Origin: Thermoplasmata archaeon
GTDB taxonomy: Archaea > Thermoplasmatota > Thermoplasmata > Lutacidiplasmatales > UBA184
NCBI GenBank assembly: GCA_028864975.1
Contig: JAGWLG010000009.1
Location: 1 to 64,000 of the forward strand
Direction: 5' to 3'
DNA length: 64,000 nucleotides
This document shows, in pieces, positions 1 through 64,000 of the stretch (the stretch's first letter is position 1; the number at the start of each line of letters is the position of its first letter). A model generated the notes under the pieces. That model was not told the DNA's origin. It saw only the letters and a list, made by a program, of their open reading frames with translations, and ran no database searches. A program made the position numbers and the translations under genes.

Positions 1-2
1 GG

Positions 3-137
3 GAGGTGTACGGGTCCCTCGCTCACCTCGGAGAACGGTTCGGCCGGGTGGCCCCGGAGACCCTGGAGGATGCGAAAACTCTCCTCAGCCGTTCGGTGGC
101 TCCACCGTCAGGGCGCAAGGCTTGCGGTCAACAATAG
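3..137 (+). CDS. Hypothetical protein, C-terminal fragment
   Basis: An open frame enters from the left edge and stops at TAG 135-137, giving about 44 residues (EVYGSLAHLGERFGRV near its visible start). The composition is protein-like, with acidic and aliphatic residues in helical spacing, but I do not recognise a family from the fragment. Its end overlaps the end of the leftward RelE-like remnant by ten bases, a tail-to-tail arrangement. The 5' part lies outside the window, so neither the function nor the reality of the gene can be settled here. Confidence 0.4.
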   Translation, partial: EVYGSLAHLGERFGRVAPETLEDAKTLLSRSVAPPSGRKACGQQ

Positions 138-307
138 GTCCAGAGGCCCTCCCCTCCCTCCAAGGCGTGGGCGTTCCAGCGACCCGGGAGGGTCAGCCGC
201 GGAGCATGAACCATCTCCAAGATCATGTGGTCGAACGCCTCCTTCGCCTCTGACGGCAAGCCCCGGACGGAAACGATCGCCTCCGGGCTCACTGTAACCT
301 GAACCAT
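128..307 (-). pseudogene. Truncated RelE/ParE-like toxin
   Basis: The leftward frame starts with ATG at 307-305, directly after the stop of the antitoxin-like gene (308-310), and ends at TGA 128-130 after 59 residues. The order of features matches a RelE-fold toxin: an N-terminal VQVTVSPEA strand, a LPSEAKEAFDH helix, then PGRWNAHALEGGEGLW, where RelE proteins have the conserved L-x-G-x-x-G-L-W turn. It stops just where the catalytic C-terminal strands (the RVGDYR-type segment) should follow. Archaeal RelE toxins are usually 85-90 residues, so I read this as a truncated, probably inactive toxin. A short but complete protein is the alternative. Confidence 0.5.
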
Positions 308-526
308 TCAGTCCCGCCGAAGTCCCAGGCGAGGCCTCGCTTCGAGGTAGGGGACCGCAGGACGCCTCAGTTCCTCCTCGGCCCAGGCTAAGAATTGCGC
401 TGGGGGTATGGCGTCCATGAACTCCTTGAGCACCTCCGCGTAGGTCTTCCCCCCGACCTTGTAGACCTTCAGTCGGCTGAGAACCGAACTGGGGACCGTG
501 ATCGTCGTCGCCGTGCCGGAATGCAT
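308..526 (-). CDS. VapB/DUF7557-type antitoxin
   Basis: This is a 72-residue protein starting at ATG 526. The segment TTITVPSSVLSRLKVYKVGG followed by KTYAEVLKEFMD matches the small archaeal antitoxins of the DUF7557/VapB type: a ribbon strand, then two helices with the K-T-Y-x-E-x-L signature. Such proteins bind DNA and neutralise a partner toxin. The next gene leftward begins two bases after its stop and resembles RelE, so this is a conventional antitoxin-toxin pair in which the toxin is truncated. A longer upstream frame exists but runs through a tRNA-derived repeat, so the start at 526 is preferred. Confidence 0.6.
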   Translation of the reverse strand: MHSGTATTITVPSSVLSRLKVYKVGGKTYAEVLKEFMDAIPPAQFLAWAEEELRRPAVPYLEARPRLGLRRD

Positions 527-597
527 CGGGATGACATTGTCGCAATTGCAGATAGCTATTGCCGGGGACGCCCCTGACACTCCACTCTCTCCCCTTG

Positions 598-666
598 GAT
601 CGAACCGCCCCGCGATTCGAATACTCGATGGGCCGGCGCGGATTCGACCGCTTGTGGTGGTGGGGA
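598..666 (-). repeat. tRNA-Val-derived tag, copy 1
   Basis: On the minus strand this contains the T-loop-to-3'-end portion of the tRNA-Val gene found intact at 5471-5543 (CGAATCCGCGCCGGCCCA, one mismatch in the acceptor). CCCCACCACCACAAGCG precedes it, exactly as in copies 3 and 5. Beyond the tRNA end it carries two more TTCGA motifs. It lacks a 5' tRNA half and cannot make a tRNA. It separates the left-edge toxin-antitoxin remnant from toxin-antitoxin module A. Confidence 0.75.
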
Positions 667-681
667 CTGCGAGTCTAGCCT

Positions 682-1032
682 TCAGCGGCGCTTCCGCCCC
701 GGGAACCACTTGTCATACGTAGCGTGGTCCACGATCCGTAAGATGACCACGACTTTTCGTCCGTCAAACCGAACGATAGTGTAGAGGAGACGCCAGAAGC
801 CTGGAAGGTCTTCCACGAAGAGGTTCTCTAGGCCGTAGGCAAGACGGAACGCGGCAGGAACGAATTTCCCCCGGACCACCTCCCCGTGCACGGCATCCCG
901 AAGGAGGATCGGCTTCAGGTCCCGCAAACGCCGAAGGACCGAAGCGGCCTCCGGCCGGGGGTCCTCGAGCAATCGGTCGAAGTCCTTGGCCGCGTCCTCG
1001 TTCAGGCGGACCTCGTCCGCGGGGACACCCAT
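682..1032 (-). CDS. RelE/ParE-family toxin, module A
   Basis: This is a 116-residue basic protein whose C-terminal half (FWRLLYTIVRF, then VVVILRIVDHATYDKWFPGR) has the paired strands and terminal basic tail of RelE/ParE-fold ribonuclease or gyrase toxins. The start at 1032 is fixed by a TGATG overlap with the preceding HTH gene. It is 85% identical (99 of 116 residues by direct comparison) to the protein at 4673-5023. Order and overlap with a small HTH protein make a toxin-antitoxin module the natural reading. The target (ribosome or gyrase) cannot be told from sequence. The end lies about 15 bases from tRNA tag copy 1. Confidence 0.7.
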   Translation of the reverse strand: MGVPADEVRLNEDAAKDFDRLLEDPRPEAASVLRRLRDLKPILLRDAVHGEVVRGKFVPAAFRLAYGLENLFVEDLPGFWRLLYTIVRFDGRKVVVILRIVDHATYDKWFPGRKRR

Positions 1033-1331
1033 CAGAGCGGCCGCCCAGCGCGGATCGACCGCACGAGGCCCTCGGATGCGTGGGGAACCCACAGAATCCC
1101 CTTGCTTCCTTCCACGATGCACCCTTCGTCTGCCAGGAACCCTAGCACAGCGTTGAGGGTCGGCCGGTTCGTGCTGTGCCCCCACTGGGCAAGTGTCTCG
1201 AGGAGAATGTTGCGGCTCACCGGCTCACCAGCCAGCCGTAGCGCCCCTCGAACGTACTCGATGAGCTCGAGGGTGGGGTTCGCTCCCTTGCGCGCGTGCT
1301 CGAGGCGGGGAGGGTGGGTGGCGATGGCCAT
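1032..1331 (-). CDS. Small HTH protein, probable antitoxin, module A
   Basis: This 99-residue protein starts at ATG 1331 and is 95% identical (94 of 99) to the protein at 5023-5322. The central part (VRGALRLAGEPVSRNILLET to NRPTLNAVLGFLADEG) reads as a winged-helix fold, with a wing ending GSKGILWVP. It overlaps the RelE-like gene by one base (TGATG), so the two are probably translated together. A TATA-like element at 1353-1361 lies about 26 bases upstream of the ATG, consistent with a leaderless transcript and with autoregulation as in other toxin-antitoxin operons. An antitoxin role is inferred from position, not from a recognised family. Confidence 0.6.
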   Translation of the reverse strand: MAIATHPPRLEHARKGANPTLELIEYVRGALRLAGEPVSRNILLETLAQWGHSTNRPTLNAVLGFLADEGCIVEGSKGILWVPHASEGLVRSIRAGRPL

Positions 1332-1352
1332 CAGTGTATGCATACGTGGAGT

Positions 1353-1361
1353 CCATATGAA
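1353..1361 (-). promoter_or_regulatory. TATA-like element of toxin-antitoxin module A
   Basis: On the minus strand TTCATATGG is centred about 26 bases before the ATG at 1331, the archaeal TATA distance for a leaderless message. The bases between it and the start (TGTATGCATACG-like, partly palindromic) closely resemble the equivalent stretch in module B, so promoter and operator were duplicated with the genes. Confidence 0.5.
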
Positions 1362-1504
1362 CATACAGTCCCCATCAGGTTTTCCTTCCGCACGGGCCTC
1401 ACGGCGACGCTCATCCTCCGCTGCGACCGTCCCCTCTTGCAAACCGCGACTGGCGATCCGGCTCCTGGCTCATCGAGGTCAAAGACCTCGGTTTGGCACA
1501 AAGG

Positions 1505-1550
1505 GACTGGAACCGCGATGGCGGTTCGAATCCACATGGGCCGGGGCGGA
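1505..1550 (-). repeat. tRNA-Val-derived tag, copy 2 (degenerate)
   Basis: The tRNA acceptor end (CCGCCCCGGCCCA on the minus strand) is kept, but the T-arm portion beyond it has been replaced. Past the tRNA end the flank keeps GGATTCGAACCGC, a short spacer and GCGGTTCCAGTCC, matching the layout in copies 5 and 6. It separates toxin-antitoxin module A from the HAD hydrolase gene. From 1332 to 1654 no gene is visible: only the module A promoter and this tag. Confidence 0.6.
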
Positions 1551-1654
1551 CCCACCAGCAAACGGGTTTGAGTCCCCTCAATTCGCCACGATACGACTCT
1601 TGGGGACCCCGCGTAGGACACGAATAGATGTACCAGCGACCTCTACTCGGAGCG

Positions 1655-2377
1655 ATGAACACGACCCTTGCCACGCAAGCCGTGGTGTTCGACCTCTTTC
1701 ACACCTTGGTCACGCCCGAGGCGGTCCACGCCAACGCATACCTGCGAACTTCCCGCATGGCTGCCGCTCTGCGCCTCGACGCTGCCGATTTCGAACGCTG
1801 GTGGGTGGATTCAAAGGACGAACGAAACCGAGCTCGGAGCCCGACAGTCGCCGATCGCATTGCTCAATATTGCACCAGAATAGGTCGCCCGAGGACCGTG
1901 GGAGATGTCGAAGCCGCGCTCTTCGCAGCGGACCGATACCACGACGTTGCCATTCAGTTCCCCCCCTCGGAAGTACTGGGGGCATTGGCCCAACTCCGGA
2001 AGAGAAAGCTCCAAGTTGGGATTCTGAGCAACGCGGATGAACACGAGGTCCGTGCGTGGCCGGACTCCCCGATCGCTCGTCTTGTGGACGCTGCTTCGAT
2101 CTCGGTCGACTCCGGGCTCGTGAAGCCCGAGCCAGCGGCTTATCGAGGGATCCTAGCTGCCCTTGGAGGCGTATCACCCTCTGCTACGATGTACGTCGGG
2201 GACGGCGAGAGCGGCGAACTCGTAGCCGCCAAGCAGCTGGGTTTTCAACCGGTGGTCTTCATGAGAGGATTCGTGACGGGGAACGGGTTTCAGACACCAG
2301 CCAATATCCAGCAACTCTCGACCCAGGCGGACCACACGATAGACCGCATCGATGAGACACTGCAGTATCTGCGGTAG
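1655..2377 (+). CDS. HAD-superfamily hydrolase (subfamily IA-like)
   Basis: This 240-residue cytosolic protein has all four HAD motifs: FDLFHTL near the N-terminus (nucleophile Asp; the usual second Asp is replaced, as in phosphonatase and haloacid-dehalogenase-like members), SNAD (motif II), KPEPAAY (motif III Lys) and GDGESGE (motif IV). The cap between motifs I and II is helical, typical of class I. A phosphatase or dehalogenase reaction is likely; the substrate is unknown. ATG 1655 places the nucleophile about 13 residues in, as expected; an in-frame ATG at 1628 is possible. It is the only gene between tag copies 2 and 3. Confidence 0.8.
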   Translation: MNTTLATQAVVFDLFHTLVTPEAVHANAYLRTSRMAAALRLDAADFERWWVDSKDERNRARSPTVADRIAQYCTRIGRPRTVGDVEAALFAADRYHDVAIQFPPSEVLGALAQLRKRKLQVGILSNADEHEVRAWPDSPIARLVDAASISVDSGLVKPEPAAYRGILAALGGVSPSATMYVGDGESGELVAAKQLGFQPVVFMRGFVTGNGFQTPANIQQLSTQADHTIDRIDETLQYLR

Positions 2378-2387
2378 GGGCCCACGG

Positions 2388-2443
2388 GATCCCACAATTC
2401 GAAGTGGGCCGGGGCGGATTCGAACGCTTGTGGTGGTGGGGAC
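2388..2443 (-). repeat. tRNA-Val-derived tag, copy 3
   Basis: The minus strand carries CCCCACCACCACAAGCG joined to TTCGAATCCGCCCCGGCCCA, a perfect copy of the tRNA-Val T-loop and acceptor end. The flank beyond the tRNA end is shorter than in copies 1 and 5 (CTTCGAATTG only). It lies 11 bases after the HAD gene and precedes the SDR gene. Confidence 0.75.
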
Positions 2444-2564
2444 CATTGAACGCGGTTCTTTCCACGGTGGAGGTTCACTCGGCCAGGGGTCCTCGTCCCG
2501 CTCTCCCGCCCATGGGCGGGCGAAAGGGCATAGCCCAACAGAGGAATAGAGGGTCTCGTGAGCT

Positions 2565-3548
2565 ATGGCCAGCACCAAGTCTCGAAGGAGTACTTCCTCG
2601 AAGCCGATCTCCAAACCCCCCGAGGAAGGCTGGGCTCTCGCCAGGACCCGACCTCTAAGGGGGCAGGTGGCCGTGGTCGCGGGAGGCACGCGGGGGGCTG
2701 GTCGCGCAATTGCCGTCTCGCTCGGCCTTGCTGGGGCAACGGTCTACGTAACGGGGAGGAGCGTTCGAGGTCACCCCGCGACGCCCGGGCGCCCCGAAAC
2801 CATCGACCAGACCGCAGAGATGATCCGGGCGCTAGGTGGCCGTGCCGTCGCGGTGCGCGTCGACCATACCGAGGAGAGCGAAGTGCGTCGATTCTTCGAA
2901 CAGGTCCGGCGAGAGCAACGGGGGAAACTGGACGTCCTCGTCAACGACATCTGGGGCGGAGAACCGCTGATCGAGTGGGGCAAGGCACCTTGGGAGATGA
3001 CCTGGCGAATGGGTCGCACGCTCATTGAGCGCGCGGTGTTCACGCACATTCTGACGAGCCGCTATGCCGTTCCCCTCATGGTGGCCCGCAAGTCTGGGAC
3101 GATCTTCGAGGTTACCGACGGGGCGCATTTGCAATATCGTGGCAGCTACTTCTACGATTTTGTCAAGTCCTCAGTGATTCGGATGGCCCTCGCGTACCAT
3201 GAGGAATTTGAGGAGGCGGGGCTGCGGAGAATGAGCACGATAGCGGTAACCCCAGGATACCTCCGTTCGGAGTACATGCTCGATCAATTCGGGGTCAGAG
3301 AGGAGAATTGGCGAGACGGAATTCCGCAAGCAGGCCCGGGGTATCGCCACTCCGAGACTCCGTACTACTTGGCGCGGGGCGTGGTGGCGCTTGCCGCGGA
3401 CCCTATGCGAAGAAGGTATTCCGGAAAGGTCGTCGGGAGCTGGACGCTCGGGCACAGGTACGGGTTCACCGATAGGGATGGGACCCAGCCGGACTGGGGG
3501 GCGTACTTCTATCCCAAGTACATGAAAGGCGTCGAGCCCACCTCCTGA
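2565..3548 (+). CDS. SDR-family oxidoreductase (DHRS1-like)
   Basis: This is a 327-residue NAD(P)-dependent short-chain dehydrogenase. The nucleotide-binding GGTRGAGRAIA motif lies around residue 40 after a basic, probably disordered N-terminus. The usual NAG signature is degraded to NDIWGG, and the active-site pair is YDFVK around residue 197. The long C-terminal part and the xxVNDxWGG form resemble the DHRS1-like branch rather than FabG. The substrate is not predictable. It stands alone between tag copies 3 and 4. The ATG at 2565 has no strong Shine-Dalgarno; a later start near the Rossmann strand cannot be excluded. Confidence 0.8.
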   Translation: MASTKSRRSTSSKPISKPPEEGWALARTRPLRGQVAVVAGGTRGAGRAIAVSLGLAGATVYVTGRSVRGHPATPGRPETIDQTAEMIRALGGRAVAVRVDHTEESEVRRFFEQVRREQRGKLDVLVNDIWGGEPLIEWGKAPWEMTWRMGRTLIERAVFTHILTSRYAVPLMVARKSGTIFEVTDGAHLQYRGSYFYDFVKSSVIRMALAYHEEFEEAGLRRMSTIAVTPGYLRSEYMLDQFGVREENWRDGIPQAGPGYRHSETPYYLARGVVALAADPMRRRYSGKVVGSWTLGHRYGFTDRDGTQPDWGAYFYPKYMKGVEPTS

Positions 3549-3615
3549 AGGACCCACGCCCAGCATGCTCTCGGGCAGCGGCGGGTGTTCGATTCTCGTG
3601 TTACCGCTCGAGGGC

Positions 3616-3682
3616 GACCGCCACGACCGAGAATTCAAATGGGCCGGGGTGGGTTCACAACGTCCGGCGGTTCGAATGCCGC
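3616..3682 (-). repeat. tRNA-Val-derived tag, copy 4 (degenerate)
   Basis: The minus strand keeps CCCCGGCCCA from the tRNA-Val end, preceded by a diverged T-arm. A separate GCATTCGAACCGCCGG motif lies about 25 bases further, so the element is rearranged compared with copies 1, 3 and 5. It separates the SDR gene from the winged-helix/DinB pair. Confidence 0.5.
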
Positions 3683-3746
3683 ATGGGTACATGGTGCCGC
3701 CTGCTACGCACAAAGTGTATCTTCAGTCCCTGCTGATCGCTGCGCG

Positions 3747-3965
3747 ATGAAGTACGAAGAGTTCCGCGACGCGATCACGATCCATCTTCGCTTGCACCGG
3801 CGGGGCGCCACGTGGGCAGACCTCAAGGAGGGTCTGGGCCTTCCCCAACGGACGGCCTGCCCTACGTGGGTCCGCCGGATGGAGGAGGAGGTCGGCCTCC
3901 GCCGGGAGCACGGACCCGATGGCATGATCTGGCAGATCCGTGCGAAGAAGGGGGGTCGCAGGTGA
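3747..3965 (+). CDS. Small winged-helix-like protein
   Basis: This is a 72-residue protein from ATG 3747. RRGATWADLKEGLGLPQRT followed by TWVRRMEEEVGL and a short wing (GMIWQIRAKK) resembles the HTH-plus-wing layout of small archaeal DNA-binding proteins. It overlaps the DinB gene by four bases (GTGA), so the two are almost certainly co-translated. It may regulate its own operon or act together with the DinB protein. No closer family is recognised. Confidence 0.55.
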   Translation: MKYEEFRDAITIHLRLHRRGATWADLKEGLGLPQRTACPTWVRRMEEEVGLRREHGPDGMIWQIRAKKGGRR

Positions 3966-4474
3966 CCGAACTCGAGGCCATCCGGACTTTCTTTCGGTTC
4001 AACTCCCGCGTTCGCCAAAATTACTTGGACACGATCCTAAAGCTTCCCTCAGACGAGCGCCTGAAGGACCGTGGCGCCTCCTTCCCCTCCCTCCAGGAGG
4101 TGTTTTGCCACGTGCTCGATGGCATCCGCTGGTGGGTAGAGTACGTTCCGCAGGATCGTGCGGCGGACGCGAATCAGCTCCCCGCTCGCGAACTCTCGCC
4201 GGAGCAACTCCGCGCAGAGACGGAGAAGGCCGACCGAATGGCGTTGGACTACGTCACCCATCTGACCGAGGCGGACATGACGAAGGACATGGTCTGTCAC
4301 TTTCCCGGTGATGACGGCCCACAGGAAGCACGCTTCCCGATCAAGGATGTCCTCTGGCATTTGGTCGAGGAGGAACTCCAGCACCGGGGCGAGCTCAATG
4401 CCCTCCTCTGGCAGATAGACGTGGAACCCCCCATCGCGAAAGTGGAGGATTGGAACGCATCGAAGGAGAAGTGA
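3962..4474 (+). CDS. DinB/YfiT-family putative metalloenzyme
   Basis: This 170-residue protein begins with GTG 3962, inside the stop of the preceding gene. It reads as a four-helix bundle with the metal-binding histidines of DinB-type proteins: one in EVFCHVLDGIRWW (about residue 48) and two in HLVEEELQHRGELNALL (about residues 139-147). Families with this fold act as mycothiol- or bacillithiol-dependent transferases or are stress-induced proteins of unknown activity. The thiol cofactor cannot be inferred. Together with the winged-helix gene it fills the unit between tag copies 4 and 5. Confidence 0.75.
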   Translation: MTELEAIRTFFRFNSRVRQNYLDTILKLPSDERLKDRGASFPSLQEVFCHVLDGIRWWVEYVPQDRAADANQLPARELSPEQLRAETEKADRMALDYVTHLTEADMTKDMVCHFPGDDGPQEARFPIKDVLWHLVEEELQHRGELNALLWQIDVEPPIAKVEDWNASKEK

Positions 4475-4528
4475 ACGCCAACGGAGGATGCTTTCTAGGA
4501 GTCCTCCTGGTCTCGTCGTCTCGAGATG

Positions 4529-4599
4529 GACTCGAACCGTCCTACGGTTCGAATCCTCCATGGGCCGGGGCGGATTCGGACGCTTGTGGTGGTGGGGAC
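4529..4599 (-). repeat. tRNA-Val-derived tag, copy 5
   Basis: This is the best-preserved tag outside the tRNA itself. On the minus strand it reads CCCCACCACCACAAGCG, CGAATCCGCCCCGGCCCA, then TGGAGGATTCGAACCGTAGG and ACGGTTCGAGTCC. The flank after CCCA is the same as that after the intact tRNA up to GGATTCGAA. It ends the DinB unit and begins toxin-antitoxin module B. Confidence 0.8.
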
Positions 4600-4672
4600 A
4601 GCCAACCCCTGCCATCCGGTACCGGCATGGCACTCCCAGGCGGGAACGCGGGGCTTGAAGGGCGCGAGGAGG

Positions 4673-5023
4673 TCAGTGACGCTTTCGTCCCGGGAACCAC
4701 TTATCGTAGGTGGCATGGTCCACGATCCGAAGGATAAGCACGACCTTTCGTCCGTCGAATCGAACGATGGTATAGAGGAGGCGCCAGTAGCTTGGAAGGT
4801 CCTCCACGAAGAGGTTCTCCAGGTCGTAGGAAAGGCGGAGCGAGGAGGGGATGAATTTCCCACGTACGACCTCCCCGTGCAATGCATCTCGAAGGAGGAT
4901 CGGTTTCAGGTCCCGCACTCGCCGAAGGACCGATGCGGCCTCCGGCCGCGTATCTTCGACCAAGCGGTCGAAATCCCTAGTCCCATCCTCGTTCAGGCGG
5001 ACCTCGTCCGCAGGAACCCCCAT
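4673..5023 (-). CDS. RelE/ParE-family toxin, module B
   Basis: This 116-residue homologue of the module A toxin is 85% identical, with the same TGATG coupling to its HTH partner and the same FDGRKVV and VDHATYDKWFPGRKR segments. The 17 differences are spread along the protein, and most are conservative (V/L/I, A/S, K/R). Both copies therefore look selected rather than decayed. About 70 bases, compared with 15 in module A, separate its stop from the neighbouring tRNA tag. Confidence 0.7.
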   Translation of the reverse strand: MGVPADEVRLNEDGTRDFDRLVEDTRPEAASVLRRVRDLKPILLRDALHGEVVRGKFIPSSLRLSYDLENLFVEDLPSYWRLLYTIVRFDGRKVVLILRIVDHATYDKWFPGRKRH

Positions 5024-5322
5024 CAGAGCGACCGCCCCGCACGGATTGACCGCGCGAGGCCTTCCGAAGCCTGGGGGACCCACAGGATTCCCTTGCTCCC
5101 TTCGACGATGCACCCCTCGTCCGCCAGGAAACCCAGTACTGCGTTGAGGGTCGGCCGGTTCGTGCTGTGACCCCAATGGGCGAGTGTTTCGAGGAGAATG
5201 TTCCGGCTCACGGGCTCACCGGCCAGCCGCAGTGCTCCCCGAACGTACTCGATCATCTCGAGGGTGGGATTCGCACCCTTCCGGGCGTGCTCGAGGCGGG
5301 GAGGGTGGGTCGCAATGGCCAT
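5023..5322 (-). CDS. Small HTH protein, probable antitoxin, module B
   Basis: This is a 99-residue winged-helix-like protein differing from its module A counterpart at only five positions (L23M, Q49H, H84Q, V89A, P98S). The near identity suggests that each antitoxin could act on both promoters or both toxins. It starts at ATG 5322, 25-30 bases downstream of a good TATA box, so the transcript is probably leaderless. Confidence 0.6.
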   Translation of the reverse strand: MAIATHPPRLEHARKGANPTLEMIEYVRGALRLAGEPVSRNILLETLAHWGHSTNRPTLNAVLGFLADEGCIVEGSKGILWVPQASEGLARSIRAGRSL

Positions 5323-5346
5323 CAGTGTATGTATGCGTAGAGCCCC

Positions 5347-5353
5347 TATAAAC
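5347..5353 (-). promoter_or_regulatory. TATA box of toxin-antitoxin module B
   Basis: GTTTATA on the minus strand is centred 28 bases before the ATG at 5322, placing transcription start at or next to the ATG. The spacer (CTCTACGCATACATACACTG) is the counterpart of the module A promoter. Confidence 0.6.
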
Positions 5354-5439
5354 GTATACCCCCATGGAGGTCGTCTTCCCTAAGGGACCCTAGGCTCCCT
5401 GCACCTCGCGGGAGTTGCCCCTCTCGGTGGGTGTGACGG

Positions 5440-5470
5440 GACTCGACCCCCCCCGGTTTCGAATCCTCCA
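5440..5470 (-). repeat. Flank of the intact tRNA shared with the tags (copy 6)
   Basis: Immediately after the tRNA 3' end the minus strand reads TGGAGGATTCGAA followed by a C/G-run-disrupted GGTCGAGTCC. This is the flank also found in copy 5 and, in part, in copies 1 and 2. The repeated unit is therefore the tRNA end plus about 30 bases of flank, not the tRNA end alone. Confidence 0.65.
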
Positions 5471-5543
5471 TGGGCCGGGGCGGATTCGAACCGCCGATCT
5501 GCGCGTTGTAAGCGCGCCGTCATCACCCCTAGACCACCGGCCC
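5471..5543 (-). tRNA. tRNA-Val (anticodon UAC)
   Basis: A complete 73-base cloverleaf can be folded. The acceptor GGGCCGG pairs with CCGGCCC with discriminator A. The D-arm is GTC...GAC. The anticodon stem GCGCG/CGCGC encloses loop CTTACAA with anticodon TAC, which reads GTA valine codons. There is a five-base variable loop, and the T-arm is GGCGG-TTCGAAT-CCGCC. No intron and no encoded CCA are seen. It is the only intact tRNA in the window and appears to be the parent of the five partial copies to its left. Confidence 0.95.
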
Positions 5544-5573
5544 GGATACCCGCGGAGGGTCGGTCCGAGTACA

Positions 5574-7442
5574 TCAACCGACCGGCGGAGCCTCGGGGGG
5601 AGATGGCACGGGTGGGGGGGCGGTGCTCCGTGTCCGCTCCTCACCGTGCGCTCGATGTCGGACCTTAACGACGAGACCCCGGGGAAGCCGCCCCATCCAT
5701 GGCCCCGGGACGCGGGCCTCTCCGACACCGAGAACCTCTCCGTTCCGAAGGAGGAGCACCTCGTCTCCCCGACGGAGCGCCGGGTCCCCCCGCTCTACCC
5801 CTGGGGCGAAGAGATCCCCCCGGAGCTCGACACCCCCCCGGACCTCGACCCGGTACCCGTCGGCGGCGCTCACGATCTTGCGAGCCCCCGGCACGGTCAA
5901 GCGCCAGAGCCCGGTCTCCTCCTTCCAGGTCGCGAGGTCCTGGTGGTCCGTGGAGATCAACCGCTGGAACCAGGGCCGTCCCATGAGCCGTACCTCCCCC
6001 TCGAACAGCCGGTCCGCGATGGTCGGCCCGAACTGGACCTGCGCCAGCGCCCGGAGCTCCTCGCGCACCCGCGCGAGCGGGCCCCCGGCCGCGGCGCGTT
6101 CCCTCGACAAGGCCAAGCGCCTCATCTCCGACGACAGGGCGGAGAGCGACGCGGAGGACGTCGTCGCGCTACCCTCGACCGTCCAGGCCACCTTCTCGGG
6201 GGGAAGGAGGTCCTTCAACCAGGCGTACTCCTCGCTTGGTAGGTGGGCGACGACCGCGCGATATCCTCCCGTTCTCAACAGATGCTGGAGCGCATCGCGC
6301 ACCCAGCGCCGCTCATCCTCGTCCCAGGCCCCGGTGACCGGGATGTCGTAGTTCCGGGCCGGGTAGACCGCTTCGAGCTCCCTCGGGACCAGGCCCAGGG
6401 GGGAGGTCACCGATGCCCAGTGGACACCCAGCCCCGGGGGCAGGCCCTCGAGCGAGCGCGCGATGCGCCGGTGGGTGGGCGAAGACGCGTACGGTTTGGT
6501 CTTCGAACAGGGGACCAGCAGGAGGGTCCGTTTGGAAGAGGGGGGACGGTACCGCTCCAGGAACCGTTGTCGGAAGCGTTCGACCTCGGGGCGGCGCAAA
6601 GCCTCCTTGGTCGTGTACGGGCGGACACCGGCCCCGGTCACGGGGGCATGAATCTCCTGGAACGGCGCCCCAAGGGTATCGTAGTAGCGCAGGAGCTCCC
6701 CACGGCAAGGCTCCGGGACCAGACGGGCCTCGACCAGTTCGCGAAGCCGACCTGCACCTGCGAAACGTCGCACCCGAGCAAGCTCGTCGAGGTACTCCTG
6801 TTCCACGGCGGCAGCCCGCTGGAGTAACGGGGGGCGTGCCCGCGCCGTGTCAGCCCCGTCCAGGTCCTCGGCATCCGCCGAGAGCTCTCTCCCTGCACCA
6901 GCGGCGAGAAGGCCCTGGGTCGTGTCCACTAGGTCGATCCCCATGGCGAAGAGCAACGAGAGCCTGCCGGGAGTAGCGACCCGAGGGGCCCAGAGCATGG
7001 GGGCAGGCCCCGCGGCCTCCCTCAGAGCGATCGCTCCTTTGACGAAACCCTCGGTATCGGTGAAAGTGGCACGGGCGTTCATCCAGACGACAAGGTCCCA
7101 CGGCTCCTCCCGAAGTGCCTGGGAGGTGGGTACGGAGAGCGGGGTCCTCACGCCGAGCACCCGAGGGGCCAGGCGCTGACCTGGCCCGGACGTCCCGGAG
7201 ACCTCAGGGACCGCGACCTCGACCGCCAGTTCGAGGACCCTCTCCCCTTGCCTCCACCGGAGGGCTCTCCGCATCGGGCCACCCGACCCTCCCTCCTCGA
7301 GGACCGCAACCCCGGGCTCCAGCGTCCGTTCCGCCGTTCCGCGCGGAGTGGACCTGAGCACGCCCGGAAGCGTGAGCTGCAGCTCGCCTACAGTGCCCTC
7401 CCCCACGAGGGTGGCCCCGTCGAGCCGGGAGCAGGAGCGCAT
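5574..7442 (-). CDS. arcS: Archaeosine synthase (ArcS)
   Basis: ArcS converts the preQ0 base placed at position 15 of archaeal tRNAs by TgtA into the precursor of archaeosine. The hallmark PCSKTKPY motif, whose lysine is the modifying residue in characterised ArcS, is at about residues 311-318. An alpha/beta domain follows (RNYDIPVTG, VVAHLPSEEY), then a C-terminal PUA domain (GRKIVSAADGYRVEVRGG-like start, ending RGLVVKVRHR). The N-terminal third is a reduced TGT-like barrel. Starting at ATG 7442 gives 622 residues; an in-frame TTG at 7460 is possible. The last 30 residues are a Pro-rich tail. It lies just upstream of the tRNA-Val on the same strand. Confidence 0.88.
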   Translation of the reverse strand: MRSCSRLDGATLVGEGTVGELQLTLPGVLRSTPRGTAERTLEPGVAVLEEGGSGGPMRRALRWRQGERVLELAVEVAVPEVSGTSGPGQRLAPRVLGVRTPLSVPTSQALREEPWDLVVWMNARATFTDTEGFVKGAIALREAAGPAPMLWAPRVATPGRLSLLFAMGIDLVDTTQGLLAAGAGRELSADAEDLDGADTARARPPLLQRAAAVEQEYLDELARVRRFAGAGRLRELVEARLVPEPCRGELLRYYDTLGAPFQEIHAPVTGAGVRPYTTKEALRRPEVERFRQRFLERYRPPSSKRTLLLVPCSKTKPYASSPTHRRIARSLEGLPPGLGVHWASVTSPLGLVPRELEAVYPARNYDIPVTGAWDEDERRWVRDALQHLLRTGGYRAVVAHLPSEEYAWLKDLLPPEKVAWTVEGSATTSSASLSALSSEMRRLALSRERAAAGGPLARVREELRALAQVQFGPTIADRLFEGEVRLMGRPWFQRLISTDHQDLATWKEETGLWRLTVPGARKIVSAADGYRVEVRGGVELRGDLFAPGVERGDPALRRGDEVLLLRNGEVLGVGEARVPGPWMGRLPRGLVVKVRHRAHGEERTRSTAPPPVPSPPEAPPVG

Positions 7443-7531
7443 GGGCACCGTGGAGCCCAAGGGAGCTTGAAGCTCGCCCGGGGGCGCCGCGTCCCCCGCG
7501 GCCGTCGGCGGCGGCCGGCTGGACGCCCCGT

Positions 7532-7867
7532 CTAGCTCGACTTCTTGGTGCGGCCCCCGCGTTCCTGCGAGGGGAAGTAGGTCTGCCAGGCGTTGACCAG
7601 CGTCTCACGCCGCTCCGACCCCGCATCCTTCCGTCCCTTGCGGCCGAAGAGGGGGTCGTGGTTGTCTCGAACCACGCGGAGGAAGCTCTCCGGGTTCTGG
7701 CTCGCCAGTTCGAAACCGTAGAGCATGAACTCCCGCAGCAAGCTGGACCGCCCCCTCCACCCGATCCTCCGCCGGACCATCGGGTTGAGCGCTCGCTTCG
7801 CGAGCCTCCATACGTCGGTCGTCGTCTTGTAATCCTTGCCAGATAGGCCAATCATGACCTGCGGCAT
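7532..7867 (-). CDS. Hypothetical basic protein
   Basis: This 111-residue, strongly basic protein starts at ATG 7867. TTTDVWRLAKRALNPMVRRR and LLREFMLYGFELASQNPESF look helical; the tail is Lys/Arg-rich. I recognise no family. It precedes arcS on the same strand with a 71-base or longer gap. A TATA-like TTAAATA about 30 bases upstream of its ATG (7897-7903) is the likely promoter for it and perhaps for arcS. RNA binding would fit the composition but is a guess. Confidence 0.55.
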   Translation of the reverse strand: MPQVMIGLSGKDYKTTTDVWRLAKRALNPMVRRRIGWRGRSSLLREFMLYGFELASQNPESFLRVVRDNHDPLFGRKGRKDAGSERRETLVNAWQTYFPSQERGGRTKKSS

Positions 7868-8018
7868 TTCCCCTCGACGCTCCCAACTTAAGGACGGTAT
7901 TTAACTTCCGCTCGAGAGACCATATATCGGGGGGAACGAGATTCCCCGCCCGAGCCGTGCGAATATCTGCAAATCCGCTAGAATCCGAACAATTCCGCAG
8001 ATCTGAGGCCGTTCGCGC

Positions 8019-8900
8019 TCACAGGTAGAACAACACCACTGTGGCGAGGAAGACCCCTCCCATCGCGAAGTGGAGGCGGAAGAGCGGGAGCAGCCGCGGT
8101 CGTTTCGCCCTCAAGCCCAGCACCTCCGCCCCGGCGAGCGCCGCGACCCCCGCGAGCGGGAGCGCTACCCATGGGCTGAGGCCCCAGCTCTCGACCAAGA
8201 ACACTGTGAGCAGGACCGCGGCTCCGGCAAGGAGGCCCCCCACGAGATACGGGGTCCTCTTGGCTCCCAGCGAACGCGGCAGGGAGAAGAGCCCCTGCTC
8301 TTCGTCCGATGCGAGGTCGCCCAAGCTGTGGACCGATTCAAAGGCGGTCCCGAAGAGGACCATCGCCCCGACCGCCGTCCACGCGGCCAGAGGGACCGTG
8401 CCCATCACCGCGAGATACACCCCGGCGGGGAGCAGCGCCTGCACCGCTCCCAGGAGGACCGTGGTGGCCGGAGTGAACCTCTTCGTGTAGGAGTAGCCGA
8501 GCATCAGCGCGACGGCCGGGAGAGCAAGGACCGTCAGCCAGGGGTTGATGAGCAGCGCCGCGAGGAAGAAGACCGCCAGGTTGACCGCGACCACGGCCAC
8601 CGCTGCGCGGACCGAGAGCGTCCCCGTGACCAAGGGCCGGTCGCGGGTCCGCGGGTTCTTCGCATCGAACTCACGGTCCACCACCTGGTTGAACGCGTGG
8701 CCCGCATTGCGGGCTCCGATGAAGGCCAGCAGCACGAGCGTGGCCAGGGTCCACCCGGGGCGACCGTGGGCCGCCACGAGCAGGTAGGCGAGGGCGAAGA
8801 ACAGGTTGAGCCCCAGGTTGGGGACCATGAGGAGGGTCCCCAGGGCACGAAGCGACTCGAACCCCCGACGGGTGGCCGTCGCACCGTCCGTCGGCGCCAT
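8019..8900 (-). CDS. ubiA: UbiA-family prenyltransferase
   Basis: This 293-residue integral membrane protein has about eight to nine hydrophobic helices. It carries both Asp-rich motifs of the UbiA superfamily: NQVVDREFDAKNPRTRDRPL (about residues 70-89) and GDLASDEEQG (about 194-203), plus GYSYTKR between them. The family attaches polyprenyl chains to aromatic acceptors in quinone, haem or archaeal lipid synthesis. It overlaps ubiD by one base (TGATG), which favours an aromatic, 4-hydroxybenzoate- or menaquinone-type pathway over lipid synthesis. Exact donor and acceptor are unknown. Confidence 0.88.
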   Translation of the reverse strand: MAPTDGATATRRGFESLRALGTLLMVPNLGLNLFFALAYLLVAAHGRPGWTLATLVLLAFIGARNAGHAFNQVVDREFDAKNPRTRDRPLVTGTLSVRAAVAVVAVNLAVFFLAALLINPWLTVLALPAVALMLGYSYTKRFTPATTVLLGAVQALLPAGVYLAVMGTVPLAAWTAVGAMVLFGTAFESVHSLGDLASDEEQGLFSLPRSLGAKRTPYLVGGLLAGAAVLLTVFLVESWGLSPWVALPLAGVAALAGAEVLGLRAKRPRLLPLFRLHFAMGGVFLATVVLFYL

Positions 8901-10384
8901 CAGGAGGGCGGGCGGGAAGGGAGAAGCCGGGAGAGCACTGGGTCGCTCTTCAGGAGCTCGTCAACTCGAGCGACGACCGCCGGGTCCATGCGCGCTTCCT
9001 CCGGCCAAGGTCGGGGGTAGCCCTCCTCCTTCCACTTCTTCGTGGCATCGATACCGAGCTTCCCTCCCTGGTTCTCTTCCCGGTTCGAGACGGAGAGCTG
9101 GTCGACCGGGCCGAAGACATGCTCGAGGTCCACCTGAGGGTCGGCCTGGAGCCCCACGCGGTAGAGCACTTCACCGTGGTCGTGGGGGTCCACGTCGTGG
9201 TCGACGACCACGATATAGCGCGTGAACATCATCTGTCCGAGCCCCCAGAGGGCGTGCATCACCTTCCGGGCGTGCTGGGGGTAGCTCTTCCGGATCGCGA
9301 CGATCGCCACGTTGATGAAGATCCCTTCCAGCGGCAGGTCGAGGTCGACGACCTCGGGAAGGACCGCTTGGATCACCGGAAGAAAGAGGCGGGAGACGGA
9401 CTGCCCCAGGATCGCGTCCTCGGTGGGGGGCTTCCCCGTGACCGTGGTGAGGTAGACAGGAGAGCTCCGGTGGGTGACGTGGGTGATGTGGATGACCGGG
9501 AACTCCTCGGGGAGCGAGTAGTAGCCGGTGTGGTCCCCGAAGGGGCCCTCGACATGGCGCTCCTTGGGGTCGGCGTACCCTTCGAGCACGATCTCCGCTT
9601 CGGCGGGCACCTCGAGCGGGACCGTCCTGCAGGGGACCAAGGGTAGGCTCTCTCCTCGAAGGAAGCCGGAGAAGGCAAAGCGGCTGATCCCTTCGGGGAC
9701 CGGTGAGAGCCCGGCGAAGACGGTCGCGGGGTCGGCTCCGATCACGACGGCCACCGGCATCCGTTCGCCCCGGCGCTGGTATCGTCGGAAGTTCTCAGCG
9801 CCAGCGCGGTGGGTCTGCCAGTGGGCCCCGAGCGTCGACGAGGAGTACTTCTGGAGCCGGTAGACCCCGACGGCATTGTCGCCGGTCTCGGGGTTCCGCG
9901 TCACGACCAGGGGGAAGGTGATGGTGGGCCCCCCGTCCTTCGGCCAACATGTCAGGATGGGGAGCTGGTCCAGATCCGGTCGGTCGGTCTCCTCTTCCTG
10001 GCAAGCACCCTTGTTCACGCGCTTGGGCGCGAGAGCGCGAAGCTGCTGGAGCTGCTCCAGCGTGCCCGCCGGGTCGGTGAGGATGGCCCCAAGACCTGCG
10101 GGGGGTCGGAACCGGAGGAGCCGGCGGATGCGCTCGGCCGGTTCGTCCACGGAGGACGCACCCAGGGCCGACGCGATCCTCCGGGGGGAGGCGAGCACGT
10201 TGATCGCGACGGGGATCTTCGAGCCCCCGACGTTCTCGAAGAGGAGGGCCGGCCCGTCGCGACGGAGCGCTCGGAGCGCGATCTCGGTGATCTCGAGCCG
10301 GGAGGCGACCTGGCTACGGACCCTCACAAGGTCGCCCTGGGATTCCAGAGCGCGAAGGAACTCCCCGAGGTTCTTCCAGGCCAT
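8900..10384 (-). CDS. ubiD: UbiD-family prenylated-FMN decarboxylase
   Basis: This 494-residue (de)carboxylase is of normal family length. Diagnostic stretches are DNAVGVYRLQKYSS, the cofactor-binding region HWQTHRAGAENFRRYQ, and EGPFGDHTGYYSLPEEFPV, which carries the catalytic acidic residues. Enzymes of this family use prenylated FMN made by UbiX to decarboxylate aromatic or acrylic acids. No ubiX is in the window. It is the first gene of a two-gene unit with ubiA and is read divergently from an HTH_10 regulator 82 bases away. The substrate is probably a prenylated or free hydroxybenzoate-like acid. Confidence 0.9.
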   Translation of the reverse strand: MAWKNLGEFLRALESQGDLVRVRSQVASRLEITEIALRALRRDGPALLFENVGGSKIPVAINVLASPRRIASALGASSVDEPAERIRRLLRFRPPAGLGAILTDPAGTLEQLQQLRALAPKRVNKGACQEEETDRPDLDQLPILTCWPKDGGPTITFPLVVTRNPETGDNAVGVYRLQKYSSSTLGAHWQTHRAGAENFRRYQRRGERMPVAVVIGADPATVFAGLSPVPEGISRFAFSGFLRGESLPLVPCRTVPLEVPAEAEIVLEGYADPKERHVEGPFGDHTGYYSLPEEFPVIHITHVTHRSSPVYLTTVTGKPPTEDAILGQSVSRLFLPVIQAVLPEVVDLDLPLEGIFINVAIVAIRKSYPQHARKVMHALWGLGQMMFTRYIVVVDHDVDPHDHGEVLYRVGLQADPQVDLEHVFGPVDQLSVSNREENQGGKLGIDATKKWKEEGYPRPWPEEARMDPAVVARVDELLKSDPVLSRLLPSRPPS

Positions 10385-10431
10385 GGCGCCTCCCCCGGAC
10401 CCCGGGTCGGAGCGACGGACGTTCCTCTGGC

Positions 10432-10462
10432 TATTTGAACCGAGGGGCGTTCACGGGTGAAC
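10432..10462. promoter_or_regulatory. Shared divergent promoter with inverted-repeat operator
   Basis: TATTTGAA at 10432-10439 reads TTCAAATA on the other strand, so one AT-rich core can serve as TATA element for both ubiD (ATG 10384) and the regulator (ATG 10467). Right beside it, GTTCAC-GG-GTGAAC at 10449-10462 is a perfect 6-bp inverted repeat located where the rightward transcript should start. This suggests a binding site for the adjacent regulator. Confidence 0.6.
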
Positions 10463-10466
10463 CCCG

Positions 10467-11180
10467 ATGCAGACCGTCACTCTCGAGATGCCGACGGAGG
10501 CGCTGGTGGCGCTGGGGCTGCTCCCGGAGGGCTTCTTCCGGCAGTTCGAGGAACTGGAGCTCGTCGAGACCCTGGGGCTCGAGCCGAGATGGCGTCTCCA
10601 GGTCCTGCGGCTCCGGTCCCGCGGTCCCCCGAGGTCCTCCCGAGAGCTCTCGGAGCGCCAGAAGGAGCTGCAGAGAACCTACGACCTGGAGCGGCTCGAG
10701 CTCCTCGAGTCGCGCCCACGAAGCCGTGACCAGTTCTTCCTCGTGCGCCAGAGGAACCCGGGCCCTGTCCAGTCCCTGGTCGACCTCGCGGGGGGCGAGG
10801 TCTTCCCGGGCCGCCCCTTCCTTCTTCGGGAGCGGACGACCCTCGCTTCGTTGCGGGGCGACCCCAAGGTGATCCGGCGTCTGCTCGAGCGGCTGAAGGG
10901 TCTGGAGGTCCCCTACCGCCTTCGGCGCGTGCGCGGAGGGGTTGGCCCGGCCGAAGAGGAGCCCGACGCGGTCGCCCTCACCCCGCGGCAGGTCGAGGTC
11001 CTTCGGGAGGCCGCGCGCCGAGGGTTCTATGACGTCCCGAGGAAGACCTCGCTCTCGGAGCTTGCCCGCCGGCTCCACCGCAGCCCGGCGGCCGTGGGGA
11101 AGGTGCTCCGAAGGGCCGAAGGGACCCTGGCGCAGGAGCACCTTCGGCGGGTCGCCCCCGCGGCCACCGAAGCGGACTGA
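10467..11180 (+). CDS. HTH_10 (bacterio-opsin activator-type) regulator
   Basis: This 237-residue archaeal transcription factor has a C-terminal HTH_10 domain: LTPRQVEVLREAARRGFYDV, then PRKTSLSELARRLHRSP and a recognition helix ending VLRRAE. The N-terminal 150 residues form an alpha/beta sensor part without a recognised ligand motif. Divergent arrangement with ubiD-ubiA and a perfect inverted repeat over its own start region suggest it controls itself and the prenyl-aromatic genes. ATG 10467 is 28-33 bases from the TATA core, giving little or no leader. Confidence 0.85.
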   Translation: MQTVTLEMPTEALVALGLLPEGFFRQFEELELVETLGLEPRWRLQVLRLRSRGPPRSSRELSERQKELQRTYDLERLELLESRPRSRDQFFLVRQRNPGPVQSLVDLAGGEVFPGRPFLLRERTTLASLRGDPKVIRRLLERLKGLEVPYRLRRVRGGVGPAEEEPDAVALTPRQVEVLREAARRGFYDVPRKTSLSELARRLHRSPAAVGKVLRRAEGTLAQEHLRRVAPAATEAD

Positions 11181-11235
11181 CCGTCGTCGGGCCGGTGGTC
11201 GCAAGTGAGATGCCCCTTAGTTCCTCCAGCCCACC

Positions 11236-11775
11236 ATGCCCTCGAGATCCCTAGGAGGAGCCTCCCCCCAACGCCACCGCCGCCGCACTTCCCAGGGAAA
11301 GGGCCGCGGGGCCTTGCCCCGTCACACGTTACCGATCGCCACGCACTTCGATGTCGAGATCGAACGGATGCCGGACGCCCCTGCGGCACGGGTCCCCGTG
11401 AAGGCGACGGAGGATTCTGCGTGCTTCGACCTCTACGCCGCCCACGACGCGGAGCTCCTGCCAGGCCAAGTGACCCTGGTCCGTACGGGGCTCAAGATGC
11501 GGGCGCCCCCCGGGACGTTCCTCGAGATCCGACCTCGCAGCGGGCTCTCGACGAAGGGCGTCATCATGGTGAACGCGCCCGGCACCATCGACCGCGACTA
11601 TCCCCAGGAGGTGAAGGTCCCGCTCTCGGTCCTCTTCGGAGGGCCACGGACCCTGCGGGCAGGCGAGCGCGTCGCCCAGATGCGCGTGGTCCCGGAGGCT
11701 CGGACCGGCTTCCGGTGGGGGAGGGTCGAAGCAACGACCGACCGCGAAGGGGGCTTTGGTAGCACCGGCGCCTGA
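11236..11775 (+). CDS. dut: dUTP diphosphatase
   Basis: It hydrolyses dUTP to dUMP and pyrophosphate. The five trimeric-dUTPase motifs are visible in order: [28 protein letters not shown] (the tyrosine-containing motif 3), RVAQMRV and REGGFGSTG at the C-terminal end. The ORF from ATG 11236 has 179 residues, with 30 basic, probably non-structural residues before the fold. The true start may lie further in, since family members usually have about 140-160 residues. It lies close to purE and icd on the same strand. Confidence 0.9.
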
Positions 11776-11828
11776 CCGGGGAGGTCGCTCACCTTAAGGC
11801 GCGACCTGTTTCGTCCCCGCAGAGGACC

Positions 11829-12323
11829 GTGACCCCCCTTGTGGCCATCCTGATGGGCTCCAAGTCGGACTGGCCAGTCCTCGAGACCGGGGCGAAGGTC
11901 CTGGACACGCTCAAGGTCCCCTACGAGGTGCGTGTCCTCTCCGCCCACCGTGCGCCGGACGCGCTCGCGGACTACGTGAAGGGCGCGGAGAAGCGGGGGA
12001 TCGAAGTGATCATCGCGGCGGCGGGGGGCGCCGCGCACCTCCCCGGGGTCGCTGCCGCCCACACCATCCTCCCTGTTCTCGGGGTCCCCATCGCAACCTC
12101 CTCGTTCCAAGGAATGGACTCGCTCCTGTCGATCGTCCAGATGCCCTCCGGGATCCCGGTGGGCACCGTCGCCGTGGGGAAGGCCGGGCCCGTGAACGCG
12201 GCGCTGCTTGCCGCGGAGATCCTGGGGGGCAAGCACCCGGAGGTCCGGGAAGCCGTGCGGCGTTACCGCGAGAACCTCACGAAGGAGGCCCTCGCTCACC
12301 CGGATCCGAGGGAGGCGGCCTGA
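11829..12323 (+). CDS. purE: N5-carboxyaminoimidazole ribonucleotide mutase
   Basis: PurE rearranges N5-CAIR to CAIR in purine synthesis. The 164-residue length, [11 protein letters not shown] near the N-terminus, LSAHRAPD and the [10 protein letters not shown] loop are typical of the enzyme. No purK partner is in the window. It begins with GTG at 11829 after a CTTAAGG element about 33 bases upstream, and its stop is 13 bases before isocitrate dehydrogenase, suggesting a shared transcript. Confidence 0.93.
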
Positions 12324-12336
12324 GCCCGCTGGCACC

Positions 12337-13824
12337 ATGACAGCCCAAGACCTCGCGCCCTTCCGGCTCGCCCCGAACGGGAAGAAGCTCGTCACGGTGA
12401 TCCCGGGGGACGGGGTGGGTCCTGAGATCGTGGCGGCGACCCGTCGGGTGCTCGAGGCGGCGAAGGCTCCCATCGAGTGGGAGGAGCGTCGGGCCGGGGC
12501 GGAGGTCTTCAAGGAAGGGCTCGCCTCGGGGGTCCCGACCGACACGATCGAGTCCATCCGAAGGACCCGGGTGGTCCTCAAAGGTCCCCTCGAGACCCCG
12601 GTCGGCTTCGGGGAGAAGAGCGCGAACGTCACGTTGCGCAAGCTCTTCGAGACCTTCGCGAACATCCGTCCCGTGAAGGAGCTCCCCGGGGTCCGTACCC
12701 CGTTCAGTGGTCGCGGCATCGACATGGTGATCGTCCGCGAGAACGTCGAGGACGTCTACGCGGGGATCGAGTACAAGGAAACTCCCGGGGTCGCGCAAGC
12801 CCTCAAGCTCGTGAGCCGCAAGGGGTGCGAGAAGATCGTCCGCTTGGCCTTCGAGCTCGCCCGGGCCGAGGGGCGGAGGAAGGTCCACTGCGCGACCAAG
12901 TCGAACATTCTCAAGCTGACCGAAGGGATGCTGAAGCGCACCTTCGAGGACGTGTCGAAGGAGTACCCCGACATCGAAGCCGCCCACATCATCATCGACA
13001 ACTGCGCCCACCAGCTGGTGAAGGCGCCCGAGCAGTTCGACGTGATCGTCACGACGAACATGAACGGCGACATCATCAGCGACGAGGGAAGCGCTCTGGT
13101 CGGGGGATTGGGGTTCGCGCCCTCCGCCAACCTGGGCAACGACGTCAGCATCTTCGAGGCGGTGCACGGCTCCGCGCCTAAATACGCCGGGAAGAACGTG
13201 ATCAATCCGACGGCCCTCATCCTGACGTCGGTCCTCCTGCTCCGCCATCTCCAGGAGTTCGGGGTGGCCTCGAACGTCGAGAACGCGGTGGTCGCGACGC
13301 TCGCGGGTGGCAAGGTCGCGACGCGCGATGTCGTCGGCGACGCCCTTGCGGCAAGCACCAGCGCCTTCGCGGAGGCGGTGATCTCGAACCTGGGCCGGGC
13401 CCCGCCCACCGGGTGGAAGGTCCGGCAGTATCGGGCACTCCAAATGCCCCATGTCCCCTCCGCGCCGGCCCGCGTCGTGCCCAAGTCCCGCCGGACCCTG
13501 GGGGTGGACGTCTTCGTCGAGAGCTCGACCGATGCGAGGACGCTGGGGACGGAGCTCCAGAAGCTCGTTCAGGGGACCCCCCTCGTGCTCCACGGCATCT
13601 CCAACCGAGGCACCCTGGTCTTCCCTCCCAGCGATGCGATGACGGATGTGGTCGACCACTGGCAGTGCCGCTTCCTCTTGTCCGACGGCCAGAGGGAGGT
13701 GCCCGAGGAGGCGCTGATCACGCTCCTCCAGCGCATCGCCGCCCGCCATCGGTGGGTGGCCACGGAGCGTCTCCAGGAGTTCGAGGGGACCCCGGCCTTC
13801 ACCCGTCCGCAAGGCGAGGACTGA
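12337..13824 (+). CDS. icd: Isocitrate dehydrogenase, Thermus type with C-terminal extension
   Basis: This 495-residue member of the isocitrate/isopropylmalate dehydrogenase family catalyses isocitrate to 2-oxoglutarate plus CO2. Visible features are VIPGDGVGPEI, the phosphate loop around EKSANVTLRK, VRENVEDVYAGIEY, KSNILKLTEG, and FEAVHGSAPKYAG with NPTA after it. About 140 extra residues follow the catalytic core (after position 350), as in Thermus and Rickettsia enzymes; most archaeal IDHs are about 410-430 residues. ATG 12337 was chosen because the longer frame only runs back into purE. Confidence 0.88.
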   Translation: MTAQDLAPFRLAPNGKKLVTVIPGDGVGPEIVAATRRVLEAAKAPIEWEERRAGAEVFKEGLASGVPTDTIESIRRTRVVLKGPLETPVGFGEKSANVTLRKLFETFANIRPVKELPGVRTPFSGRGIDMVIVRENVEDVYAGIEYKETPGVAQALKLVSRKGCEKIVRLAFELARAEGRRKVHCATKSNILKLTEGMLKRTFEDVSKEYPDIEAAHIIIDNCAHQLVKAPEQFDVIVTTNMNGDIISDEGSALVGGLGFAPSANLGNDVSIFEAVHGSAPKYAGKNVINPTALILTSVLLLRHLQEFGVASNVENAVVATLAGGKVATRDVVGDALAASTSAFAEAVISNLGRAPPTGWKVRQYRALQMPHVPSAPARVVPKSRRTLGVDVFVESSTDARTLGTELQKLVQGTPLVLHGISNRGTLVFPPSDAMTDVVDHWQCRFLLSDGQREVPEEALITLLQRIAARHRWVATERLQEFEGTPAFTRPQGED

Positions 13825-13842
13825 CGCCCTCCCGGTCGTTCC

Positions 13843-14340
13843 ATGACCGGTGGCGGGGGCTGGGTGCTCCGAGTGGGCCTAGGGCACCATCGGCCCGCCC
13901 CGGGACGGTCCTACCATGGCATGGTCTACCTCTTCCCTCCCGGCTCCACGACCCCCACCCTTGGGCGTACCGAGGTCCCACCCGGCCTGCCGCTCTGGTA
14001 CTTGACCCGGGCAGACCGGACCCTCCAGGACCTACGTCGTCGAGGAGAGCGGCTCCCCCCTGACCGCCGGTACTTGAAGGCCTGGGCCCGGGCGGTCCGG
14101 CCCCTGGAGGTCAACATCGAGGTGAGCGACCTGGGCACGGTCCTTCAGGCCCGTTACCGGATACCCGAGGGGATCTGGCTTCTGGGGCGCTTCGAGCAGG
14201 AGGCGAAGGGCGAGGAGCCGGTACGGGAGGAGCGCCTCTGGTGCGTGCGAGACCCCCCGCCCGCAGGCTTCGAGATGGCCCTGGGGGCCGTCAGGTTCCA
14301 CATGCACGTGGAGCGTCAAGGACAAGAAGAGGAAGCGTGA
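13843..14340 (+). CDS. Hypothetical protein
   Basis: This 165-residue protein lies between icd and a HAD phosphatase on the same strand, with short gaps (18 and 19 bases). Segments such as LEVNIEVSDLGTVLQARYR, WLLGRFEQEAK and FEMALGAVRFHMHVER alternate like beta strands. No signal peptide, membrane segment or known motif is visible. Good codon use and tight spacing support a real gene; function unknown. Confidence 0.55.
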   Translation: MTGGGGWVLRVGLGHHRPAPGRSYHGMVYLFPPGSTTPTLGRTEVPPGLPLWYLTRADRTLQDLRRRGERLPPDRRYLKAWARAVRPLEVNIEVSDLGTVLQARYRIPEGIWLLGRFEQEAKGEEPVREERLWCVRDPPPAGFEMALGAVRFHMHVERQGQEEEA

Positions 14341-14359
14341 TGCGTCCTTCCGAGGACCC

Positions 14360-15088
14360 ATGATCCGCCCAGGAGAACCCATCGGCCCCACCACCTACCA
14401 CAAGCCGTACATGGCCGTCATCTTCGATCTGGATGGGACGCTCATCTCTTCCGCGCTGGACTTCCACGCCATGCGAAAGGCCGTGATCGAGCTCGCCCAG
14501 CGCTCGGGGGTGCCACCGGGGGAGCTCCACACGACGGAGTCCGTCCCCCAGCTCATCGAGCACGCGAAGACCAAACTTCACGCCATGACCGGCGCGGACC
14601 ACCTGGGGATGAGGTTCGAGGGTGAGACGAACCGGAAGCTCGATGAGATCGAGATGTCCGCGCTCCCGACGGCGAAGCCCACCCCGGGCGCGAAGGAGGC
14701 CTTGAAGTCCCTCTCCCAGGACGGCTACCGCCTGGGTGTCCTCACCCGCAGCTGCGAGGGGTTCGCCAGGACGGCCCTCCACAACGTGGGCGTCCTGCCG
14801 CTGTTCATGAAGATCCGGACCCGGAACGATTCGGGACCGGCGAAACCCCACCCGGAGAGCCTGCTCCTCCTCCTCAAGGACATGAACGTTACCAAGGACC
14901 GTGCCCTCTACGTCGGGGACGGATCGCAGGACATGGAGTGTGCCCGGGCGGCGGGGGTGGACTTCACCGCGTTGGTCCATCCCGGAGAGAAGGCCCAGGT
15001 GCACGAGGAGGAGCTCCGGCGCCTGGGCTCCTTCCACGTCGTCCACACCTTCGCCGAGCTCCACCGGCAGGTTACGGGGCGGGCGTAG
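14360..15088 (+). CDS. HAD-family phosphatase (phosphoglycolate phosphatase-like)
   Basis: This 242-residue class IA HAD hydrolase carries the canonical nucleophile motif IFDLDGTLISS at about residue 20, LTRS as motif II, KPHPESL as motif III and YVGDGSQDMECARAAG as motif IV, with a helical cap. Phosphoglycolate, pyrophosphate or another small phosphomonoester is a likely substrate. A histidinol-phosphatase role for the his operon 12 kb away, which lacks its own phosphatase gene, is possible but only a guess. Confidence 0.85.
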   Translation: MIRPGEPIGPTTYHKPYMAVIFDLDGTLISSALDFHAMRKAVIELAQRSGVPPGELHTTESVPQLIEHAKTKLHAMTGADHLGMRFEGETNRKLDEIEMSALPTAKPTPGAKEALKSLSQDGYRLGVLTRSCEGFARTALHNVGVLPLFMKIRTRNDSGPAKPHPESLLLLLKDMNVTKDRALYVGDGSQDMECARAAGVDFTALVHPGEKAQVHEEELRRLGSFHVVHTFAELHRQVTGRA

Positions 15089-15239
15089 TCCCACCGAGGG
15101 CTCGAGCTGCCGCGGTGCCTATGAGCGCTCCTCCGGGGGCTGGGGGAGTCCGCGAGGGCGGATCCATGCAACTTATCGTGCCCAGAGAAGGCGCTCCTCT
15201 ATCTGTCTCTCCCGTTGCCGATCCTCAGGGCGGGCCACC

Positions 15240-15932
15240 ATGGTCGTTGGGGATGGCGAGGCCGTGGTCCTATGGACCGGAGGCAAGGACTCGGCCCTCG
15301 CGCTCTTCGAGGAAAGGGAGCGCGGAGCCGGCATCCGGGGGCTCGTGACCTTCGCGCCCCCCACCGGCGAGTTCAAGGCCCACGCGCCGAGCCTCATCCG
15401 GGCCCAGGCGGAGTCCCTTCGCCTGCCTCACCGATTCGTCGCGATCTCCCCTCCGTACGGGGAAGCGTACGAACACGCGCTGCGTGAACTTCGCGCGGAC
15501 GGGGTTCGGTTCCTCATCACGGGAGACATCTCCGAGGTCCAAGGGCACGAGGGCTGGCTCGAGGGTCGGGCGAAGGCCGCGGGGCTCGAACTGGTCCGAC
15601 CGCTCTGGGAACGCGGACGGAGGGCCCTCCTCGAACGCATGCTCGAGGTCGGACTGCGCCCGGTCATCACCGCTCTCAGGACCCCTGTCCTGCCCGACGC
15701 GTGGGTCGGGCGGTCCCTCGACCGGGCCGCGGTCGAAGAGCTCGCCGCCCTTCCACCGGACCACACGATAGACCTGTGCGGCGAAGGAGGCGAGTACCAC
15801 ACCATGACGCTCGGGGGACCGGGGTTCCAGCGCCCTCTCTCCCTAGGGAACTGGACCCTCGCGCGAGAGGGTGACCTCCGCTACGCCAGGCTCGAGACAT
15901 CGCCCCGCAGCCTCCACCGATCCCCCGACTGA
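15240..15932 (+). CDS. PP-loop ATPase, diphthine-ammonia ligase-like (Dph6 family)
   Basis: This 230-residue protein starts at ATG 15240. LWTGGKDSALAL is the PP-loop that activates a substrate by adenylation. ITGDISEVQGHEGWLEGRAK and the closing GEGGEYHTMTLGGP are the characteristic later motifs of the Dph6/ATP-binding ATP-grasp-like amidase family. The best-known member amidates diphthine on elongation factor 2, the last step of diphthamide synthesis. No dph2 or dph5 is nearby, so this is an assignment from family alone. Confidence 0.8.
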   Translation: MVVGDGEAVVLWTGGKDSALALFEERERGAGIRGLVTFAPPTGEFKAHAPSLIRAQAESLRLPHRFVAISPPYGEAYEHALRELRADGVRFLITGDISEVQGHEGWLEGRAKAAGLELVRPLWERGRRALLERMLEVGLRPVITALRTPVLPDAWVGRSLDRAAVEELAALPPDHTIDLCGEGGEYHTMTLGGPGFQRPLSLGNWTLAREGDLRYARLETSPRSLHRSPD

Positions 15933-15959
15933 CGCAGGGGACCTCGTCCGGCCGACCGC

Positions 15960-18740
15960 CTAGGAACACCCGCTCGTGGCGCCGCACTGCGTGCAAGCGT
16001 AGCAGGTCCCCGACCGGACCATGATCCCGCCGCACATGTAGCACGAAGGAGCGTCCTCGGTGCGGTCCACCGTCTCGGACGACCCGAAGGAGTCGAGGGT
16101 CTTCGACTTGAAGTCCGCTGCCGCCGTCGTGGCGGGAGGGGCAGGGGCGGCCGCCTCGTCGTGGGTCTCGAGCCCGATCGAGCGCCGCTCCTCCACCGTG
16201 AGGAACTTGCCCGCGAGCCACCGGGCCACGTAGTCCGGTATGCTCAGCGCGAAGCGCACGTCGGGGTTGTTGGTCATCCCCGCAGGCTCGAAGCGCATGC
16301 GCGCGAGCTTGCGCACGAGGTCCTTCAGCGGCACCCCGTGCTGGAGCGCCATGCTCATCGAGATCCCCAGGGCGTCCATGAGCCCGTTGACGGTCGACCC
16401 TTCCTTGGTCACCCGGAAGAAGATCTCCCCGGGCCGGCCGAGCTCCCCTGCCTTCGCGGCCGGGTAGAGCCCGACGGTCACGTAGCCGTCGTGCTCGCCC
16501 ACCTTGAAGTGGTGCGTGATCGCATCCCGGACGTCCGGAAGGCGCTTGCGAGGCATCGCGAGGATCCCCGGAGGGGTCTCCTCCTCCCTCTTCGCCTTCC
16601 CGGTCTCGTAGGGTTGGCTCGCCTTGCACCCATCGCGGTAGACCGAGACGCACTTCGCGCCCATGCGCCACGCCTCGAGGTAGATGCGTTCGATGTCCTC
16701 GACCGTGGCCTGGTTCGGGAGGTTGATGGTCTTGGAGGCGCTCCCGGAGAGGAACGGCTGGACGGCGGTGAGCATCTTGAGGTGCCCCATGGGAGAGATC
16801 GTGCGGGTCCCTGCGCCCGATCCCAGCGCGGTGTCGAAGACCGCAAGGTGCTCGGGTCGAAGGTCCGAGCACCCCTCGATGGTTCCCTTCTCGCCGACGT
16901 AGTTCACGATGCGGGAGACCTGTTCCGGGGTGTAGCCCAGCTCCTTGAGCGCGAGCTGCGCCGTGGAGTTGACCATCTTGAGCGTTCCCCCGCCCACGAG
17001 GTTCTTCAACTTCACGAGCGCGAGCTCCGGCTCGAGTCCCAGCGTGTCGCATCCCATCAGGAGCCCGATCGTGCCGGTGGGGGCGATGACCGAGATCTGG
17101 GAGTTGCGGAAGCCGTAGAGCTCGCCCTCCTCGACACAGGCGTCCCAGGAGCGCTGGGCCTGTGCGACCAACTTCCCGATGCGGCCGGGGAGCTTCGTGA
17201 GCTTGTGGGCCGCTTCCCGATGCTTGCTCATGACCCGGAGCATCGGGGCGCGGTTCTTCTCGAACCCTGCGAAGGGTCCCATCCGTTTCGAGATCTCCGC
17301 GCTCATCCGGTACCCTTCCGCGGAGAGGATCGCGGAGATCGCCCCGGCGAGCGTTCGGGCCTCCTCCGAGTCGTAGGCGAGCCCCCAGCGCATGATGAGC
17401 GAGCCCAGGTTCGCGTAGCCCAGGCCGAGCGGGCGGAAGTCGCGGGAGTTCGCCGCGATGGGTTCGGTGGGGTAGGACGAGGCGTCGACGATGACCTCCA
17501 TCGAGAAGATGAACGTCCGGACGGCCTGGATGAACAGGTCGAGATCGAACTCCCCGTCCTCACGGAGGAACTTCATCAGGTTGAACGAGGCCAGGTTGCA
17601 GGCCGAGTCGTCCAGGAACATGTACTCGGAGCAGGGATTGGAGGCGTTGATCCGAGCCGTGTTCGGGCAGGTGTGCCAGTCGTTGATGACGTCGTCGAAC
17701 TGGACCCCGGGGTCGCCGCACCGCCAGGCGGCCTGGGCCATCTCCCGGAACAGGTCGCGGGCCTTGTAGGTCCGGGCGACCTTGGAGGGGTCGGTCACCC
17801 AGTGGGTGGCCCACACGCCGTCCTTCTCCACCCCCTGCATGAAGGTGTCCGAGAGGCGGACAGAGTGGTTCGCGTTCTGGTAGGAGATGGAGGCGTAGGC
17901 GCTGTCAGGGTCCGTCCCGTCGAAGTTGGCGCTGTAGCCCTCGCGGATCAGGGCCATCGCCTTCTCCTCTTCCTTGACCTTGCACTCGATGAACTCCTGG
18001 ACGTCGGGGTGGTCGACGTTCAGAATGACCATCTTCGCCGCGCGACGCGTCGTCCCGCCGCTCTTGATGACGCCAGCGAACGCGTCGAAGGCGCGCATGA
18101 AGGTGACCGGACCGCTCGCAAGCCCACCGCCCGAGAGGCGTTCCTTCGAGGACCGCAACATCGAGAGGTTGGAGCCGGTGCCGCTCCCGCCCTTGAAGAG
18201 CATCGCCTCGCTCCGGGCGAGGGTCATGATCGAATCCATCGAGTCCGTGGCGGACTGGATGAAGCACGCCGAGCATTGCGGGGGTTCGCGTACCCCCACG
18301 TTGAACCAGACCGGGGAATTGTGCGAGGCCATCTGGTGGATGATGAGCCAGTTCAAGTTGTCCTCGAGGACGGCCGCCTCCTCGGGGGCGTCGAAGTAGC
18401 CCAACTTCAGCCCCGCCTGGGCCATCCAGTGGCCCACGCGGCGCACCATCCCCTCGACGGAGTTCTCGCGCCTCCCCTGGATCATCCGGAAGTACTTGCT
18501 GGCGGCGATGTTGATCGCGGTCTCGCCCCAGGTCTTGGGGGCCTTGATCCCCTTCATCTCGAAGATGAGCTCGCCCGAGGGGCTCTTGATCACGGCATCG
18601 TGGGAGCGCCACTCGAGGTCGTCGAAGGGGCCCCTCCCCTTCGGCAACAGACGGCTGAGCCCGACCGGCTCTCGAAGAGCGCGGGTGCGGGAGGGCTCGG
18701 TAACGTGGGGCAACGCGGCGCGTCGGCGAGTGGTGGCCAT
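15960..18740 (-). CDS. nrdJ: Adenosylcobalamin-dependent ribonucleotide reductase (class II)
   Basis: This 926-residue enzyme reduces ribonucleotides using a B12-generated thiyl radical and needs no oxygen. Key stretches are the N-terminal SHNSPVWFNVG, PQCSACFIQ with a redox cysteine, KGGSGTGSNLS, the active-site NPCSEYMFLDDSACNL and APTGTIGLLMGCDT. The C-terminus carries a zinc ribbon and redox cysteine tail (CYMCGGIM, CYACTQCGATSGCS). Start ATG 18740 is preferred over one 12 codons upstream because a GGAGGT ribosome-binding site lies 6 bases before it. No intein interrupts it. Confidence 0.93.
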   Translation of the reverse strand: MATTRRRAALPHVTEPSRTRALREPVGLSRLLPKGRGPFDDLEWRSHDAVIKSPSGELIFEMKGIKAPKTWGETAINIAASKYFRMIQGRRENSVEGMVRRVGHWMAQAGLKLGYFDAPEEAAVLEDNLNWLIIHQMASHNSPVWFNVGVREPPQCSACFIQSATDSMDSIMTLARSEAMLFKGGSGTGSNLSMLRSSKERLSGGGLASGPVTFMRAFDAFAGVIKSGGTTRRAAKMVILNVDHPDVQEFIECKVKEEEKAMALIREGYSANFDGTDPDSAYASISYQNANHSVRLSDTFMQGVEKDGVWATHWVTDPSKVARTYKARDLFREMAQAAWRCGDPGVQFDDVINDWHTCPNTARINASNPCSEYMFLDDSACNLASFNLMKFLREDGEFDLDLFIQAVRTFIFSMEVIVDASSYPTEPIAANSRDFRPLGLGYANLGSLIMRWGLAYDSEEARTLAGAISAILSAEGYRMSAEISKRMGPFAGFEKNRAPMLRVMSKHREAAHKLTKLPGRIGKLVAQAQRSWDACVEEGELYGFRNSQISVIAPTGTIGLLMGCDTLGLEPELALVKLKNLVGGGTLKMVNSTAQLALKELGYTPEQVSRIVNYVGEKGTIEGCSDLRPEHLAVFDTALGSGAGTRTISPMGHLKMLTAVQPFLSGSASKTINLPNQATVEDIERIYLEAWRMGAKCVSVYRDGCKASQPYETGKAKREEETPPGILAMPRKRLPDVRDAITHHFKVGEHDGYVTVGLYPAAKAGELGRPGEIFFRVTKEGSTVNGLMDALGISMSMALQHGVPLKDLVRKLARMRFEPAGMTNNPDVRFALSIPDYVARWLAGKFLTVEERRSIGLETHDEAAAPAPPATTAAADFKSKTLDSFGSSETVDRTEDAPSCYMCGGIMVRSGTCYACTQCGATSGCS

Positions 18741-18746
18741 GCTTCT

Positions 18747-18820
18747 ACCTCCAGATTCTCGGTGGGACAAACCCAAACTTGGTGAGATAGGGACCCCGCA
18801 AGGCAGGTGACAAATAAAGG
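18747..18820 (-). promoter_or_regulatory. nrdJ promoter and ribosome-binding site
   Basis: CCTTTATTTG (18811-18820, minus strand) is a TATA box about 75 bases before the nrdJ ATG. GGAGGT at 18747-18752 is a strong Shine-Dalgarno. The predicted leader of roughly 50 bases contrasts with the leaderless genes around it. The rest of the 18741-19089 gap holds no gene, and I see no cobalamin-riboswitch-like structure in it. Confidence 0.55.
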
Positions 18821-19089
18821 GGTCGTACCCGTCGAGCGAGCACGTGCCTTGCGCGGCGCGGCTGCGACGCCGGAAGCGCCGCGAGCGAGGACCGGCCTCG
18901 ATGGTCCTCGTTCCCGGGTCCCCTCAAACCAAGTTGCAGTAACTACTGGGATTCTGGGTGATAAAGGGTGGTACCGTGCTCGTGTCCGGAACAACGCCAC
19001 GGCTTTCCGGTGTAATGCGCGCGTCGCGCGACTCCTCGGAAGGCTCCTGCGGAGGATTCAAGGATGCTCGAACGCGTCCCTTTGAGCGG

Positions 19090-19467
19090 ATGCTAAAGCT
19101 TCCGTCCCGCCGCCTCCTCGCGCTCTCGGTCCTGTTGGTCGTGACCGGTGCCGCGCTCATCCTCCTCGATACTATCGGGACCTTCAACACCCCCCAGACG
19201 GTTCCCGACTACCCTGGACATCCTCTCTACACCGATCCGGTCACCTGGCCAGGGTTCGTCGGGACCGCCCTCGCTGTCGCGGGTCTCGCGATGCTCGCGG
19301 CGGGGTTCGCCGGAACGAGGCCCGCCCGTCGGGGCGCCGAGCCGAAGCCGGTCTCGAGACCCTCGTACCGGCAGAACGAGGCGGACCATGTCCCCGAGGA
19401 GAAGATCGGAGGGCCCGAGGGGGACGGCGGTCCCTCCTCTCGCAAGCAGGACGCCGTCCTTCGGTGA
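19090..19467 (+). CDS. Small membrane protein, two predicted helices
   Basis: This is a 125-residue protein from ATG 19090. Helix 1 (LLALSVLLVVTGAALILL) and helix 2 (WPGFVGTALAVAGLAMLAAG) flank an extracellular-type loop of about 30 residues; a charged, Pro-rich cytosolic tail follows. A longer in-frame start at 18958 adds 44 residues without hydrophobic character. No family is recognised. A strong hairpin follows 31 bases after the stop. Confidence 0.6.
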   Translation: MLKLPSRRLLALSVLLVVTGAALILLDTIGTFNTPQTVPDYPGHPLYTDPVTWPGFVGTALAVAGLAMLAAGFAGTRPARRGAEPKPVSRPSYRQNEADHVPEEKIGGPEGDGGPSSRKQDAVLR

Positions 19468-19498
19468 CCGAGTCCCACTTTCTCGAGCAAGAAGATGA

Positions 19499-19529
19499 GC
19501 TCCCCCGGGGGAAGACCCCCCGGGGGAGC
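19499..19529. terminator. Perfect 13-bp hairpin between convergent genes
   Basis: GCTCCCCCGGGGG, a five-base loop, and CCCCCGGGGGAGC form a perfect stem between the ends of the rightward membrane-protein gene and the leftward 71-residue gene. No T-run follows on either strand, so it is not a classical archaeal terminator, but the convergent position suggests a transcript end or 3' stability element. Confidence 0.5.
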
Positions 19530-19548
19530 GGCGTTGGGTCGAAGGAGT

Positions 19549-19764
19549 TCAGGCGTTCTTCATCTTGGCGCGAGCCACGTACCCCTTCTTGTCGAGGAAG
19601 TACATGTAGCCGTCCTCGCGCTGGATCTTCTCGGACCCAACCTTCGCCTTGCGGCCGGACTTGTTGAGCTTCGTCGGCGTCTTCCAGATGTAGCCGTCCT
19701 TTCCGAGGTAGTACAGGTAGCCCTTCTCTCGCTTGATCTGCTCTTTGCCGATTCGTTCTGCCAT
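19549..19764 (-). CDS. Small basic protein with two tandem motifs
   Basis: This 71-residue, highly charged protein (ATG 19764) is built from two copies of the same unit about 30 residues apart: KREKGYLYYLGKDGYIWKTP and QREDGYMYFLDKKGYVARAK. Each is a likely beta hairpin with G-Y-x-Y-x-L and K-x-G-Y-[IV] positions conserved, separated by a Lys-rich linker (KLNKSGRKAK). Comparable small proteins occur in related archaea, but I know no assigned function; nucleic-acid binding would fit. It is preceded by an unusually elaborate promoter, suggesting tight control or high expression. Confidence 0.7.
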   Translation of the reverse strand: MAERIGKEQIKREKGYLYYLGKDGYIWKTPTKLNKSGRKAKVGSEKIQREDGYMYFLDKKGYVARAKMKNA

Positions 19765-19780
19765 TTGGGTTGCCCCCGTT

Positions 19781-19836
19781 TCGAGGGAGAAAGCCCCGGT
19801 ATATCAATTTCTCCCTCGAGTTCTCGAGGGAGAAAT
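19781..19836 (-). promoter_or_regulatory. TATA box flanked by a 30-bp palindrome and a third half-site
   Basis: ATTTCTCCCTCGAG-TT-CTCGAGGGAGAAAT at 19807-19836 is a palindrome with 14-base arms and a two-base centre. A third copy of the half-site, TCGAGGGAGAAA, lies at 19781-19792. Between them is the TATA box (GATATACC, minus strand, about 19798-19805), about 38 bases before the ATG at 19764. One dimer site abuts the upstream side of the TATA box, where an activator or TFB would sit; the half-site is near the expected transcription start. Confidence 0.7.
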
Positions 19837-19942
19837 CGCCCTTCGTCAGCGAGAACCGTAGGCCGAGGGGGTGCGGTCTTCCTCGAGAAAACCGAGGAAC
19901 TCCGACGGGAACCGGCCCTCCCGATGTCCGTTCTCGAAGCGC

Positions 19943-21226
19943 TCAGGCGCGAAGTACGTCCTTCCCACCGAGGAACACGGCTTTCGGAGGATACGTACCC
20001 CACCGGTAGGCCAGGTGTTCTGCCCCGGGTAGGTCGAAGACCACGATATCTGCCCATCGTCCGGGGACGAGCTCCCCCGCCGTCCCTCCCATCCCGCTGG
20101 CGTACGCGGCATTCACCGTGGCCGCCACGAGGGCCTCGGAGGGGGTGAGCCGAGCGCTGTGAACGGCGTGGCCCAACACCATCGGCATCGACTCCACCCA
20201 CGAGTTCGGCGAAAGGTCGGTCCCGAGGGCCACGGCCACCCCCGCGTCCACCATCTCTCGTCCTGGCGAGCGAGAGCCCGCGAGCGAGGCCATCGGGGTG
20301 ACCGGCAGCAGCACCGCTACGACGCGGGCCCGTGCGAGGGCCGCGCGCGTCCGAGCGGGGGTTTCAAGGAGATGGTCGGCAGAGACCGCCGAGAGACGCG
20401 CGGCCACTTCCGCTCCCCCGGTCACGGAGAACTCATCGGCGTGGATCTTCGGAAGCATCCCCCGGCTCATTCCGGCGCGCAGCACCTTCTCGCTCTCGGA
20501 GGCGGAGAAGAAACCCTCCTCGCAGAACACGTCGCAGAACATCGCGAGATTCTCGCGTGAGACCGCGGGGATCATCCGGTCGTTGAGGGTGCGAAGGTAG
20601 CCCCGATGGTCGCCTCGGGCCTCAGGGGGGAAGGCGTGACCGCCGAGGAAGGTCGGGATGAGGTTCATCCCTGTGGCGTTGGAGAGTCGCGGGACGAGCC
20701 GCAGGAGCTTGAGCTCCCCCTCGAGGGTCAGGCAGTAGCCGCTCTTGACCTCGGCGGAAGTGGTCCCCCAGTTCCGCATCCGCTCGAGCCGGCTCCGGGC
20801 CTGCTCGAAGAGGGTCCGGGGGGAGGCCTCCCGCGTCTCTCGAACGGTGCGGAAGAGCCCCCCGCCCTTTCGGGCGATCTCGAGATAGCTCTCGCCCCGG
20901 ACCTTCCGTCCGACCTCCCCCTCCCGGCTCCCCGCGAAGAGCACGTGCGTGTGGGCGTCAACGAAGCCGGGAAGCGCGATCCCCCCGGGGAAGGAGCGGC
21001 GCCGCACCCCGTGCGACGGGCGGACGGACCGTCGGAGCTTGCGCTCGGGCCCGACCCAGACGATTCGTCCCCGCTGGCAGGCGATGGCGCCATCCTCGAT
21101 GATCGCGAGCTCTCCCTGAGCGGGTCCGGTTCGAGGGCCGAGCGGCCCGGCCATCGTGGCGACCTCGGAGAAACCGGTGAGCAGAAGATCGGGGCGTGGC
21201 GTGGTGGAGGGCTCCGTCCCGGCCAT
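19943..21226 (-). CDS. hutI: Imidazolonepropionase
   Basis: This 427-residue metal-dependent amidohydrolase has GFVDAHTHVLFAGSREGE (metal-binding H-x-H and the HutI-specific FAGSRE), IHADEFSVTGG, VSADHLLET and the late GTDLSPNS aspartate. HutI opens imidazolone propionate to formimino-glutamate in histidine breakdown. No hutH, hutU or hutG lies in the window, so the pathway is either scattered or the enzyme serves another imidazolone. ATG 21226 is 9 bases from the RNase Z stop on the same strand, implying co-transcription. Confidence 0.85.
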   Translation of the reverse strand: MAGTEPSTTPRPDLLLTGFSEVATMAGPLGPRTGPAQGELAIIEDGAIACQRGRIVWVGPERKLRRSVRPSHGVRRRSFPGGIALPGFVDAHTHVLFAGSREGEVGRKVRGESYLEIARKGGGLFRTVRETREASPRTLFEQARSRLERMRNWGTTSAEVKSGYCLTLEGELKLLRLVPRLSNATGMNLIPTFLGGHAFPPEARGDHRGYLRTLNDRMIPAVSRENLAMFCDVFCEEGFFSASESEKVLRAGMSRGMLPKIHADEFSVTGGAEVAARLSAVSADHLLETPARTRAALARARVVAVLLPVTPMASLAGSRSPGREMVDAGVAVALGTDLSPNSWVESMPMVLGHAVHSARLTPSEALVAATVNAAYASGMGGTAGELVPGRWADIVVFDLPGAEHLAYRWGTYPPKAVFLGGKDVLRA

Positions 21227-21235
21227 CCCGACGCC

Positions 21236-22141
21236 TCAGCGCTGACGGACGAGCTCCGAGAGGAGATCGCGCGCGGCACGGGCCCCTGCGAAGGAGGCAC
21301 GGGCCTCCTCCTCGAGCGGGGACGGGTCCGGGTACCGCGCCGAGAAGTGCGTCAGGAACAAGGTACCCACCTGGGCCTCGACCGCCACGCCCGCGGCCTG
21401 TCGGGCTGTCGAGTGCCCCCAGTCGTTCATGTCCTTCTCGAGCTCCTTCGCTGCCGTCGACTCGTGGATCAGGATGTCCGCCCCCTTGGCCAGACGGACG
21501 ATGTCCCCCTCGGGCGCACTGTCGCCAGAGTAGACGACGGAGCGACCCGCCCGGGCCGGGCCCATCACCATCTGGGGCGTGACGACGCTCCCATTTGCGA
21601 CGGTCACGTTCTCCCCGGCCTCCAGGCGGGCGAAGTCCCGCCCCCGGATCCCCATCCCGCGGGCCTTCTCCCCGTCGAAACGCCCGCGTTTCATCTTCTC
21701 CTCGACCCGGACGGCGATCGTGGGCACGCTGTGCTTGGCCCGAGCGGTCCGCACCGTGTAGGTGTTGAGGTCGACCTCGTCGCCCGGGGCGAGCTCGTGG
21801 GCGCTCACCTGGAACTTGAGGGTGAAGTGCCCAAGGTTGAGCATCATGTCGACGAACTTCCTCGTCTCCCGAGGGCCGTAGATGTCGAGGGGCTCCGTCC
21901 GGTTGTTGAGGCACATGCTCTGGATGAGCCCTGGCACACCGAGGAAGTGGTCGCCATGGAAGTGGGAAAGGAAGATCCGTCGGACGCGCATGAAGGAGAC
22001 CGGGCTCTGGAAGAACTGCCGTTGGGTCCCTTCCCCACAGTCCAGGAGAACGACCTCCTGCTCCATATCGAGCGCGATGGCGCTCGCGCTGCGTTCTCGG
22101 GTGGGCCAAGAGCCTGCGGTCCCTAGGAAGGTCAGCTGCAC
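21236..22141 (-). CDS. rnz: Ribonuclease Z (tRNA 3' endonuclease)
   Basis: This 301-residue metallo-beta-lactamase-fold nuclease removes 3' trailers from pre-tRNA. It shows FLGTAGSWPT near the start, the zinc motif SHFHGDHFLG at about residue 60, YSGDSAPEG, an H-E-S-T element (ILIHESTA) and LTHFSARY near the end, all typical of the ElaC type. It begins with GTG at 22141; a TATA-like CATTATCTATCG (22164-22175) is about 30 bases upstream, so the transcript is nearly leaderless. Confidence 0.92.
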   Translation of the reverse strand: MQLTFLGTAGSWPTRERSASAIALDMEQEVVLLDCGEGTQRQFFQSPVSFMRVRRIFLSHFHGDHFLGVPGLIQSMCLNNRTEPLDIYGPRETRKFVDMMLNLGHFTLKFQVSAHELAPGDEVDLNTYTVRTARAKHSVPTIAVRVEEKMKRGRFDGEKARGMGIRGRDFARLEAGENVTVANGSVVTPQMVMGPARAGRSVVYSGDSAPEGDIVRLAKGADILIHESTAAKELEKDMNDWGHSTARQAAGVAVEAQVGTLFLTHFSARYPDPSPLEEEARASFAGARAARDLLSELVRQR

Positions 22142-22207
22142 GGCCGTTCGGTCTCACGTGACTCGATAGATAATGACCGCGGGGCCGTCCCTTCCAGAGT
22201 CGCCGCG

Positions 22208-22639
22208 CTCAGGAAGGTCTGGCCGCTAGGTCACCAGGGTCGCACCTTCGACAAGGTGCTGGTCCTGCTGAGCACGAACCGGATCCGACAGGTCGTGGAC
22301 GAAGGTGAGCGGCCCTTCGGTCGAAAGCCTGGCTTCTTGCAAGAGGCGTTGTGCCTGGCCCTGGGGCCCCGGGGGTTCCTCTATCGACACTTCCCTGACC
22401 TCGGTTGCTCCCCTGAAGAGCATCGGGCGTTCCGCGAAGAGGGTGGCGCGGACTCCTTCCGTGACTCTTACACCGAGCACCTTGCGGACTCCGACCCCTC
22501 CTACCGCGACTGGGTGCGCGGAGCCACCGCGGCTACCTCGGTCTTGCTCTGACTCGAGCGACGCACGGCGAAGCTCAGCCGCTTCACCTTGAAAGAAAGG
22601 CTCGAACGTGAGGGGCCGACCGTCGTGAATCTGTGGCCT
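22208..22639 (+). pseudogene. Decayed DUF488-family gene
   Basis: Read in one frame, this stretch gives the full DUF488 layout: WPLGHQGRTFDKVLVLL (T-I-G-H start), IRQVVDEGERPFGRKPGF, YRHFPDLGCSPEEHRAF and, at the end, SVLL-stop-LERRTAK followed by EREGPTVVNLWP. TGA at 22550-22552 stands where the family has the cysteine of LLC-x-E, and the later C-H-R is also lost. There is no in-frame ATG before the conserved N-terminus; a GTG at 22256 would start inside the fold. It converges with the DUF169 gene. I read it as a pseudogene of recent origin, since the frame is otherwise intact. Confidence 0.65.
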
Positions 22640-23369
22640 AGATCTTGCCGGGGAGGGCGCCCGAAGCAGCTTCCGCCTTGCGGTGCGCCATCTCCGCCGA
22701 GACCATCTCGTTGGCCGAGCGGAGCTTGTGCACGCCCGCCGCGAAATCCTCGAGGTGACCCCCCCGTACGGCGATCAGGACCTTGTCCTTGCCCACCTCG
22801 GTGTACTGCCGGAACCCTGCGCATCCCAGGCTCATCGCCACCGGGGCCTTCCCCTGGAGCACGATCGGGATCACGGAGCAGGCGGGCCGTCCTGTGACCG
22901 GAACATCGAACGGGTGCGCATGCCCCGGGCTCGCCGCCTCGAGGGCGACCATCGCATTGGCGGGGTTCGGGAAGAGCACGGCCACCGTCGGGGTCTGGAC
23001 GGCTTCGGCGAGGGGCCCGTAGTGAACGAACCGGGGCGCCTTGGCGTGGTGAGGGATTCCCGAGGCCTCGCCCTTGCCCACGTAGTCGATCTTCTCGAAC
23101 ATCCCGATGGTCCCCATCAGGCGCTTCCCTACGTCCCCTTCGGGGGGGATTCCCAGGACGAAGGCCCCGATCTCGCAGCCCTCATGCTCGGAGAGAGGGG
23201 CGAAGAACGACCCTTGGCGGGCTTCGGCCCAAAAGGTGCACGCGGAGGGAGCCCCTCCAAGATGCTCCCTCGCCCCCGCGGGGGCATGCTCAAGGTAGGA
23301 GAGGTGGACCGGTGGGCTGTCGAGCTCGAGGTCGCGAGTCAGTTCCTTCGAGATGCGAGGGAAGTTCAT
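22638..23369 (-). CDS. DUF169-family protein
   Basis: This 243-residue protein from ATG 23369 matches DUF169 in order: LTRDLELDSPPVHLSYLEHA, then ACTFWAEARQGSFFAPLSEH with GCEIGAFVLG (conserved Cys and Gly), VLFPNPANAMVALEA, and a C-terminal AMSLGCAGFRQYTEVG. Members are soluble archaeal and bacterial proteins, often near redox or methanogenesis-type genes, with no proven reaction. An upstream in-frame start adds eight residues. It shares its upstream region with the divergent HxlR regulator. Confidence 0.8.
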   Translation of the reverse strand: MNFPRISKELTRDLELDSPPVHLSYLEHAPAGAREHLGGAPSACTFWAEARQGSFFAPLSEHEGCEIGAFVLGIPPEGDVGKRLMGTIGMFEKIDYVGKGEASGIPHHAKAPRFVHYGPLAEAVQTPTVAVLFPNPANAMVALEAASPGHAHPFDVPVTGRPACSVIPIVLQGKAPVAMSLGCAGFRQYTEVGKDKVLIAVRGGHLEDFAAGVHKLRSANEMVSAEMAHRKAEAASGALPGKI

Positions 23370-23552
23370 GGCCACACCGGTACGGGGCACCATGCGCGGG
23401 CGTCATGAAGGTTTCCAAAAGGAAACTCTTGAGTCGACCAGCAGTTTCAACTCCCGAGAGTGGGGTGGCCCGACCGAGGAGGGAGGATCGTGCGCAAGGG
23501 GCCGCTTCCCCCACGGCGAGGACAGGACTCCCGCCGACGGGAGGTTTCCTGC

Positions 23553-23951
23553 ATGATCCGCGAGGGAGGTCGGGTCCACTGCATCGACCCGGCGAGCGGG
23601 GTCCTGGACCTCCTCGGCAAGCGGTGGGGACTTCCTTTGGTCGTGGTCTTGGGCAACCGCCCCACGAGCCGGTTCCACGAGCTGGAAGCCTCCATCCCGG
23701 GTATCGGGCGCAAGCTCCTCGCTCAACGCCTGAAGGAGCTGGCCGCCGAGGGGATCGCCCTTCGCCGGGTCCATCCTCAGTTCCCGCTGCGGGTGAGCTA
23801 TCGGCTGACGCCACGAGGGAAGGCGTTGCGCTCGGCGCTCCTTCCCCTCCTCGATTGGGCGAGCGCGGGGGAGGGAGAGGGGGAGAGCTCTGCCGCCGGG
23901 CTCAAGCCCCGATCGCCTGGCCCCCGTCGACCCGAAGGACCACTCCGGTGA
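23553..23951 (+). CDS. HxlR-family winged-helix regulator
   Basis: This 132-residue regulator is read away from DUF169. LDLLGKRWGLPLVVVLGNRP, then SRFHELEASIPGIGRKLLAQ, RLKELAAEGI and a wing with YRLTPRGKAL form the complete HxlR/MarR-like domain, preceded by a CIDPASGVLDLL element that in relatives holds a sensing cysteine. HxlR proteins often respond to quinones, aldehydes or redox change and control a neighbour, here most plausibly DUF169. ATG 23553 is preferred over one 31 codons upstream with poor composition. The 3' end overlaps fabG by 50 bases, tail to tail. Confidence 0.8.
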   Translation: MIREGGRVHCIDPASGVLDLLGKRWGLPLVVVLGNRPTSRFHELEASIPGIGRKLLAQRLKELAAEGIALRRVHPQFPLRVSYRLTPRGKALRSALLPLLDWASAGEGEGESSAAGLKPRSPGPRRPEGPLR

Positions 23952-24678
23952 TGTGGCCGGCCTCCGGGGAAAGCAGGTAGCGGACCGACCGAGCGATGTC
24001 CTCCGGCTCGCACACCGTCCCCATCGGGCTCTCGGCCTTGCAGGCCTCTTCGAGGGTCTCGCCGTACTGGGCGGTCATCGGCGTGCGGACGAACCCGGGG
24101 GCGATCGCGTTCACCGTGATCCCGAACCGCCCGAGCTCCTTGGCGGCGGTCTGAACGAGGGCGACGACCCCGGCCTTGCTCGCCGCGTAGTTCGCCTGTC
24201 CGAAGCCACCGCGCAATCCGACGATGGAGGCGATGGCCACCATCCGCCCTCCGAGCCCCTTGGGTTCCTTCATCCGCAGCGCCGCCGCGCGCATCGCGTA
24301 GAACGTTCCGGAGAGGTTCACGTCCAGCACCGAGCGCCAGTCGTCGTCGGTGAGCTTCAGCAGGGTCTTGTCGCGGACGATGCCCGCGCACGTGACCACG
24401 CCCCAGGGGGGGCCCAGCTCTTTCGTCGCCCGGTCCACCGCCCGATCGACGGCCGGGGGGTCCGCGACGCTGACCTCCTGAGCGAGCACCTTCGCCCCGT
24501 CTGCTCCTTGTCGAAGATGGGTGAGCGCCGCCGCATCCCTATCGAGGACGGCCACGGCCGCTCCCTCCGACAGGAGGAGCCGTGTCACCGCGAGCCCGAT
24601 CCCGCTCGCCCCGCCGGTGACGATGATGCACCGCCCGGAGGGCAGCGGTTGGGAAGGTGAGGAGGTCGTCGCGGTCAC
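23902..24678 (-). CDS. 3-oxoacyl-ACP reductase-like SDR
   Basis: This 258-residue classical SDR has TGGASGIGLAV for NAD(P) binding, CAGIVRD in place of NAG, catalytic Ser in IASIVGLRGG, YAASKAG as the Tyr/Lys pair and NAIAPGFVRTPM. The sequence is FabG-like, but in archaea without fatty-acid synthesis such enzymes act on other hydroxy or keto substrates, so no symbol is given. Its start overlaps the stop of the DUF1684 gene by four bases (ATGA), so the two form an operon. Confidence 0.85.
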   Translation of the reverse strand: MTATTSSPSQPLPSGRCIIVTGGASGIGLAVTRLLLSEGAAVAVLDRDAAALTHLRQGADGAKVLAQEVSVADPPAVDRAVDRATKELGPPWGVVTCAGIVRDKTLLKLTDDDWRSVLDVNLSGTFYAMRAAALRMKEPKGLGGRMVAIASIVGLRGGFGQANYAASKAGVVALVQTAAKELGRFGITVNAIAPGFVRTPMTAQYGETLEEACKAESPMGTVCEPEDIARSVRYLLSPEAGHITGVVLRVDGGQAIGA

Positions 24679-25382
24679 CCCCCCGCCGAGGGCTTCGGGG
24701 CTCGGGTCGGCTCCGCGGTCAACTTACGTGAGGCCATCCGCTCCCGAAAGCGGACCGTGAGGAGGCGAATGGCCTCCTGCGGCGACGACGGATTGTTCTT
24801 CGGGTCGTAGACCTTCTCTCCCGCGCGGACGGCAGCCCTGAGGTCGTTCTCGACGGGGGGGAACGGGCACTCGTATCCGGAGGTGTACGCGCAATAGGGA
24901 TTGAACGCCTGGTTGAAGTCGAGCTCGTAGGAAGGTCCCTCCTGCAGCTCGAGGTTGAGGTAGCGCCCAGGTCCGTAGGTCTCCTTCCCGCTCGTCAGGT
25001 CTCGGAACGGGAGGAAGGCCACGTTCCCCGCCTGAGGTCCCGCGTGGAACAGCAAGAGGGCGTGGGACTTTCCTCCGCGTTGGAACGAGAGCTCGCCCAG
25101 CCGTCGCATGGAAGCATGCCCGTCCTGGCTGGTCCGCAGCCAGACCTCTTCCGAGCCAGGCGACTCCCGGAACCGTGCCGAGACCCGCCAGGTCGGGTCG
25201 ATCGGGAAGTACTTCAGCCCCTGGAAGGACAGGCTCGCCTCGGAGAACGGACTTTCCGGTTGGGTCGCCATGAACCGGTCCTTGAGCTCTCTCCCCTTCC
25301 CGACCTCCTGGAGATAGGCCGCGTTGGGGTCCTTGGAGGGCTTCGCACGTCGGGAAGGTGCTTGCGAGTTCCGAGAGGGCAT
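24675..25382 (-). CDS. DUF1684-family protein
   Basis: This 235-residue protein is recognised by the DUF1684 core: FLPFRDLTSGKETYGPGRYL, LDFNQAFNPYCAYTSGYECP, and PVENDLRAAVRAGEKVY. The conserved DFN-x-A-x-N-P-Y-C and Y-x-C-P-x-P-P stretches suggest a binding pocket, but no reaction is established. The N-terminal 30 residues are basic and Ser/Ala-rich. It is the first gene of a pair with the SDR reductase, and a shared pathway role is plausible. Confidence 0.82.
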   Translation of the reverse strand: MPSRNSQAPSRRAKPSKDPNAAYLQEVGKGRELKDRFMATQPESPFSEASLSFQGLKYFPIDPTWRVSARFRESPGSEEVWLRTSQDGHASMRRLGELSFQRGGKSHALLLFHAGPQAGNVAFLPFRDLTSGKETYGPGRYLNLELQEGPSYELDFNQAFNPYCAYTSGYECPFPPVENDLRAAVRAGEKVYDPKNNPSSPQEAIRLLTVRFRERMASRKLTAEPTRAPKPSAGG

Positions 25383-25448
25383 GATGAGTTCCTGTTCCCT
25401 CGCATCGGCAAGGGGCCATAAGCCCGCGCCAGGACGGCCATCCTTGTT

Positions 25449-26285
25449 CTACGACGATGGAGGGGGATCCCCTTCCTTCGGGTCCGGGGCGGACGTTTCG
25501 TCGCGCTTCTTCTCCTTCTGCCCCCCCGAGGCGGCCGGGCGATCGAAGATCTGCAGGAAACGAAGCATGTCCTGTTCCAGGACGGACCTCACGTTGGGGT
25601 CGGCCCCGGGTATGGGCCGCTCTGCAGCTCGTGCGGTGGATGCGACAGGCGCGCGTGGCTCCGGTGGCGCAGCGTGAGGGGGGGCCTCGGGACTGCGAAG
25701 CCTTCGGGGGGGAGGAAGGGACGACGGGGAAGGCGCGAGACCGGTCACGGCGATCATGATGTTCGTCCCCGGGAGGCGGATCGCCCGGGTCTGGCCGGAG
25801 GAACTCGTGATGATCGGGACCTTCGGCACGGCCACGACGGGGCCCTGGGGCTCCGTGCCGGCGCCCTCGGGCGCGGGGGTCGGGGGAGAGGGCGCCGGGG
25901 GCGCTGCGGCCGCAGGAGGACGCGCCACAAGTGGCCCCGACTTCCGAACGGTCTTCCCCTCGGCCACGATCTCCTGCACTCGTCGGTAGGCTTTCGAGGC
26001 GAGATCGAACTCCCCCCGGCGATAGAGGATGTCCGCCAGCTCGAGCCAGTGCGAGGTCTCCCAGGGGACGTCACGGACCCGCGCTCTCGCTACGGCGAGA
26101 CCGCTCTGGGCCGGAGGTACCTTGGCCCTAGGAGTTGTGTGCGCGCGGGGGTCGTGGTGACGGCGGGGGTGCGACCCATGACCCCGGTAGAGGGCCCGCC
26201 CCTGGGGGGACGAGGAGGGGCGGAACGCGGGTCGTGTCGCCGATCTGGCCGTCCGCATCGCGGGGCGAGCTCGGCGCGGGGCCAC
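25449..26285 (-). CDS. Hypothetical protein with a TPR-like unit and Pro-rich linkers
   Basis: The frame of 278 residues begins with GTG 26285. After a basic N-terminus, WETSHWLELADILYRRGEFD with LASKAYRRVQEIV reads as one TPR-like helix pair; long Pro/Ala-rich linkers surround a short structured segment (TRAIRLPGTNIMIAVTG), and the C-terminus is LEQDMLRFLQIFDRP plus a charged tail. The start was chosen because a TATA box (CGTATATCT, 26308-26316, minus strand) sits 27 bases upstream, giving a leaderless message. Function unknown; an adaptor role would fit. Confidence 0.55.
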   Translation of the reverse strand: MAPRRARPAMRTARSATRPAFRPSSSPQGRALYRGHGSHPRRHHDPRAHTTPRAKVPPAQSGLAVARARVRDVPWETSHWLELADILYRRGEFDLASKAYRRVQEIVAEGKTVRKSGPLVARPPAAAAPPAPSPPTPAPEGAGTEPQGPVVAVPKVPIITSSSGQTRAIRLPGTNIMIAVTGLAPSPSSLPPPRRLRSPEAPPHAAPPEPRAPVASTARAAERPIPGADPNVRSVLEQDMLRFLQIFDRPAASGGQKEKKRDETSAPDPKEGDPPPSS

Positions 26286-26647
26286 GTCCGTACCACGTCG
26301 GCGGCGCAGATATACGCATGCCTGGACGCGCGCGACCCGCGCAGCGCCCCGAGGGACACTTCCGCAGAGCTGCCTCCTCCCGGCCGACGGGGTCTTGAAA
26401 TACCGGGGGTCCGTGCGAGGGGCCTGAGGACGAGCACATGGCCCCCGATACCGTGTCTGCTGGCTACCATCTCCTTGCGGCCCGGGAATAGGGCCGGTCC
26501 CGCTCTACGACGGTTCCCAACATCGAGGTCCCGGCCCCCTGCGCCGCGGTGGCGTCGTCGTACGTCCTCGATCGAGGTCTCGCGACCTCCCTCTTCTAAG
26601 ACCCCCGGCGCCTCTCGAGGAGCCGCCCCCTCCAGGAGGTACACGTC
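26286..26647. other. Gene-free leader region of the his operon
   Basis: No convincing gene is present in these 362 bases. The left end holds the TATA box for the leftward TPR-like gene. The right end has AGGAGGT at 26635-26641, an unusually good Shine-Dalgarno 7 bases before the hisG ATG, implying a leadered his transcript. A 7-bp inverted repeat (GGGCCGG 26491-26497 with CCGGCCC 26531-26537) could fold in the leader. No His-rich leader peptide was seen. Confidence 0.5.
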
Positions 26648-27511
26648 ATGATCCGGATCGCGGTCCCGAACAAGGGGCGTCTGAGGGACCCCACGCTCTC
26701 GCTCCTCGGTCGCGTGGGGCTGAGCCTTCCGACCACGCCGAACGACCGCGGACTCGTCCTGGATGCGGGGGGTGGGCGCTACCGGGTCCTCGCCGTGAAC
26801 GCCCGGGACGTGCCGGAGTACGTGGCGAAGGGCGCCGCGGATTGTGCGATCACGGGCACGGACCTGCTCGCGGAGGCCGGAGGGGGGCTCACCGTCGCGC
26901 TCACGCTCAACTTCGGCAAAGCGCGCCTCGAGCTCGCGGTCCCGGAGGGGTCGGGGGCACGGGACGCGGGGGACCTCCCGTCCGGGACCCGGGTCGCGAC
27001 CTCCTACCCGAACCTGACGAGGGAGTTCTTTCGCGCCCGCCGCCAGGAGGTGGTCCTGGTCCCGGTCTCGGGCGCCGTGGAGGCCGCCCCCGGGATGGGG
27101 ATCGCGGACGCCATCGCGGACCTCGTCGAGACGGGGGCGACGATGCGCAGCAACGCGCTGCGTCCCATCGCGACCCTCTTCAGCAGCAGCGCGGCCGTGG
27201 TCGTCGGCGGCTCCCTCGCCCCGGATGTGCAGGGGGAGGTGGACGAGCTGGTCCTCGCCCTTCAATCCGTGAGCCGCGCGGAGCGTTGCCGCTACCTCAT
27301 GGCCAATGTCCCGAGGGAGGCGCTCTCCGAGCTCTCGGCGCTCCTGCCCGGGGTCAGCGGTCCCACCATCCTGAACCTCCTTGGGCGTGACGACTGGGTC
27401 GCCGTTCACGCGGTCGTCGAGGCGGACGGGGTGAACGGCATCGTCGCGGTGTTGAAGAAACGCGGGGCGACCGGCATCCTGATCTCCCCGCTGGAGAGGA
27501 TGGTCCTGTGA
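26648..27511 (+). CDS. hisG: ATP phosphoribosyltransferase, long form
   Basis: First enzyme of histidine synthesis, joining ATP and PRPP. The 287-residue length and the C-terminal ACT-like regulatory domain (from about residue 210, ending VNGIVAVLKKRGATGILISP) identify the long, histidine-inhibited form that needs no HisZ. The catalytic domain shows RIAVPNKGRLRDPTL, DCAITGTDLL and the PRPP loop DLVETGATMRSN. It heads an eight-gene operon and has a strong Shine-Dalgarno. Confidence 0.95.
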   Translation: MIRIAVPNKGRLRDPTLSLLGRVGLSLPTTPNDRGLVLDAGGGRYRVLAVNARDVPEYVAKGAADCAITGTDLLAEAGGGLTVALTLNFGKARLELAVPEGSGARDAGDLPSGTRVATSYPNLTREFFRARRQEVVLVPVSGAVEAAPGMGIADAIADLVETGATMRSNALRPIATLFSSSAAVVVGGSLAPDVQGEVDELVLALQSVSRAERCRYLMANVPREALSELSALLPGVSGPTILNLLGRDDWVAVHAVVEADGVNGIVAVLKKRGATGILISPLERMVL

Positions 27512-28875
27512 TCGCGGTGCGCCCGCTGGGGCCCGAGGCGCTGCGCTCCGTCGAGCAGGAACGCCGCGACTACCGGACTACGCTCGAAAGCACGCTCGGC
27601 CGCGTACGGCCCGTCCTGGACGCGGTCCGCCGTGAGGGCGACGGGGCGGTGCGGCGGTTCGAGCAGGAGCTCGACCAGTGGGGAGGCCCGCTTCGCGTGA
27701 GCCGAGAGGCGTGGGAGCGAGCGGATGCCCGCACGCCTACCCACGTTCGAAAGGCCCTCTCCACCGCGTTGGAACGGATCCGAGCCTTCCACACGGCCCA
27801 ACACCCTCCCCTGGTCGAGCGCCGCCTCCCTGGGGGGTCGCTCCTCACCTTGAGGTTCCGCCCGCTAGCGAGGGTGGGCACGTATGCCCCCGGGGGCAGG
27901 TTCCCCTACCCCTCCACGGTCCTCATGACCGCGGTCCCTGCCAAGGTCGCGGGGGTCGCCGAGGTCTTCTTGGCGACCCCTCCCCGTAAAGGGGAGACCG
28001 ATGGGCTCGCCCCGGCCATCGCTACGGCCGCCCGCCTCGCGGAGGTGGACCGCATCTACCTGATGGGCGGAGCGGTGGCGGTCGGCGCCTTCGCCTACGG
28101 GACCCCCTCGGTCCCGAGGGTCGACAAGATCGTGGGTCCGGGGAACCGCTACTTCACCGCGGCGAAGCGTGAAGTGGCCGGCGAGGTCGGGATCGACGCG
28201 CTCGCGGGCCCGTCGGAGTCCCTTCTGGTCGTCGACCGGACCGCCCCGTTCGACCTGGTCGTCCGGGAGACGCTCGCCCAGGTCGAGCACGGCGCGGACT
28301 CCCGTGCCCGGGTCGTCGTCTTCGGCGCGAGTCTGGCGGATTCGCTCGCCCGCCGGCTCGAGGCGGAGCTGACGGACCCTGCCACCGCCGAGCAGGTGGA
28401 GGTTTGGGTCGCCCGCGACCTCGCGGAGGCCCGAAGGTTCGCGGAGGCGGTCGCGCCCGAAAGCCTGTTCGTCTGTGTCGAGGACCTGGTCAGCTGGGAG
28501 CGCGACCCACCACCCTGCGGGGCCCTCTTCCTAGGCCCCTGGAGCTCCGTCGCCTTCGGCGATTACGTGACCGGGACGAACCACGTTCTCCCGGTGGAGG
28601 GGAGCGCCAGGTTCGCGAGCTCGCTCACGACCTTCGAGTTCGGGCGCTGGTCCTCCACGCAGAAGCTCACTAAGACCGACGCCGAGGCCCTCGCCGCCCC
28701 GGGGGCGGCCATCGCGGAGGCGGAAGGCCTGAACGCGCACGCCGAGGCCATGCGCGCGCGGACCCGCCCATGGGCGCCGAACCCCGCGATCGCTCCCTCC
28801 CCCCCACCCTCCCCTGCGGCCGGCGCCGCGGTCGGAACGCCCCCTCCCCCCCGTTCCCGGAGGCGGCATGGCTAG
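27508..28875 (+). CDS. hisD: Histidinol dehydrogenase
   Basis: This 455-residue enzyme oxidises histidinol twice to histidine (last step). Typical stretches are RVGTYAPGGRFPYPSTVLM, PRVDKIVGPGNRYFTAAKRE, IDALAGPSESLL, a zinc-site region HGADSRARVV and NHVLPVEGSARF. It begins with GTG 27508, overlapping the hisG stop by four bases. The last 35 residues are a Pro-rich tail not needed for the fold, overlapping the start of hisC. Confidence 0.95.
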   Translation: MIAVRPLGPEALRSVEQERRDYRTTLESTLGRVRPVLDAVRREGDGAVRRFEQELDQWGGPLRVSREAWERADARTPTHVRKALSTALERIRAFHTAQHPPLVERRLPGGSLLTLRFRPLARVGTYAPGGRFPYPSTVLMTAVPAKVAGVAEVFLATPPRKGETDGLAPAIATAARLAEVDRIYLMGGAVAVGAFAYGTPSVPRVDKIVGPGNRYFTAAKREVAGEVGIDALAGPSESLLVVDRTAPFDLVVRETLAQVEHGADSRARVVVFGASLADSLARRLEAELTDPATAEQVEVWVARDLAEARRFAEAVAPESLFVCVEDLVSWERDPPPCGALFLGPWSSVAFGDYVTGTNHVLPVEGSARFASSLTTFEFGRWSSTQKLTKTDAEALAAPGAAIAEAEGLNAHAEAMRARTRPWAPNPAIAPSPPPSPAAGAAVGTPPPPRSRRRHG

Positions 28876-30049
28876 CTCGCGCGCGGGGCCCGCCCGCGGT
28901 CCAACGGCGACCCCTTGGCAGGAGGTAGGGCCCGGGCTTCTCCCCCCCGAGAGCCCGGTCTACTTCGACCGAGACCCGAAGCTGCTCCGACTGGACCAGA
29001 ACACGAACCCGCTCGCCCCCTCGGTCGTGAAGGAAGTTGCGAGGATCGTCGAGCGCGCTCAGCTCCAACGCTACGGGAGCGCCCGTGGTGGCCGCCTGCG
29101 CAAGGCCCTGGCAGAGCGCGCGGGGCTCCCCGAGGACCAGGTGATCGTGGGGAACGGTTCGGACGAGCTCCTCGACACTGTCGCCCGCGCCTATCTCGGC
29201 CCAGGACGAAGGGCCGCGATGTACCGTCCCGGGTACGACCTCCATGCCTTCTTCGCCCTCCGCGAGGGCGCGAGCGTGAGGGAGCTGCTCGTGGAGCCCT
29301 TCTCCACCCTCCCCCCGGGGAGGGAGGGCCCCTTCGTCTTCCCCGACCCGCCGGGGTTCCTGGAGGAGGTCGACGTCCTGTTCCACTCCGCTCCGCACAA
29401 CCCTCTGGGCTCGAGGCTCCCCCGGGAGCAGCTCCACCGGTGGGCGACGGCCCTCGAGGACGGGGTCCTCGTGGTGGACGAGGCCTACGCGGAGTTCTGC
29501 GAGCGAGAACCGACCGGCCCTGGTGAGCTCTGGTCGGCAGGGGCGGAGCACGCGAACGTGTTCTTCACGCGAACCTTCTCGAAGGCCTGGGGACTCGCAG
29601 GTCTGCGCGTGGGGTGGGGGGTCGCCCCTTCCCCGGTCATCGGACGTCTCGAGCGCTTCCGCATCCCGTACACCCTCGACTCCTTCGCAGAAGAGCTCGC
29701 GCTCGCGGCCCTGGAGGACCCCTCGTTCCTGGAAGAGAGCGTGCGAAGGGTGGCGGTGCAGCGCGAGGTCCTCGAGCGAGGGTTGCGCGAGCGCGGGTTC
29801 CGTACCCTTCCTTCCTCCGCCAACTTCCTCTTTTGCTACCCTCCCACGGACGGCCAGAAGCTATGGGAGGGTCTGAGGGATCGCGGGATCCTGGTGCGGC
29901 GCGTCTCGCCGACCCCTTCCTGTCGCCTCCCCCTTCGGGTCACGGTGGGGCTCGCGGAGGACCACGAGCGCCTGTTCGAAGCGCTCGACGAGGTCCTGGA
30001 AGCCGAAGGGACCCCCGTTCCCGCCCCCACGAGGAAGAGGCGACGATGA
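28868..30049 (+). CDS. hisC: Histidinol-phosphate aminotransferase
   Basis: This 393-residue class I/II PLP enzyme converts imidazole acetol phosphate and glutamate to histidinol phosphate. RLDQNTNPL binds substrate near the N-terminus. VGNGSDELLD, HNPLGSRLP, VVDEAYAEFCE and the PLP lysine region TRTFSKAWGLAGLRVGWG are all present, with LPSSANFLFCYPP toward the end. Its ATG lies inside the end of hisD, and its stop overlaps hisH by four bases, so translation is coupled both ways. Confidence 0.94.
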   Translation: MASSRAGPARGPTATPWQEVGPGLLPPESPVYFDRDPKLLRLDQNTNPLAPSVVKEVARIVERAQLQRYGSARGGRLRKALAERAGLPEDQVIVGNGSDELLDTVARAYLGPGRRAAMYRPGYDLHAFFALREGASVRELLVEPFSTLPPGREGPFVFPDPPGFLEEVDVLFHSAPHNPLGSRLPREQLHRWATALEDGVLVVDEAYAEFCEREPTGPGELWSAGAEHANVFFTRTFSKAWGLAGLRVGWGVAPSPVIGRLERFRIPYTLDSFAEELALAALEDPSFLEESVRRVAVQREVLERGLRERGFRTLPSSANFLFCYPPTDGQKLWEGLRDRGILVRRVSPTPSCRLPLRVTVGLAEDHERLFEALDEVLEAEGTPVPAPTRKRRR

Positions 30050-30660
30050 AGGTCACCCTTCTGCGGACCCCCGCGGGGAACTTCGGACGCCTTCGACGGG
30101 GGCTCGAGCGGGAGAGGGCCCGGGTCGACGAGCGGTCCCCTCGTGAGGTCACAGGGAACGAGCGTGCGGTCGTGCTCGCAGGGGTGAGCTCGTTCACCAC
30201 GCTTTCCCGAAGCCTCGCGCCCGCCCGCTCCACGCTCCGGCGGATGGTGGAGGCCGGGGTCCCCCTGATGGGGGTGTGCGCCGGGATGCAGGTCCTCTTC
30301 GGCTCCAGCGAGGAGGGGCCAGGGCGCGGTCTCGACCTCCTCTCGGGCCGAGTGCGTCGGTTGCGGGCACGACGGGTCCCCAACCTCGGCTGGAGCCGCC
30401 TGGCTCGGACCGACGGGGAGGGTCGTCGTCTGATGGAAGGGGTGGCGGAGGGGAGCTACGCGTACTTCGCTCACTCCTACCGTGTCCCTGCGCTCGCCCA
30501 AGGTGCCGCCACGACCACGGAGTACCGCGGGGAGGACTTCCCATCGGCCCTCGAGCACGGGAACCTCTGGGGTCTGCAGTTCCACCCCGAGGTCTCCTCC
30601 TCGACGGGGACGAAGGTCCTGCGGAACTTCATCGCCTACGCCGAAGAGGCATCCCGATGA
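30046..30660 (+). CDS. hisH: Imidazole glycerol phosphate synthase, glutaminase subunit
   Basis: This 204-residue class I glutamine amidotransferase supplies ammonia to HisF. The nucleophile cysteine is in MGVCAGMQVLFGSSEEG, and the catalytic His/Glu pair is in LWGLQFHPEVSSS near the C-terminus. The usual G-x-G-N-x-x-S start is reduced (LRTPAGNFGRL). Both ends overlap neighbours by four bases (ATGA). Confidence 0.93.
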   Translation: MKVTLLRTPAGNFGRLRRGLERERARVDERSPREVTGNERAVVLAGVSSFTTLSRSLAPARSTLRRMVEAGVPLMGVCAGMQVLFGSSEEGPGRGLDLLSGRVRRLRARRVPNLGWSRLARTDGEGRRLMEGVAEGSYAYFAHSYRVPALAQGAATTTEYRGEDFPSALEHGNLWGLQFHPEVSSSTGTKVLRNFIAYAEEASR

Positions 30661-31364
30661 TCGTGCTTCCATCGATCGACATCGAGGGCGGACGCGCGGT
30701 GAAGCGGGAGCGCGGGGAGCGTGGCACCGGCCTCACGGACCTCGGGGACCCGCTCGAGCTCGCGCAGCACTGGCAACGCTCCGGGGCCAAGGGGCTTCAC
30801 GTGGCGGACCTGGACGGCGCGGAGGGTTCCGGTCGGAACCGCGAGGTCATCCTACGGCTGATTCGGGCCTCCAAGACCCCCGTCCAAGTGGGGGGAGGGG
30901 TCCGCGAGATCGCGGACCTCGAGGAGCTCCTCCACGCCGGTGCCTGGAGAGCCCTGCTCTCCACACGGGGATGGAGCGATCCGGAGTGGCTGAAGGGAGT
31001 GAGCGCGCGTTTCGGCCCCCGGGTGGGGTTGTCGTTCGATGTGCGCGCGGGGCGGCTCCTGCTCCGAGGGTGGAAAGAGGCGGGTCCGACCGTCGAGGAG
31101 GGACTTCGGATCGCGGGCGAAGCCGGGATCGGCTTCCTGCTCTTCACCGACGTGGCGCGCGAGGGCCGTTCCGGCGGCATCGACCGTACCACGGTACGGG
31201 AGCTCCGCGACCGGTACGACGGCGACCTGTACGTCGCCGGGGGTGTGGCTTCGGTGGAAGAGGTTCGCGCGCTCGCCTCCGCAGGGGTGGACGGGGTGAT
31301 CGTGGGAAGGGCCCTCTACGATGGGAAGGTCCCCCTCTCCGCGCTTCGGGAGGAGTTCTCGTGA
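30657..31364 (+). CDS. hisA: Phosphoribosyl-formimino-AICAR-phosphate isomerase
   Basis: This 235-residue beta/alpha barrel performs the Amadori rearrangement of ProFAR to PRFAR. The first catalytic Asp is in LPSIDIEGGRAVK, the two phosphate loops are VQVGGGVREIADLE and VAGGVASVEEVRAL, and FTDVAREGRSGG carries the second acidic residue. The IEGGRAV variant of the usual D-[IL]-x-x-G-x-[CV]-V is acceptable. It is related to hisF two genes on. Confidence 0.94.
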   Translation: MIVLPSIDIEGGRAVKRERGERGTGLTDLGDPLELAQHWQRSGAKGLHVADLDGAEGSGRNREVILRLIRASKTPVQVGGGVREIADLEELLHAGAWRALLSTRGWSDPEWLKGVSARFGPRVGLSFDVRAGRLLLRGWKEAGPTVEEGLRIAGEAGIGFLLFTDVAREGRSGGIDRTTVRELRDRYDGDLYVAGGVASVEEVRALASAGVDGVIVGRALYDGKVPLSALREEFS

Positions 31365-31993
31365 CCTCCCACGGTCGGACGGGTCCGGCCCCCGGGCGTC
31401 GGACGAACTCGGCGGGGACCTGGTCCGAGGTCCACCTTACCCGTCGAAGCGACGAAACGACGGTCACGCTCGCGCTACGCCCTTCCCACGGCGGACGAGA
31501 GGAGGTCCACGTGGAGCTCCCGGACCCGTTGCTCGCCCACGCCGTCGAGAGTTTCGCCTCGTGGGCGGGGATCGGTCTACGCCTCCAGGCCAAGGGGGAC
31601 GACGTCCATCACGCGACCGAGGACGCGGCGATCGTGCTCGGACGGGCGCTCCAGAAGGCGCTGGGGGACCGTCCGCGGCGCCGCGTCGGGTCGGCGACGG
31701 TCCCGATGGACGACGCTCGGGCGCGGGTCGACGTCGCGCTCGACGTCGGTGGGCGCTCGTACTTCTCCCTCCAGGGCGAGCTGCCCCCCATGGTCGTGCA
31801 CTTCCTCCGCTCCCTGGCGGACGAGGCGCGCTTCACGCTCCATGTGGAGCGCCGCGCGGGATTCGACGAGCACCACGTGGTCGAGGCGACCTTCAAGGCC
31901 TTCGGGCTCGCGTTCCAAGAAGCCTCGCAGCCACTCGACCAAGCGCGCAGTCGGAAGGGCACCGTGGTCTGGGAGGACCGGAGCCCATGGTAG
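31361..31993 (+). CDS. hisB: Imidazoleglycerol-phosphate dehydratase
   Basis: This 210-residue manganese enzyme dehydrates IGP. The two metal-binding histidine pairs are in GDDVHHATEDAAI and FDEHHVVEATFKAFG. An internal duplication of the fold is evident from their spacing of about 90 residues. It is monofunctional, lacking a fused histidinol phosphatase. It starts with GTG 31361, overlapping the hisA stop. The 25-residue N-terminal extension is Arg/Ser-rich. Confidence 0.93.
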   Translation: MTSHGRTGPAPGRRTNSAGTWSEVHLTRRSDETTVTLALRPSHGGREEVHVELPDPLLAHAVESFASWAGIGLRLQAKGDDVHHATEDAAIVLGRALQKALGDRPRRRVGSATVPMDDARARVDVALDVGGRSYFSLQGELPPMVVHFLRSLADEARFTLHVERRAGFDEHHVVEATFKAFGLAFQEASQPLDQARSRKGTVVWEDRSPW

Positions 31994-32742
31994 CGAAACG
32001 GATCGTTCCCTGCCTGGACCTGACGGACCAGGGGGTCGTGAAGGGGGTCCACTTCCGGCATCTGCGGCAGATGGGCGATCCCTTGGAGCTCGCTCGACGC
32101 TACGAGCGGGAGGGCGCGGACGAAGTGGTGCTGCTGAAGGTCGACGCGTGGCGGGGCCGAGGGCTCTCCCCCAAGCTGCTCGCCCGGACCTCGCGGGAGC
32201 TCAGCATCCCGCTCACCGTCGGAGGAGGTGTGGGGAGCGTGGAGCAGGCCGAAGAGCTCCTCTCCGCCGGCGCCGACCGGGTGTCGTTCAATTCGCTCGC
32301 GCTTGAGCGCCCTCAGGTCCTGACCGAGGCGGCCGACCGGTTCGGACGGCAGGCGGTCGTGCTCGCCATCGACGCCCATCGAGAAGGGAGGGGCCCGGCG
32401 ACGGTCTACGCGCGCGGGGGTACCCTTCGCGAAGGGTGGAGCGCCGCGGCCTGGGCGAAGGAAGGGGAGCGTCGGGGGGCGGGGGAGGTCCTGCTCACGA
32501 GCATCGACCGCGATGGGACCCACCGAGGGTACGACCTACCGTTGCTGCGGGCGGTCCGGCGCTCGGTCCGCATACCGATCATGGCGTCGGGAGGGGCGGC
32601 CGGTCCTCGATCGTTCTTCGACGCGTTCGAGAACGCCGGGGCCGACGCCGCACTCGCCGCGGGGATCTTCCACCGGGGAGAATGCACCGTCGGAGAAGTG
32701 AAGGATTACCTCTCGTCGCGCGGGATCGAGGTCCGACGATGA
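31987..32742 (+). CDS. hisF: Imidazole glycerol phosphate synthase, cyclase subunit
   Basis: This 251-residue barrel uses ammonia from HisH to make IGP and AICAR. Catalytic Asp residues are in RIVPCLDLTDQGVVKG and VVLAIDAHREG. Phosphate loops are PLTVGGGVGSVEQAEEL and MASGGAAGPRSFFDAF. LLTSIDRDGTHRGYDLPLLR matches the HisF signature. It overlaps hisB by seven bases and hisIE by four. Confidence 0.95.
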   Translation: MVAKRIVPCLDLTDQGVVKGVHFRHLRQMGDPLELARRYEREGADEVVLLKVDAWRGRGLSPKLLARTSRELSIPLTVGGGVGSVEQAEELLSAGADRVSFNSLALERPQVLTEAADRFGRQAVVLAIDAHREGRGPATVYARGGTLREGWSAAAWAKEGERRGAGEVLLTSIDRDGTHRGYDLPLLRAVRRSVRIPIMASGGAAGPRSFFDAFENAGADAALAAGIFHRGECTVGEVKDYLSSRGIEVRR

Positions 32743-33431
32743 CCGACCGTGCCCCGAAGATCGAGGGACGCGCCTCCCGTCCCGACTTTCAGGACGGCAC
32801 CTTGCTACCCACCGTGGTCCAGGACGTCCGCGACGGAACGGTTCTGATGGTCGCCTACTCGCGGGCCGACTCCTGGCGAGAGATGCTCAGGACCGGGAAG
32901 CTCACCCTCTTCAGCCGCTCGCGGGCCCGGATCTGGACCAAGGGGGAGTCTTCTGGCAACACCGCGAAGGTCGTCGCAGTGGGCGTGGACTGCGACCGGG
33001 ACGCCCTGCTCGTCAAGGTCCTCCCCCGAGGGCCCATGTGCCACACCGGTACCCGAAGTTGTTTCGGGGAGACGCTGCCCCTCGAGGACCTCCAGGTCGC
33101 CCCCCAGGTGCGGCGGTTGGAGGAGCTCATCAACACCCGACGGCGGAAGGCGAGCCGCGGCTCGTACACCCGAAAACTGCTCCGGGACGAGACGATGCGC
33201 CTCAAGAAGGTCGGGGAGGAAGCGAGCGAGCTTCTGGTCGCTGCCGCCCAGCGGGACCGACGTCAGGTCGTCTGGGAGGCTGCGGACCTGCTCTACCACA
33301 CGACGGTCCTCCTCCGCGCTGCGGGCGTCGGCTGGGACCAAGTGCACGATGAGCTCTCCCGGCGAGCCCGCCCATCCTCGCGGCGTCAACGCGTCCCGCC
33401 CCGTTCGCGGGCAGGAGGTCGGAGAGCGTGA
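32739..33431 (+). CDS. hisIE: Phosphoribosyl-AMP cyclohydrolase / phosphoribosyl-ATP pyrophosphatase fusion
   Basis: This is a 230-residue bifunctional protein. The HisI part (about residues 20-115) has GTVLMVAYSRADSWREML, LFSRSRARIWTKGESSGNT, VDCDRDALLVKV and the zinc cysteines in MCHTGTRSCF. The HisE part (about 125-205) has TRKLLRDETMRLKKVGEEAS and WEAADLLYHTTVLLRAAG. HisE removes pyrophosphate from PR-ATP and HisI opens the adenine ring. The extra 25 basic C-terminal residues overlap the next gene. Confidence 0.95.
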   Translation: MTDRAPKIEGRASRPDFQDGTLLPTVVQDVRDGTVLMVAYSRADSWREMLRTGKLTLFSRSRARIWTKGESSGNTAKVVAVGVDCDRDALLVKVLPRGPMCHTGTRSCFGETLPLEDLQVAPQVRRLEELINTRRRKASRGSYTRKLLRDETMRLKKVGEEASELLVAAAQRDRRQVVWEAADLLYHTTVLLRAAGVGWDQVHDELSRRARPSSRRQRVPPRSRAGGRRA

Positions 33432-34069
33432 CCTCAATGGCGTTCCGACCCCCCGTGGTCCTTCAAGGCCGCTGGGTCGCGCTCGTCCCGCTCTCTCGCG
33501 AGCACCTTCCCCAGCTCATCAAGGCCGGGACCGATCCGCAGATCTGGTCGTACATGCGCTACGGGCCCCGGACCTCGCCGAAGAGCATGGAGGAGCTCGT
33601 CGACCTTCTCTTGCGGCTCCAAGAGAAGGGGACGGACCTCGCTTTCACGACGTTCTACCGCCCTGAGGGGGTCGCCGTCGGGATGACGCGATTCCTCGAC
33701 ATCCGTCGAGAGGACCGGGGCGTGGAGATCGGGGGCACCTGGATCGCCCCTCGGCTCTGGAGGACCCCCGTGAACACCGAATCCAAGTATCTCCTCCTCC
33801 GGCACGCTTTCGAGGTGGAAGGGTGTCTCAGGGTCCAGTTCAAGACCGACCTGCGGAACGTTCGCTCCCAGCGGGCCATCGAGAGACTGGGAGCGGTCAA
33901 GGAGGGGGTCTTCCGCAAGCACATGGCCCTCCCGAACGGCCTCGTCCGGGACTCGGTCTTCTACAGCCTCACCGACGACGACTGGCCCACCGTGAAAGCC
34001 CGTCTTGAGGGGTTCTTGGAAAGGGGATGGACGGAGCGGACCGAGGAGCCCTTGGGCCGCCCCGAGTGA
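33428..34069 (+). CDS. GNAT-family N-acetyltransferase (RimJ/RimL-like)
   Basis: This 213-residue acetyltransferase begins with GTG 33428, overlapping hisIE. It has the RimJ-type layout: LQGRWVALVPLSREHLPQL at the start, VAVGMTRFLDIRREDRGVEI, GGTWIAPRLWRTPVNTESKY where the acetyl-CoA loop is expected, LRVQFKTDLRNVRSQRAIER and LGAVKEGVFRKH. The likely substrate is a protein N-terminus, an amino acid or a small amine. Although last in the his transcript, no histidine-pathway role is implied. Confidence 0.85.
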   Translation: MTSMAFRPPVVLQGRWVALVPLSREHLPQLIKAGTDPQIWSYMRYGPRTSPKSMEELVDLLLRLQEKGTDLAFTTFYRPEGVAVGMTRFLDIRREDRGVEIGGTWIAPRLWRTPVNTESKYLLLRHAFEVEGCLRVQFKTDLRNVRSQRAIERLGAVKEGVFRKHMALPNGLVRDSVFYSLTDDDWPTVKARLEGFLERGWTERTEEPLGRPE

Positions 34070-34110
34070 GCTGTCGCGAGGGGCACCTCGGCATCCCCCC
34101 CGGGCGCCAC

Positions 34111-34117
34111 TTATATA
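34111..34117 (+). promoter_or_regulatory. TATA box of the atpKEC cluster
   Basis: TTATATA lies about 39 bases before the atpK ATG at 34153, predicting a leader of roughly 12-15 bases. It is the only AT-rich stretch in the gap after the GNAT gene. Confidence 0.6.
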
Positions 34118-34152
34118 CCGACAAGAATAGGCCGCTCGAAGGTCGACACCCT

Positions 34153-34383
34153 ATGGCCGTGGACCCAGGCGCAGCTATGCTCGCCATCGCCGCATCGATC
34201 GCCATCGCGGGAGGACTTATCGGGACGGGCATGGCCCAGTCCGGTATCGGCGCCTCCGGGATGGGTATCATCGCGGAGCGGCCCGAGAAGTTCGGTCAAG
34301 TGCTCGTGTTCTTCGTGATCCCCGAGACGCTATGGATCCTAGGTTTCGTACTAGGGATCCTGCTGCTCCTGCAGATCCTCTGA
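34153..34383 (+). CDS. atpK: A-type ATP synthase proteolipid subunit K (c)
   Basis: This 76-residue membrane protein has two helices: MLAIAASIAIAGGLIGTGMA and QVLVFFVIPETLWILGFVLG. The second contains the ion-carrying glutamate (Glu58 in IPETL), and the GIGASGMGIIAERPEKFG loop is the rotor contact. A single-hairpin c subunit of this size argues for a standard high-copy ring. No clear extra sodium-binding residues (such as a Q-x-x-x-T pair) are seen, so protons are the likely ion. Confidence 0.93.
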   Translation: MAVDPGAAMLAIAASIAIAGGLIGTGMAQSGIGASGMGIIAERPEKFGQVLVFFVIPETLWILGFVLGILLLLQIL

Positions 34384-34422
34384 ACCGCTCCGTCCGGAGA
34401 GCGGGAGCGTGAGGCCCAACCG

Positions 34423-34980
34423 ATGACCCTCGACTCGCTCGTCAAGGAGATCGAGACCCGCTCCGCGAAGGAGGTTCGGGAGCTCGAAGCGAAGCTCGAG
34501 GGCGAGCGCCGGGCCATCGAGGAAACCGCCCGCACCGAGTCCGAGCGGATGCGCGCGGAATCGGAGAAGAAGGCCCAGATCGAGGCCGCCCGGGAGAAGG
34601 CGCGGCTCGTCGCCTCGGCCAAGCTGCAAGCGAAGAAGGTCCTCTTCGAGGCCCGTGAGAAGCGGACCGCGGCCGCCCTGGAGGAGGTCCGGCTTCGCCT
34701 CGGGGCCTACGCGAAGGGTCCCGAGTACGGGCCCTTGCTTTCCGGGATGGTCTCGGCCGGCAGCACAGCCCTCGGCGGCGACGTCCGCATCCTCGCCCGA
34801 CCGGAGGACGTGTCGCTCCTCCCGGCCAAGATGCGCGCCCTGGTCGACACCGCGCGACCGCTCCGCGGCATGGGGGGGCTCGTGGTGGAGAAGAAGGACG
34901 GGAGCCGGTCGCTCAACTTCACCTTCGAAGAGCTGCTCCGCCTCCGTGAGGACCGGGTCCGGGAGATCCTCTCCCGCTAG
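34423..34980 (+). CDS. atpE: A-type ATP synthase subunit E
   Basis: This 185-residue peripheral-stalk subunit has a long charged N-terminal coiled coil (about residues 1-75, rich in E/K/R/A). A globular C-terminal domain follows with GGDVRILARPEDVSLLP and GGLVVEKKDGSRSLNFTFEE, matching subunit E. It pairs with subunit H, encoded in the opposite cluster 8 kb away. Confidence 0.88.
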   Translation: MTLDSLVKEIETRSAKEVRELEAKLEGERRAIEETARTESERMRAESEKKAQIEAAREKARLVASAKLQAKKVLFEAREKRTAAALEEVRLRLGAYAKGPEYGPLLSGMVSAGSTALGGDVRILARPEDVSLLPAKMRALVDTARPLRGMGGLVVEKKDGSRSLNFTFEELLRLREDRVREILSR

Positions 34981-35010
34981 GGACGCGAAGAAGGGGGGCC
35001 CCCGCGGTCG

Positions 35011-36081
35011 ATGGACACCTACGCCTCCTCCCTGGGACGCATCAAGGCGACCGTCCCCGGGTTCCTTCGGAAAGACCTCTTCAACGCCCTCCTCGCTGCC
35101 CGGGACATCGGCGAAGTGGCGAAGCTCCTCGAGGGGACCTGGTACGGCGGGGAGATCACGCAGGCGATGGGGGCGCTCACGGGGGCCGAGGCGCTCGAGG
35201 TCGCGGTGAACCGTCAGTTCGTAAAGCTCAACCGCTTCGCCTACAACGCCTCTCCCTTCGCGGGGCGTCCCGTGGTGGGGGCGTACCTCCGTCGCTGGGA
35301 CATCGAGAACATCGGCGTCATCCTCTCCGCGAAGGCCTACGGGCGGTTGGTCTCCGAAGGGGAGAGCTTCCTCGTCTCCGACCGCGAGACCCCGGCGGGG
35401 CTCTCCGCCGGACTGCTCTCGATCGACGACCTGAGGGTCCTCTTGTCCCAGTCGTCCGTCGAGGGCGTCGCGAACCAGCTGGTCAAGTTCGGCTACGGGA
35501 CGGTCCTGCTCCAGCAGCTGGATGCGTTCAACACGAACCGCGACATCTTCCCGCTCATCCAGGCGCTGGAGAAGCAGTACTACGAGCAGCTCCTCGCCAT
35601 GGCCCGGTTCTTCCAGGGGGACGAGTGGGTCGTGCGCCAGTATCTCGCCAACGAGCTCGACGTCCGTAACCTGATGACGGTCCTCAAGGCCAAGGACCGG
35701 AAGATCGCCCTCGACGACGTCTCGCCGCTCTTCTTGGACGGGGGCACGTTCACCCAGAAGGCGCTGAGCGACCTCTCCAACCTCGCGAGCGTCCAGGAGA
35801 TCGTCGGGTCGGTCGGCTCGGCCGTGCCGCTCGCCGACGGGGTGCCGAGCTACACGGAGAACGGGAGCTTGACCGGGTTCGAGCTCGCGATGAAGCGGCA
35901 GCAGGCGGAGAAGAACCTGGTCCGGATGCGCCAGTACCCCCTCTCGCTCGCAGGCATCTTCGGGTTCCTCCTCCAGGCCGAGGTCGAGCGATCCGACTTG
36001 AGGAAGATCGTCTACGGAAAGGTCTACGGATGGTCCGGCGACCGGATCTCGAAGGACCTCATCTCGACGAAGCTAGCGTGA
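35011..36081 (+). CDS. atpC: A-type ATP synthase subunit C (central stalk, V-type d)
   Basis: This 356-residue, mainly helical protein links the rotor ring to the central stalk. YASSLGRIKATVPGFLRKDL, YLRRWDIENIGVILSAKAYG and YLANELDVRNLMTVLKAKDR show the three-fold repeat of the V-ATPase d/C family, closing with LAGIFGFLLQAEVERSDLRK. It is the last gene of the rightward ATPase cluster. Confidence 0.9.
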   Translation: MDTYASSLGRIKATVPGFLRKDLFNALLAARDIGEVAKLLEGTWYGGEITQAMGALTGAEALEVAVNRQFVKLNRFAYNASPFAGRPVVGAYLRRWDIENIGVILSAKAYGRLVSEGESFLVSDRETPAGLSAGLLSIDDLRVLLSQSSVEGVANQLVKFGYGTVLLQQLDAFNTNRDIFPLIQALEKQYYEQLLAMARFFQGDEWVVRQYLANELDVRNLMTVLKAKDRKIALDDVSPLFLDGGTFTQKALSDLSNLASVQEIVGSVGSAVPLADGVPSYTENGSLTGFELAMKRQQAEKNLVRMRQYPLSLAGIFGFLLQAEVERSDLRKIVYGKVYGWSGDRISKDLISTKLA

Positions 36082-36234
36082 GCCGGGCCACGGTAGGTCC
36101 CTCACTTCCTCCGGAGGAAGAGCGCAGGACCGCTCGGAGTTGACCAAGAGCGTACCCTGATGTCTCACAGGGGCGGTGTGGGGGCCCACGTCAGCGCCCC
36201 CTTTGAGCGCTGCAAGGCCAGGTCCGCCGCCTGG

Positions 36235-36253
36235 AGATGGTAAGTAACCATCT
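36235..36253 (+). promoter_or_regulatory. Inverted repeat in the MFS transporter promoter
   Basis: AGATGGT-AAGTA-ACCATCT is a perfect 7-bp inverted repeat. Its AT-rich centre lies about 25 bases before the GTG start at 36268, where the TATA element is expected. A repressor bound here would block TBP. The remaining 36082-36267 gap holds no visible gene. Confidence 0.55.
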
Positions 36254-36267
36254 TTGGTGCGACCCTC

Positions 36268-37512
36268 GTGGAACGCCGCCCTCTCATTGTTCTCTCCCTC
36301 TACCAACTGCTCTCGAGCAACCGCGGAGGGTTGTTCACCGTCTACTTCGTGCTCTTCCTGGCCAAGGACAAGGGGTCGTCGATCGCCGAAGGGTTGGTCA
36401 TCCTCTCGGCGGCGTACGTCGGAGCGAGCCTCATCGGACCGCTCGTCGGGAGATGGTCGGACTCCCTAGGTCGCCGCCGTCCGTTCCTCCTCGTGGGGGA
36501 GGTCGGCTCCCTGCCGCTCTTCCTCGCCGTCCCGTTCCTTCCCGGGTTCCTCCTTGCAGGCGCAGCGTTCGTGGCGGCCGAGGTGGTCCTGGCCTTCGGT
36601 TCTCCTGCGGTGAACGCCTTCGTCGCCGACGTGACGGGGGCGAAGGAGCGAGGTTGGGGATACGGGCTCCTCCAGGCGACGGGGGCCGCGGGAGCGATCG
36701 CAGGATTCCTTGTCGCAGGCTACCTCGTCGATCGCTTCGGCTACGTCGTCCTGTTCTACATGGTCGCGGCGGTGATGGTCGGCACCATCTCGATCGTTCT
36801 CTTCTTCGTTCCCGATACGAGAACGGCCCCGAGTGCGTCGCGCCGCCCCTGGCGGGAGCTCAAGGGCGTGGGGATCTTCTCGACCACGGTCTCCATCCGC
36901 GCGCTAGGAGCGGGAGCCGTGGTCACCTTCTATGGCGTGTACGCGGCCACCCTCGGCGCGAGCGCCTTCGAGATCAGCCTCATCGCCATCGCAGGGCTCG
37001 TCGTCACCGCCCTGCTCTCGGTGCCTCTAGGTCGCGTGGTCGATCGCATCGGAGAGGTCCAGGGGATGGTCTGGGGGACGACCATCAGCATCGTGGCCAT
37101 GGTCCTCTACCTCCTCGCTACGCGTTGGGAGGAGCTGGTCCCGGCCCGCGCGACCTACCAGGTCGGGTTTGCGCTGATGAATCCCGCGATGCTCTCGTGG
37201 GTGGCCCGGATCGCCCCGGAGGCGCGACGCGCGGAGTACCTGGGCTTCTTCGCTTTGATCAACTCGACGCTCTGGAGCTTGGGCCCGTTCGTCGGGGGGA
37301 TCGCGTACCAGCTCGCCGGGCCCTTCGGGCTCTTCCTCTTCGCCATCGTCGCCACGGTCATCTCGCTGGTCGCAATCGAGCTGATCTACGTGATCAGGGA
37401 GCGGCGGTGTCGGTCGGACCCTGATGTGCCGAGGAAGGAGAGCGGGCCGTCCAGCGCTGAGAGGCCGTCGGGCGCCGCAGCCCACGACCCTCTCAGGTCG
37501 AGCGGTGGGTGA
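36268..37512 (+). CDS. MFS transporter
   Basis: This is a 414-residue major-facilitator permease with twelve predicted helices. The cytosolic loop 2-3 motif is VGRWSDSLGRRRPF (the G-x-x-x-D-x-x-G-R-R-R signature of drug/proton antiporters and sugar exporters), echoed in the second half by LGRVVDRIGEVQG. A charged cytosolic tail follows. Multidrug or sugar export is likely; the substrate is unknown. It starts with GTG behind a palindromic promoter, suggesting a ligand-responsive repressor. Its 3' end overlaps the opposing gene by 20 bases. Confidence 0.85.
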   Translation: MERRPLIVLSLYQLLSSNRGGLFTVYFVLFLAKDKGSSIAEGLVILSAAYVGASLIGPLVGRWSDSLGRRRPFLLVGEVGSLPLFLAVPFLPGFLLAGAAFVAAEVVLAFGSPAVNAFVADVTGAKERGWGYGLLQATGAAGAIAGFLVAGYLVDRFGYVVLFYMVAAVMVGTISIVLFFVPDTRTAPSASRRPWRELKGVGIFSTTVSIRALGAGAVVTFYGVYAATLGASAFEISLIAIAGLVVTALLSVPLGRVVDRIGEVQGMVWGTTISIVAMVLYLLATRWEELVPARATYQVGFALMNPAMLSWVARIAPEARRAEYLGFFALINSTLWSLGPFVGGIAYQLAGPFGLFLFAIVATVISLVAIELIYVIRERRCRSDPDVPRKESGPSSAERPSGAAAHDPLRSSGG

Positions 37513-38332
37513 AGCCCCCGTTCTTGGGCCAGCTCTTCGAAGAGATGAGCGGAGGGAGCTTCTCGAGCGCCTGGAGCTCCTTCTGCCCGAGCTGCATCAG
37601 ATACATCCCCGAGGGCAGGAGCCGGAGGCTCCTTTCCTCCGGATCGTTCAAGAGCCGGAAGCTGAACCCGTCCACCCCTCCCTTGGCCTCGGTCGTGTAC
37701 CCCGAAACCTCCCAATCCTGGAGCACCTTCGTCAGGAAGGCTTCGAGCGCCCCACCCTTCCCGAGCGTGAAGAACGCTTGGGCGTGGATCCCCTTCCCTC
37801 CCGGAGCCAGGAAGAAGACCGGAGCCGCGGAAAGGGCACGTTCGCGCCCCTGGGTCACCTGGGTATCCGGGCCCTCCCCCACCGTCGGAAGCGCCCGGAC
37901 CTCGAGCGGGCTGCCCGGCGCACCGCGGATCTCCTTCAGCACCGAGTGCACCTTCTCGATCTCACCGTGGACATCGGCCACCGCGACGCCGTGCTGGGCC
38001 ATGTCCCGGCGGATGCTCTCCAGAGCGCCTCGAAGACGGCCGATCTCCGACCGGAGCAGCCGTGCGGTCTCCGTTCCGGGGGACTTGGCGGCCCGGGATC
38101 TGGGGGATTGGGACGATACCGAATCCTCGGCACCCGAGGGAGCACCCGACGAAGGCGGCAGTACCGCGGGCGTGTTCAGAAGTTCCGCGATCTCCCGCTC
38201 GAGGTCCTCTAACCCTGCCGGCGGGTCCTGCGTCCCATCTGACACCTCCGAAGGAAGGTCGCGGGGATCGGGCGACGCTCGGCGGTTCGCCGTGAACCGC
38301 TCGTCGGGCGTACCTGGCTCATCCCCAGGCAT
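37493..38332 (-). CDS. Hypothetical protein with central coiled coil
   Basis: This 279-residue protein reads from ATG 38332, 28 bases from a TATA element (CGTTTATC, 38357-38364, minus strand). The first 90 residues are Ser/Pro-rich and probably disordered. A coiled coil follows (TARLLRSEIGRLRGALESIR to HGEIEKVHSVLKEI). The last 130 residues form an alpha/beta domain (PVFFLAPGGKGIHAQAFFTL, LTKVLQDWEVSGYTTEAKGG, SGMYLMQLGQKELQALEKLP). I recognise no family. It is divergent from the equally unfamiliar 526-residue gene, with about 116 bases between. Confidence 0.65.
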   Translation of the reverse strand: MPGDEPGTPDERFTANRRASPDPRDLPSEVSDGTQDPPAGLEDLEREIAELLNTPAVLPPSSGAPSGAEDSVSSQSPRSRAAKSPGTETARLLRSEIGRLRGALESIRRDMAQHGVAVADVHGEIEKVHSVLKEIRGAPGSPLEVRALPTVGEGPDTQVTQGRERALSAAPVFFLAPGGKGIHAQAFFTLGKGGALEAFLTKVLQDWEVSGYTTEAKGGVDGFSFRLLNDPEERSLRLLPSGMYLMQLGQKELQALEKLPPLISSKSWPKNGGFTHRST

Positions 38333-38448
38333 ACGGAGGTGCACGTACGCCCTGGTGATAAACGTTGGGTCGCAATTCTGGCCAGGAGCTCGTCTACGGA
38401 TTCCGGAGCCTCACCCCTGCGGCCGTCAGACTTTCAAGCTCCGAGAAG

Positions 38449-40029
38449 ATGCCCGGCTTTCCCATGGCCGCTCCGACCGGAGGAACCTCGTGGTCGGTGC
38501 CGGTGCTCCACGGTCCTTCCAGCGTTGATAACCTGCTCACGACCCTGGTCGCATGGGCCCGCCATCGCGGGAGGAACCCTCGCTCTTTCTATCTCAGCCT
38601 GGAGAACGACGGACGAACCCTCATGCTGCGGGGATTCGACCTCCCGCTCCTAAAGGACTTCCTCCGGTACGCCGAGTACAGTTCCGTACCGGCTTTGGAG
38701 TGCGGCCGCCCGACGGAGATCGCGGCGCCCTCTCCCGCATCCGCTTCCCTCCAGGAGGTGGTGGCCCCTGGCCCTCCACCCGCGCCGACGCCGTCGGCAG
38801 CGCCGACCCCCACGCGACCTCCCACGCTCTCGTCCTCGTCGATCCAGATGGTCCTCGGTACCGCACAGCTACTGGCGGACCGTTCCACCGACGTGCATAG
38901 CGCCGAGCACTGGGTGACCTCGATTCTCGCGACCCCGGACCTCAAACCGGAGGAGGTGGGTCTGCTGCTCAGGCTCATGCACGAACCGGAGCCGGAGGCG
39001 CTCCGTCTCGCGCTCGCCGAGAACTCGACCCTGCGCTCGCAGGGCGAGGCCCTCATGAAGGTCCCGTGCGAACAGATCCCCGACACCCTTCAAGCGTGGC
39101 TGGGTACGCCCAACCCTCCTCCTTCGGCTACGCCCGCGACGAACGCTCCTCCGTCTTCCGCACCGCCCTCTCCTCCGGCCGCTGCCGCAGACCCCGGATC
39201 GAAGAAGAAGGTCCGTCGGACAGCGCCCGTCGAGAGCGCTTCGGTCCCCACGCCCCCACCCCAGACCCCTGCACCGCCTCCACGCCCTACGGACAACGAG
39301 GTCCTGCTCCGCGTGCAGATCTTCGCGCGTGGTCTCGAGGCTCGGGCCCAGCACTGGCGCGAGGTCGCCTCCCGCCTCCGGGCAAGCCTGGCGCAAGGTT
39401 TCCCCGGGTTGGTGAGCGTGCTCGAGGGAGCGGTCTTCATCAACGAGGAGGAGCCGCGGGTCTCTTGGGTCGTGCCTCACAACAACTCAGCCGTGGTCAA
39501 GACCATCACCGGCTACGTGCACGAGTCGCACCAGCTCCTCCGGGAGGAGGCGACCCGACGTGCCACGGAGTCCGGGAGCTGGGTGGGGGAAGCGCGGCGC
39601 GAGACCTACGCGGCCCTCGAAACTGCCCGACGGAGCACCCAGCTCGCTCTCCGCCTGGGGGTCGAGCTCCGCTGGGTCGTGCTGCTCTCGACCGACTTCA
39701 ACGATGGCAAGGAGGAGGGGCTGGGTCTGCCCCTGGGAACCCGTCCACCGTGGGAAGGGACGCCTCCTCCCCCGACAGTGCCAACACTAGGATCTCCTTC
39801 CAAGACGACCCTCAAGAAGAAGGTCGTGCCCCTGGGCCCGCCAGCGCTCGCTCGGTTCTCCTCGGACATGGACGCCCCGCTGGAAGCCTGGCTGGAGAAG
39901 GGCGGGATCAAGGTCGGACTGCTGAGCCCCTCTGCCACGGCCGCGAATGTCGCCCCGCCGCCATCAACGGCGGTGCCCAAGGTGCCAACGACCGCAACCG
40001 TCGTGAGACCGGCTGCGCCGACCGCGTAG
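38449..40029 (+). CDS. Large hypothetical protein with Pro/Ala-rich linkers
   Basis: This is a protein of 526 residues from ATG 38449 (a TTG at 38365 would add 28). Three structured parts are separated by Pro/Ala/Thr linkers: an N-terminal domain (LLTTLVAWARHRGRNPRSFY, RTLMLRGFDLPLLKDFLRYA), a middle helical domain (about residues 120-210) and a longer domain at about 280-400 (LLRVQIFARGLEARAQHWRE, ARRETYAALETARRSTQLAL). The tail is again low-complexity. No enzyme or membrane motif is visible. It lies between the two halves of the ATPase locus and ends 12 bases from the atpI stop. Confidence 0.6.
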   Translation: MPGFPMAAPTGGTSWSVPVLHGPSSVDNLLTTLVAWARHRGRNPRSFYLSLENDGRTLMLRGFDLPLLKDFLRYAEYSSVPALECGRPTEIAAPSPASASLQEVVAPGPPPAPTPSAAPTPTRPPTLSSSSIQMVLGTAQLLADRSTDVHSAEHWVTSILATPDLKPEEVGLLLRLMHEPEPEALRLALAENSTLRSQGEALMKVPCEQIPDTLQAWLGTPNPPPSATPATNAPPSSAPPSPPAAAADPGSKKKVRRTAPVESASVPTPPPQTPAPPPRPTDNEVLLRVQIFARGLEARAQHWREVASRLRASLAQGFPGLVSVLEGAVFINEEEPRVSWVVPHNNSAVVKTITGYVHESHQLLREEATRRATESGSWVGEARRETYAALETARRSTQLALRLGVELRWVVLLSTDFNDGKEEGLGLPLGTRPPWEGTPPPPTVPTLGSPSKTTLKKKVVPLGPPALARFSSDMDAPLEAWLEKGGIKVGLLSPSATAANVAPPPSTAVPKVPTTATVVRPAAPTA

Positions 40030-40041
40030 GCCGATGTTCCC

Positions 40042-42141
40042 CTAGCTTGGGGGGGTCGGGGTCGGCGGGGGCACGGGTGCGGTCGTCGCCACGGCAGGGT
40101 GCTGAGGCAGTGTGAAGCTCCGCCGACCCCCGAAGGGCTTGAAGGGCTTGCCGTTCCCGGTGTAGAACTTGGAGAAGTACTCCACGTACATCAGCCGGGC
40201 CCCTTGGATCCCGGGCTCGAACACTCCGACGACGATGTTGAACACCGCCCCGACAAGGACCAAGACCACGGCCATCACGGCGTAGCCCACTCCGTGCGTG
40301 ATCATCGCGGTCTGTCCGTTCCCCCCCAGGACCGCGATGGAGTTGATGACGTAGGCCAGGATGACCGAGGCGAGGAGGATCCCCACGAGCCGTGCGTACG
40401 AAAGGACGTGGCTCACGATCGAGGGTAGCTCGATCGCTGCCAGACCCCCCTCGGTCAGGATGATCGTCGGGACCATTGCGACCGTGATGGCGATGAGGAC
40501 GTACTGGAACGGCTGGAAGGCGAGCGCGCTCGGACTGGGGTTGTTCGGCGTGATGAGCCAGGAGCCCGGGTAGGGGTGGTGGATGAGGGATAGCCCGAGG
40601 AGGGTGATCCCCCACGCGATCACGATCCAGGCGACCTTTCCGACGGCGTGCCTCGTCTCGTGGTGGAAGAGCTTGTTGAGCGCCCCGAAAACGAGGCCCA
40701 GCGTCACGGTGGCGAGCCCGATGTAGACGGAAAGGAGGAGGAGCTTCGCAATGTACGTGACCTGGCCGGGGAGGCTCCCCTTCCCGGGCCACAGGGCGAA
40801 GTCGAAGTGGTTCCCCGTGAGCTGCGCCAGAGAGAAGCCGAAGTACGCGTCGAACCCGACTCCCACGAAGATCCCGATGAGGCATCCGGGGACGAGGCAC
40901 TTCGCCAGCTGCTTCATCGCCGGAGCGGGCATGACCATCGTCGTGAACCGCACCAGGAACCCCGGTACAAGCGTCGGACCCGCCTTGGGGTTCCCGATCC
41001 GCCAGATCATCCAGAGGCAGACGGCGAGGATAAACGCCGCGTAACCGGCGTCGCCGATCATCAGCCCGAAGAAGAACGGGAAGACCACGGCGAAGACCAT
41101 CGTCGGGTCGATCTCGTCCGCCATCGGGAGCGAGAAGAAGCGGATGAAGAACTCGAAGACGTTCGTCCCCTTCGGGTTCCGCATCATCGTTGGGGCGTCG
41201 CCGGTCGCGGCGATGTCGTAGAGCTCCGTCCGGCCTCCGGTCACGCGCTCAAGCTCCGCGCGGAGACGAGGAACCTCGGGGGTCGGAACGAACCCCTCCA
41301 GGGCGAAAGCGTTCTTCGCGCCCGCGAGGCGGCCGTGGATGTCCGCCTTGCGGGCCTCCACCTGAAGCTGTTCCTCGATCGGGAGGATGGTGGCGTACCA
41401 TTCGTCCGAGATGCGACGAAGGCGCCCCTTCACCGCCGCGAGCTTCCCCTCGACATCGGCGAGCTCCTTCTCCAGACGCGGGACGAGCTCGCGAGGCGTC
41501 CCCTGGAGGTCAGGGGCGGCTGTGAGCCGCACGGAGTGCTTCTGGGCGAGCCGTCCGAACGCGTCCGCCCGCGCGCGCGGGACGGCGACCACGAAGCGGA
41601 CCTGCTTGGGAAGGGCCTCCTCGACGAACAGGACCTCGTGGGAGAGGGCGGCAACCTCCTCCCGGAAGGGCGCATACCGGTCGGTGGGGGACTCGCCGAG
41701 GTAGGAGAGGAGGCTGCGGGCCGTGAGGAGCGAGAGGTCCTCTGGGAAGAAGGCATACTCCCGGGCCAGCCGCAGATTGTCCTGGAGGACCTTGCGCTCT
41801 GTCAGGAGGCCATCCTCCTCGCGCTTCGCGGCGCGGACCTCCTCGTCGATCGTCATCTTGCTGGCCGCGCGCAGGAGCGCGGGGATGTCGGCGAAGTGCA
41901 CCCGCTTCTCGACGCGAACGGGTGGGAGCGCGGCCACGAGGGCCTTGAACCGCAGCAGCTCCTCGGCGAGCTTGCGGTGTTCCTCTCCGGCCCGCTCCGG
42001 GACCAGATGCGCCAACGCCTCCTTGCTGATCGCCTCGACCTGGACTACGCCCCGGTCGTGCAGGAACGAGAGGATCCGGTCCTCGTCGTCCCTCAGGCCC
42101 ACCAGGGCCACGCGAGACATCGGGGTCGGTCGAAGCGACAT
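40042..42141 (-). CDS. atpI: A-type ATP synthase subunit I (V-type a)
   Basis: This 699-residue subunit forms the ion half-channels against the K ring. The N-terminal 330 residues are cytosolic with coiled coils; the C-terminal half has about eight helices, beginning near VFAVVFPFFFGLMIGDAGYA. The channel arginine is not certain by eye but should lie in the late helices around the YARLVGILLASVILAYVINS stretch. A Pro/Thr-rich tail ends the protein. ATG 42141 fits the conserved start MSRVALVGLRDDEDRILSFL seven residues later. Confidence 0.9.
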   Translation of the reverse strand: MSLRPTPMSRVALVGLRDDEDRILSFLHDRGVVQVEAISKEALAHLVPERAGEEHRKLAEELLRFKALVAALPPVRVEKRVHFADIPALLRAASKMTIDEEVRAAKREEDGLLTERKVLQDNLRLAREYAFFPEDLSLLTARSLLSYLGESPTDRYAPFREEVAALSHEVLFVEEALPKQVRFVVAVPRARADAFGRLAQKHSVRLTAAPDLQGTPRELVPRLEKELADVEGKLAAVKGRLRRISDEWYATILPIEEQLQVEARKADIHGRLAGAKNAFALEGFVPTPEVPRLRAELERVTGGRTELYDIAATGDAPTMMRNPKGTNVFEFFIRFFSLPMADEIDPTMVFAVVFPFFFGLMIGDAGYAAFILAVCLWMIWRIGNPKAGPTLVPGFLVRFTTMVMPAPAMKQLAKCLVPGCLIGIFVGVGFDAYFGFSLAQLTGNHFDFALWPGKGSLPGQVTYIAKLLLLSVYIGLATVTLGLVFGALNKLFHHETRHAVGKVAWIVIAWGITLLGLSLIHHPYPGSWLITPNNPSPSALAFQPFQYVLIAITVAMVPTIILTEGGLAAIELPSIVSHVLSYARLVGILLASVILAYVINSIAVLGGNGQTAMITHGVGYAVMAVVLVLVGAVFNIVVGVFEPGIQGARLMYVEYFSKFYTGNGKPFKPFGGRRSFTLPQHPAVATTAPVPPPTPTPPS

Positions 42142-42166
42142 CTTGGATCCCTCGCGATGGGGTCGA

Positions 42167-42619
42167 TCACCGCGCGGGCACGGCGACAGTGGCCTTGGCG
42201 CCGCTTGCGGGGGCCTTCGCGGGTTCGCTCGTGACACGGGGGGTGTTCGGACGGAGGTCAGCGAAGACCGCCGACAGGATCTCGTCCAGCCGGTCCTCCA
42301 GCTCCCTGGCTCCGAACGAGCCCAAACGTCCGACCTCGACCTTCGCTTCTTCGACGATCTTGCGAGCTTCCACCTCGGCCTGGGCCCGGGCCTCGCGGAG
42401 CCGGGACGAACGGATCTCCTCCGCCACGCGTCGGGCGTCGGCCAAGGCCCGGTCCCGGGCAGCTTGGGCGTACTTGATCTTCGTCTCCCCTCGGGAACGG
42501 GCGTCCTCCAGCCTCTTCTGCCAGGTCGACTCGGTCTCCTTCAGTCGTCGGAGGCTCCCCACGGCGGCGGGGGGGACCGTGGAAGTGGTCGCGTGGCCTT
42601 CCTTCTCCTCAGCGCTCAT
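42167..42619 (-). CDS. atpH: A-type ATP synthase subunit H (peripheral stalk)
   Basis: This 150-residue protein is dominated by a charged coiled coil (SLRRLKETESTWQKRLEDAR through EARAQAEVEARKIVEEAKVE). It fits the subunit that pairs with subunit E to form the peripheral stalk. An Ala/Pro-rich tail follows. Sequence similarity in this family is weak, so the assignment rests on coiled-coil character, length and position between atpD and atpI. Confidence 0.75.
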   Translation of the reverse strand: MSAEEKEGHATTSTVPPAAVGSLRRLKETESTWQKRLEDARSRGETKIKYAQAARDRALADARRVAEEIRSSRLREARAQAEVEARKIVEEAKVEVGRLGSFGARELEDRLDEILSAVFADLRPNTPRVTSEPAKAPASGAKATVAVPAR

Positions 42620-42645
42620 GCTTCTCGGCTCGCTCCCTCTCTCAT

Positions 42646-42774
42646 CTAGTGGCTCAGTACGTGGACCAGTACCCCGGCGAAGACGCCCAAGAGCCCCATG
42701 CGGACCAGGGAAAAGGCCCGGCGGACCCTCCAGTAGCGCCACGCTCCCTCGTTCGGGAACTCAAGCGGCGACAT
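42646..42774 (-). CDS. 42-residue predicted membrane protein in the ATPase operon
   Basis: ATG 42774 overlaps the end of atpD by 14 bases, and the frame ends 26 bases before atpH. The N-terminus is amphipathic (SPLEFPNEGAWRYWRVRR), followed by one hydrophobic helix (AFSLVRMGLLGVFAGVLVHV). The position, coupling to atpD and clean single-helix design argue for a real gene. It could be a small accessory subunit or assembly factor of the ATPase; nothing in the sequence proves this. Confidence 0.6.
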   Translation of the reverse strand: MSPLEFPNEGAWRYWRVRRAFSLVRMGLLGVFAGVLVHVLSH

Positions 42775-43474
42775 CAGCCACCTCCCGGCGGGGACGGGAC
42801 CGGATCTCGCCCGCGCTCCGCTCTTCGGCCGGCGTCTCCGCGATCTCCTTCGCCTCGCGCTCCATCTTCCGCTTGACGCTCTTGAGCATCGCGAACGAGT
42901 CGCGCTCCATCTCATCGAAGCGGAACTTGATGTAACGGACCGTGTTGTTGAGCCTCGGCAGCACGACGTTCTCGATCGCGTTCGCCCTCCGCTTGGTCTT
43001 GTCGATCTCCTGGAGCAGACGGCGCATGGCGTTCTCCTTCTCGGCGACCGCCAGGACGACCTTGTAGATCTCCTGGTACCGGCGCAAGGACTCGTCCACG
43101 CTCGCCGGGAGATGGAGCAGGGCCTGGGCCTCCTTCGGGGAGTAGACCTCGCCCTGGAGCGAGGGGGTCTTGACCCCCATGACGTTGCGGCTCGCGATCT
43201 TCATCGCGGCCAGGGTCGGCAGCATCATCGAGATGTTCTCGAGGCGGATCGGCCCCTCGAACATCTCGGCCTTCCGGATGGCGTCGTAGCCCTCCTCGAA
43301 GCGCCGCCGCAGGTCGCCCCTGAGCTCGAAGGCCTGTTTCGCGATCGTCCGGAACTCGAGGATGAGGGCGGCGCGCTTGAGCTTGAGGAGCTTCAACCCC
43401 TTCCGTGCGAGGACGATCCTTCGCTTCGTGCGGATCAGCTCGATCCGCGTCGGTCGGATCGTTTCGCCTGGCAT
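42761..43474 (-). CDS. atpD: A-type ATP synthase subunit D (central rotor shaft)
   Basis: This 237-residue protein forms the long antiparallel coiled coil that turns inside the A3B3 head. IRPTRIELIRTKRRIVLARK and GLKLLKLKRAALILEF at the start, and ENAMRRLLQEIDKTKRRANA with IENVVLPRLNNTVRYIKFRF at the end, are the conserved terminal helices. The last 35 residues are a charged tail. Its start at 43474 follows atpB by 29 bases. Confidence 0.93.
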   Translation of the reverse strand: MPGETIRPTRIELIRTKRRIVLARKGLKLLKLKRAALILEFRTIAKQAFELRGDLRRRFEEGYDAIRKAEMFEGPIRLENISMMLPTLAAMKIASRNVMGVKTPSLQGEVYSPKEAQALLHLPASVDESLRRYQEIYKVVLAVAEKENAMRRLLQEIDKTKRRANAIENVVLPRLNNTVRYIKFRFDEMERDSFAMLKSVKRKMEREAKEIAETPAEERSAGEIRSRPRREVADVAA

Positions 43475-43503
43475 GCCCTTCCCTTCGACGTCCGTCCGTC
43501 GGA

Positions 43504-44916
43504 TCAGGCCACCTTGGCCGGGGCGGGTTTGCGGTACTTCTGGATGTACTCGGGCTTGATCTTCTTGAGCTCGCGCTCGGGCAGCTCGGAGAGGACGTCC
43601 CATCCGATGCTGAGGGTCTCCTCGATGCTCCGGTCCTCGTCGTAGCCCTGGTTGATGAAGCGTTTCTCCAGTTTCTCGGCAACCCGTAGGTAGATGCGTC
43701 CCTCGGGGGTGAGCGCCTCCTCTCCCACGATCTGAGAAAGGGCCCTCTGGTCCTTTCCCTCGGCATAGCTCGAGAAGAGCTGGTCCTTGAGCCCGGCGTG
43801 GTCCTCGCGCGTCTTACCCTTGCCGATGCCCAAGCTCATGAGGCGGGAGAGCGAGAGCGACACGTCGATCGGAGGGTAGACGCCCCGTCGGTGCAGGTCG
43901 CGGCCCATCTCGGTCTGACCCTCGGTGATGTAGCCCGTAAGGTCGGGGATGGGATGCGTGCGGTCATCCGCCGGCATGGTCAGGATGGGGAACTGCGTGA
44001 TCGAGCCCTTTCGGCCCTTCATCCTCCCAGCCCGTTCGTAGATCTGGGCCAGGTCCGTGTACATGTATCCCGGATACCCGCGTCGTCCCGGAACCTCCTC
44101 GCGAGCGGCAGAGATCTCCCGAAGAGCCTCGCAGTAGTTCGTCATGTCGGTGAGGACGACCAGGACGTGCATGTCGCGCTCGTAGGCGAGGAACTCCGCG
44201 GTGGTGAGCGCCATGCGTGGCGTGATCACCCGCTCCATCGCGGGGTCGGAGGAGATGTTCAGGAAAACCACCGTTCGCTCGAGCGCACCCGTGCTCTCGA
44301 ACTCCCGTGTGAAGTAGTTCGCCTCCTCGCTCGTGATCCCCATCGCTCCGAAGACGACGGCGAAGTTCTCCGACGAGTTCAACACCTTCGCTTGCCGGAC
44401 GATCTGGGCGGCGACCTGATTATGGGGCATCCCCGCGCCGGAGAAGATCGGGAGCTTCTGGCCCCGGACGAGGGTGTTCATCCCGTCGATGGCGCTGATC
44501 CCCGTCTGGATGAACTCCGAGGGCTGGTCGCGAGAGTAGGGGTTCATCGCGTTCCCGACGATCTCGAACTTCTCCTTCGACACGATCTTGGGGCCGCCAT
44601 CGCGAGGCTGACCGAGTCCGTCGAAGACGCGCCCGAGCATCTCGTCGGAGCAGGCGAGCCGGGCGACATCGCCGGAGAACTTGACCGTGGTCGCGGTATC
44701 GTTCATCCCCAGGGTCGGTCCGAACACTTGGATGATGGCCAGACCACGTCGGGACTCGAGCACCTGGCCCGTACGGGTGACCCCGTCGGGTAGGGTGATC
44801 TCGACGATCTCCCCGTAGGCGGCGTTCGAGACCCCTTCCACGAAGAGGAGGGGCCCCGCGATACGTTCGATCGTTCGGTAGTCTACGGGCACGGGGGGCA
44901 GTGTGGAAGCGCTCAT
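43504..44916 (-). CDS. atpB: A-type ATP synthase subunit B (non-catalytic)
   Basis: This is a 470-residue regulatory head subunit. It has the family hallmarks: [40 protein letters not shown] (a degenerate P-loop with no GKT), [34 protein letters not shown] and [20 protein letters not shown]. It overlaps atpA by four bases (ATGA). Confidence 0.96.
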
Positions 44917-46679
44917 GACCCGACCTCCTTGACCAGCTGAGAGAGTTGGGCCGACGCCTCCCGTTCGACCGCCTCGATCGCTGCGAGCCCGCCCTTCTCG
45001 CTCGTGGTCTTCATTCGAGCGATGCTCGTTCGAGCGGGGAGCTGGGCGATCTTCCGGACCGGGACGCCCTTGTTGACCGCTTCCACCTCCTTGCGGCCGA
45101 AGTCGAGGATGGTCTTGAGCATCCGATACTGCTTCGCGATCGACGCGTAGGTATCGATGTCGTCGTAGGCGCTTTGCTGAAGGTAGTCCTCTCGGATCAT
45201 CCGGGCGGTGTCGAGGACCGCCTTCTCCTTCTCTTGGAGGGCGTCCTCCCCTACGAGCTGGACGATCTCCTTCAGGGACGCTTCCTTGTCGAGGATCTCG
45301 AGCGCTTCCTTGCGAAGATCGATCCACTCCTTCGAGACCTTCTCGTTGTACCACGGAGCGAGATCGTCGGTGTAGAGGGAATAGCTCGTCAGCCAGTTGA
45401 TCGCTGGATAGTGTCGGCGGCTGGCGAGGTCGAAATCGAGGGCCCAATAGACCCGCGTGGCGCGCAAGGTGTTCTGGGAGACCGGCTCGCTGGTGTCACC
45501 GCCCGGCGGGCTCACCGCACCGATGACGCTGATCGAACCCTGGCGCTCTGGAGCGCCGATGACCACGACCTGACCGGCCCGCTCATAGAACTCCGCCACC
45601 TTTCGGCCCAGGTAGGCCGGGTAGCCCTCCTCCCCGGGCATCTCCTCAAGACGGCCCGAGATCTCTCGCAGCGCCTCGGCCCACCGTGAGGTGGAGTCGG
45701 CCATCAGCGCCACATCGAACCCCATGTCACGATAGTACTCCGCAAGGGTGATCCCCGTGTAGACGCTCGCCTCACGGGCGGCCACGGGCATGTTGGAAGT
45801 GTTGGCGATCAGGATCGTCCGCTCCATGAGCGGGCGCTTGGTCTTAGGGTCCTCGAGGTGGGGGAACTCGGTCAGCACCTCCGTCATCTCGTTGCCGCGC
45901 TCGCCGCAGCCGACGTAGACGACCACGTCGGCCTCGGCCCACTTCGCGAGCTGTTGCTGAGTGACCGTTTTTCCCGTCCCGAAGGCCCCAGGAATACATG
46001 CAGAGCCACCTTTAGCTAGAGGAAATAGCGTGTCGATGACCCTTTGTCCGGTAACTAGCGGTAATCGAGGAGGCAATTTCTTGGAAACTGGGCGGGGAAC
46101 TCGCACCTGCCATTTGTGGGAGAGACCGAGCGGGACGTTCCCTTTCGGGGTGTCGACCGAACCGATGGTCTGACGGATCGTGTACTTTCCGCTCGCCAGC
46201 TCTTTGATGGTGCCGGCAACGGTCGGAGGGACCAGGATGCGGTGCTGGATCAAGGGGGTCTCTTGCACCGTCCCGAGGACGTCCCCGCCGCGGACCGTCT
46301 CCCCGGGCTTCTTCGTGGCGGTGAACTCCCAGACGGTCTTCTCGTCGAGCGGGGTCGTTACGAACCCGCGCTGGATGAAGTCCCCCCCGGCGGCCTTCAG
46401 GACGTCGAGCGGTCGCTGGACCCCGTCGTAGATGGACTTGAGGAGGCCGGGACCCAGTTCGACCGAGAGGGCCTGTCCGGTGTTCTCCACCTTGTCGCCA
46501 GGTCGGATGCCGGTGGTCTCCTCGTAGACCTGGACCGTCGCGTCCCCCTCGACGAGCCGGATGATCTCCCCCACCAGGCCGAGCTCGCCCACGCGCACCA
46601 CATCGAACATGCGGGCGCCCTGAAGACCTTCGGCGATGACGACGGGGCCGGACACTTTGGTGACCACGGGTTCGGTCAT
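44913..46679 (-). CDS. atpA: A-type ATP synthase subunit A (catalytic)
   Basis: This 588-residue catalytic subunit has P-loop [69 protein letters not shown] and the A-specific insertion between residues 115 and 190. No intein is present at the P-loop. Roughly 45967-46120, encoding the P-loop and about 45 residues before it, is clearly poorer in GC (51% over 45981-46080 by count, against 68% in 45861-45960) and uses codons such as TTA, CTA and AGG, unlike the rest of the gene. The protein itself is normal there. Confidence 0.97.
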
Positions 46680-46689
46680 GGACTTTCCA

Positions 46690-47037
46690 TCAAGGAGACG
46701 CGAGCCGGTCGAGGGAGACCCCGAGCACGCGCTTGGTGAGGGAGGCGACGCTCTCCGGCTCCTCTCCAGCCCCGGGGGTGGGGAGGAAAACGACGAGCGG
46801 GTCGATGGATTGCTCGGCCGCCTTCCGGAGGTTCTCGGGAAGCACGTTCTGGATCTTCCGGCTCGCGAGGATCAGGCTGTGCATCCCGGACTCGAAGACC
46901 TTCTGGAAGTCGCGGGAGGCGGAGCGCTCGTCGGTGATGACCGTGTCTCGGACGCCGATCAAACGGAAGCCGATGACGAGCTCCCGTTCTCCGATCACGG
47001 CGGGGGGCTTGCCGCCCGCGGGCTTCTCGGCTGGCAC
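46690..47037 (-). CDS. atpF: A-type ATP synthase subunit F
   Basis: This is a 115-residue central-stalk regulatory subunit. VIGERELVIGFRLIGVRDTV at the start and FESGMHSLILASRKIQNVLP in the middle are characteristic, with the Rossmann-like small domain typical of the family. It is the first gene of the leftward ATPase cluster. The ATG at 47037 is 28 bases from a TATA box, so translation is probably leaderless. Confidence 0.88.
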   Translation of the reverse strand: MPAEKPAGGKPPAVIGERELVIGFRLIGVRDTVITDERSASRDFQKVFESGMHSLILASRKIQNVLPENLRKAAEQSIDPLVVFLPTPGAGEEPESVASLTKRVLGVSLDRLASP

Positions 47038-47060
47038 GGCGGGGCCCCCGGGCCTCCAGG

Positions 47061-47069
47061 CTATTTATG
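47061..47069 (-). promoter_or_regulatory. TATA box of the atpFABD-H-I cluster
   Basis: CATAAATAG on the minus strand is centred 28 bases before the atpF ATG, consistent with transcription starting at the start codon. The rest of the 47038-47171 gap holds nothing recognisable. Confidence 0.6.
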
Positions 47070-47171
47070 CATGGCGCCCTCGATTTACCGATAGCCGGGA
47101 CCGCTGGGCCCGGGGAGCGCGGGGGCTGCTTCAACTAGCGGACCGGGAGAGGAGGATGGACCTCCCCTCCC

Positions 47172-47450
47172 TCACTTGTAGGTCGAGTGGTGGACGTTCC
47201 CTTCGTCGTCCGTGATGTCGATGCACTCGCCTTCGCACTCGAAGAGGCAGGCCTCGCAGACGATGCATTCGGGGCCGTTGACCGCGACGGACTTCTCTCC
47301 TCGGAACCGGAACTTCGCCGCGACCTCGGCGTCGTCCACCATCCCGGGGAACTCCGAGGTCGGTTTGAGCTCGAAGACGTTGACCGGGCAGACATCCCGG
47401 CAGTGGGCGCATCCCGTACACTTTTCGGTCTTGATGTCGACGGTTACCAT
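47172..47450 (-). CDS. 2[4Fe-4S]-type ferredoxin
   Basis: This 92-residue electron carrier has CTGCAHCRDVCP as the first cluster motif and CIVCEACLFECEGECI as the second, separated by about 45 residues with a loop insertion (PTSEFPGMVDDAEVAAKFRF). The longer spacing and second-site form resemble the zinc-less archaeal 7Fe/8Fe ferredoxins that serve 2-oxoacid oxidoreductases. The partner is not in the window. It is monocistronic with its own TATA box (CCTAAATAGG at 47485-47494). Confidence 0.88.
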   Translation of the reverse strand: MVTVDIKTEKCTGCAHCRDVCPVNVFELKPTSEFPGMVDDAEVAAKFRFRGEKSVAVNGPECIVCEACLFECEGECIDITDDEGNVHHSTYK

Positions 47451-47484
47451 CTTGGCCCCCGAGGGAAACCTCCGACCTGACGGA

Positions 47485-47580
47485 CCTATTTAGGCGTTGT
47501 TGGGGAGAAGCCTCGACGGGAACGCTGTTGTAGGGCGGGTGGGACCACCCACCTCGACCACCTCAGCGCGCGTCCTTATG
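47485..47580. promoter_or_regulatory. Divergent promoter region, ferredoxin / HEAT-repeat gene
   Basis: CCTATTTAGG (47485-47494), itself palindromic, is the ferredoxin TATA box 39 bases before its ATG. CTTATG at 47575-47580, about 31 bases before the HEAT-gene ATG, may serve the other direction. Between them GGGTGG-GA-CCACCC (47537-47550) is a perfect 6-bp inverted repeat that could bind a regulator. Confidence 0.45.
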
Positions 47581-47608
47581 CGGAGGGCTCCCCTCGAAAG
47601 GTTCCAGC

Positions 47609-49252
47609 ATGCCCTCGGACCCGGACCTCTCCTCGGGCGATCCCCCATCCCGCACCGCGACCGCAGGCTCCTCCTCGCTTCGACGCGCGCTCCAACGACT
47701 GAAGACCGGGCGGTTCGAGGAGCAGATGGCCGCCCTCCAGTTCCTGGGGGAGGGGCCCCCGCTCGGAGACCCCGCCCCAATCCTGGAATCGCTCGCATCC
47801 CCTCGCCCGGCGCTTCGGGTCGCCGCGGCGTGGGTGCTCCGTCGTCATGGGGAGCGGCGCGGCGTCCCGCACCTACTCCCGCTCCTCCACGACCCCGACC
47901 CCAACGTACGGGCCGCAGCGGCGGAAGCGCTCGGGGTCATCTGCGATCCTCAGGCGGTCCCCGCGCTCTCGGAGCTCCTCAAGGACCCGGAGCCCGTGGT
48001 CCGCATCCACGCCGCGTGGGCACTCTGGTGTCTCAACCGTCCCCACGCCCAGGATGCCCTCACAGGCCTTCTTCGCGACCCCGACCCTCAAGTGCGGTAT
48101 AGCGCCGTCACCGCGATGGGGCGCTTCCGTGACCCCAGGGCGTATCCCTTGCTGCTGGAGTCCATCCACGACGCCTCCGACCGGGTCCGACGGGATGCCG
48201 TACTGGCCCTCGGTCACTTGGGGGGGCCGCACACGGCCGAAGACGTTCGGCCCTGCTTGGAGGACGAAGCCGACCGGGTCCGGATCGCGGCGGCCGTCGT
48301 CATGGGCAAGCTCCGCGACCGGGTCTGCGTTCCGACCCTGCTGCGAAGGTACGGGGGCGAGGACGGCTGGGTGCGCCCCTCCTACCTCGTCGCCCTGGGC
48401 CGGATCGGAGACCGTCGGTGCGTGCCGCTCCTCGTCGGAGCCCTGGAAGAGCGGACCCCCTGGACCGTCGTGTGCGCCCTTTGGTCGCTGGGGGAGATGC
48501 GAGTCCGCAAGGTCGCGGGACCTGTCCGAGGGCTCCTCGCCTCCCCCCACCGGACGGTGCGGGGCGCCGCGGCCGAAGCGCTTGGGCGCGTCGGGGGGAA
48601 GCAGGACGTCCCGAGGCTGCTCGCGCTTCTCTCAGACAAGGAGCCCTGGGTCCGGCGCGGGGCCTGCGTCGGGTTGGGCCATCTAAGGTCCCCTCGCGTC
48701 GGCCCCGCCTTGCGGGCCCGTCTGAGCGACGCGGACGCCGAGGTGCGCTCTGCCGCGGTGTGGGCTCTGGGGCACGTTCGGGACCCCGGCTCCGTTACCC
48801 GTCTTCTCCACATGCTCGAGGAGAGCACCCCACAGGAGCCCTCTCCCCTCAGTAAGGGGGCCGCGCCCCCCGGATCGCCTGGGGGTTTGCCTCCGATGGA
48901 AGAGGAGGTCGTGGTCGCCGAAGGCGACGGCGCGGTCCGCCTCCTGAGCGACGCACAGAAAACGCTCCTGGATACGCTCCTGGTGAGCCTGGGGAGATAC
49001 GCTCGACACGCCTCTGCCGGAGAACGGGACCGAGTTGTCCGTGCGTTACGGAGCGCACTGCAGGCGCTGCCGGCGCCCGCCCGAGAACAGAGGCTCGTGC
49101 TGCCGCGCATGGACCGGGTCGCGGGGCGGGAGGCCCCGAGCCGAGAGCAGCTCGCCGACGGCACCCTTCCTGAGGACCCGCCTCGGAAGGACCGCGTCCA
49201 CGCGAAGGGACCTCCGCGTGGCCCGGTGCAGAGGTCAGCTCCGTCGAGGTAG
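47609..49252 (+). CDS. HEAT-repeat (PBS-lyase type) protein
   Basis: This 547-residue protein has roughly ten to eleven HEAT repeats between residues 55 and 400, each about 31-33 residues with the D-x-x-x-x-V-R-x-x-A-x-x-A-L-G pattern (for example DPDPNVRAAAAEALGVICDP and DADAEVRSAAVWALGHVRDP). A helical C-terminal region and a basic tail follow. Such solenoids are protein-interaction scaffolds; partner unknown. It heads a rightward series of genes reaching 54267. Confidence 0.88.
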   Translation: MPSDPDLSSGDPPSRTATAGSSSLRRALQRLKTGRFEEQMAALQFLGEGPPLGDPAPILESLASPRPALRVAAAWVLRRHGERRGVPHLLPLLHDPDPNVRAAAAEALGVICDPQAVPALSELLKDPEPVVRIHAAWALWCLNRPHAQDALTGLLRDPDPQVRYSAVTAMGRFRDPRAYPLLLESIHDASDRVRRDAVLALGHLGGPHTAEDVRPCLEDEADRVRIAAAVVMGKLRDRVCVPTLLRRYGGEDGWVRPSYLVALGRIGDRRCVPLLVGALEERTPWTVVCALWSLGEMRVRKVAGPVRGLLASPHRTVRGAAAEALGRVGGKQDVPRLLALLSDKEPWVRRGACVGLGHLRSPRVGPALRARLSDADAEVRSAAVWALGHVRDPGSVTRLLHMLEESTPQEPSPLSKGAAPPGSPGGLPPMEEEVVVAEGDGAVRLLSDAQKTLLDTLLVSLGRYARHASAGERDRVVRALRSALQALPAPAREQRLVLPRMDRVAGREAPSREQLADGTLPEDPPRKDRVHAKGPPRGPVQRSAPSR

Positions 49253-49260
49253 GCACCCCT

Positions 49261-50208
49261 GTGATCTATCGTGAACTGCGCCGGACCGACGTCCAGCAGA
49301 TCTCGCACGAGATGCAGCTCAACTTCGGCCAGGAGCTCTCCCTCAAGGGGTGGGATCCCGCGCACTTCGAGGAGATCTTTGAACGGTCGTTCGGTTTCCC
49401 TGCGGGGTGGGTCCTGGCCATCCTTCGCGCGGTCCGACGTCCCCCGGTGCACCTCTTCGTCGCCGAGGAAGGCGGGAAGGTCGTAGGAACGACCTTCCTC
49501 TTCCTTCAGCGCACGCACGGGTACATCGGGGCCGTCATGACCGACCCCGGGTTCCGCGGGAAGGGGATTGCTTCCGAACTGCTCTCCCGGGCGGAGCGAG
49601 CGTGCGCTCGTCGAGGGCGCCGATGGGCGGTCCTGGACGTGCTCACCGACAACCACGTCGCGCGACAGCTCTACGTGAAGCGGGGATACCGCCCGCTTCG
49701 GGTCCAACACTGGCTCTCGAAGCCCCTCGCGCAACGGCGCGAGGCCTTCCGCACCGCCGGGCCGGAGATCCGGGCCATGGAAAAGGCGGACCTGGACCAG
49801 CTGCTCGACCTCTACAGCGCCCAACAGCCTCCCGAGGTGCGGGAGATCCTGGCGCCGGAGCGAGGCCTGCTCTCTCCACCAAGGTACCTCCAGTCGTTGA
49901 TGTCGGCCACGTCCGCCGCATGGTGTACGGGCGCCCTCGGGAACCCTTCGGGGTACGCCCGAGCGACCTTCACCACTCCCCGAGAGGCGGGCAACCTCGG
50001 AGCTCCGCTCTTCGCCGACCGGGCGAGCGCGGTGGAGAAGGAGGAGCTCCTGGAGACCGCGTTGGGATGGCTCGCGGCGAGCGGCGCCAGCAGCGTGGTC
50101 TGCGAGGTACCTGCGTACCAGGGCGCGGTCCTCCAGATGCTCCAGGACACCGGGTTCGAGGAACGATGGACCATGGACACGCTCGCGCTCGAGGTCAACG
50201 GCAGGTGA
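49261..50208 (+). CDS. GNAT acetyltransferase with C-terminal second domain
   Basis: This 315-residue protein begins with GTG 49261. The N-terminal half is a full GNAT domain: VAEEGGKVVGTTFLFLQRTH, the acetyl-CoA loop TDPGFRGKGIASELLSRAE, and LDVLTDNHVARQLYVKRGYR. The second half (about residues 155-315) looks like a degenerate GNAT repeat with FTTPREAGNLGAPLF and ETALGWLAASGASSVVCEVP. The acceptor is unknown. Its stop overlaps the GTG of the next gene by four bases, so the two products probably work together. Confidence 0.83.
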   Translation: MIYRELRRTDVQQISHEMQLNFGQELSLKGWDPAHFEEIFERSFGFPAGWVLAILRAVRRPPVHLFVAEEGGKVVGTTFLFLQRTHGYIGAVMTDPGFRGKGIASELLSRAERACARRGRRWAVLDVLTDNHVARQLYVKRGYRPLRVQHWLSKPLAQRREAFRTAGPEIRAMEKADLDQLLDLYSAQQPPEVREILAPERGLLSPPRYLQSLMSATSAAWCTGALGNPSGYARATFTTPREAGNLGAPLFADRASAVEKEELLETALGWLAASGASSVVCEVPAYQGAVLQMLQDTGFEERWTMDTLALEVNGR

Positions 50209-51599
50209 GCGCCCCCGGACCGAGGGGCGCCCCACGGCGTCCCGGGGTTGTGGTCTATCTCTACCCGTGCCGGATCCAGCAGGGCTGGGGCGACATCGCC
50301 GAGATGGCCCAGGCGGCCTGGGCGCTCCACCGAGCGGGGTTCGAGCTGCGGTATCTCGCGCCTCCCGAGGCCATCCACAAGCGTCCCGATCCCCGCATCG
50401 TTCCGTTCGATCCTACCGCGCCGGGTCCGATCCGCTTCCCTCCCGTGCGCCGTTTGTTCGCACCGGCGCGGAGGGGACGGGCCGTGGTGCTCGCCACATG
50501 GTGGGGTCTGAGCGCCCGTAGGTCGGACCTCGAAGGAGGTCCCCTGCCGGGGCCTCTCGAGGATGCGATCACGAGGATCGTTCGGTCGCACGGGGCCCCG
50601 AACGTTCTCCATGTCAGTTTGGAGGAGTTCGGGTCCGACCAGACCTCCCTTTCAGCCCTGGACGAGGGACTTCGTCAGGCAGGTTGGAGCGCGGCACGGC
50701 GGCAAAGGGCGCTGGCGAGCCCCCAGGGTCGGCGTCAGCAGTGCGCTTACCACCGTGCGTTCGCCCTTGCGAGAGCCGCCGAACGTGAGGGAGTAGTGCA
50801 TCTCAGCGCGACCTTCTCGCCCTCGTTGCCCGCGATGCGGGAGTTCCCCTTCCTTCTGCCCGTGGCGCCCTTCGGTCTCGGAGGGACCGCGATCCTCCGT
50901 CCTCGGGTCTGGGACCGAGGCACGTCCGCCGACCTTGCACGCTCCGCGGTCATCTGGTACGCCAGCCCGAAGAGCTCGGTGGGCTTCGCCCCCGCGTTCC
51001 TCTCCGCCCTAAAGGGACGGAGCCCGAAGGTCCTCCTGCAGGTCCGTGCCCCACCGGCGCTGGAGGAGAAACTCCTCGCCCTTCCGCAGGATGACGTGTC
51101 GGTGGAAGTGCTGGAGGAGCTCTCGCCCTCCAGGTGGAGGAGTGCCCTGGACCGGGCGCACCTTCGGGTCGTTTCCGGAAGTCAGTCGCTTGTCGAGGTG
51201 GTTCGGGGGGGCGGACCGTTTCTCTATTTCAACGGGCTCGTGGGCAAGCCCCGCGGCCCGACACGCGCCTTCCGCCGCGAAAAGCTGCTGTCGCTCGTTC
51301 GGGCTCTAGATGGGCTTCCGAGGGCCGGGGCGCTTTCCAGGGACCTCCTGGACTTTGCGGATGGCAGGAACCTGCGTTCCGTCCTCCGAAGAGCGCTTGG
51401 GTCGGAGGCGTGGCGAGAAGCGATGCGAAGGGCCCTCGCTGCCGTGGTCCTCCGCCTCACGGCGATGGATGGGGACCGGACGCTGGTCTCGATCGTTCAA
51501 GAGTTCGCGCGGAGCGGTGAGGCTGCGAACACCTTCGCGAAGCGCGTGCGCGAGCGGCACCGAGCCCGGCTGTTCCGCGTCAACCCCGAAGCACGGTGA
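50205..51599 (+). CDS. Glycosyltransferase-like hypothetical protein
   Basis: This 464-residue protein starts with GTG 50205, coupled to the GNAT gene. The start VVYLYPCRIQQGWGDIAEMA with AQAAWALHRAGFELRYL, and the late SGSQSLVEVVRGGGPFLYFN (Gly-rich loop after a helix), resemble the two-domain GT-B/MurG-like fold in which the second motif binds the nucleotide sugar. The middle (about residues 120-250) has no known motif. I cannot name donor or acceptor; a family outside glycosyltransferases is possible. Confidence 0.55.
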   Translation: MSAPGPRGAPRRPGVVVYLYPCRIQQGWGDIAEMAQAAWALHRAGFELRYLAPPEAIHKRPDPRIVPFDPTAPGPIRFPPVRRLFAPARRGRAVVLATWWGLSARRSDLEGGPLPGPLEDAITRIVRSHGAPNVLHVSLEEFGSDQTSLSALDEGLRQAGWSAARRQRALASPQGRRQQCAYHRAFALARAAEREGVVHLSATFSPSLPAMREFPFLLPVAPFGLGGTAILRPRVWDRGTSADLARSAVIWYASPKSSVGFAPAFLSALKGRSPKVLLQVRAPPALEEKLLALPQDDVSVEVLEELSPSRWRSALDRAHLRVVSGSQSLVEVVRGGGPFLYFNGLVGKPRGPTRAFRREKLLSLVRALDGLPRAGALSRDLLDFADGRNLRSVLRRALGSEAWREAMRRALAAVVLRLTAMDGDRTLVSIVQEFARSGEAANTFAKRVRERHRARLFRVNPEAR

Positions 51600-51656
51600 C
51601 CTCCACGATTTCAGGGACCCAGGGGGGTTTTCTACCCCACCCCGCTCCACGGCCGC

Positions 51657-52808
51657 ATGCAAGCCAGCGTTCTTCCACCACCGCCTGCGTCCGCCCCCCC
51701 GGCGCCGTCGTCCCTCCCCGCGTCCGAGGCCGCTGTGGCCCGAAAGGTCCTCAAGGAGACCCTGCGGGTGAAGAAGGGTGAGAACGTCGTCATCGAGACC
51801 TGGAACCATACCCTCGATCTCGCCCGAGCTTTCGTGCTCGAGGCCCGGAAGTTGGGCGCACATCCGGTCCTCCTCTTCGAGGACGAGCGGACCTACTGGG
51901 ATAGCGTGGACTCGGCCGACCCCCGGGAGCTCGGCAAGGTCGGGAGCCACGAATGGGCACTCTTGTCGAAGGCCCAGGCCTATGTCTTCCTCTGGGGACC
52001 GGAGGACCGGCCCCGATTCCGACGGCTCGACCCGAAAGTGATGGAGAAGCTTCACGCGTACAACGACGAGTGGTACGCGCGGGCGAAGCGCGCCCGCCTT
52101 CGCGGGGCCCGGATGGAGATCGGTCGCGTCACCGAGGCGAATGCGCAGCAGTTCAACGTCCCTCTCGCCGCCTGGCGCCAGGAGGTCCTGGAGGCGACCA
52201 TGGCCGACACCGCGACGATGGTGCGAGAGGGGAAGCACCTCGCGCAGGTCCTGCAACGGGGCAAGCGGGTCACGATCGATCATCCCAACGGCACACACCT
52301 GGAGCTTCAGCTTCGGGGAAAGCGTCCGGTGGTGGAGGATGGCGTCGTCGGCGCGGAGGACGTTGCCGCAGGACAGAACATGACCAGCGTTCCCGGAGGA
52401 TACGTCGCGGTCGCGCTTGATGAACGCTACGGGGAAGGGACGTTCCGATCGAACCGCACGAGCTTCCTCTCGGGCGGCCGGGCCGAAGGAGGGGAGTGGA
52501 CGATCTCGGGCGGCCGCCTCACTGCGTCGACCTACCGGAGCGGCGGCGAGTTTTTCTCGGCCCCCTTCGAGAAGGCCCCGAAGAAGGGGAGGGACCAACT
52601 GGGGATGCTTTCGATCGGTCTCAACCCCCGGATCTCGAGCTCTCCCCAGATGGAGGACCAGGAGCGCGGCGTGGTCCTGGTCACGTTGGGAAGGAACGAC
52701 AACGTGGGCGGGAGCAACAAGGTCCCGTTCCTGACGTGGCTCGCTCTGGGAGGGGCCAACGTGTCGGTGGACGGCAAGCCCCTGGTCGCGGGTGGGAACA
52801 TCGTCTGA
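51657..52808 (+). CDS. M29-type aminopeptidase-like protein
   Basis: This is a 383-residue protein. After a Pro/Ala-rich 25-residue N-terminus, VLKETLRVKKGENVVIETWN and LARAFVLEARKLGAHPVLLF match the opening of thermophilic M29 metallo-aminopeptidases. GRVTEANAQQFNVP, RGKRVTIDHPNGTHLELQL and the late ISSSPQMEDQERGVVLVTLG with GGSNKVPFLTWL are at the positions of the later motifs. Several metal ligands of active M29 enzymes (the final H-x-D/H-x-D-x-M region) are not obvious, so activity is uncertain. Confidence 0.7.
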   Translation: MQASVLPPPPASAPPAPSSLPASEAAVARKVLKETLRVKKGENVVIETWNHTLDLARAFVLEARKLGAHPVLLFEDERTYWDSVDSADPRELGKVGSHEWALLSKAQAYVFLWGPEDRPRFRRLDPKVMEKLHAYNDEWYARAKRARLRGARMEIGRVTEANAQQFNVPLAAWRQEVLEATMADTATMVREGKHLAQVLQRGKRVTIDHPNGTHLELQLRGKRPVVEDGVVGAEDVAAGQNMTSVPGGYVAVALDERYGEGTFRSNRTSFLSGGRAEGGEWTISGGRLTASTYRSGGEFFSAPFEKAPKKGRDQLGMLSIGLNPRISSSPQMEDQERGVVLVTLGRNDNVGGSNKVPFLTWLALGGANVSVDGKPLVAGGNIV

Positions 52809-52816
52809 CCCTCACC

Positions 52817-53446
52817 ATGACCGGCCGGTCTGACCCCTCCGCGGTCCGGAAGGTCCGCCCCCACGCGAACTGGAGGGGCTCGTTCGAACGCCCCCTGCCT
52901 CGTAGCTTCTTCGCGCGCCCCACGGCTCGGGTCGCGAGGGACCTGTTGGGATGTTACCTCGCTCGTTCTCCCGAGGATGGTGGCCCGGAGGGGTGGCGGG
53001 TGGGACGCGTGGTGGAGACCGAGGCCTACGTGGCCAACGATCCCGCCAACCACGCCGCGAGAGGGATGACCGAGCGCAACCGGTCGATGTTCCTCGGGCC
53101 GGGGCATGTCTACATCTATCGGATCCACCAGGTCCACTGCGCGAACCTCACGACCGCTCCCGGGCAGGCCGTGCTCCTGCGCGCGGTGGAACCGGTCACC
53201 CCTCTCCCCTCCGCGCCACGGGGGCCCGGACTGCTGTGTCGGGCCTTCGGGCTCGAACGCACCCAGGACGGGGCCGATGCGGTCAGGGGGGAACTTCGGG
53301 TCCTTCCGCGCGACCAGGCCCCTCCCCAGTTCGTCGCGGTCCCCCGGGTGGGCATCCGGCTCGCGTCCGAGCGGCGGTTGCGATTCCTCGTCCCGACCTC
53401 CCCGTGGGTCTCGAAACGGCCATCGCTCCGAAGGAAGGGAGCATGA
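52817..53446 (+). CDS. 3-methyladenine DNA glycosylase (MPG/AAG family)
   Basis: This 209-residue repair enzyme excises alkylated purines. RSFFARPTARVARDLLGCYL, VETEAYVANDPANHAARGMT (catalytic Glu and the base-flipping region), RNRSMFLGPGHVYIYRIHQV and GPGLLCRAFGLER are all in family order. The N-terminus has a basic extension of about 30 residues. It is 8 bases after the aminopeptidase gene and overlaps the DUF72 gene by four bases. Confidence 0.92.
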   Translation: MTGRSDPSAVRKVRPHANWRGSFERPLPRSFFARPTARVARDLLGCYLARSPEDGGPEGWRVGRVVETEAYVANDPANHAARGMTERNRSMFLGPGHVYIYRIHQVHCANLTTAPGQAVLLRAVEPVTPLPSAPRGPGLLCRAFGLERTQDGADAVRGELRVLPRDQAPPQFVAVPRVGIRLASERRLRFLVPTSPWVSKRPSLRRKGA

Positions 53447-54267
53447 CCGCGGGCAAGGTCCTCATCGGCTGCTCCGGCTGGGACTACCCTGAATGGGTGG
53501 GGCGCTTCTATCCCGCTCGCGGGCAGGTCGACCGACTTGCGCGCTACTCCCAGGTGTTCCCTGTTGTCGAGGTCGATTCGAGCTTCTACAACATTCCCAC
53601 GGAACGGACCGTGGAAAGATGGGACCACCGCACCCCCCGGGGTTTTCGGTTCGCGGCGAAGTTCCCCCAGGAGATCACCCACCGTCGGCGCCTCGAGGAC
53701 TGCGCGGAGCCCCTGGAAGCCCACTATCGAGCGTTCCACCCGCTCATCCGAAGCGGGAAGGTCGTAGCGTTCCTACTGCAGCTTCCCCCGTCGCTGCCGT
53801 TCGACGAGAGCAAGGTCCGTGGGTTCTACGCGACCCTGCCCACGGACCCCCCCGTGGCGGTCGAGTTCCGCGAGAAAAGCTGGCTCTGCCCCGCCTCCTA
53901 CGACCTCCTGCGGGAATACCACCTTTCGACGACGATCGTGGACGAACCGTTCCTTCCCGCGGACCTCACGCTGACCAACCCCGACCTTGCCTACATGAGA
54001 TGGCATGGGAGGGGAACGACGGTCTGGTACGACTACCGGTACAGCCGTGACGAGCTCAAGGCGTGGGTCCCACGGGTGGAGGAGGTGGCGTCGAAGGCGA
54101 AGCTCTTCTTGGGTTTCTTCAACAACCATTTCCGGGGCGACGCCCCGGCCAACGCGCTCGAGATCGACGAGATGCTGGGGATAGGGCCTCCGCCGTGGAG
54201 CGGCAGGCTTGACCAACCGGCCATCCCCTCGGCGTCCACCGCTCCGGCCTCCACGGACGCTCCCTGA
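53443..54267 (+). CDS. DUF72 (YecE-like) barrel protein
   Basis: This 274-residue TIM-barrel protein of the DUF72 family has LIGCSGWDYPEWVGRFYP at the start, VEVDSSFYNIPTERTVERWD, FRFAAKFPQEITH, FLLQLPPSLPFDE, VAVEFREKSW and AYMRWHGRGTTVWYDYRYS, then FFNNHFRGDAPANALE. The conserved aromatic and acidic residues line a barrel mouth; the reaction is unknown. Coupling to a DNA glycosylase suggests, but does not show, a role in nucleic-acid repair. Confidence 0.9.
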   Translation: MTAGKVLIGCSGWDYPEWVGRFYPARGQVDRLARYSQVFPVVEVDSSFYNIPTERTVERWDHRTPRGFRFAAKFPQEITHRRRLEDCAEPLEAHYRAFHPLIRSGKVVAFLLQLPPSLPFDESKVRGFYATLPTDPPVAVEFREKSWLCPASYDLLREYHLSTTIVDEPFLPADLTLTNPDLAYMRWHGRGTTVWYDYRYSRDELKAWVPRVEEVASKAKLFLGFFNNHFRGDAPANALEIDEMLGIGPPPWSGRLDQPAIPSASTAPASTDAP

Positions 54268-54434
54268 AGGTCGTGGACACGCAGGGACGGGCGGCAACGC
54301 CAACCCTGCCCGCAAAGGACTTCGTTCGTCGTCCCCACGGTGCGGTCGCTGCTCCGCCGGGCCAACGATGGGTCCCAGCAGGTCGGATGGGTCCCGGGCC
54401 TTCCGATGCGTGAAACGCCACGCGGAGGACCCGC

Positions 54435-54635
54435 TCAGTGCTTGCGGATGAGGTTCTTCGGGTGGACGTTGCCGCTCTTGGGCTTAGCCCACGCGTATCC
54501 GCGAAGACGGGCGGTGCTCCCGAACCCGCAGCGGGCGCAGGAGCGCTTGCGCACGTGGTAGGAGTGATGGCCGCACCTCCGGCAGCGGATGTGGACGATC
54601 CGTCCACCGCTGCGGGATGGTGTTCCCTTACCCAT
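54435..54635 (-). CDS. rpl37e: Ribosomal protein L37e
   Basis: This 66-residue basic zinc-ribbon protein of the large subunit has IRCRRCGHHSYHVRKRSCAR followed by CGFGSTARLRGYAW, the two C-x2-C halves of the L37e zinc site. It lies 24 bases after the LSm gene, the arrangement conserved in many archaea. The 54268-54434 gap to its right-hand neighbour holds no visible gene. Confidence 0.95.
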   Translation of the reverse strand: MGKGTPSRSGGRIVHIRCRRCGHHSYHVRKRSCARCGFGSTARLRGYAWAKPKSGNVHPKNLIRKH

Positions 54636-54659
54636 CGGACCTCTTCTCCTGGGGCCCCC

Positions 54660-54872
54660 CTAGGGGGCAACGTACAGAACGCTGTCGCCCCTGAAGAGCG
54701 CGGTCCCACAGGGCTTGGTCGTGCCGTTCTCCAGCACCTCGACGGTGTCGTTCAGGACGAGGTTCATGTGCTGGTCGAACCCGTCCAGGACCCCACGGTA
54801 GGTCTTCCCGCCCTTGACCTCGACCAGGACCGACTGGCGGAGGTACTTTTGGAAGACCTCGATGGGCTTCAT
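54660..54872 (-). CDS. Sm-like RNA-binding protein (LSm)
   Basis: This is a 70-residue archaeal Sm protein forming a heptameric ring for U-rich RNA. Sm1 motif: VLVEVKGGKTYRGVLDGFDQ with HMNLVLNDTVE. Sm2 motif: TALFRGDSVLYVAP, containing the R-G-D-S variant of the I-R-G-x-x-[IV] signature. The start at ATG 54872 fits the family; the longer frame upstream is not protein-like. It is co-transcribed with L37e. Confidence 0.95.
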   Translation of the reverse strand: MKPIEVFQKYLRQSVLVEVKGGKTYRGVLDGFDQHMNLVLNDTVEVLENGTTKPCGTALFRGDSVLYVAP

Positions 54873-54909
54873 GGGGGTGCGGGGCACCTGCGGGACCGTT
54901 CTTAACGTT

Positions 54910-55272
54910 TCACGCCGAGGGCGCGGGAAGCCGGACCAGGGGCCGACCACAACGGGGACAGAGCGAGGTACTCTTCTCCTCTCGCCACCCACAGGCGGTG
55001 CACAGCCACTTCCCCGGATAGGCCCTTGGCCTCCTCCACCAGGGGAGGGGCGCTTCGGACGGGAGGGGCGCCCCGGGTCGGACCAGGGCGCGGCTCCAGC
55101 GCCCTTCGTCCCAGAAGAGCACCAGGCCAAGAGCGAGGATCGCCCCCCCAGCGGCAAGGTACCTCCAACCGCTTCCCGCCGCTCCCAGGGTGGTCAGGAG
55201 GGCCCCCAGCAGGACGAGGAGGTTGGCCGCCGGCAAGCGGACCATCTTGCGTAGGACCGGGGACGGTGCCAA
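54910..55272 (-). CDS. Membrane protein with C-terminal zinc ribbon
   Basis: This 120-residue protein has two hydrophobic helices (LPAANLLVLLGALLTTLGAA and WRYLAAGGAILALGLVLFW), an Arg/Pro-rich linker, and a zinc ribbon with CTACGWREEKSTSLCPRCG. The topology puts the ribbon in the cytosol. Function unknown; nucleic-acid or protein binding at the membrane is plausible. It lies upstream of LSm on the same strand and may share its transcript. Confidence 0.65.
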   Translation of the reverse strand: MAPSPVLRKMVRLPAANLLVLLGALLTTLGAAGSGWRYLAAGGAILALGLVLFWDEGRWSRALVRPGAPLPSEAPLPWWRRPRAYPGKWLCTACGWREEKSTSLCPRCGRPLVRLPAPSA

Positions 55273-55324
55273 GGCGACCTGCTTTCCCCCTCACGGCCAA
55301 GGGGAGGGACGGGAACGTCCGCGT

Positions 55325-55331
55325 GTAAATA
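55325..55331 (+). promoter_or_regulatory. TATA box of folP
   Basis: TGTAAAT AG at 55325-55331 is centred 27 bases before the ATG at 55355, predicting a leaderless transcript and supporting this start over longer frames. Confidence 0.55.
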
Positions 55332-55354
55332 GCCAGGACGAGTGGTCGGTAGCC

Positions 55355-56302
55355 ATGACGAGGTCCCGCGCGCGGAGCGCTTCAGGGAAGGCCCCGGAGA
55401 AGATGGCCGCCTCCCCGAACCCTCGAACGGTCCGCACCCTCCGCTTGGGGCACGGACGCGTCCTTCCGATCGGGGCCAGGACGCTCGTCATGGGCGTTGT
55501 CAACGCCACCCCCGACTCGTTCTTCGATGGCGGACGCTTCGCGACGGTCCCGGCGGCCGTCGACCACGCCCTGAGGTTGGTGTCCGAGGGAGCTGACCTC
55601 GTCGACGTCGGAGGGGAGTCGACCCGCCCAGGGGCGAGGGAGGTCTCTGCCGCCGAGGAGCTCTGTCGGGTCGTTCCCGTCCTCGAGTCCCTTCGAGGAC
55701 GCGTCAAGGTCCCGATCTCCATCGACACCCGAAAGCCCCAGGTCGCAGAAGCGGCGATCCGGGCCGGTGCGGACCTCGTGAACGATGTCGAAGGCCTGGG
55801 ATCTCCAGCGATGCGAGAGGTCGTGCGACGCGAAGGCGTTGCGGCCGTCATCATGCACATGCGGGGTGCTCCAAAGGACATGCAGCAAGATACCCGCTAC
55901 GACGACGTCGTAGGGGAAGTGCGCGACTTCCTCCGGCAGCAAGCCCTCGCCGCCGAACACATGGGGATCCCTCATGACCAGCTCGTTATCGATCCCGGGA
56001 TCGGGTTCGGGAAGTCGGTCGAAGGGAACCTGGAGCTCCTGCGGAGCCTCCCGGAACTGCGATCGTTGGGCTATCCCCTGATGGTCGGCGCATCGAGGAA
56101 GTCGTTCCTAGGGGCACTGCTCGGCGGAGTCCCCACCGAGCAACGCTTGGGGGCTTCCGTCGCCGCGGCCCTCGCCGCCAGCCTCGGAGGGGCCGACATC
56201 GTTCGCGTCCACGACGTGGCCCCGACGGTGGAAGCGCTCAAGGTCGCCGACGCGGTCCGCTCGGGCGCGTCGCGGGGTCGGCCCGTTCCGTCGGACCCCT
56301 AG
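55355..56302 (+). CDS. folP: Dihydropteroate synthase
   Basis: This 315-residue pterin-binding barrel condenses a pterin pyrophosphate with p-aminobenzoate or an archaeal equivalent. MGVVNATPDSFFDGGRF, DVGGESTRPGAREVSAAEEL, SIDTRKPQVAEAAI, NDVEGLGS, the MHMRGAPKDMQ loop and IDPGIGFGKSVEGNLELLR are classical. The first 40 residues are a basic extension. No other folate or methanopterin gene is in the window. Confidence 0.93.
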   Translation: MTRSRARSASGKAPEKMAASPNPRTVRTLRLGHGRVLPIGARTLVMGVVNATPDSFFDGGRFATVPAAVDHALRLVSEGADLVDVGGESTRPGAREVSAAEELCRVVPVLESLRGRVKVPISIDTRKPQVAEAAIRAGADLVNDVEGLGSPAMREVVRREGVAAVIMHMRGAPKDMQQDTRYDDVVGEVRDFLRQQALAAEHMGIPHDQLVIDPGIGFGKSVEGNLELLRSLPELRSLGYPLMVGASRKSFLGALLGGVPTEQRLGASVAAALAASLGGADIVRVHDVAPTVEALKVADAVRSGASRGRPVPSDP

Positions 56303-56769
56303 GCGCCTCGGGACCGCCGCGCGCGTCGGGCCCTGCGCGGCCCCTCGGGTCTCGGCAGGGCCGCAGCGTCCTCTCGCTCGACAGCGACCTCGGTCAGCTC
56401 GCTGGGCTCCTCAGGGGCAGGCACCGGAGCTTGAGAGGTGCCAGCCTTCCTTTGGACCTCTCCCAGCTCGAGCAACATCGAGTTCGTCGCCTCCTGGAGG
56501 GCGAAGAGGAACGCGCGCTCGGCCTCCTTGACGGAAGCAAGCACCCTCGGGTCCCGGGGGCCCCGACGCAGGCCCTCCTCCGCGGCCTTCCGAAAGGCGG
56601 AGACGGCGTGGAGGCCGGACATGAGCGTCGAGGGGTTCAGAAGGGCCGCGAGGAGGAGCTTCGCATGCCGGTCCAGCTCCCCCTGGATGAACGTCGGCTC
56701 GGGGAGCCACTTTCGGATCTTCTCGCGCGCGGCCGTCGCTTGAGGTTTCGCTTGGGACCTACGAGGCAT
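56299..56769 (-). CDS. Hypothetical helical protein with basic tail
   Basis: This 156-residue protein's core is helical (DRHAKLLLAALLNPSTLMSG, VLASVKEAERAFLFALQEAT) and followed by an acidic then Arg-rich low-complexity tail. Its ATG overlaps the stop of the ArsA-type ATPase by 11 bases, so it is the last gene of that operon and may be an accessory factor. No family is recognised. Confidence 0.55.
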   Translation of the reverse strand: MPRRSQAKPQATAAREKIRKWLPEPTFIQGELDRHAKLLLAALLNPSTLMSGLHAVSAFRKAAEEGLRRGPRDPRVLASVKEAERAFLFALQEATNSMLLELGEVQRKAGTSQAPVPAPEEPSELTEVAVEREDAAALPRPEGPRRARRARRSRGA

Positions 56770-57949
56770 GTTGGGGGACCTCCTTGGAAGGTAGGAACTC
56801 GATGAGGAGGGACCCCCCCGAGAAGACGGCCTTCCCGAGCTTGGCCCCGATGTACGCGTAGGGCAGGAGCAACGTCCGCCGGTACCATCCCACCTTGACG
56901 TAGAGCGTGTCGCCGCGCGAGGAGACCTCGAGCGCCTCCTCCCCCGCGAACGGGAGCTCGATCTTCACGTACTTCTTCCCCGATCGGGAGAAGAAGCGGA
57001 CCGGCTGGGCCCGCGCGAAGATCCTCGTCGGGTCCTCCGCGTCGAACACGTCCGTGCCGAGGCGGCGAAGCCGCTCCAGGCCCAGGACCTCATGGGGATA
57101 GCGGGGCGAGCGCCGCATCGGGACGCCACCGAAGTACTCCTCGATGAGACCCAGGTTCGCTTTCTGCTCCGCGAGTGCCTGCTCGAAGAACTTCCCGTCC
57201 AGCTGGTCCGAGAAGACCCGGTTCACGACGAGCATCTCGATCGGCAGACCGAAGAGGCAGAGGTAGGTGTAGGCCCGCTGGGTCTCGGTGATGACCATCC
57301 GCTCGGGATTGAGCACGAGACGGACAGAGGTCCGGTCCGGGTCAGAGAGCATGTTGCGCACCCGACGGAAGCGCAGGTAGAGGTCCTCCAGCGATTCGAA
57401 GAACCGGTCCGAGGGCAGCGGGGTGCGCATGAGGCGCCCCACCGTGGGTCGGGCGACCTTCATCATCCTCTTCTCGAGCTTGAAGAACCGGTCGAAGTAC
57501 CACTGGACGGCGTCCGGGAAGGAGAGGAGCCGAAGCGTGTCGGCCGTCGGAGCGGTGTCGACGATGGCGACGTCCCAGGACTTCTCCCTCTCGTACCGCT
57601 CGAGGAGGAGCAGAGCGGCGATGAGCTCCATGCCGGGGATCACCACGACCTCCTTGGCCGTGATCTCCTCGACCCCCTGGGACTGGAGCAGGGCGGTGAG
57701 GTAGTTCGAGATCTCGGCCCAATGGCGTTCCATCTCGGCCAGGACGTCGATCTCCTGTCCCCACAGTCGGTCGGTCACCTTCGTGGGGTCGCGCCCGAGC
57801 GATACCTGGAGCGAGTCCCCGAGCGAGTGCGCGCTATCGGTCGACATGACGAGCGTGCGGTGGCCATGGGCGGCGGAGGCGAGCGCCGTGGCGGCCGCGA
57901 GGCTCGTCTTCCCCACGCCGCCCTTCCCCGTGTAGATGATGGTCCTCAC
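56759..57949 (-). CDS. ArsA/Get3-type ATPase with C-terminal Hsp20-like domain
   Basis: This 396-residue P-loop ATPase has the deviant Walker A GKGGVGKTSLAAATALASA, switch I DSAHSLGDSL, switch II DTAPTADTLRLLSFP, and VVNRVF as the A-loop region. After about residue 305 a beta-sandwich domain (KKYVKIELPFAGEEALEVSS, DTLYVKVGWYRRTLLLPY) resembles the alpha-crystallin-like domain of some archaeal and bacterial ArsA/Get3 homologues. No arsenic genes are present, so a role in tail-anchored membrane protein targeting is more likely. Begins with GTG 57949, overlapping the zinc-ribbon gene. Confidence 0.88.
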   Translation of the reverse strand: MRTIIYTGKGGVGKTSLAAATALASAAHGHRTLVMSTDSAHSLGDSLQVSLGRDPTKVTDRLWGQEIDVLAEMERHWAEISNYLTALLQSQGVEEITAKEVVVIPGMELIAALLLLERYEREKSWDVAIVDTAPTADTLRLLSFPDAVQWYFDRFFKLEKRMMKVARPTVGRLMRTPLPSDRFFESLEDLYLRFRRVRNMLSDPDRTSVRLVLNPERMVITETQRAYTYLCLFGLPIEMLVVNRVFSDQLDGKFFEQALAEQKANLGLIEEYFGGVPMRRSPRYPHEVLGLERLRRLGTDVFDAEDPTRIFARAQPVRFFSRSGKKYVKIELPFAGEEALEVSSRGDTLYVKVGWYRRTLLLPYAYIGAKLGKAVFSGGSLLIEFLPSKEVPQHAS

Positions 57950-58146
57950 GGCGCCTCCTCGTCTCCTTCGAGCGTATCCGCCTCGTTCCTCGCGTCCTTC
58001 TCCAGAACGAGGGCCCCCTCATAGCCGCAGCGGCGGCAGCGATAACGGGTCCCCCCGAAGAGCAACGGGTCGCGGTCGACCTCTGGCGAGAGACACTTGG
58101 GGCAGAGGAGGATGGACGGTCCTCGGGGCCGTCGGCGGACCGGCAC
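57946..58146 (-). CDS. Small zinc-ribbon protein
   Basis: This 66-residue protein begins with GTG 58146, six bases after a GGAGGG Shine-Dalgarno. LLCPKCLSPEV and YRCRRCGYEG form a complete C-x2-C...C-x2-C ribbon; an acidic tail follows. It overlaps the ArsA-type gene by four bases and lies 25 bases after gyrA. Co-expression suggests it assists the ATPase or binds nucleic acid; not established. Confidence 0.65.
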   Translation of the reverse strand: MPVRRRPRGPSILLCPKCLSPEVDRDPLLFGGTRYRCRRCGYEGALVLEKDARNEADTLEGDEEAP

Positions 58147-58171
58147 GTTCTTCCCTCCGAGGGTGAAGGGC

Positions 58172-60784
58172 CTACGGCTCCTCGTCCTTCTCCGAAGGGG
58201 GGTTCGGGGGGGAGCCCTCCCCTTCGCTCTCCAGGGCGGGAGGGGGCGGTGAGGGTGGCGGGGGGGCCGAGCCTTCCGCAAGCGTAGTGGCAACCTGCTC
58301 CGGCGCCGACGCTTCCCCGGGGGCGACGAGCCGAACGGCGGCCTTGACCTCATCCCCCTCCTCGATGCGGATGATGATGACGCCGAGGGTGTTGCGCCCC
58401 TGCTCCCGGATCTGGCGGACAGGGCTACGGATCGTGATCCCTTTCTGGGTGGTAACGAGGATCTCGTCCTCTTCACGGACCGGGATGACGGCGACGACCT
58501 CCCCGTTGCGGCCGCCCGTCTTGATGCCGATGACCCCGCTCGCGCCCCGCTTCGTGAGGCGGTACTCCTCCACCGGCGTGCGCTTGCCGAAGCCCGTCGA
58601 GGTGAGGGTCAGGAGCGATGGGAACGTGGGGCTCACCGGGCTCATCCCGACCACCTGGTCCTTCTCGCCCAGGCGGGCCCCGATGACGCCGTAGGTGGCC
58701 CTCCCCATGGGGCGCAGCTCGGTCTCCTTGAACCGGATGACCTGCCCTTCCTTGGTCGCGAGGAGGATCTCGCTATCGCCCTGGGTGAGCGCGACGTCCA
58801 CGAGCTCGTCCCCTTCCTCCAGGAGGATGGCCTGGATCCCGCTCACGCGGATGTTCTGGTAGAGGGTGAGCTCGGTCCGCTTCACGAGCCCCTTCGCCGT
58901 CGCGAAGACGAGGGTCCCGGGCCCCTCGAGCCCCCGGACCGCGAGCTCGGTCTGGATCTTCTCCCCTTGCTGGAGCCGCGGGAGGAGGTTGACGATCGCC
59001 TTCCCCTTGGCATGGCGTCCGAGCTCGGGGAGCTCGTAGGCCTTCAGTCGGTACACGCGGCCCTTGCTGGTGAAGAACAGGACGTCGTCGTGCGTCCGCG
59101 CGGCGAGCGCGCGCGTCACGAAGTCCTCCTCCTTCGTCTCCATCTGGACGAGGCCCTTGCCGCCGCGGCGCTGGCGGCGGTAGGAGTCGAGCGGCAGCCG
59201 CTTGATGTACCCGTCGTTCGAGATCAGCACGACGATGTCCGTGTCGGGGATCAGGTCCTCGAGCGAGTGCTCGGTGAACGCGGAGGTGAGCTGTGTCCTT
59301 CGCGCATCCCCGTACTTCTGTCGGATCTCCTCAAGCTCGTGGTCGACGACCTTGTCCAGGACGTGCGGGCGGGCAAGGATCTCCTCGAGCTCCTTGACGA
59401 GGTTCTTCTTCTCCTCGGACTCCTCCAGGATCGACTCGCGCTCGAGGGCGGTGAGCCGAGCGAGCCGCATGTCGAGGATCGCCTTGGCCTGCTCCTCGGA
59501 GAGGAGGAACTTGCCCATGAGCGAGGCCTGCGCGGTGGGGACATCCTTCGAGCGGCGCAGGAGCTTCACGATCTCATCGATGTGGTCGATGGCCGTGAGG
59601 AACCCCTCGAGGATGTGCAGGCGTTCCTGCGCCTTTCTCAGGTCGTAGGTGCTCCGTCTTCGGACGATCTCGCGACGGTGGTCCAGGTGGAGCTGCAGGA
59701 GCTCCTTCAGCGGGAGGACGCGGGGTCGGCCGTCCACTAGGGCGAGGTTGATGATCCCGAAGGAGACCTGGAGCTTCGTGTGGGTGAAGAGCTGATTGAG
59801 GACGATCTCGCTCTGGGCGTCCCGTCTCAGCTCGAAGACGACGGAGATCCCGTCCTTGTCGCTCTCGTCCCGGAGGTCGGTGATGCCGTCGATCCGCTTG
59901 GACTTCACCAGCTCGGCCGTTTCCTGGAGGAGCTGGGACTTGTTGACCTCGTAGGGGATCTCCGTCACGACGATCTCGTTGCGGTCGTCGCGGACGCGCG
60001 ACTCCGCCCGCGCCCGGATCTGGATGATGCCGCGCCCCGTCGTGTAGGCCTCCTTCAGGCCCTCCGTGGAGACGATCCCACCCGTGGGGAAGTCGGGGGC
60101 GGGGACGAACTTCATGATCTCCTCGAGCGGGAGGTTCGGGTCGGCGAGCAGCGCGCGCAGCGCGTCGACGACCTCGCCCAGGTTGTGGGGGGGCATGTTC
60201 GTCGCCATCCCCACGGCGATGCCGCTCGCCCCGTTCACGAGAAGGTTCGGGAGCTTCGAGGGGAGCATCCGCGGCTCCTTGAGGCTCCCGTCGAAGTTGT
60301 CGGTCCATTCGACCGTCTCCTTCTCGATGTCCTGGAGCATCTCTTCCGCGAGCGCGCCCAGGCGGGCCTCGGTGTACCGCATCGCGGCGGGGGTGTCCCC
60401 ATCGATGGAACCGAAGTTCCCCTGCCCTTCGATGAGCGGGTAGCGGAGCGAGAAAGGCTGGGCCATCCGGACCAGCGCATCGTAGACGCTCATGTCGCCG
60501 TGCGGATGGTACTTCCCCAGCACGTCCCCCACCGTGCGCGCGGACTTGCGGAACGGCTTGTCGTGGGTCGCCCCAGATTCCCACATCGACCACAGGATGC
60601 GCACCTGGACCGGTTTCAGACCGTCGCGGACGTTCGGGAGCGCGCGTCCGACGATGACGCTCATCGCGTAGTCGATGTAGGAGCGGTGCATCTCCCGCTC
60701 CAGGGGTTGCAGCCGGACCCGGCTCCCCTCAGGATGGGCCTCCGCGGGGGGAGGTGGAGGGGGCGACGCCGGGGCTTCCGCCAT
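58172..60784 (-). CDS. gyrA: DNA gyrase subunit A
   Basis: This 870-residue protein cuts and rejoins DNA for negative supercoiling. The breakage-reunion domain shows [40 protein letters not shown] and [11 protein letters not shown] with the active-site tyrosine. The C-terminal beta-pinwheel carries [10 protein letters not shown], the GyrA box that distinguishes gyrase from Topo IV. Both termini have Pro-rich extensions, the C-terminal one acidic. Gyrase in archaea is of bacterial origin; here gyrB is not adjacent on the right and is outside the window. Confidence 0.96.
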
Positions 60785-60837
60785 GATGCACCGAGGGTGT
60801 TCCGAGGCTCGCGTCCCGAGGATAAGGGCGTTGCGCC

Positions 60838-62259
60838 TCAACCCGAAGAGGGTACCGCGGTGCTCTCGGCGGAGGGGGGGGCATGGAGCCCTCCGATCTG
60901 ACCTTCCACGATCCTTCCGGCCTCGCGCAGGAAGTCCGCCTCGCGTCCCCGCGGGATGGTCGCCCCGCTCGCGACGGCGTGCCCTCCCCCTTCCCCCCCG
61001 ACGGCGGCCGCAGCCTCGCGGCACGCCCGGTCGAGGTTCAGTCCCTGGCCCGTCAGCCAGAGCGTCCCGCGGGAGGAGACCTTGACCGCCTCCCCCTTCG
61101 GCGCCAGGGCGACGATGGGCCGCAGCGGGTCGGCAAAGTAGGCGAGCGCGAGCCCGGCGATGGTCCCGGCGAGGTCCGGCTTGGGCGCCTCGAACCACTG
61201 GAGGTGTGGCTCCCGGTGGAGCGCGCCCTTCTTCTCGAGGCGCTCGAGCCCTTCCAGGACCTCGCCCCGCCATCGAGCCTCGAGCTCCCGTGCGCGCTGA
61301 TGTGCCCCGGGGTCGCCCAGGGCGAGCGCGATGCCGAGGGAGGGCTCCCCCTCGCGCCCGCAGGCGTTCTGCCATCGGGACAGCTCGTTCGCTTCCCACC
61401 CTCCGTGAGGGAGCACGATCCGCTCCTCGCGCAGCCGTTCGCAGAACTCCGGGCGCGCCCCTTGCGTGAGAAGCTGGGACAGGAGCGCGCTCGCGAGCCG
61501 GCGCCCCTCCTCCTCCCCCAGCGAGCCCACAGGGGCGGTGGGGGGAAGCCCCAACGAGGAGAGCAGCGTGCGTGCCGAGGCGATCCTTCCCGAGATCCCG
61601 ACGAAATAGGGGTCCAGGCTGGACGCGAGCGCCTCCTCGAGCGAAGGACCGACCAGGTTGAGCGAGGACCGGCGGGTGAGCGCTCCCCGGGCCTGAGCCT
61701 CCTCGATCAGCTTGCGGTTCAATCCCTGGAACCCTCCGACGTGCATGCGGTCGGCGATGGCGCCGGAGAGCCCGAAGGCGAGGAGGTCGAAGGCGCCCGG
61801 AAGCAGCTCGCGGGCGAAGAGGTAGGTGAGCATGCTCGCCGAGAGCTCGGTCATGCCGTCGACTCCCCAATGGTGGGGGTTGACGAAGGCGAGCGATCTC
61901 GCGGTCGGGGTCACCCCAGGAGGGACATGGTGGTCGAGCACGATCACCGGGCGGTCGTGCGCGGCGAAGAGGTCGAGGAAGCTCGACCCGGTGTCCACGA
62001 CCAGGAGCGGGCCCCGGGTCGCTCGCAGGACGCGATCGACCCCCGCTTGTTCCACGCCCAGCAAGGGGGAGAGCTGCCAGGAGCGCCCCAGTCGCGACAG
62101 GGTGAGGGCGGCCACGCTCGCCGAGGCGATTCCGTCGCCGTCGTTGTGGTAGAGGACCCGCCAGCGGCCGGGCGAGGAAGCGAAGAGGTCGGCCGCCGCG
62201 CGGAGCTCTCGCGAGGCGTTGGGGTCCGCGACCAGTCCCTCCAGGGACGGACCGCTCAT
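60838..62259 (-). CDS. DHH-family phosphoesterase (RecJ-like)
   Basis: This 473-residue archaeal RecJ-like protein has [20 protein letters not shown], a VVDTGSS motif, [10 protein letters not shown] (the DHH motif), NPHHWGVDG and, near the C-terminus, the DHHA1 element [18 protein letters not shown]. Relatives associate with GINS/Cdc45-like replication complexes or degrade short oligonucleotides. It overlaps rps15 by four bases, a widely conserved archaeal pairing. Confidence 0.9.
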
Positions 62260-62711
62260 TGGACCATGAGGGCCGCGGTCTCGCTGCTGTAGCGCCACTC
62301 GGCGGGCAGTCGGCCGCGCTTACGGTAGTAGCGCGAGAGACGGCGGATCTTCGATTCGATGAGGTTCAGTCCCCGTCGGTTGGACAGGTCCTTCGGATGG
62401 TGTTCCAGGTGCTGCTGGAGGTGGACCACCCGCTTGAGCAGCGCCGAAAGGTCCTCGGGCAGCGTGGGCTTCGTTCCCTTCTCCTCAAGGAAGGCGGTCA
62501 GCCGCTTTCCCGTGAGAAGTCGCGTGGAAGGGACCCCGTAAGTGTCGCGCAGCGACAGCCCGATCTGGGACGGGGTCGTGCCGGCCTTCGCGAGCCGCAG
62601 GACCTCTTCCTCGACCTCGTCCTTGTCCAGCGGGACCCACGACGGGAGCGCCACCGGGAAGGGCCTACGGCTAGAGGCCTTGCCGCGATGCGAGGAATGG
62701 AGCCGGCTCAT
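62256..62711 (-). CDS. rps15: Ribosomal protein S15
   Basis: This 151-residue archaeal-type S15 carries the archaeal/eukaryotic N-terminal extension ([40 protein letters not shown]). The S15 core follows: [40 protein letters not shown]. It binds 16S rRNA. ATG 62711 is about 31 bases from a TATA box. A perfect inverted repeat lies between the two. Confidence 0.96.
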
Positions 62712-62722
62712 GGGGGGGAGCG

Positions 62723-62745
62723 GCGAACCTGGGTTCGCTATTTAA
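62723..62745 (-). promoter_or_regulatory. rps15 promoter with inverted repeat next to the TATA box
   Basis: GCGAACC-TG-GGTTCGC at 62723-62738 is a perfect 7-bp inverted repeat that ends exactly where the TATA element (TTAAATAG, minus strand, 62738-62745) begins. It occupies the DNA between TATA and the expected start of transcription, so a bound protein should interfere with initiation. Confidence 0.6.
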
Positions 62746-62762
62746 GGACGAAGGGGGCGAAG

Positions 62763-63170
62763 TCACTTCACCCGTTGGCCCTGGGCCGAGAGCCGTTGGG
62801 AGTCCTCGAGGAACTTCGCGAGGAACAGCTTCCCCTCCCCGTTGATCCGGTAGTGAGGGCCGAAGTCCCGCTGACGCGTCCAGGACCGGACCGTACCTCC
62901 GACGTGGTCGACCATGCGGTTCCGCACCAACAGGCCGACGATGACGGGGACCTTGACCCCCGCCTTCTGGACCGACCAATGCTCGAGGGTCATCGTCGAG
63001 ATCTCGTCCAGCTCGAGCCCCTTCTCGCGCTCGTCGTGGAAGCTCTCCGCTTGGTTGAGCAGTCGTAGGACCTCCACCAGGGCGGCGCGGGTGGGGTCGG
63101 CGGGCTCCCCACGGGGGGGCGTGACCTTCGCCGAGGCGCTTGGGACCGACGGACGCGACGGCGTGGGCAC
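62763..63170 (-). CDS. Winged-helix-like hypothetical protein
   Basis: This is a 135-residue protein taken from GTG 63170, because a TATA-like TGATAATG (63194-63201, minus strand) is 27 bases upstream and the longer frame is not protein-like. After a Pro/Ser-rich 25 residues come helices (RAALVEVLRLLNQAESFHDE), LDEISTMTLEHWSVQKAGVK and VPVIVGLLVRNRMVDH, followed by a strand pair (GPHYRINGEGKLFLAKF) typical of a winged helix. Likely DNA-binding; no family named. Confidence 0.6.
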   Translation of the reverse strand: MPTPSRPSVPSASAKVTPPRGEPADPTRAALVEVLRLLNQAESFHDEREKGLELDEISTMTLEHWSVQKAGVKVPVIVGLLVRNRMVDHVGGTVRSWTRQRDFGPHYRINGEGKLFLAKFLEDSQRLSAQGQRVK

Positions 63171-63234
63171 GGCGGAAAAAAGGAGCGCGCCCTCATTATC
63201 ATTGTGGGGCCCCCGCTCCCCCCCCGGGAGGCCC

Positions 63235-63897
63235 TCACCCCGGGGCACGAAGCACGAGGGCGAAGTGCCCCCGCGAGAACGGCGCAAGGTCGACCGTCTC
63301 GAGCAAGTCCAACCCTTCCTGCTGGAGGTGGCGGGTCGCATCCTTGAGGACCGCTCGTGGTGGTGCTGTCTGGGTCACGGACCGGGTCTTGAGCATCAGG
63401 AGACCCGTGCCATGCGGCTTGAGCGAAGCGCGGAGGTTCTCGAGGAAGATCTCCACCTGGCCGCGCTGGGAGACGTCCTGGTAGAGGTGGTCGACCTCCC
63501 CGCAGTCGGCCCTGTAGCGCTCGGGGAGCTGGACATCCGCCAGGACCGGCAGGACGTTCTCACGTCGCTGGGAGAGCGCCAGGAGGGCACCGAAGGCGCG
63601 GGGGGACTTCTCGACGACGTGGACCGTTCCTCGGGGGAGGATGTCGGAGAGATGGCTCACCGTCGTCCCATGCCCCCCACCCAGGTAGAGGACCGACCGG
63701 ACCCGCTCGTAGGGCCATTGCCGGCCCCCCTGCGCGACGAAGGCCCCGAGCTTGCTCCGCCAGGGGTCGATCCGCCGGTACTCGACCCCATCCTCGACGA
63801 CAAGGTCCTCACCGTAGACCTTCTCTCCGGGGCGCAGGTTCACGGTGTAGAACCCGGGCCCCCGACGGAAGAGGCCCGGGCGAAGGAGCTCCTGCAT
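63235..63897 (-). CDS. flpA: Fibrillarin-like 2'-O-methyltransferase
   Basis: This 220-residue SAM-dependent enzyme of box C/D guide-RNA complexes methylates rRNA and tRNA riboses. YTVNLRPGEKVYGEDLVVED, YRRIDPWRSKLGAFVAQGG, the SAM loop VLYLGGGHGTTVSHLSDI, VHVVEKSPRAFGALLALSQR, VDHLYQDVSQRGQVEIFLEN and MLKTRSVTQT are archaeal fibrillarin signatures. L7Ae and Nop5 partners are not in the window. ATG 63897 follows the RidA-like gene by 23 bases. Confidence 0.93.
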   Translation of the reverse strand: MQELLRPGLFRRGPGFYTVNLRPGEKVYGEDLVVEDGVEYRRIDPWRSKLGAFVAQGGRQWPYERVRSVLYLGGGHGTTVSHLSDILPRGTVHVVEKSPRAFGALLALSQRRENVLPVLADVQLPERYRADCGEVDHLYQDVSQRGQVEIFLENLRASLKPHGTGLLMLKTRSVTQTAPPRAVLKDATRHLQQEGLDLLETVDLAPFSRGHFALVLRAPG

Positions 63898-63920
63898 GCT
63901 GAACGAAGCCTCCCCGGCCC

Positions 63921-64000
63921 TCAGGGCCGGACCGCGACCACCATCTCCACTTCCACGGGGGTGTCCAGAGGCAGGCGAGCGGCGCCGATCGCGGCGCGAG
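63921..64000 (-). CDS. RidA-family protein, C-terminal fragment
   Basis: The leftward frame entering from the right edge reads RAAIGAARLPLDTPVEVEMV then VAVRP and stops at TGA 63921-63923. The R-A-A-[IV]-G-x-x-x-L-P-x-x-x-x-V-E-[IV]-E pattern is the C-terminal end of the YjgF/YER057c/UK114 (RidA) family, which hydrolyses reactive imine intermediates. Only 25 residues are visible; the rest is outside the window. Confidence 0.7.
   Translation of the reverse strand, partial: RAAIGAARLPLDTPVEVEMVVAVRP

Follow-up and report, generated by a model that had tools for sequence, protein, structure and literature searches.

In eukaryotic V-ATPases, the accessory subunit e of the membrane sector is small and hydrophobic, about 70-80 aa long and with two helices. 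For archaea, we take the gene for AhaG to lie after ahaD in Methanosarcina mazei, which agrees with the 'ahaA-ahaG operon' of PMC4350412. AhaG is described there as a 6.3-kDa product with a very hydrophobic peptide, the membership of which in the enzyme is disputed (PMC4350412), and a 2013 study reported acid-mine Thermoplasmatales and T. acidophilum to be without an AhaG orthologue in its statement on this gene (PMC3750248). In their passages on the acid-type archaeal ATPase, PMC6863869 and PMC9287336 count nine subunits. According to the former, entire operons for this enzyme passed between acidophilic archaea, the transfer being credited with the entry of several archaeal phyla into acid habitats; expression in E. 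coli of the operon, for which nine subunits are described, improved growth at pH 4.5 and 5.0 (PMC6863869). The gene order given for most Thermoplasmatota orders is H/GIKECFABD, with D last, whereas Lutacidiplasmatales, in which UBA184 is placed, have FABDH/GICEK, and their ATPase groups with the acidophilic V-type (PMC9287336). The operon descriptions of both accounts list nothing between D and H; the window, by which we mean the whole 64,000-nt stretch of Thermoplasmata archaeon (UBA184) DNA analysed, has one there, and it sits in the same class of nine-subunit operon.

This gene, which we call X, is a 42-aa frame on the minus strand at positions 42646-42774 (MSPLEFPNEGAWRYWRVRRAFSLVRMGLLGVFAGVLVHVLSH), with an ATG start and a TAG stop. 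An earlier note made from the letters of the window had placed a 42-residue frame at this position, overlapping atpD by 14 bases and lying 26 before atpH; it gave no strand, and this placement holds. X starts 14 nt within the 3' end of atpD, which runs from 43474 to 42761 on the minus strand, and a gap of 26 nt separates its stop from the atpH start at 42619. Immediately 5' of the X ATG, within the end of atpD, lies a Shine-Dalgarno-like stretch (42775-42795, minus strand; GGGAGGTGG). It contains GGAGGTG, a 7-nt match found in the window and three genus-mates, and the sequence upstream of the ATG reads GGGAGGTGGCTG. An ATG at 42643, adjoining the X stop and in frame with atpH, is a possible true start of the latter.

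The ATPase genes of the window form two converging groups on opposed strands, unlike the published FABDH/GICEK order. K-E-C occupies 34144-36081 on the plus strand: atpK for ring subunit c (34144-34383; PF00137, E 3.9e-13), atpE for peripheral-stalk subunit E (34423-34980; PF01991, E 1.5e-12) and atpC for subunit C/d (35011-36081; PF01992, E 3.6e-47). F-A-B-D-X-H-I occupies 40042-47037 on the minus strand, beginning with atpF for subunit F (46690-47037; PF01990, E 6.2e-13) and atpA for catalytic subunit A (44913-46679; PF00006, E 6.3e-75). The ORF at 43504-45447, the start of which is unrefined since as listed it extends back into atpA, holds what is presumably atpB for subunit B, named from its translation. 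Next come atpD for central-stalk subunit D (42761-43474; PF01813, E 1.8e-49), X, atpH for peripheral-stalk subunit H/G (42167-42619) and atpI for membrane subunit I/a (40042-42141; PF01496, E 3.4e-22; start put at 42141 and unrefined). The name atpH rests on position together with a TIGR02926 AhaH match (E 5.7e-6) of 26.5 bits, below the cut-off of 48.5. Between the two halves, an MFS transporter is encoded at 36268-37512, along with two ORFs that match no Pfam family (37493-38344, minus strand; 38365-40029, plus strand), and a small ferredoxin-like 4Fe-4S protein is encoded just upstream of atpF (47172-47450, minus strand).

The earlier note had expected relatives to keep the frame with changes biased toward synonymous ones, and had named a broken frame, or equally frequent synonymous and non-synonymous changes, as grounds for dropping the idea. 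In the window's family the frame turned out to be widely kept and its changes clearly biased. We searched 103 genomes of this family, which includes Thermoplasmata archaeon UBA184, and 90 of them had atpD at E 1e-20. All 90 contributed to a set of 92 loci, of which one (L061) was set aside because its atpD is truncated by the end of the contig. The remaining 91 loci come from 89 genomes, with two loci each from G031 and G082; in one locus (L168) masked bases in atpD shift its apparent stop. A single-helix ORF follows atpD in 84 of these 91 usable loci. The 84 ORFs are 32-63 aa long (median 42) and have a hydrophobic stretch; in 82 cases the ORF shares 8-23 nt with the end of atpD, always in the same relative frame. 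When the DNA behind atpD was dinucleotide-shuffled 100 times for each of the 84 loci, such an ORF arose in 15 of 8400 cases (0.18%). A Shine-Dalgarno-like match of at least 5 nt precedes 77 of the 84 starts; the share among control positions within atpD is about 6%, although this control is imperfect because the end of atpD is rich in glutamate codons.

Selection was assessed in 16 independent close pairs that were gapless, of equal length and 3-30% divergent; no sequence entered more than one pair, and none of the pairs came from the genus of the window. The dN/dS of X was 0.36 (143.3 synonymous changes over 554 sites and 136.7 non-synonymous over 1276), compared with 1.31 and 2.72 in the other two frames, and substitutions fell on the three codon positions as 81, 44 and 155 (chi-square p 1.4e-15). 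Three pairs had values above 1 (L054/L055, 1.50; L056/L059, 1.46; L161/L165, 1.06), and four further pairs gave 0.52-0.56. Compared with its three genus-mates, the X of the window has 12-16 changed and 8-12 silent codons out of 35, a signal that is weak in the genus alone. Across the family, the pattern of change indicates that X is under purifying selection.

Not every member of the family has X. It is absent from all four usable loci of one genus, g3 (L037, L040, L041, L062), where atpH comes directly after atpD, and also from L090 and L166. In L089, the seventh locus failing our rule, an X-like peptide is encoded without an ATG, GTG or TTG start. We looked for a second copy in the six genomes lacking X at atpD and found none that was convincing: the best matches (E 0.004-0.03) lay in frames of 203-509 aa, the one at E 0.004 in the 509-aa frame, and two genomes gave no match. 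We read these absences as loss and, since no second copy accompanies them, the ATPase can therefore do without X. As a natural loss, g3 could show what X does.

The earlier note had also proposed a single transmembrane helix, and the prediction stands: the Kyte-Doolittle maximum of X in the window is 1.94, with one helix, and AlphaFold2, run with a 38-sequence alignment, gives a single helix over residues 9-41 (mean pLDDT 87.1), while being silent on partners. The predicted membrane protein has a basic N-terminal stretch, WRYWRVRR, and carries a conserved basic residue, R25, in its helix. In the family, the mean net charge is +3.0 on the N-terminal side and +0.5 on the C-terminal side; the N side is the more positive in 81 of 84 sequences and the less positive in none. 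By the positive-inside rule, the more positive side of a membrane protein faces the cytoplasm, and the N-terminus of X is therefore predicted to be cytoplasmic. One position of the helix, mostly preceded by R-R-F, holds K or R in 79 of 80 non-redundant family sequences and N in the remaining one. Over 93 acid-group sequences the same position has K in 45, R in 34, N in 13 and Q in one, i.e. one of these four residues in 93/93, although the aligner may have favoured this position for the N and Q rows. Lying near the cytoplasmic face, this basic residue would be the likeliest point of functional contact.

Known families offered little to compare with X. No Pfam or NCBIfam model matched X of the window at E≤1, and a PDB profile search gave nothing below E 0.15. 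A Pfam scan of 38 aligned X sequences touched three families with one member each (best E 0.0042, DUF3742), which we consider unconvincing, and the match of Pfam PLDc_N to one class-level ORF (26.1 bits, cut-off 23.3) was judged to be compositional and left unused. A short-protein search with X returned G001-G003 at about 1e-12 and G004, G014, G019 and G009 at 3.5e-7 to 4.7e-4; the rest was noise, so that this search reaches near relatives only. Our literature search, confined to open-licence papers, found none naming X.

To what extent X occurs outside the family was addressed in 123 further usable loci, in which our rule found a hydrophobic ORF behind atpD in 59 and none in 64. Those without one include Micrarchaeota (L237, L238, L240, L241, L248, L251), Archaeoglobales (L268) and methanogens (L256, L258, L266, L267, L272-L274). 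A profile built from family X sequences only matched seven of the 59 ORFs at E 4.5e-7 to 2e-4, and two more (L229, L233) at 0.01-0.02, whereas none of 339 hydrophobic decoy ORFs scored better than E 2. Four of the seven belong to other Thermoplasmata (L234, L235, L064 and the Cuniculiplasma genome of L236), and the others to Ca. Gagatemarchaeum stordalenia (L230), a Nitrososphaerota archaeon (L231) and L232, the protein of which is identical to that of L231. The family-only profile misses several ORFs next to atpD that we assigned by eye to the acid group (L188, L191, L192, L239, L242, L246 and L065; E 0.5 to 32). Most copies from the Gagatemarchaeum phylum score weakly with it: E is about 1e-5 for three, near 0.03 for two and 0.4-9.4 for six, the best A-type ORF being at 12. 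With wider X profiles, the only decoy to score was L271 (E 0.0002-0.0005), a Woesearchaeote ORF some 100 nt behind atpD.

A control was provided by the class to which the genome of L230 (G182) belongs, with acid-type defined here by atpD identity alone. Of 200 genomes of this class, 177 had atpD; it was window-like (50-57% identity) in 46, at 44% in two, and at ≤32% in the other matches listed. Using an X profile built from Thermoplasmatota rows only, we detected X behind the window-like atpD in 42/46 genomes at E<0.1 and in 45/46 at E<1, and in the last (L373, E 1.9) the X pattern is plain by eye. The two genomes with 44% atpD have a 41-aa single-helix ORF (E 0.088 and 0.19). Behind the other type of atpD (A-type; ≤32% identity), X was found in 0 of 26 loci, sampled from at least 129 (best E 13), nor did the same rule give any hydrophobic ORF in these 26. 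Five genomes (G618, G651, G673, G598, G695) combine the two kinds of atpD (L353/L381, L362/L382, L369/L379, L371/L380, L373/L378), and in each X stands behind the window-like one only. A wider sample of the phylum gave X in 9/9 window-like loci, all nine being among the 46, and in 0 of 21 others sampled out of many. Since related genomes are not independent, Fisher values for this co-occurrence are overstated. X stays behind atpD across different operon layouts, and inspection by eye gave the gene order D-X-H-I for L230, L284, L287, L234 and L236. In other words, X, as judged from these searches, goes with the acid-type ATPase in distant archaeal groups. This co-occurrence, taken with the operon transfer described in PMC6863869, suggests that X was transferred together with the operon. 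In one small genome, G183, two window-like atpD genes are each followed by X (L276, L283), which points either to two operons or to a mixed bin.

The earlier note had called X an overlooked membrane protein of the ATPase operon. We agree: as far as sequence comparison can tell, X is a real gene that has been overlooked, is kept by selection and is tied to the acid-type ATPase. The note had also set X beside subunit e and regarded small single-helix parts as non-standard in archaea. The likeness to subunit e, as a small hydrophobic protein, can be kept, with the difference that X has one helix predicted by AlphaFold2 and matches no Pfam family; the archaeal half of the statement was incomplete, as AhaG, of disputed membership, is an archaeal precedent in the same place. 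Like X, AhaG of M. mazei is small, has one hydrophobic stretch and comes directly after D. We surveyed AhaG-like ORFs, identified by place and size only, in Methanosarcinaceae, the family of G184 (30 loci for 55 matching genomes; L333 was not located). Such a single-helix ORF of 54-60 aa, compared with 42 aa in X, follows atpD in 25 of 29 loci and has a core like RWAWLISL; L282, L314, L317 and L321 are without it. There is no significant sequence similarity between the two. An AhaG profile from 17 Methanosarcinaceae sequences matched 0/93 acid-group sequences at E<0.01, the best decoy being at 0.011; a wider AhaG profile matched one of the 93 (E 0.0045), but also two of 339 decoys below 0.01; and the hhalign profile-profile comparison of X with AhaG gave a probability of about 1%. 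Homology of X to AhaG is thus unsupported by either approach, and by these comparisons AhaG is the closest precedent of X by place, not by sequence.

Small single-helix ORFs also follow atpD in other Thermoplasmatota. Of 39 such ORFs, among them a few repeats of one genome, 15 score E<0.01 with the AhaG profile, the strongest at 7e-15. They share the place, size and single helix of X without matching it. AhaG may therefore be far more widely distributed than the cited papers suggest. Loci with small ORFs of this AhaG-profile type include L111, L189, L190, L175, L117, L075, L083, L181 and L182, among others. Moreover, the AhaG slot holds X or an X-like ORF in the Cuniculiplasma genome and in several other Thermoplasmata. 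If X fills this slot in acid-mine Thermoplasmatales and T. acidophilum too, as it does in the sampled Cuniculiplasma genome, the statement of PMC3750248 on AhaG absence would need revising. Whether AhaG is a true subunit is a question thereby reopened, and there are now two conserved families in which to test it.

What, then, might X do? The selected gene, its predicted helix, its charge asymmetry and its link to atpD and to one type of ATPase, as established by the comparisons above, lead us to propose, tentatively and at a little short of an even chance, that X belongs to the membrane sector of the acid-type V/A-ATPase as an accessory subunit with one helix. Because its start lies inside atpD, the synthesis of X would be coupled to that of rotor subunit D. 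Its basic N-terminus would lie in the cytoplasm and its one helix would cross the membrane, leaving almost nothing outside. The helix, which carries the conserved basic or amide residue shortly after its start, would pack against subunit I and/or the K ring, and X would stabilise or tighten the membrane sector under acid conditions. We infer membership of the complex from the facts that X is selected and goes with the cluster type, owing to which the ATPase probably has a part absent from its subunit lists. The main rival, on balance unlikely, is that X is an assembly factor which inserts or assembles the K ring or subunit I and is then released, in the manner of AtpI or Vma21. Assembly factors are often small membrane proteins, and the operon linkage, selection, co-occurrence and lineage losses fit such a role as well as that of a subunit. 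However, X follows atpD, the gene for the soluble rotor axle, and not atpK or atpI, and it has a single helix in place of the two of AtpI and Vma21. In the boldest reading, which we find improbable, X turns with D as part of the rotor, its helix filling the K-ring lumen beneath subunit C so that a membrane facing strong acid does not leak. In eukaryotic V-ATPases, the ring is filled by single helices of Voa1 and ATP6AP1/2, of which X would be the functional counterpart if this were true; turning with D would then explain why the two are encoded together.

Other roles have less to recommend them than an accessory subunit or an assembly factor. The small size of X and its basic N-terminus on the predicted cytoplasmic side would suit a regulator similar to cyanobacterial AtpTheta, preventing ATP hydrolysis or the backflow of protons under stress. 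AtpTheta is, however, reportedly an inhibitor of the F-type enzyme, a different type, and coupling to atpD implies a constant rather than a stress-switched supply, which makes such a regulator a doubtful proposition. It is just as doubtful that X anchors the peripheral stalk by tying the helix-less E/H stalk to the membrane. The order D-X-H, seen in the family and by eye in L230, L234, L236, L284 and L287, would agree with such an anchor, but AhaG, the positional counterpart of X, follows D at the end of its operon, and small single-helix ORFs are also present where D comes last, as in the H/GIKECFABD order given in PMC9287336; the tie is to atpD. We consider it very improbable that X is a device serving solely to couple translation of atpH to that of atpD. 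It does overlap atpD and lies shortly before atpH, but its amino acid sequence is selected, its helix and basic residue are kept, and it has homologues in another phylum. Finally, GC-rich DNA gives long spurious frames, here on the other strand too, yet a chance frame is refuted by the shuffles (0.18% versus 84/91 loci), by dN/dS and by the homology in another phylum. If X, as the preferred reading has it, belongs to the acid-type operon, published subunit lists and reconstitutions miss a part.

The place of X is occupied differently in A-type loci. In all 26 A-type loci examined in the class of G182 (L378-L382, L385-L397, L410-L417), it holds a charged, non-membrane, coiled-coil-like ORF of 41-50 aa, the start of which lies between 8 nt upstream and 4 nt downstream of the atpD end. 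In its treatment of the A-type ATPase of neutrophilic ammonia oxidisers, PMC6863869 states that no subunit H homologue is known, and the charged ORF is a candidate for this subunit. In Woesearchaeota (L254, L259, L265), a small single-helix ORF after atpD is followed, as judged by eye, by a membrane-pyrophosphatase-like gene.
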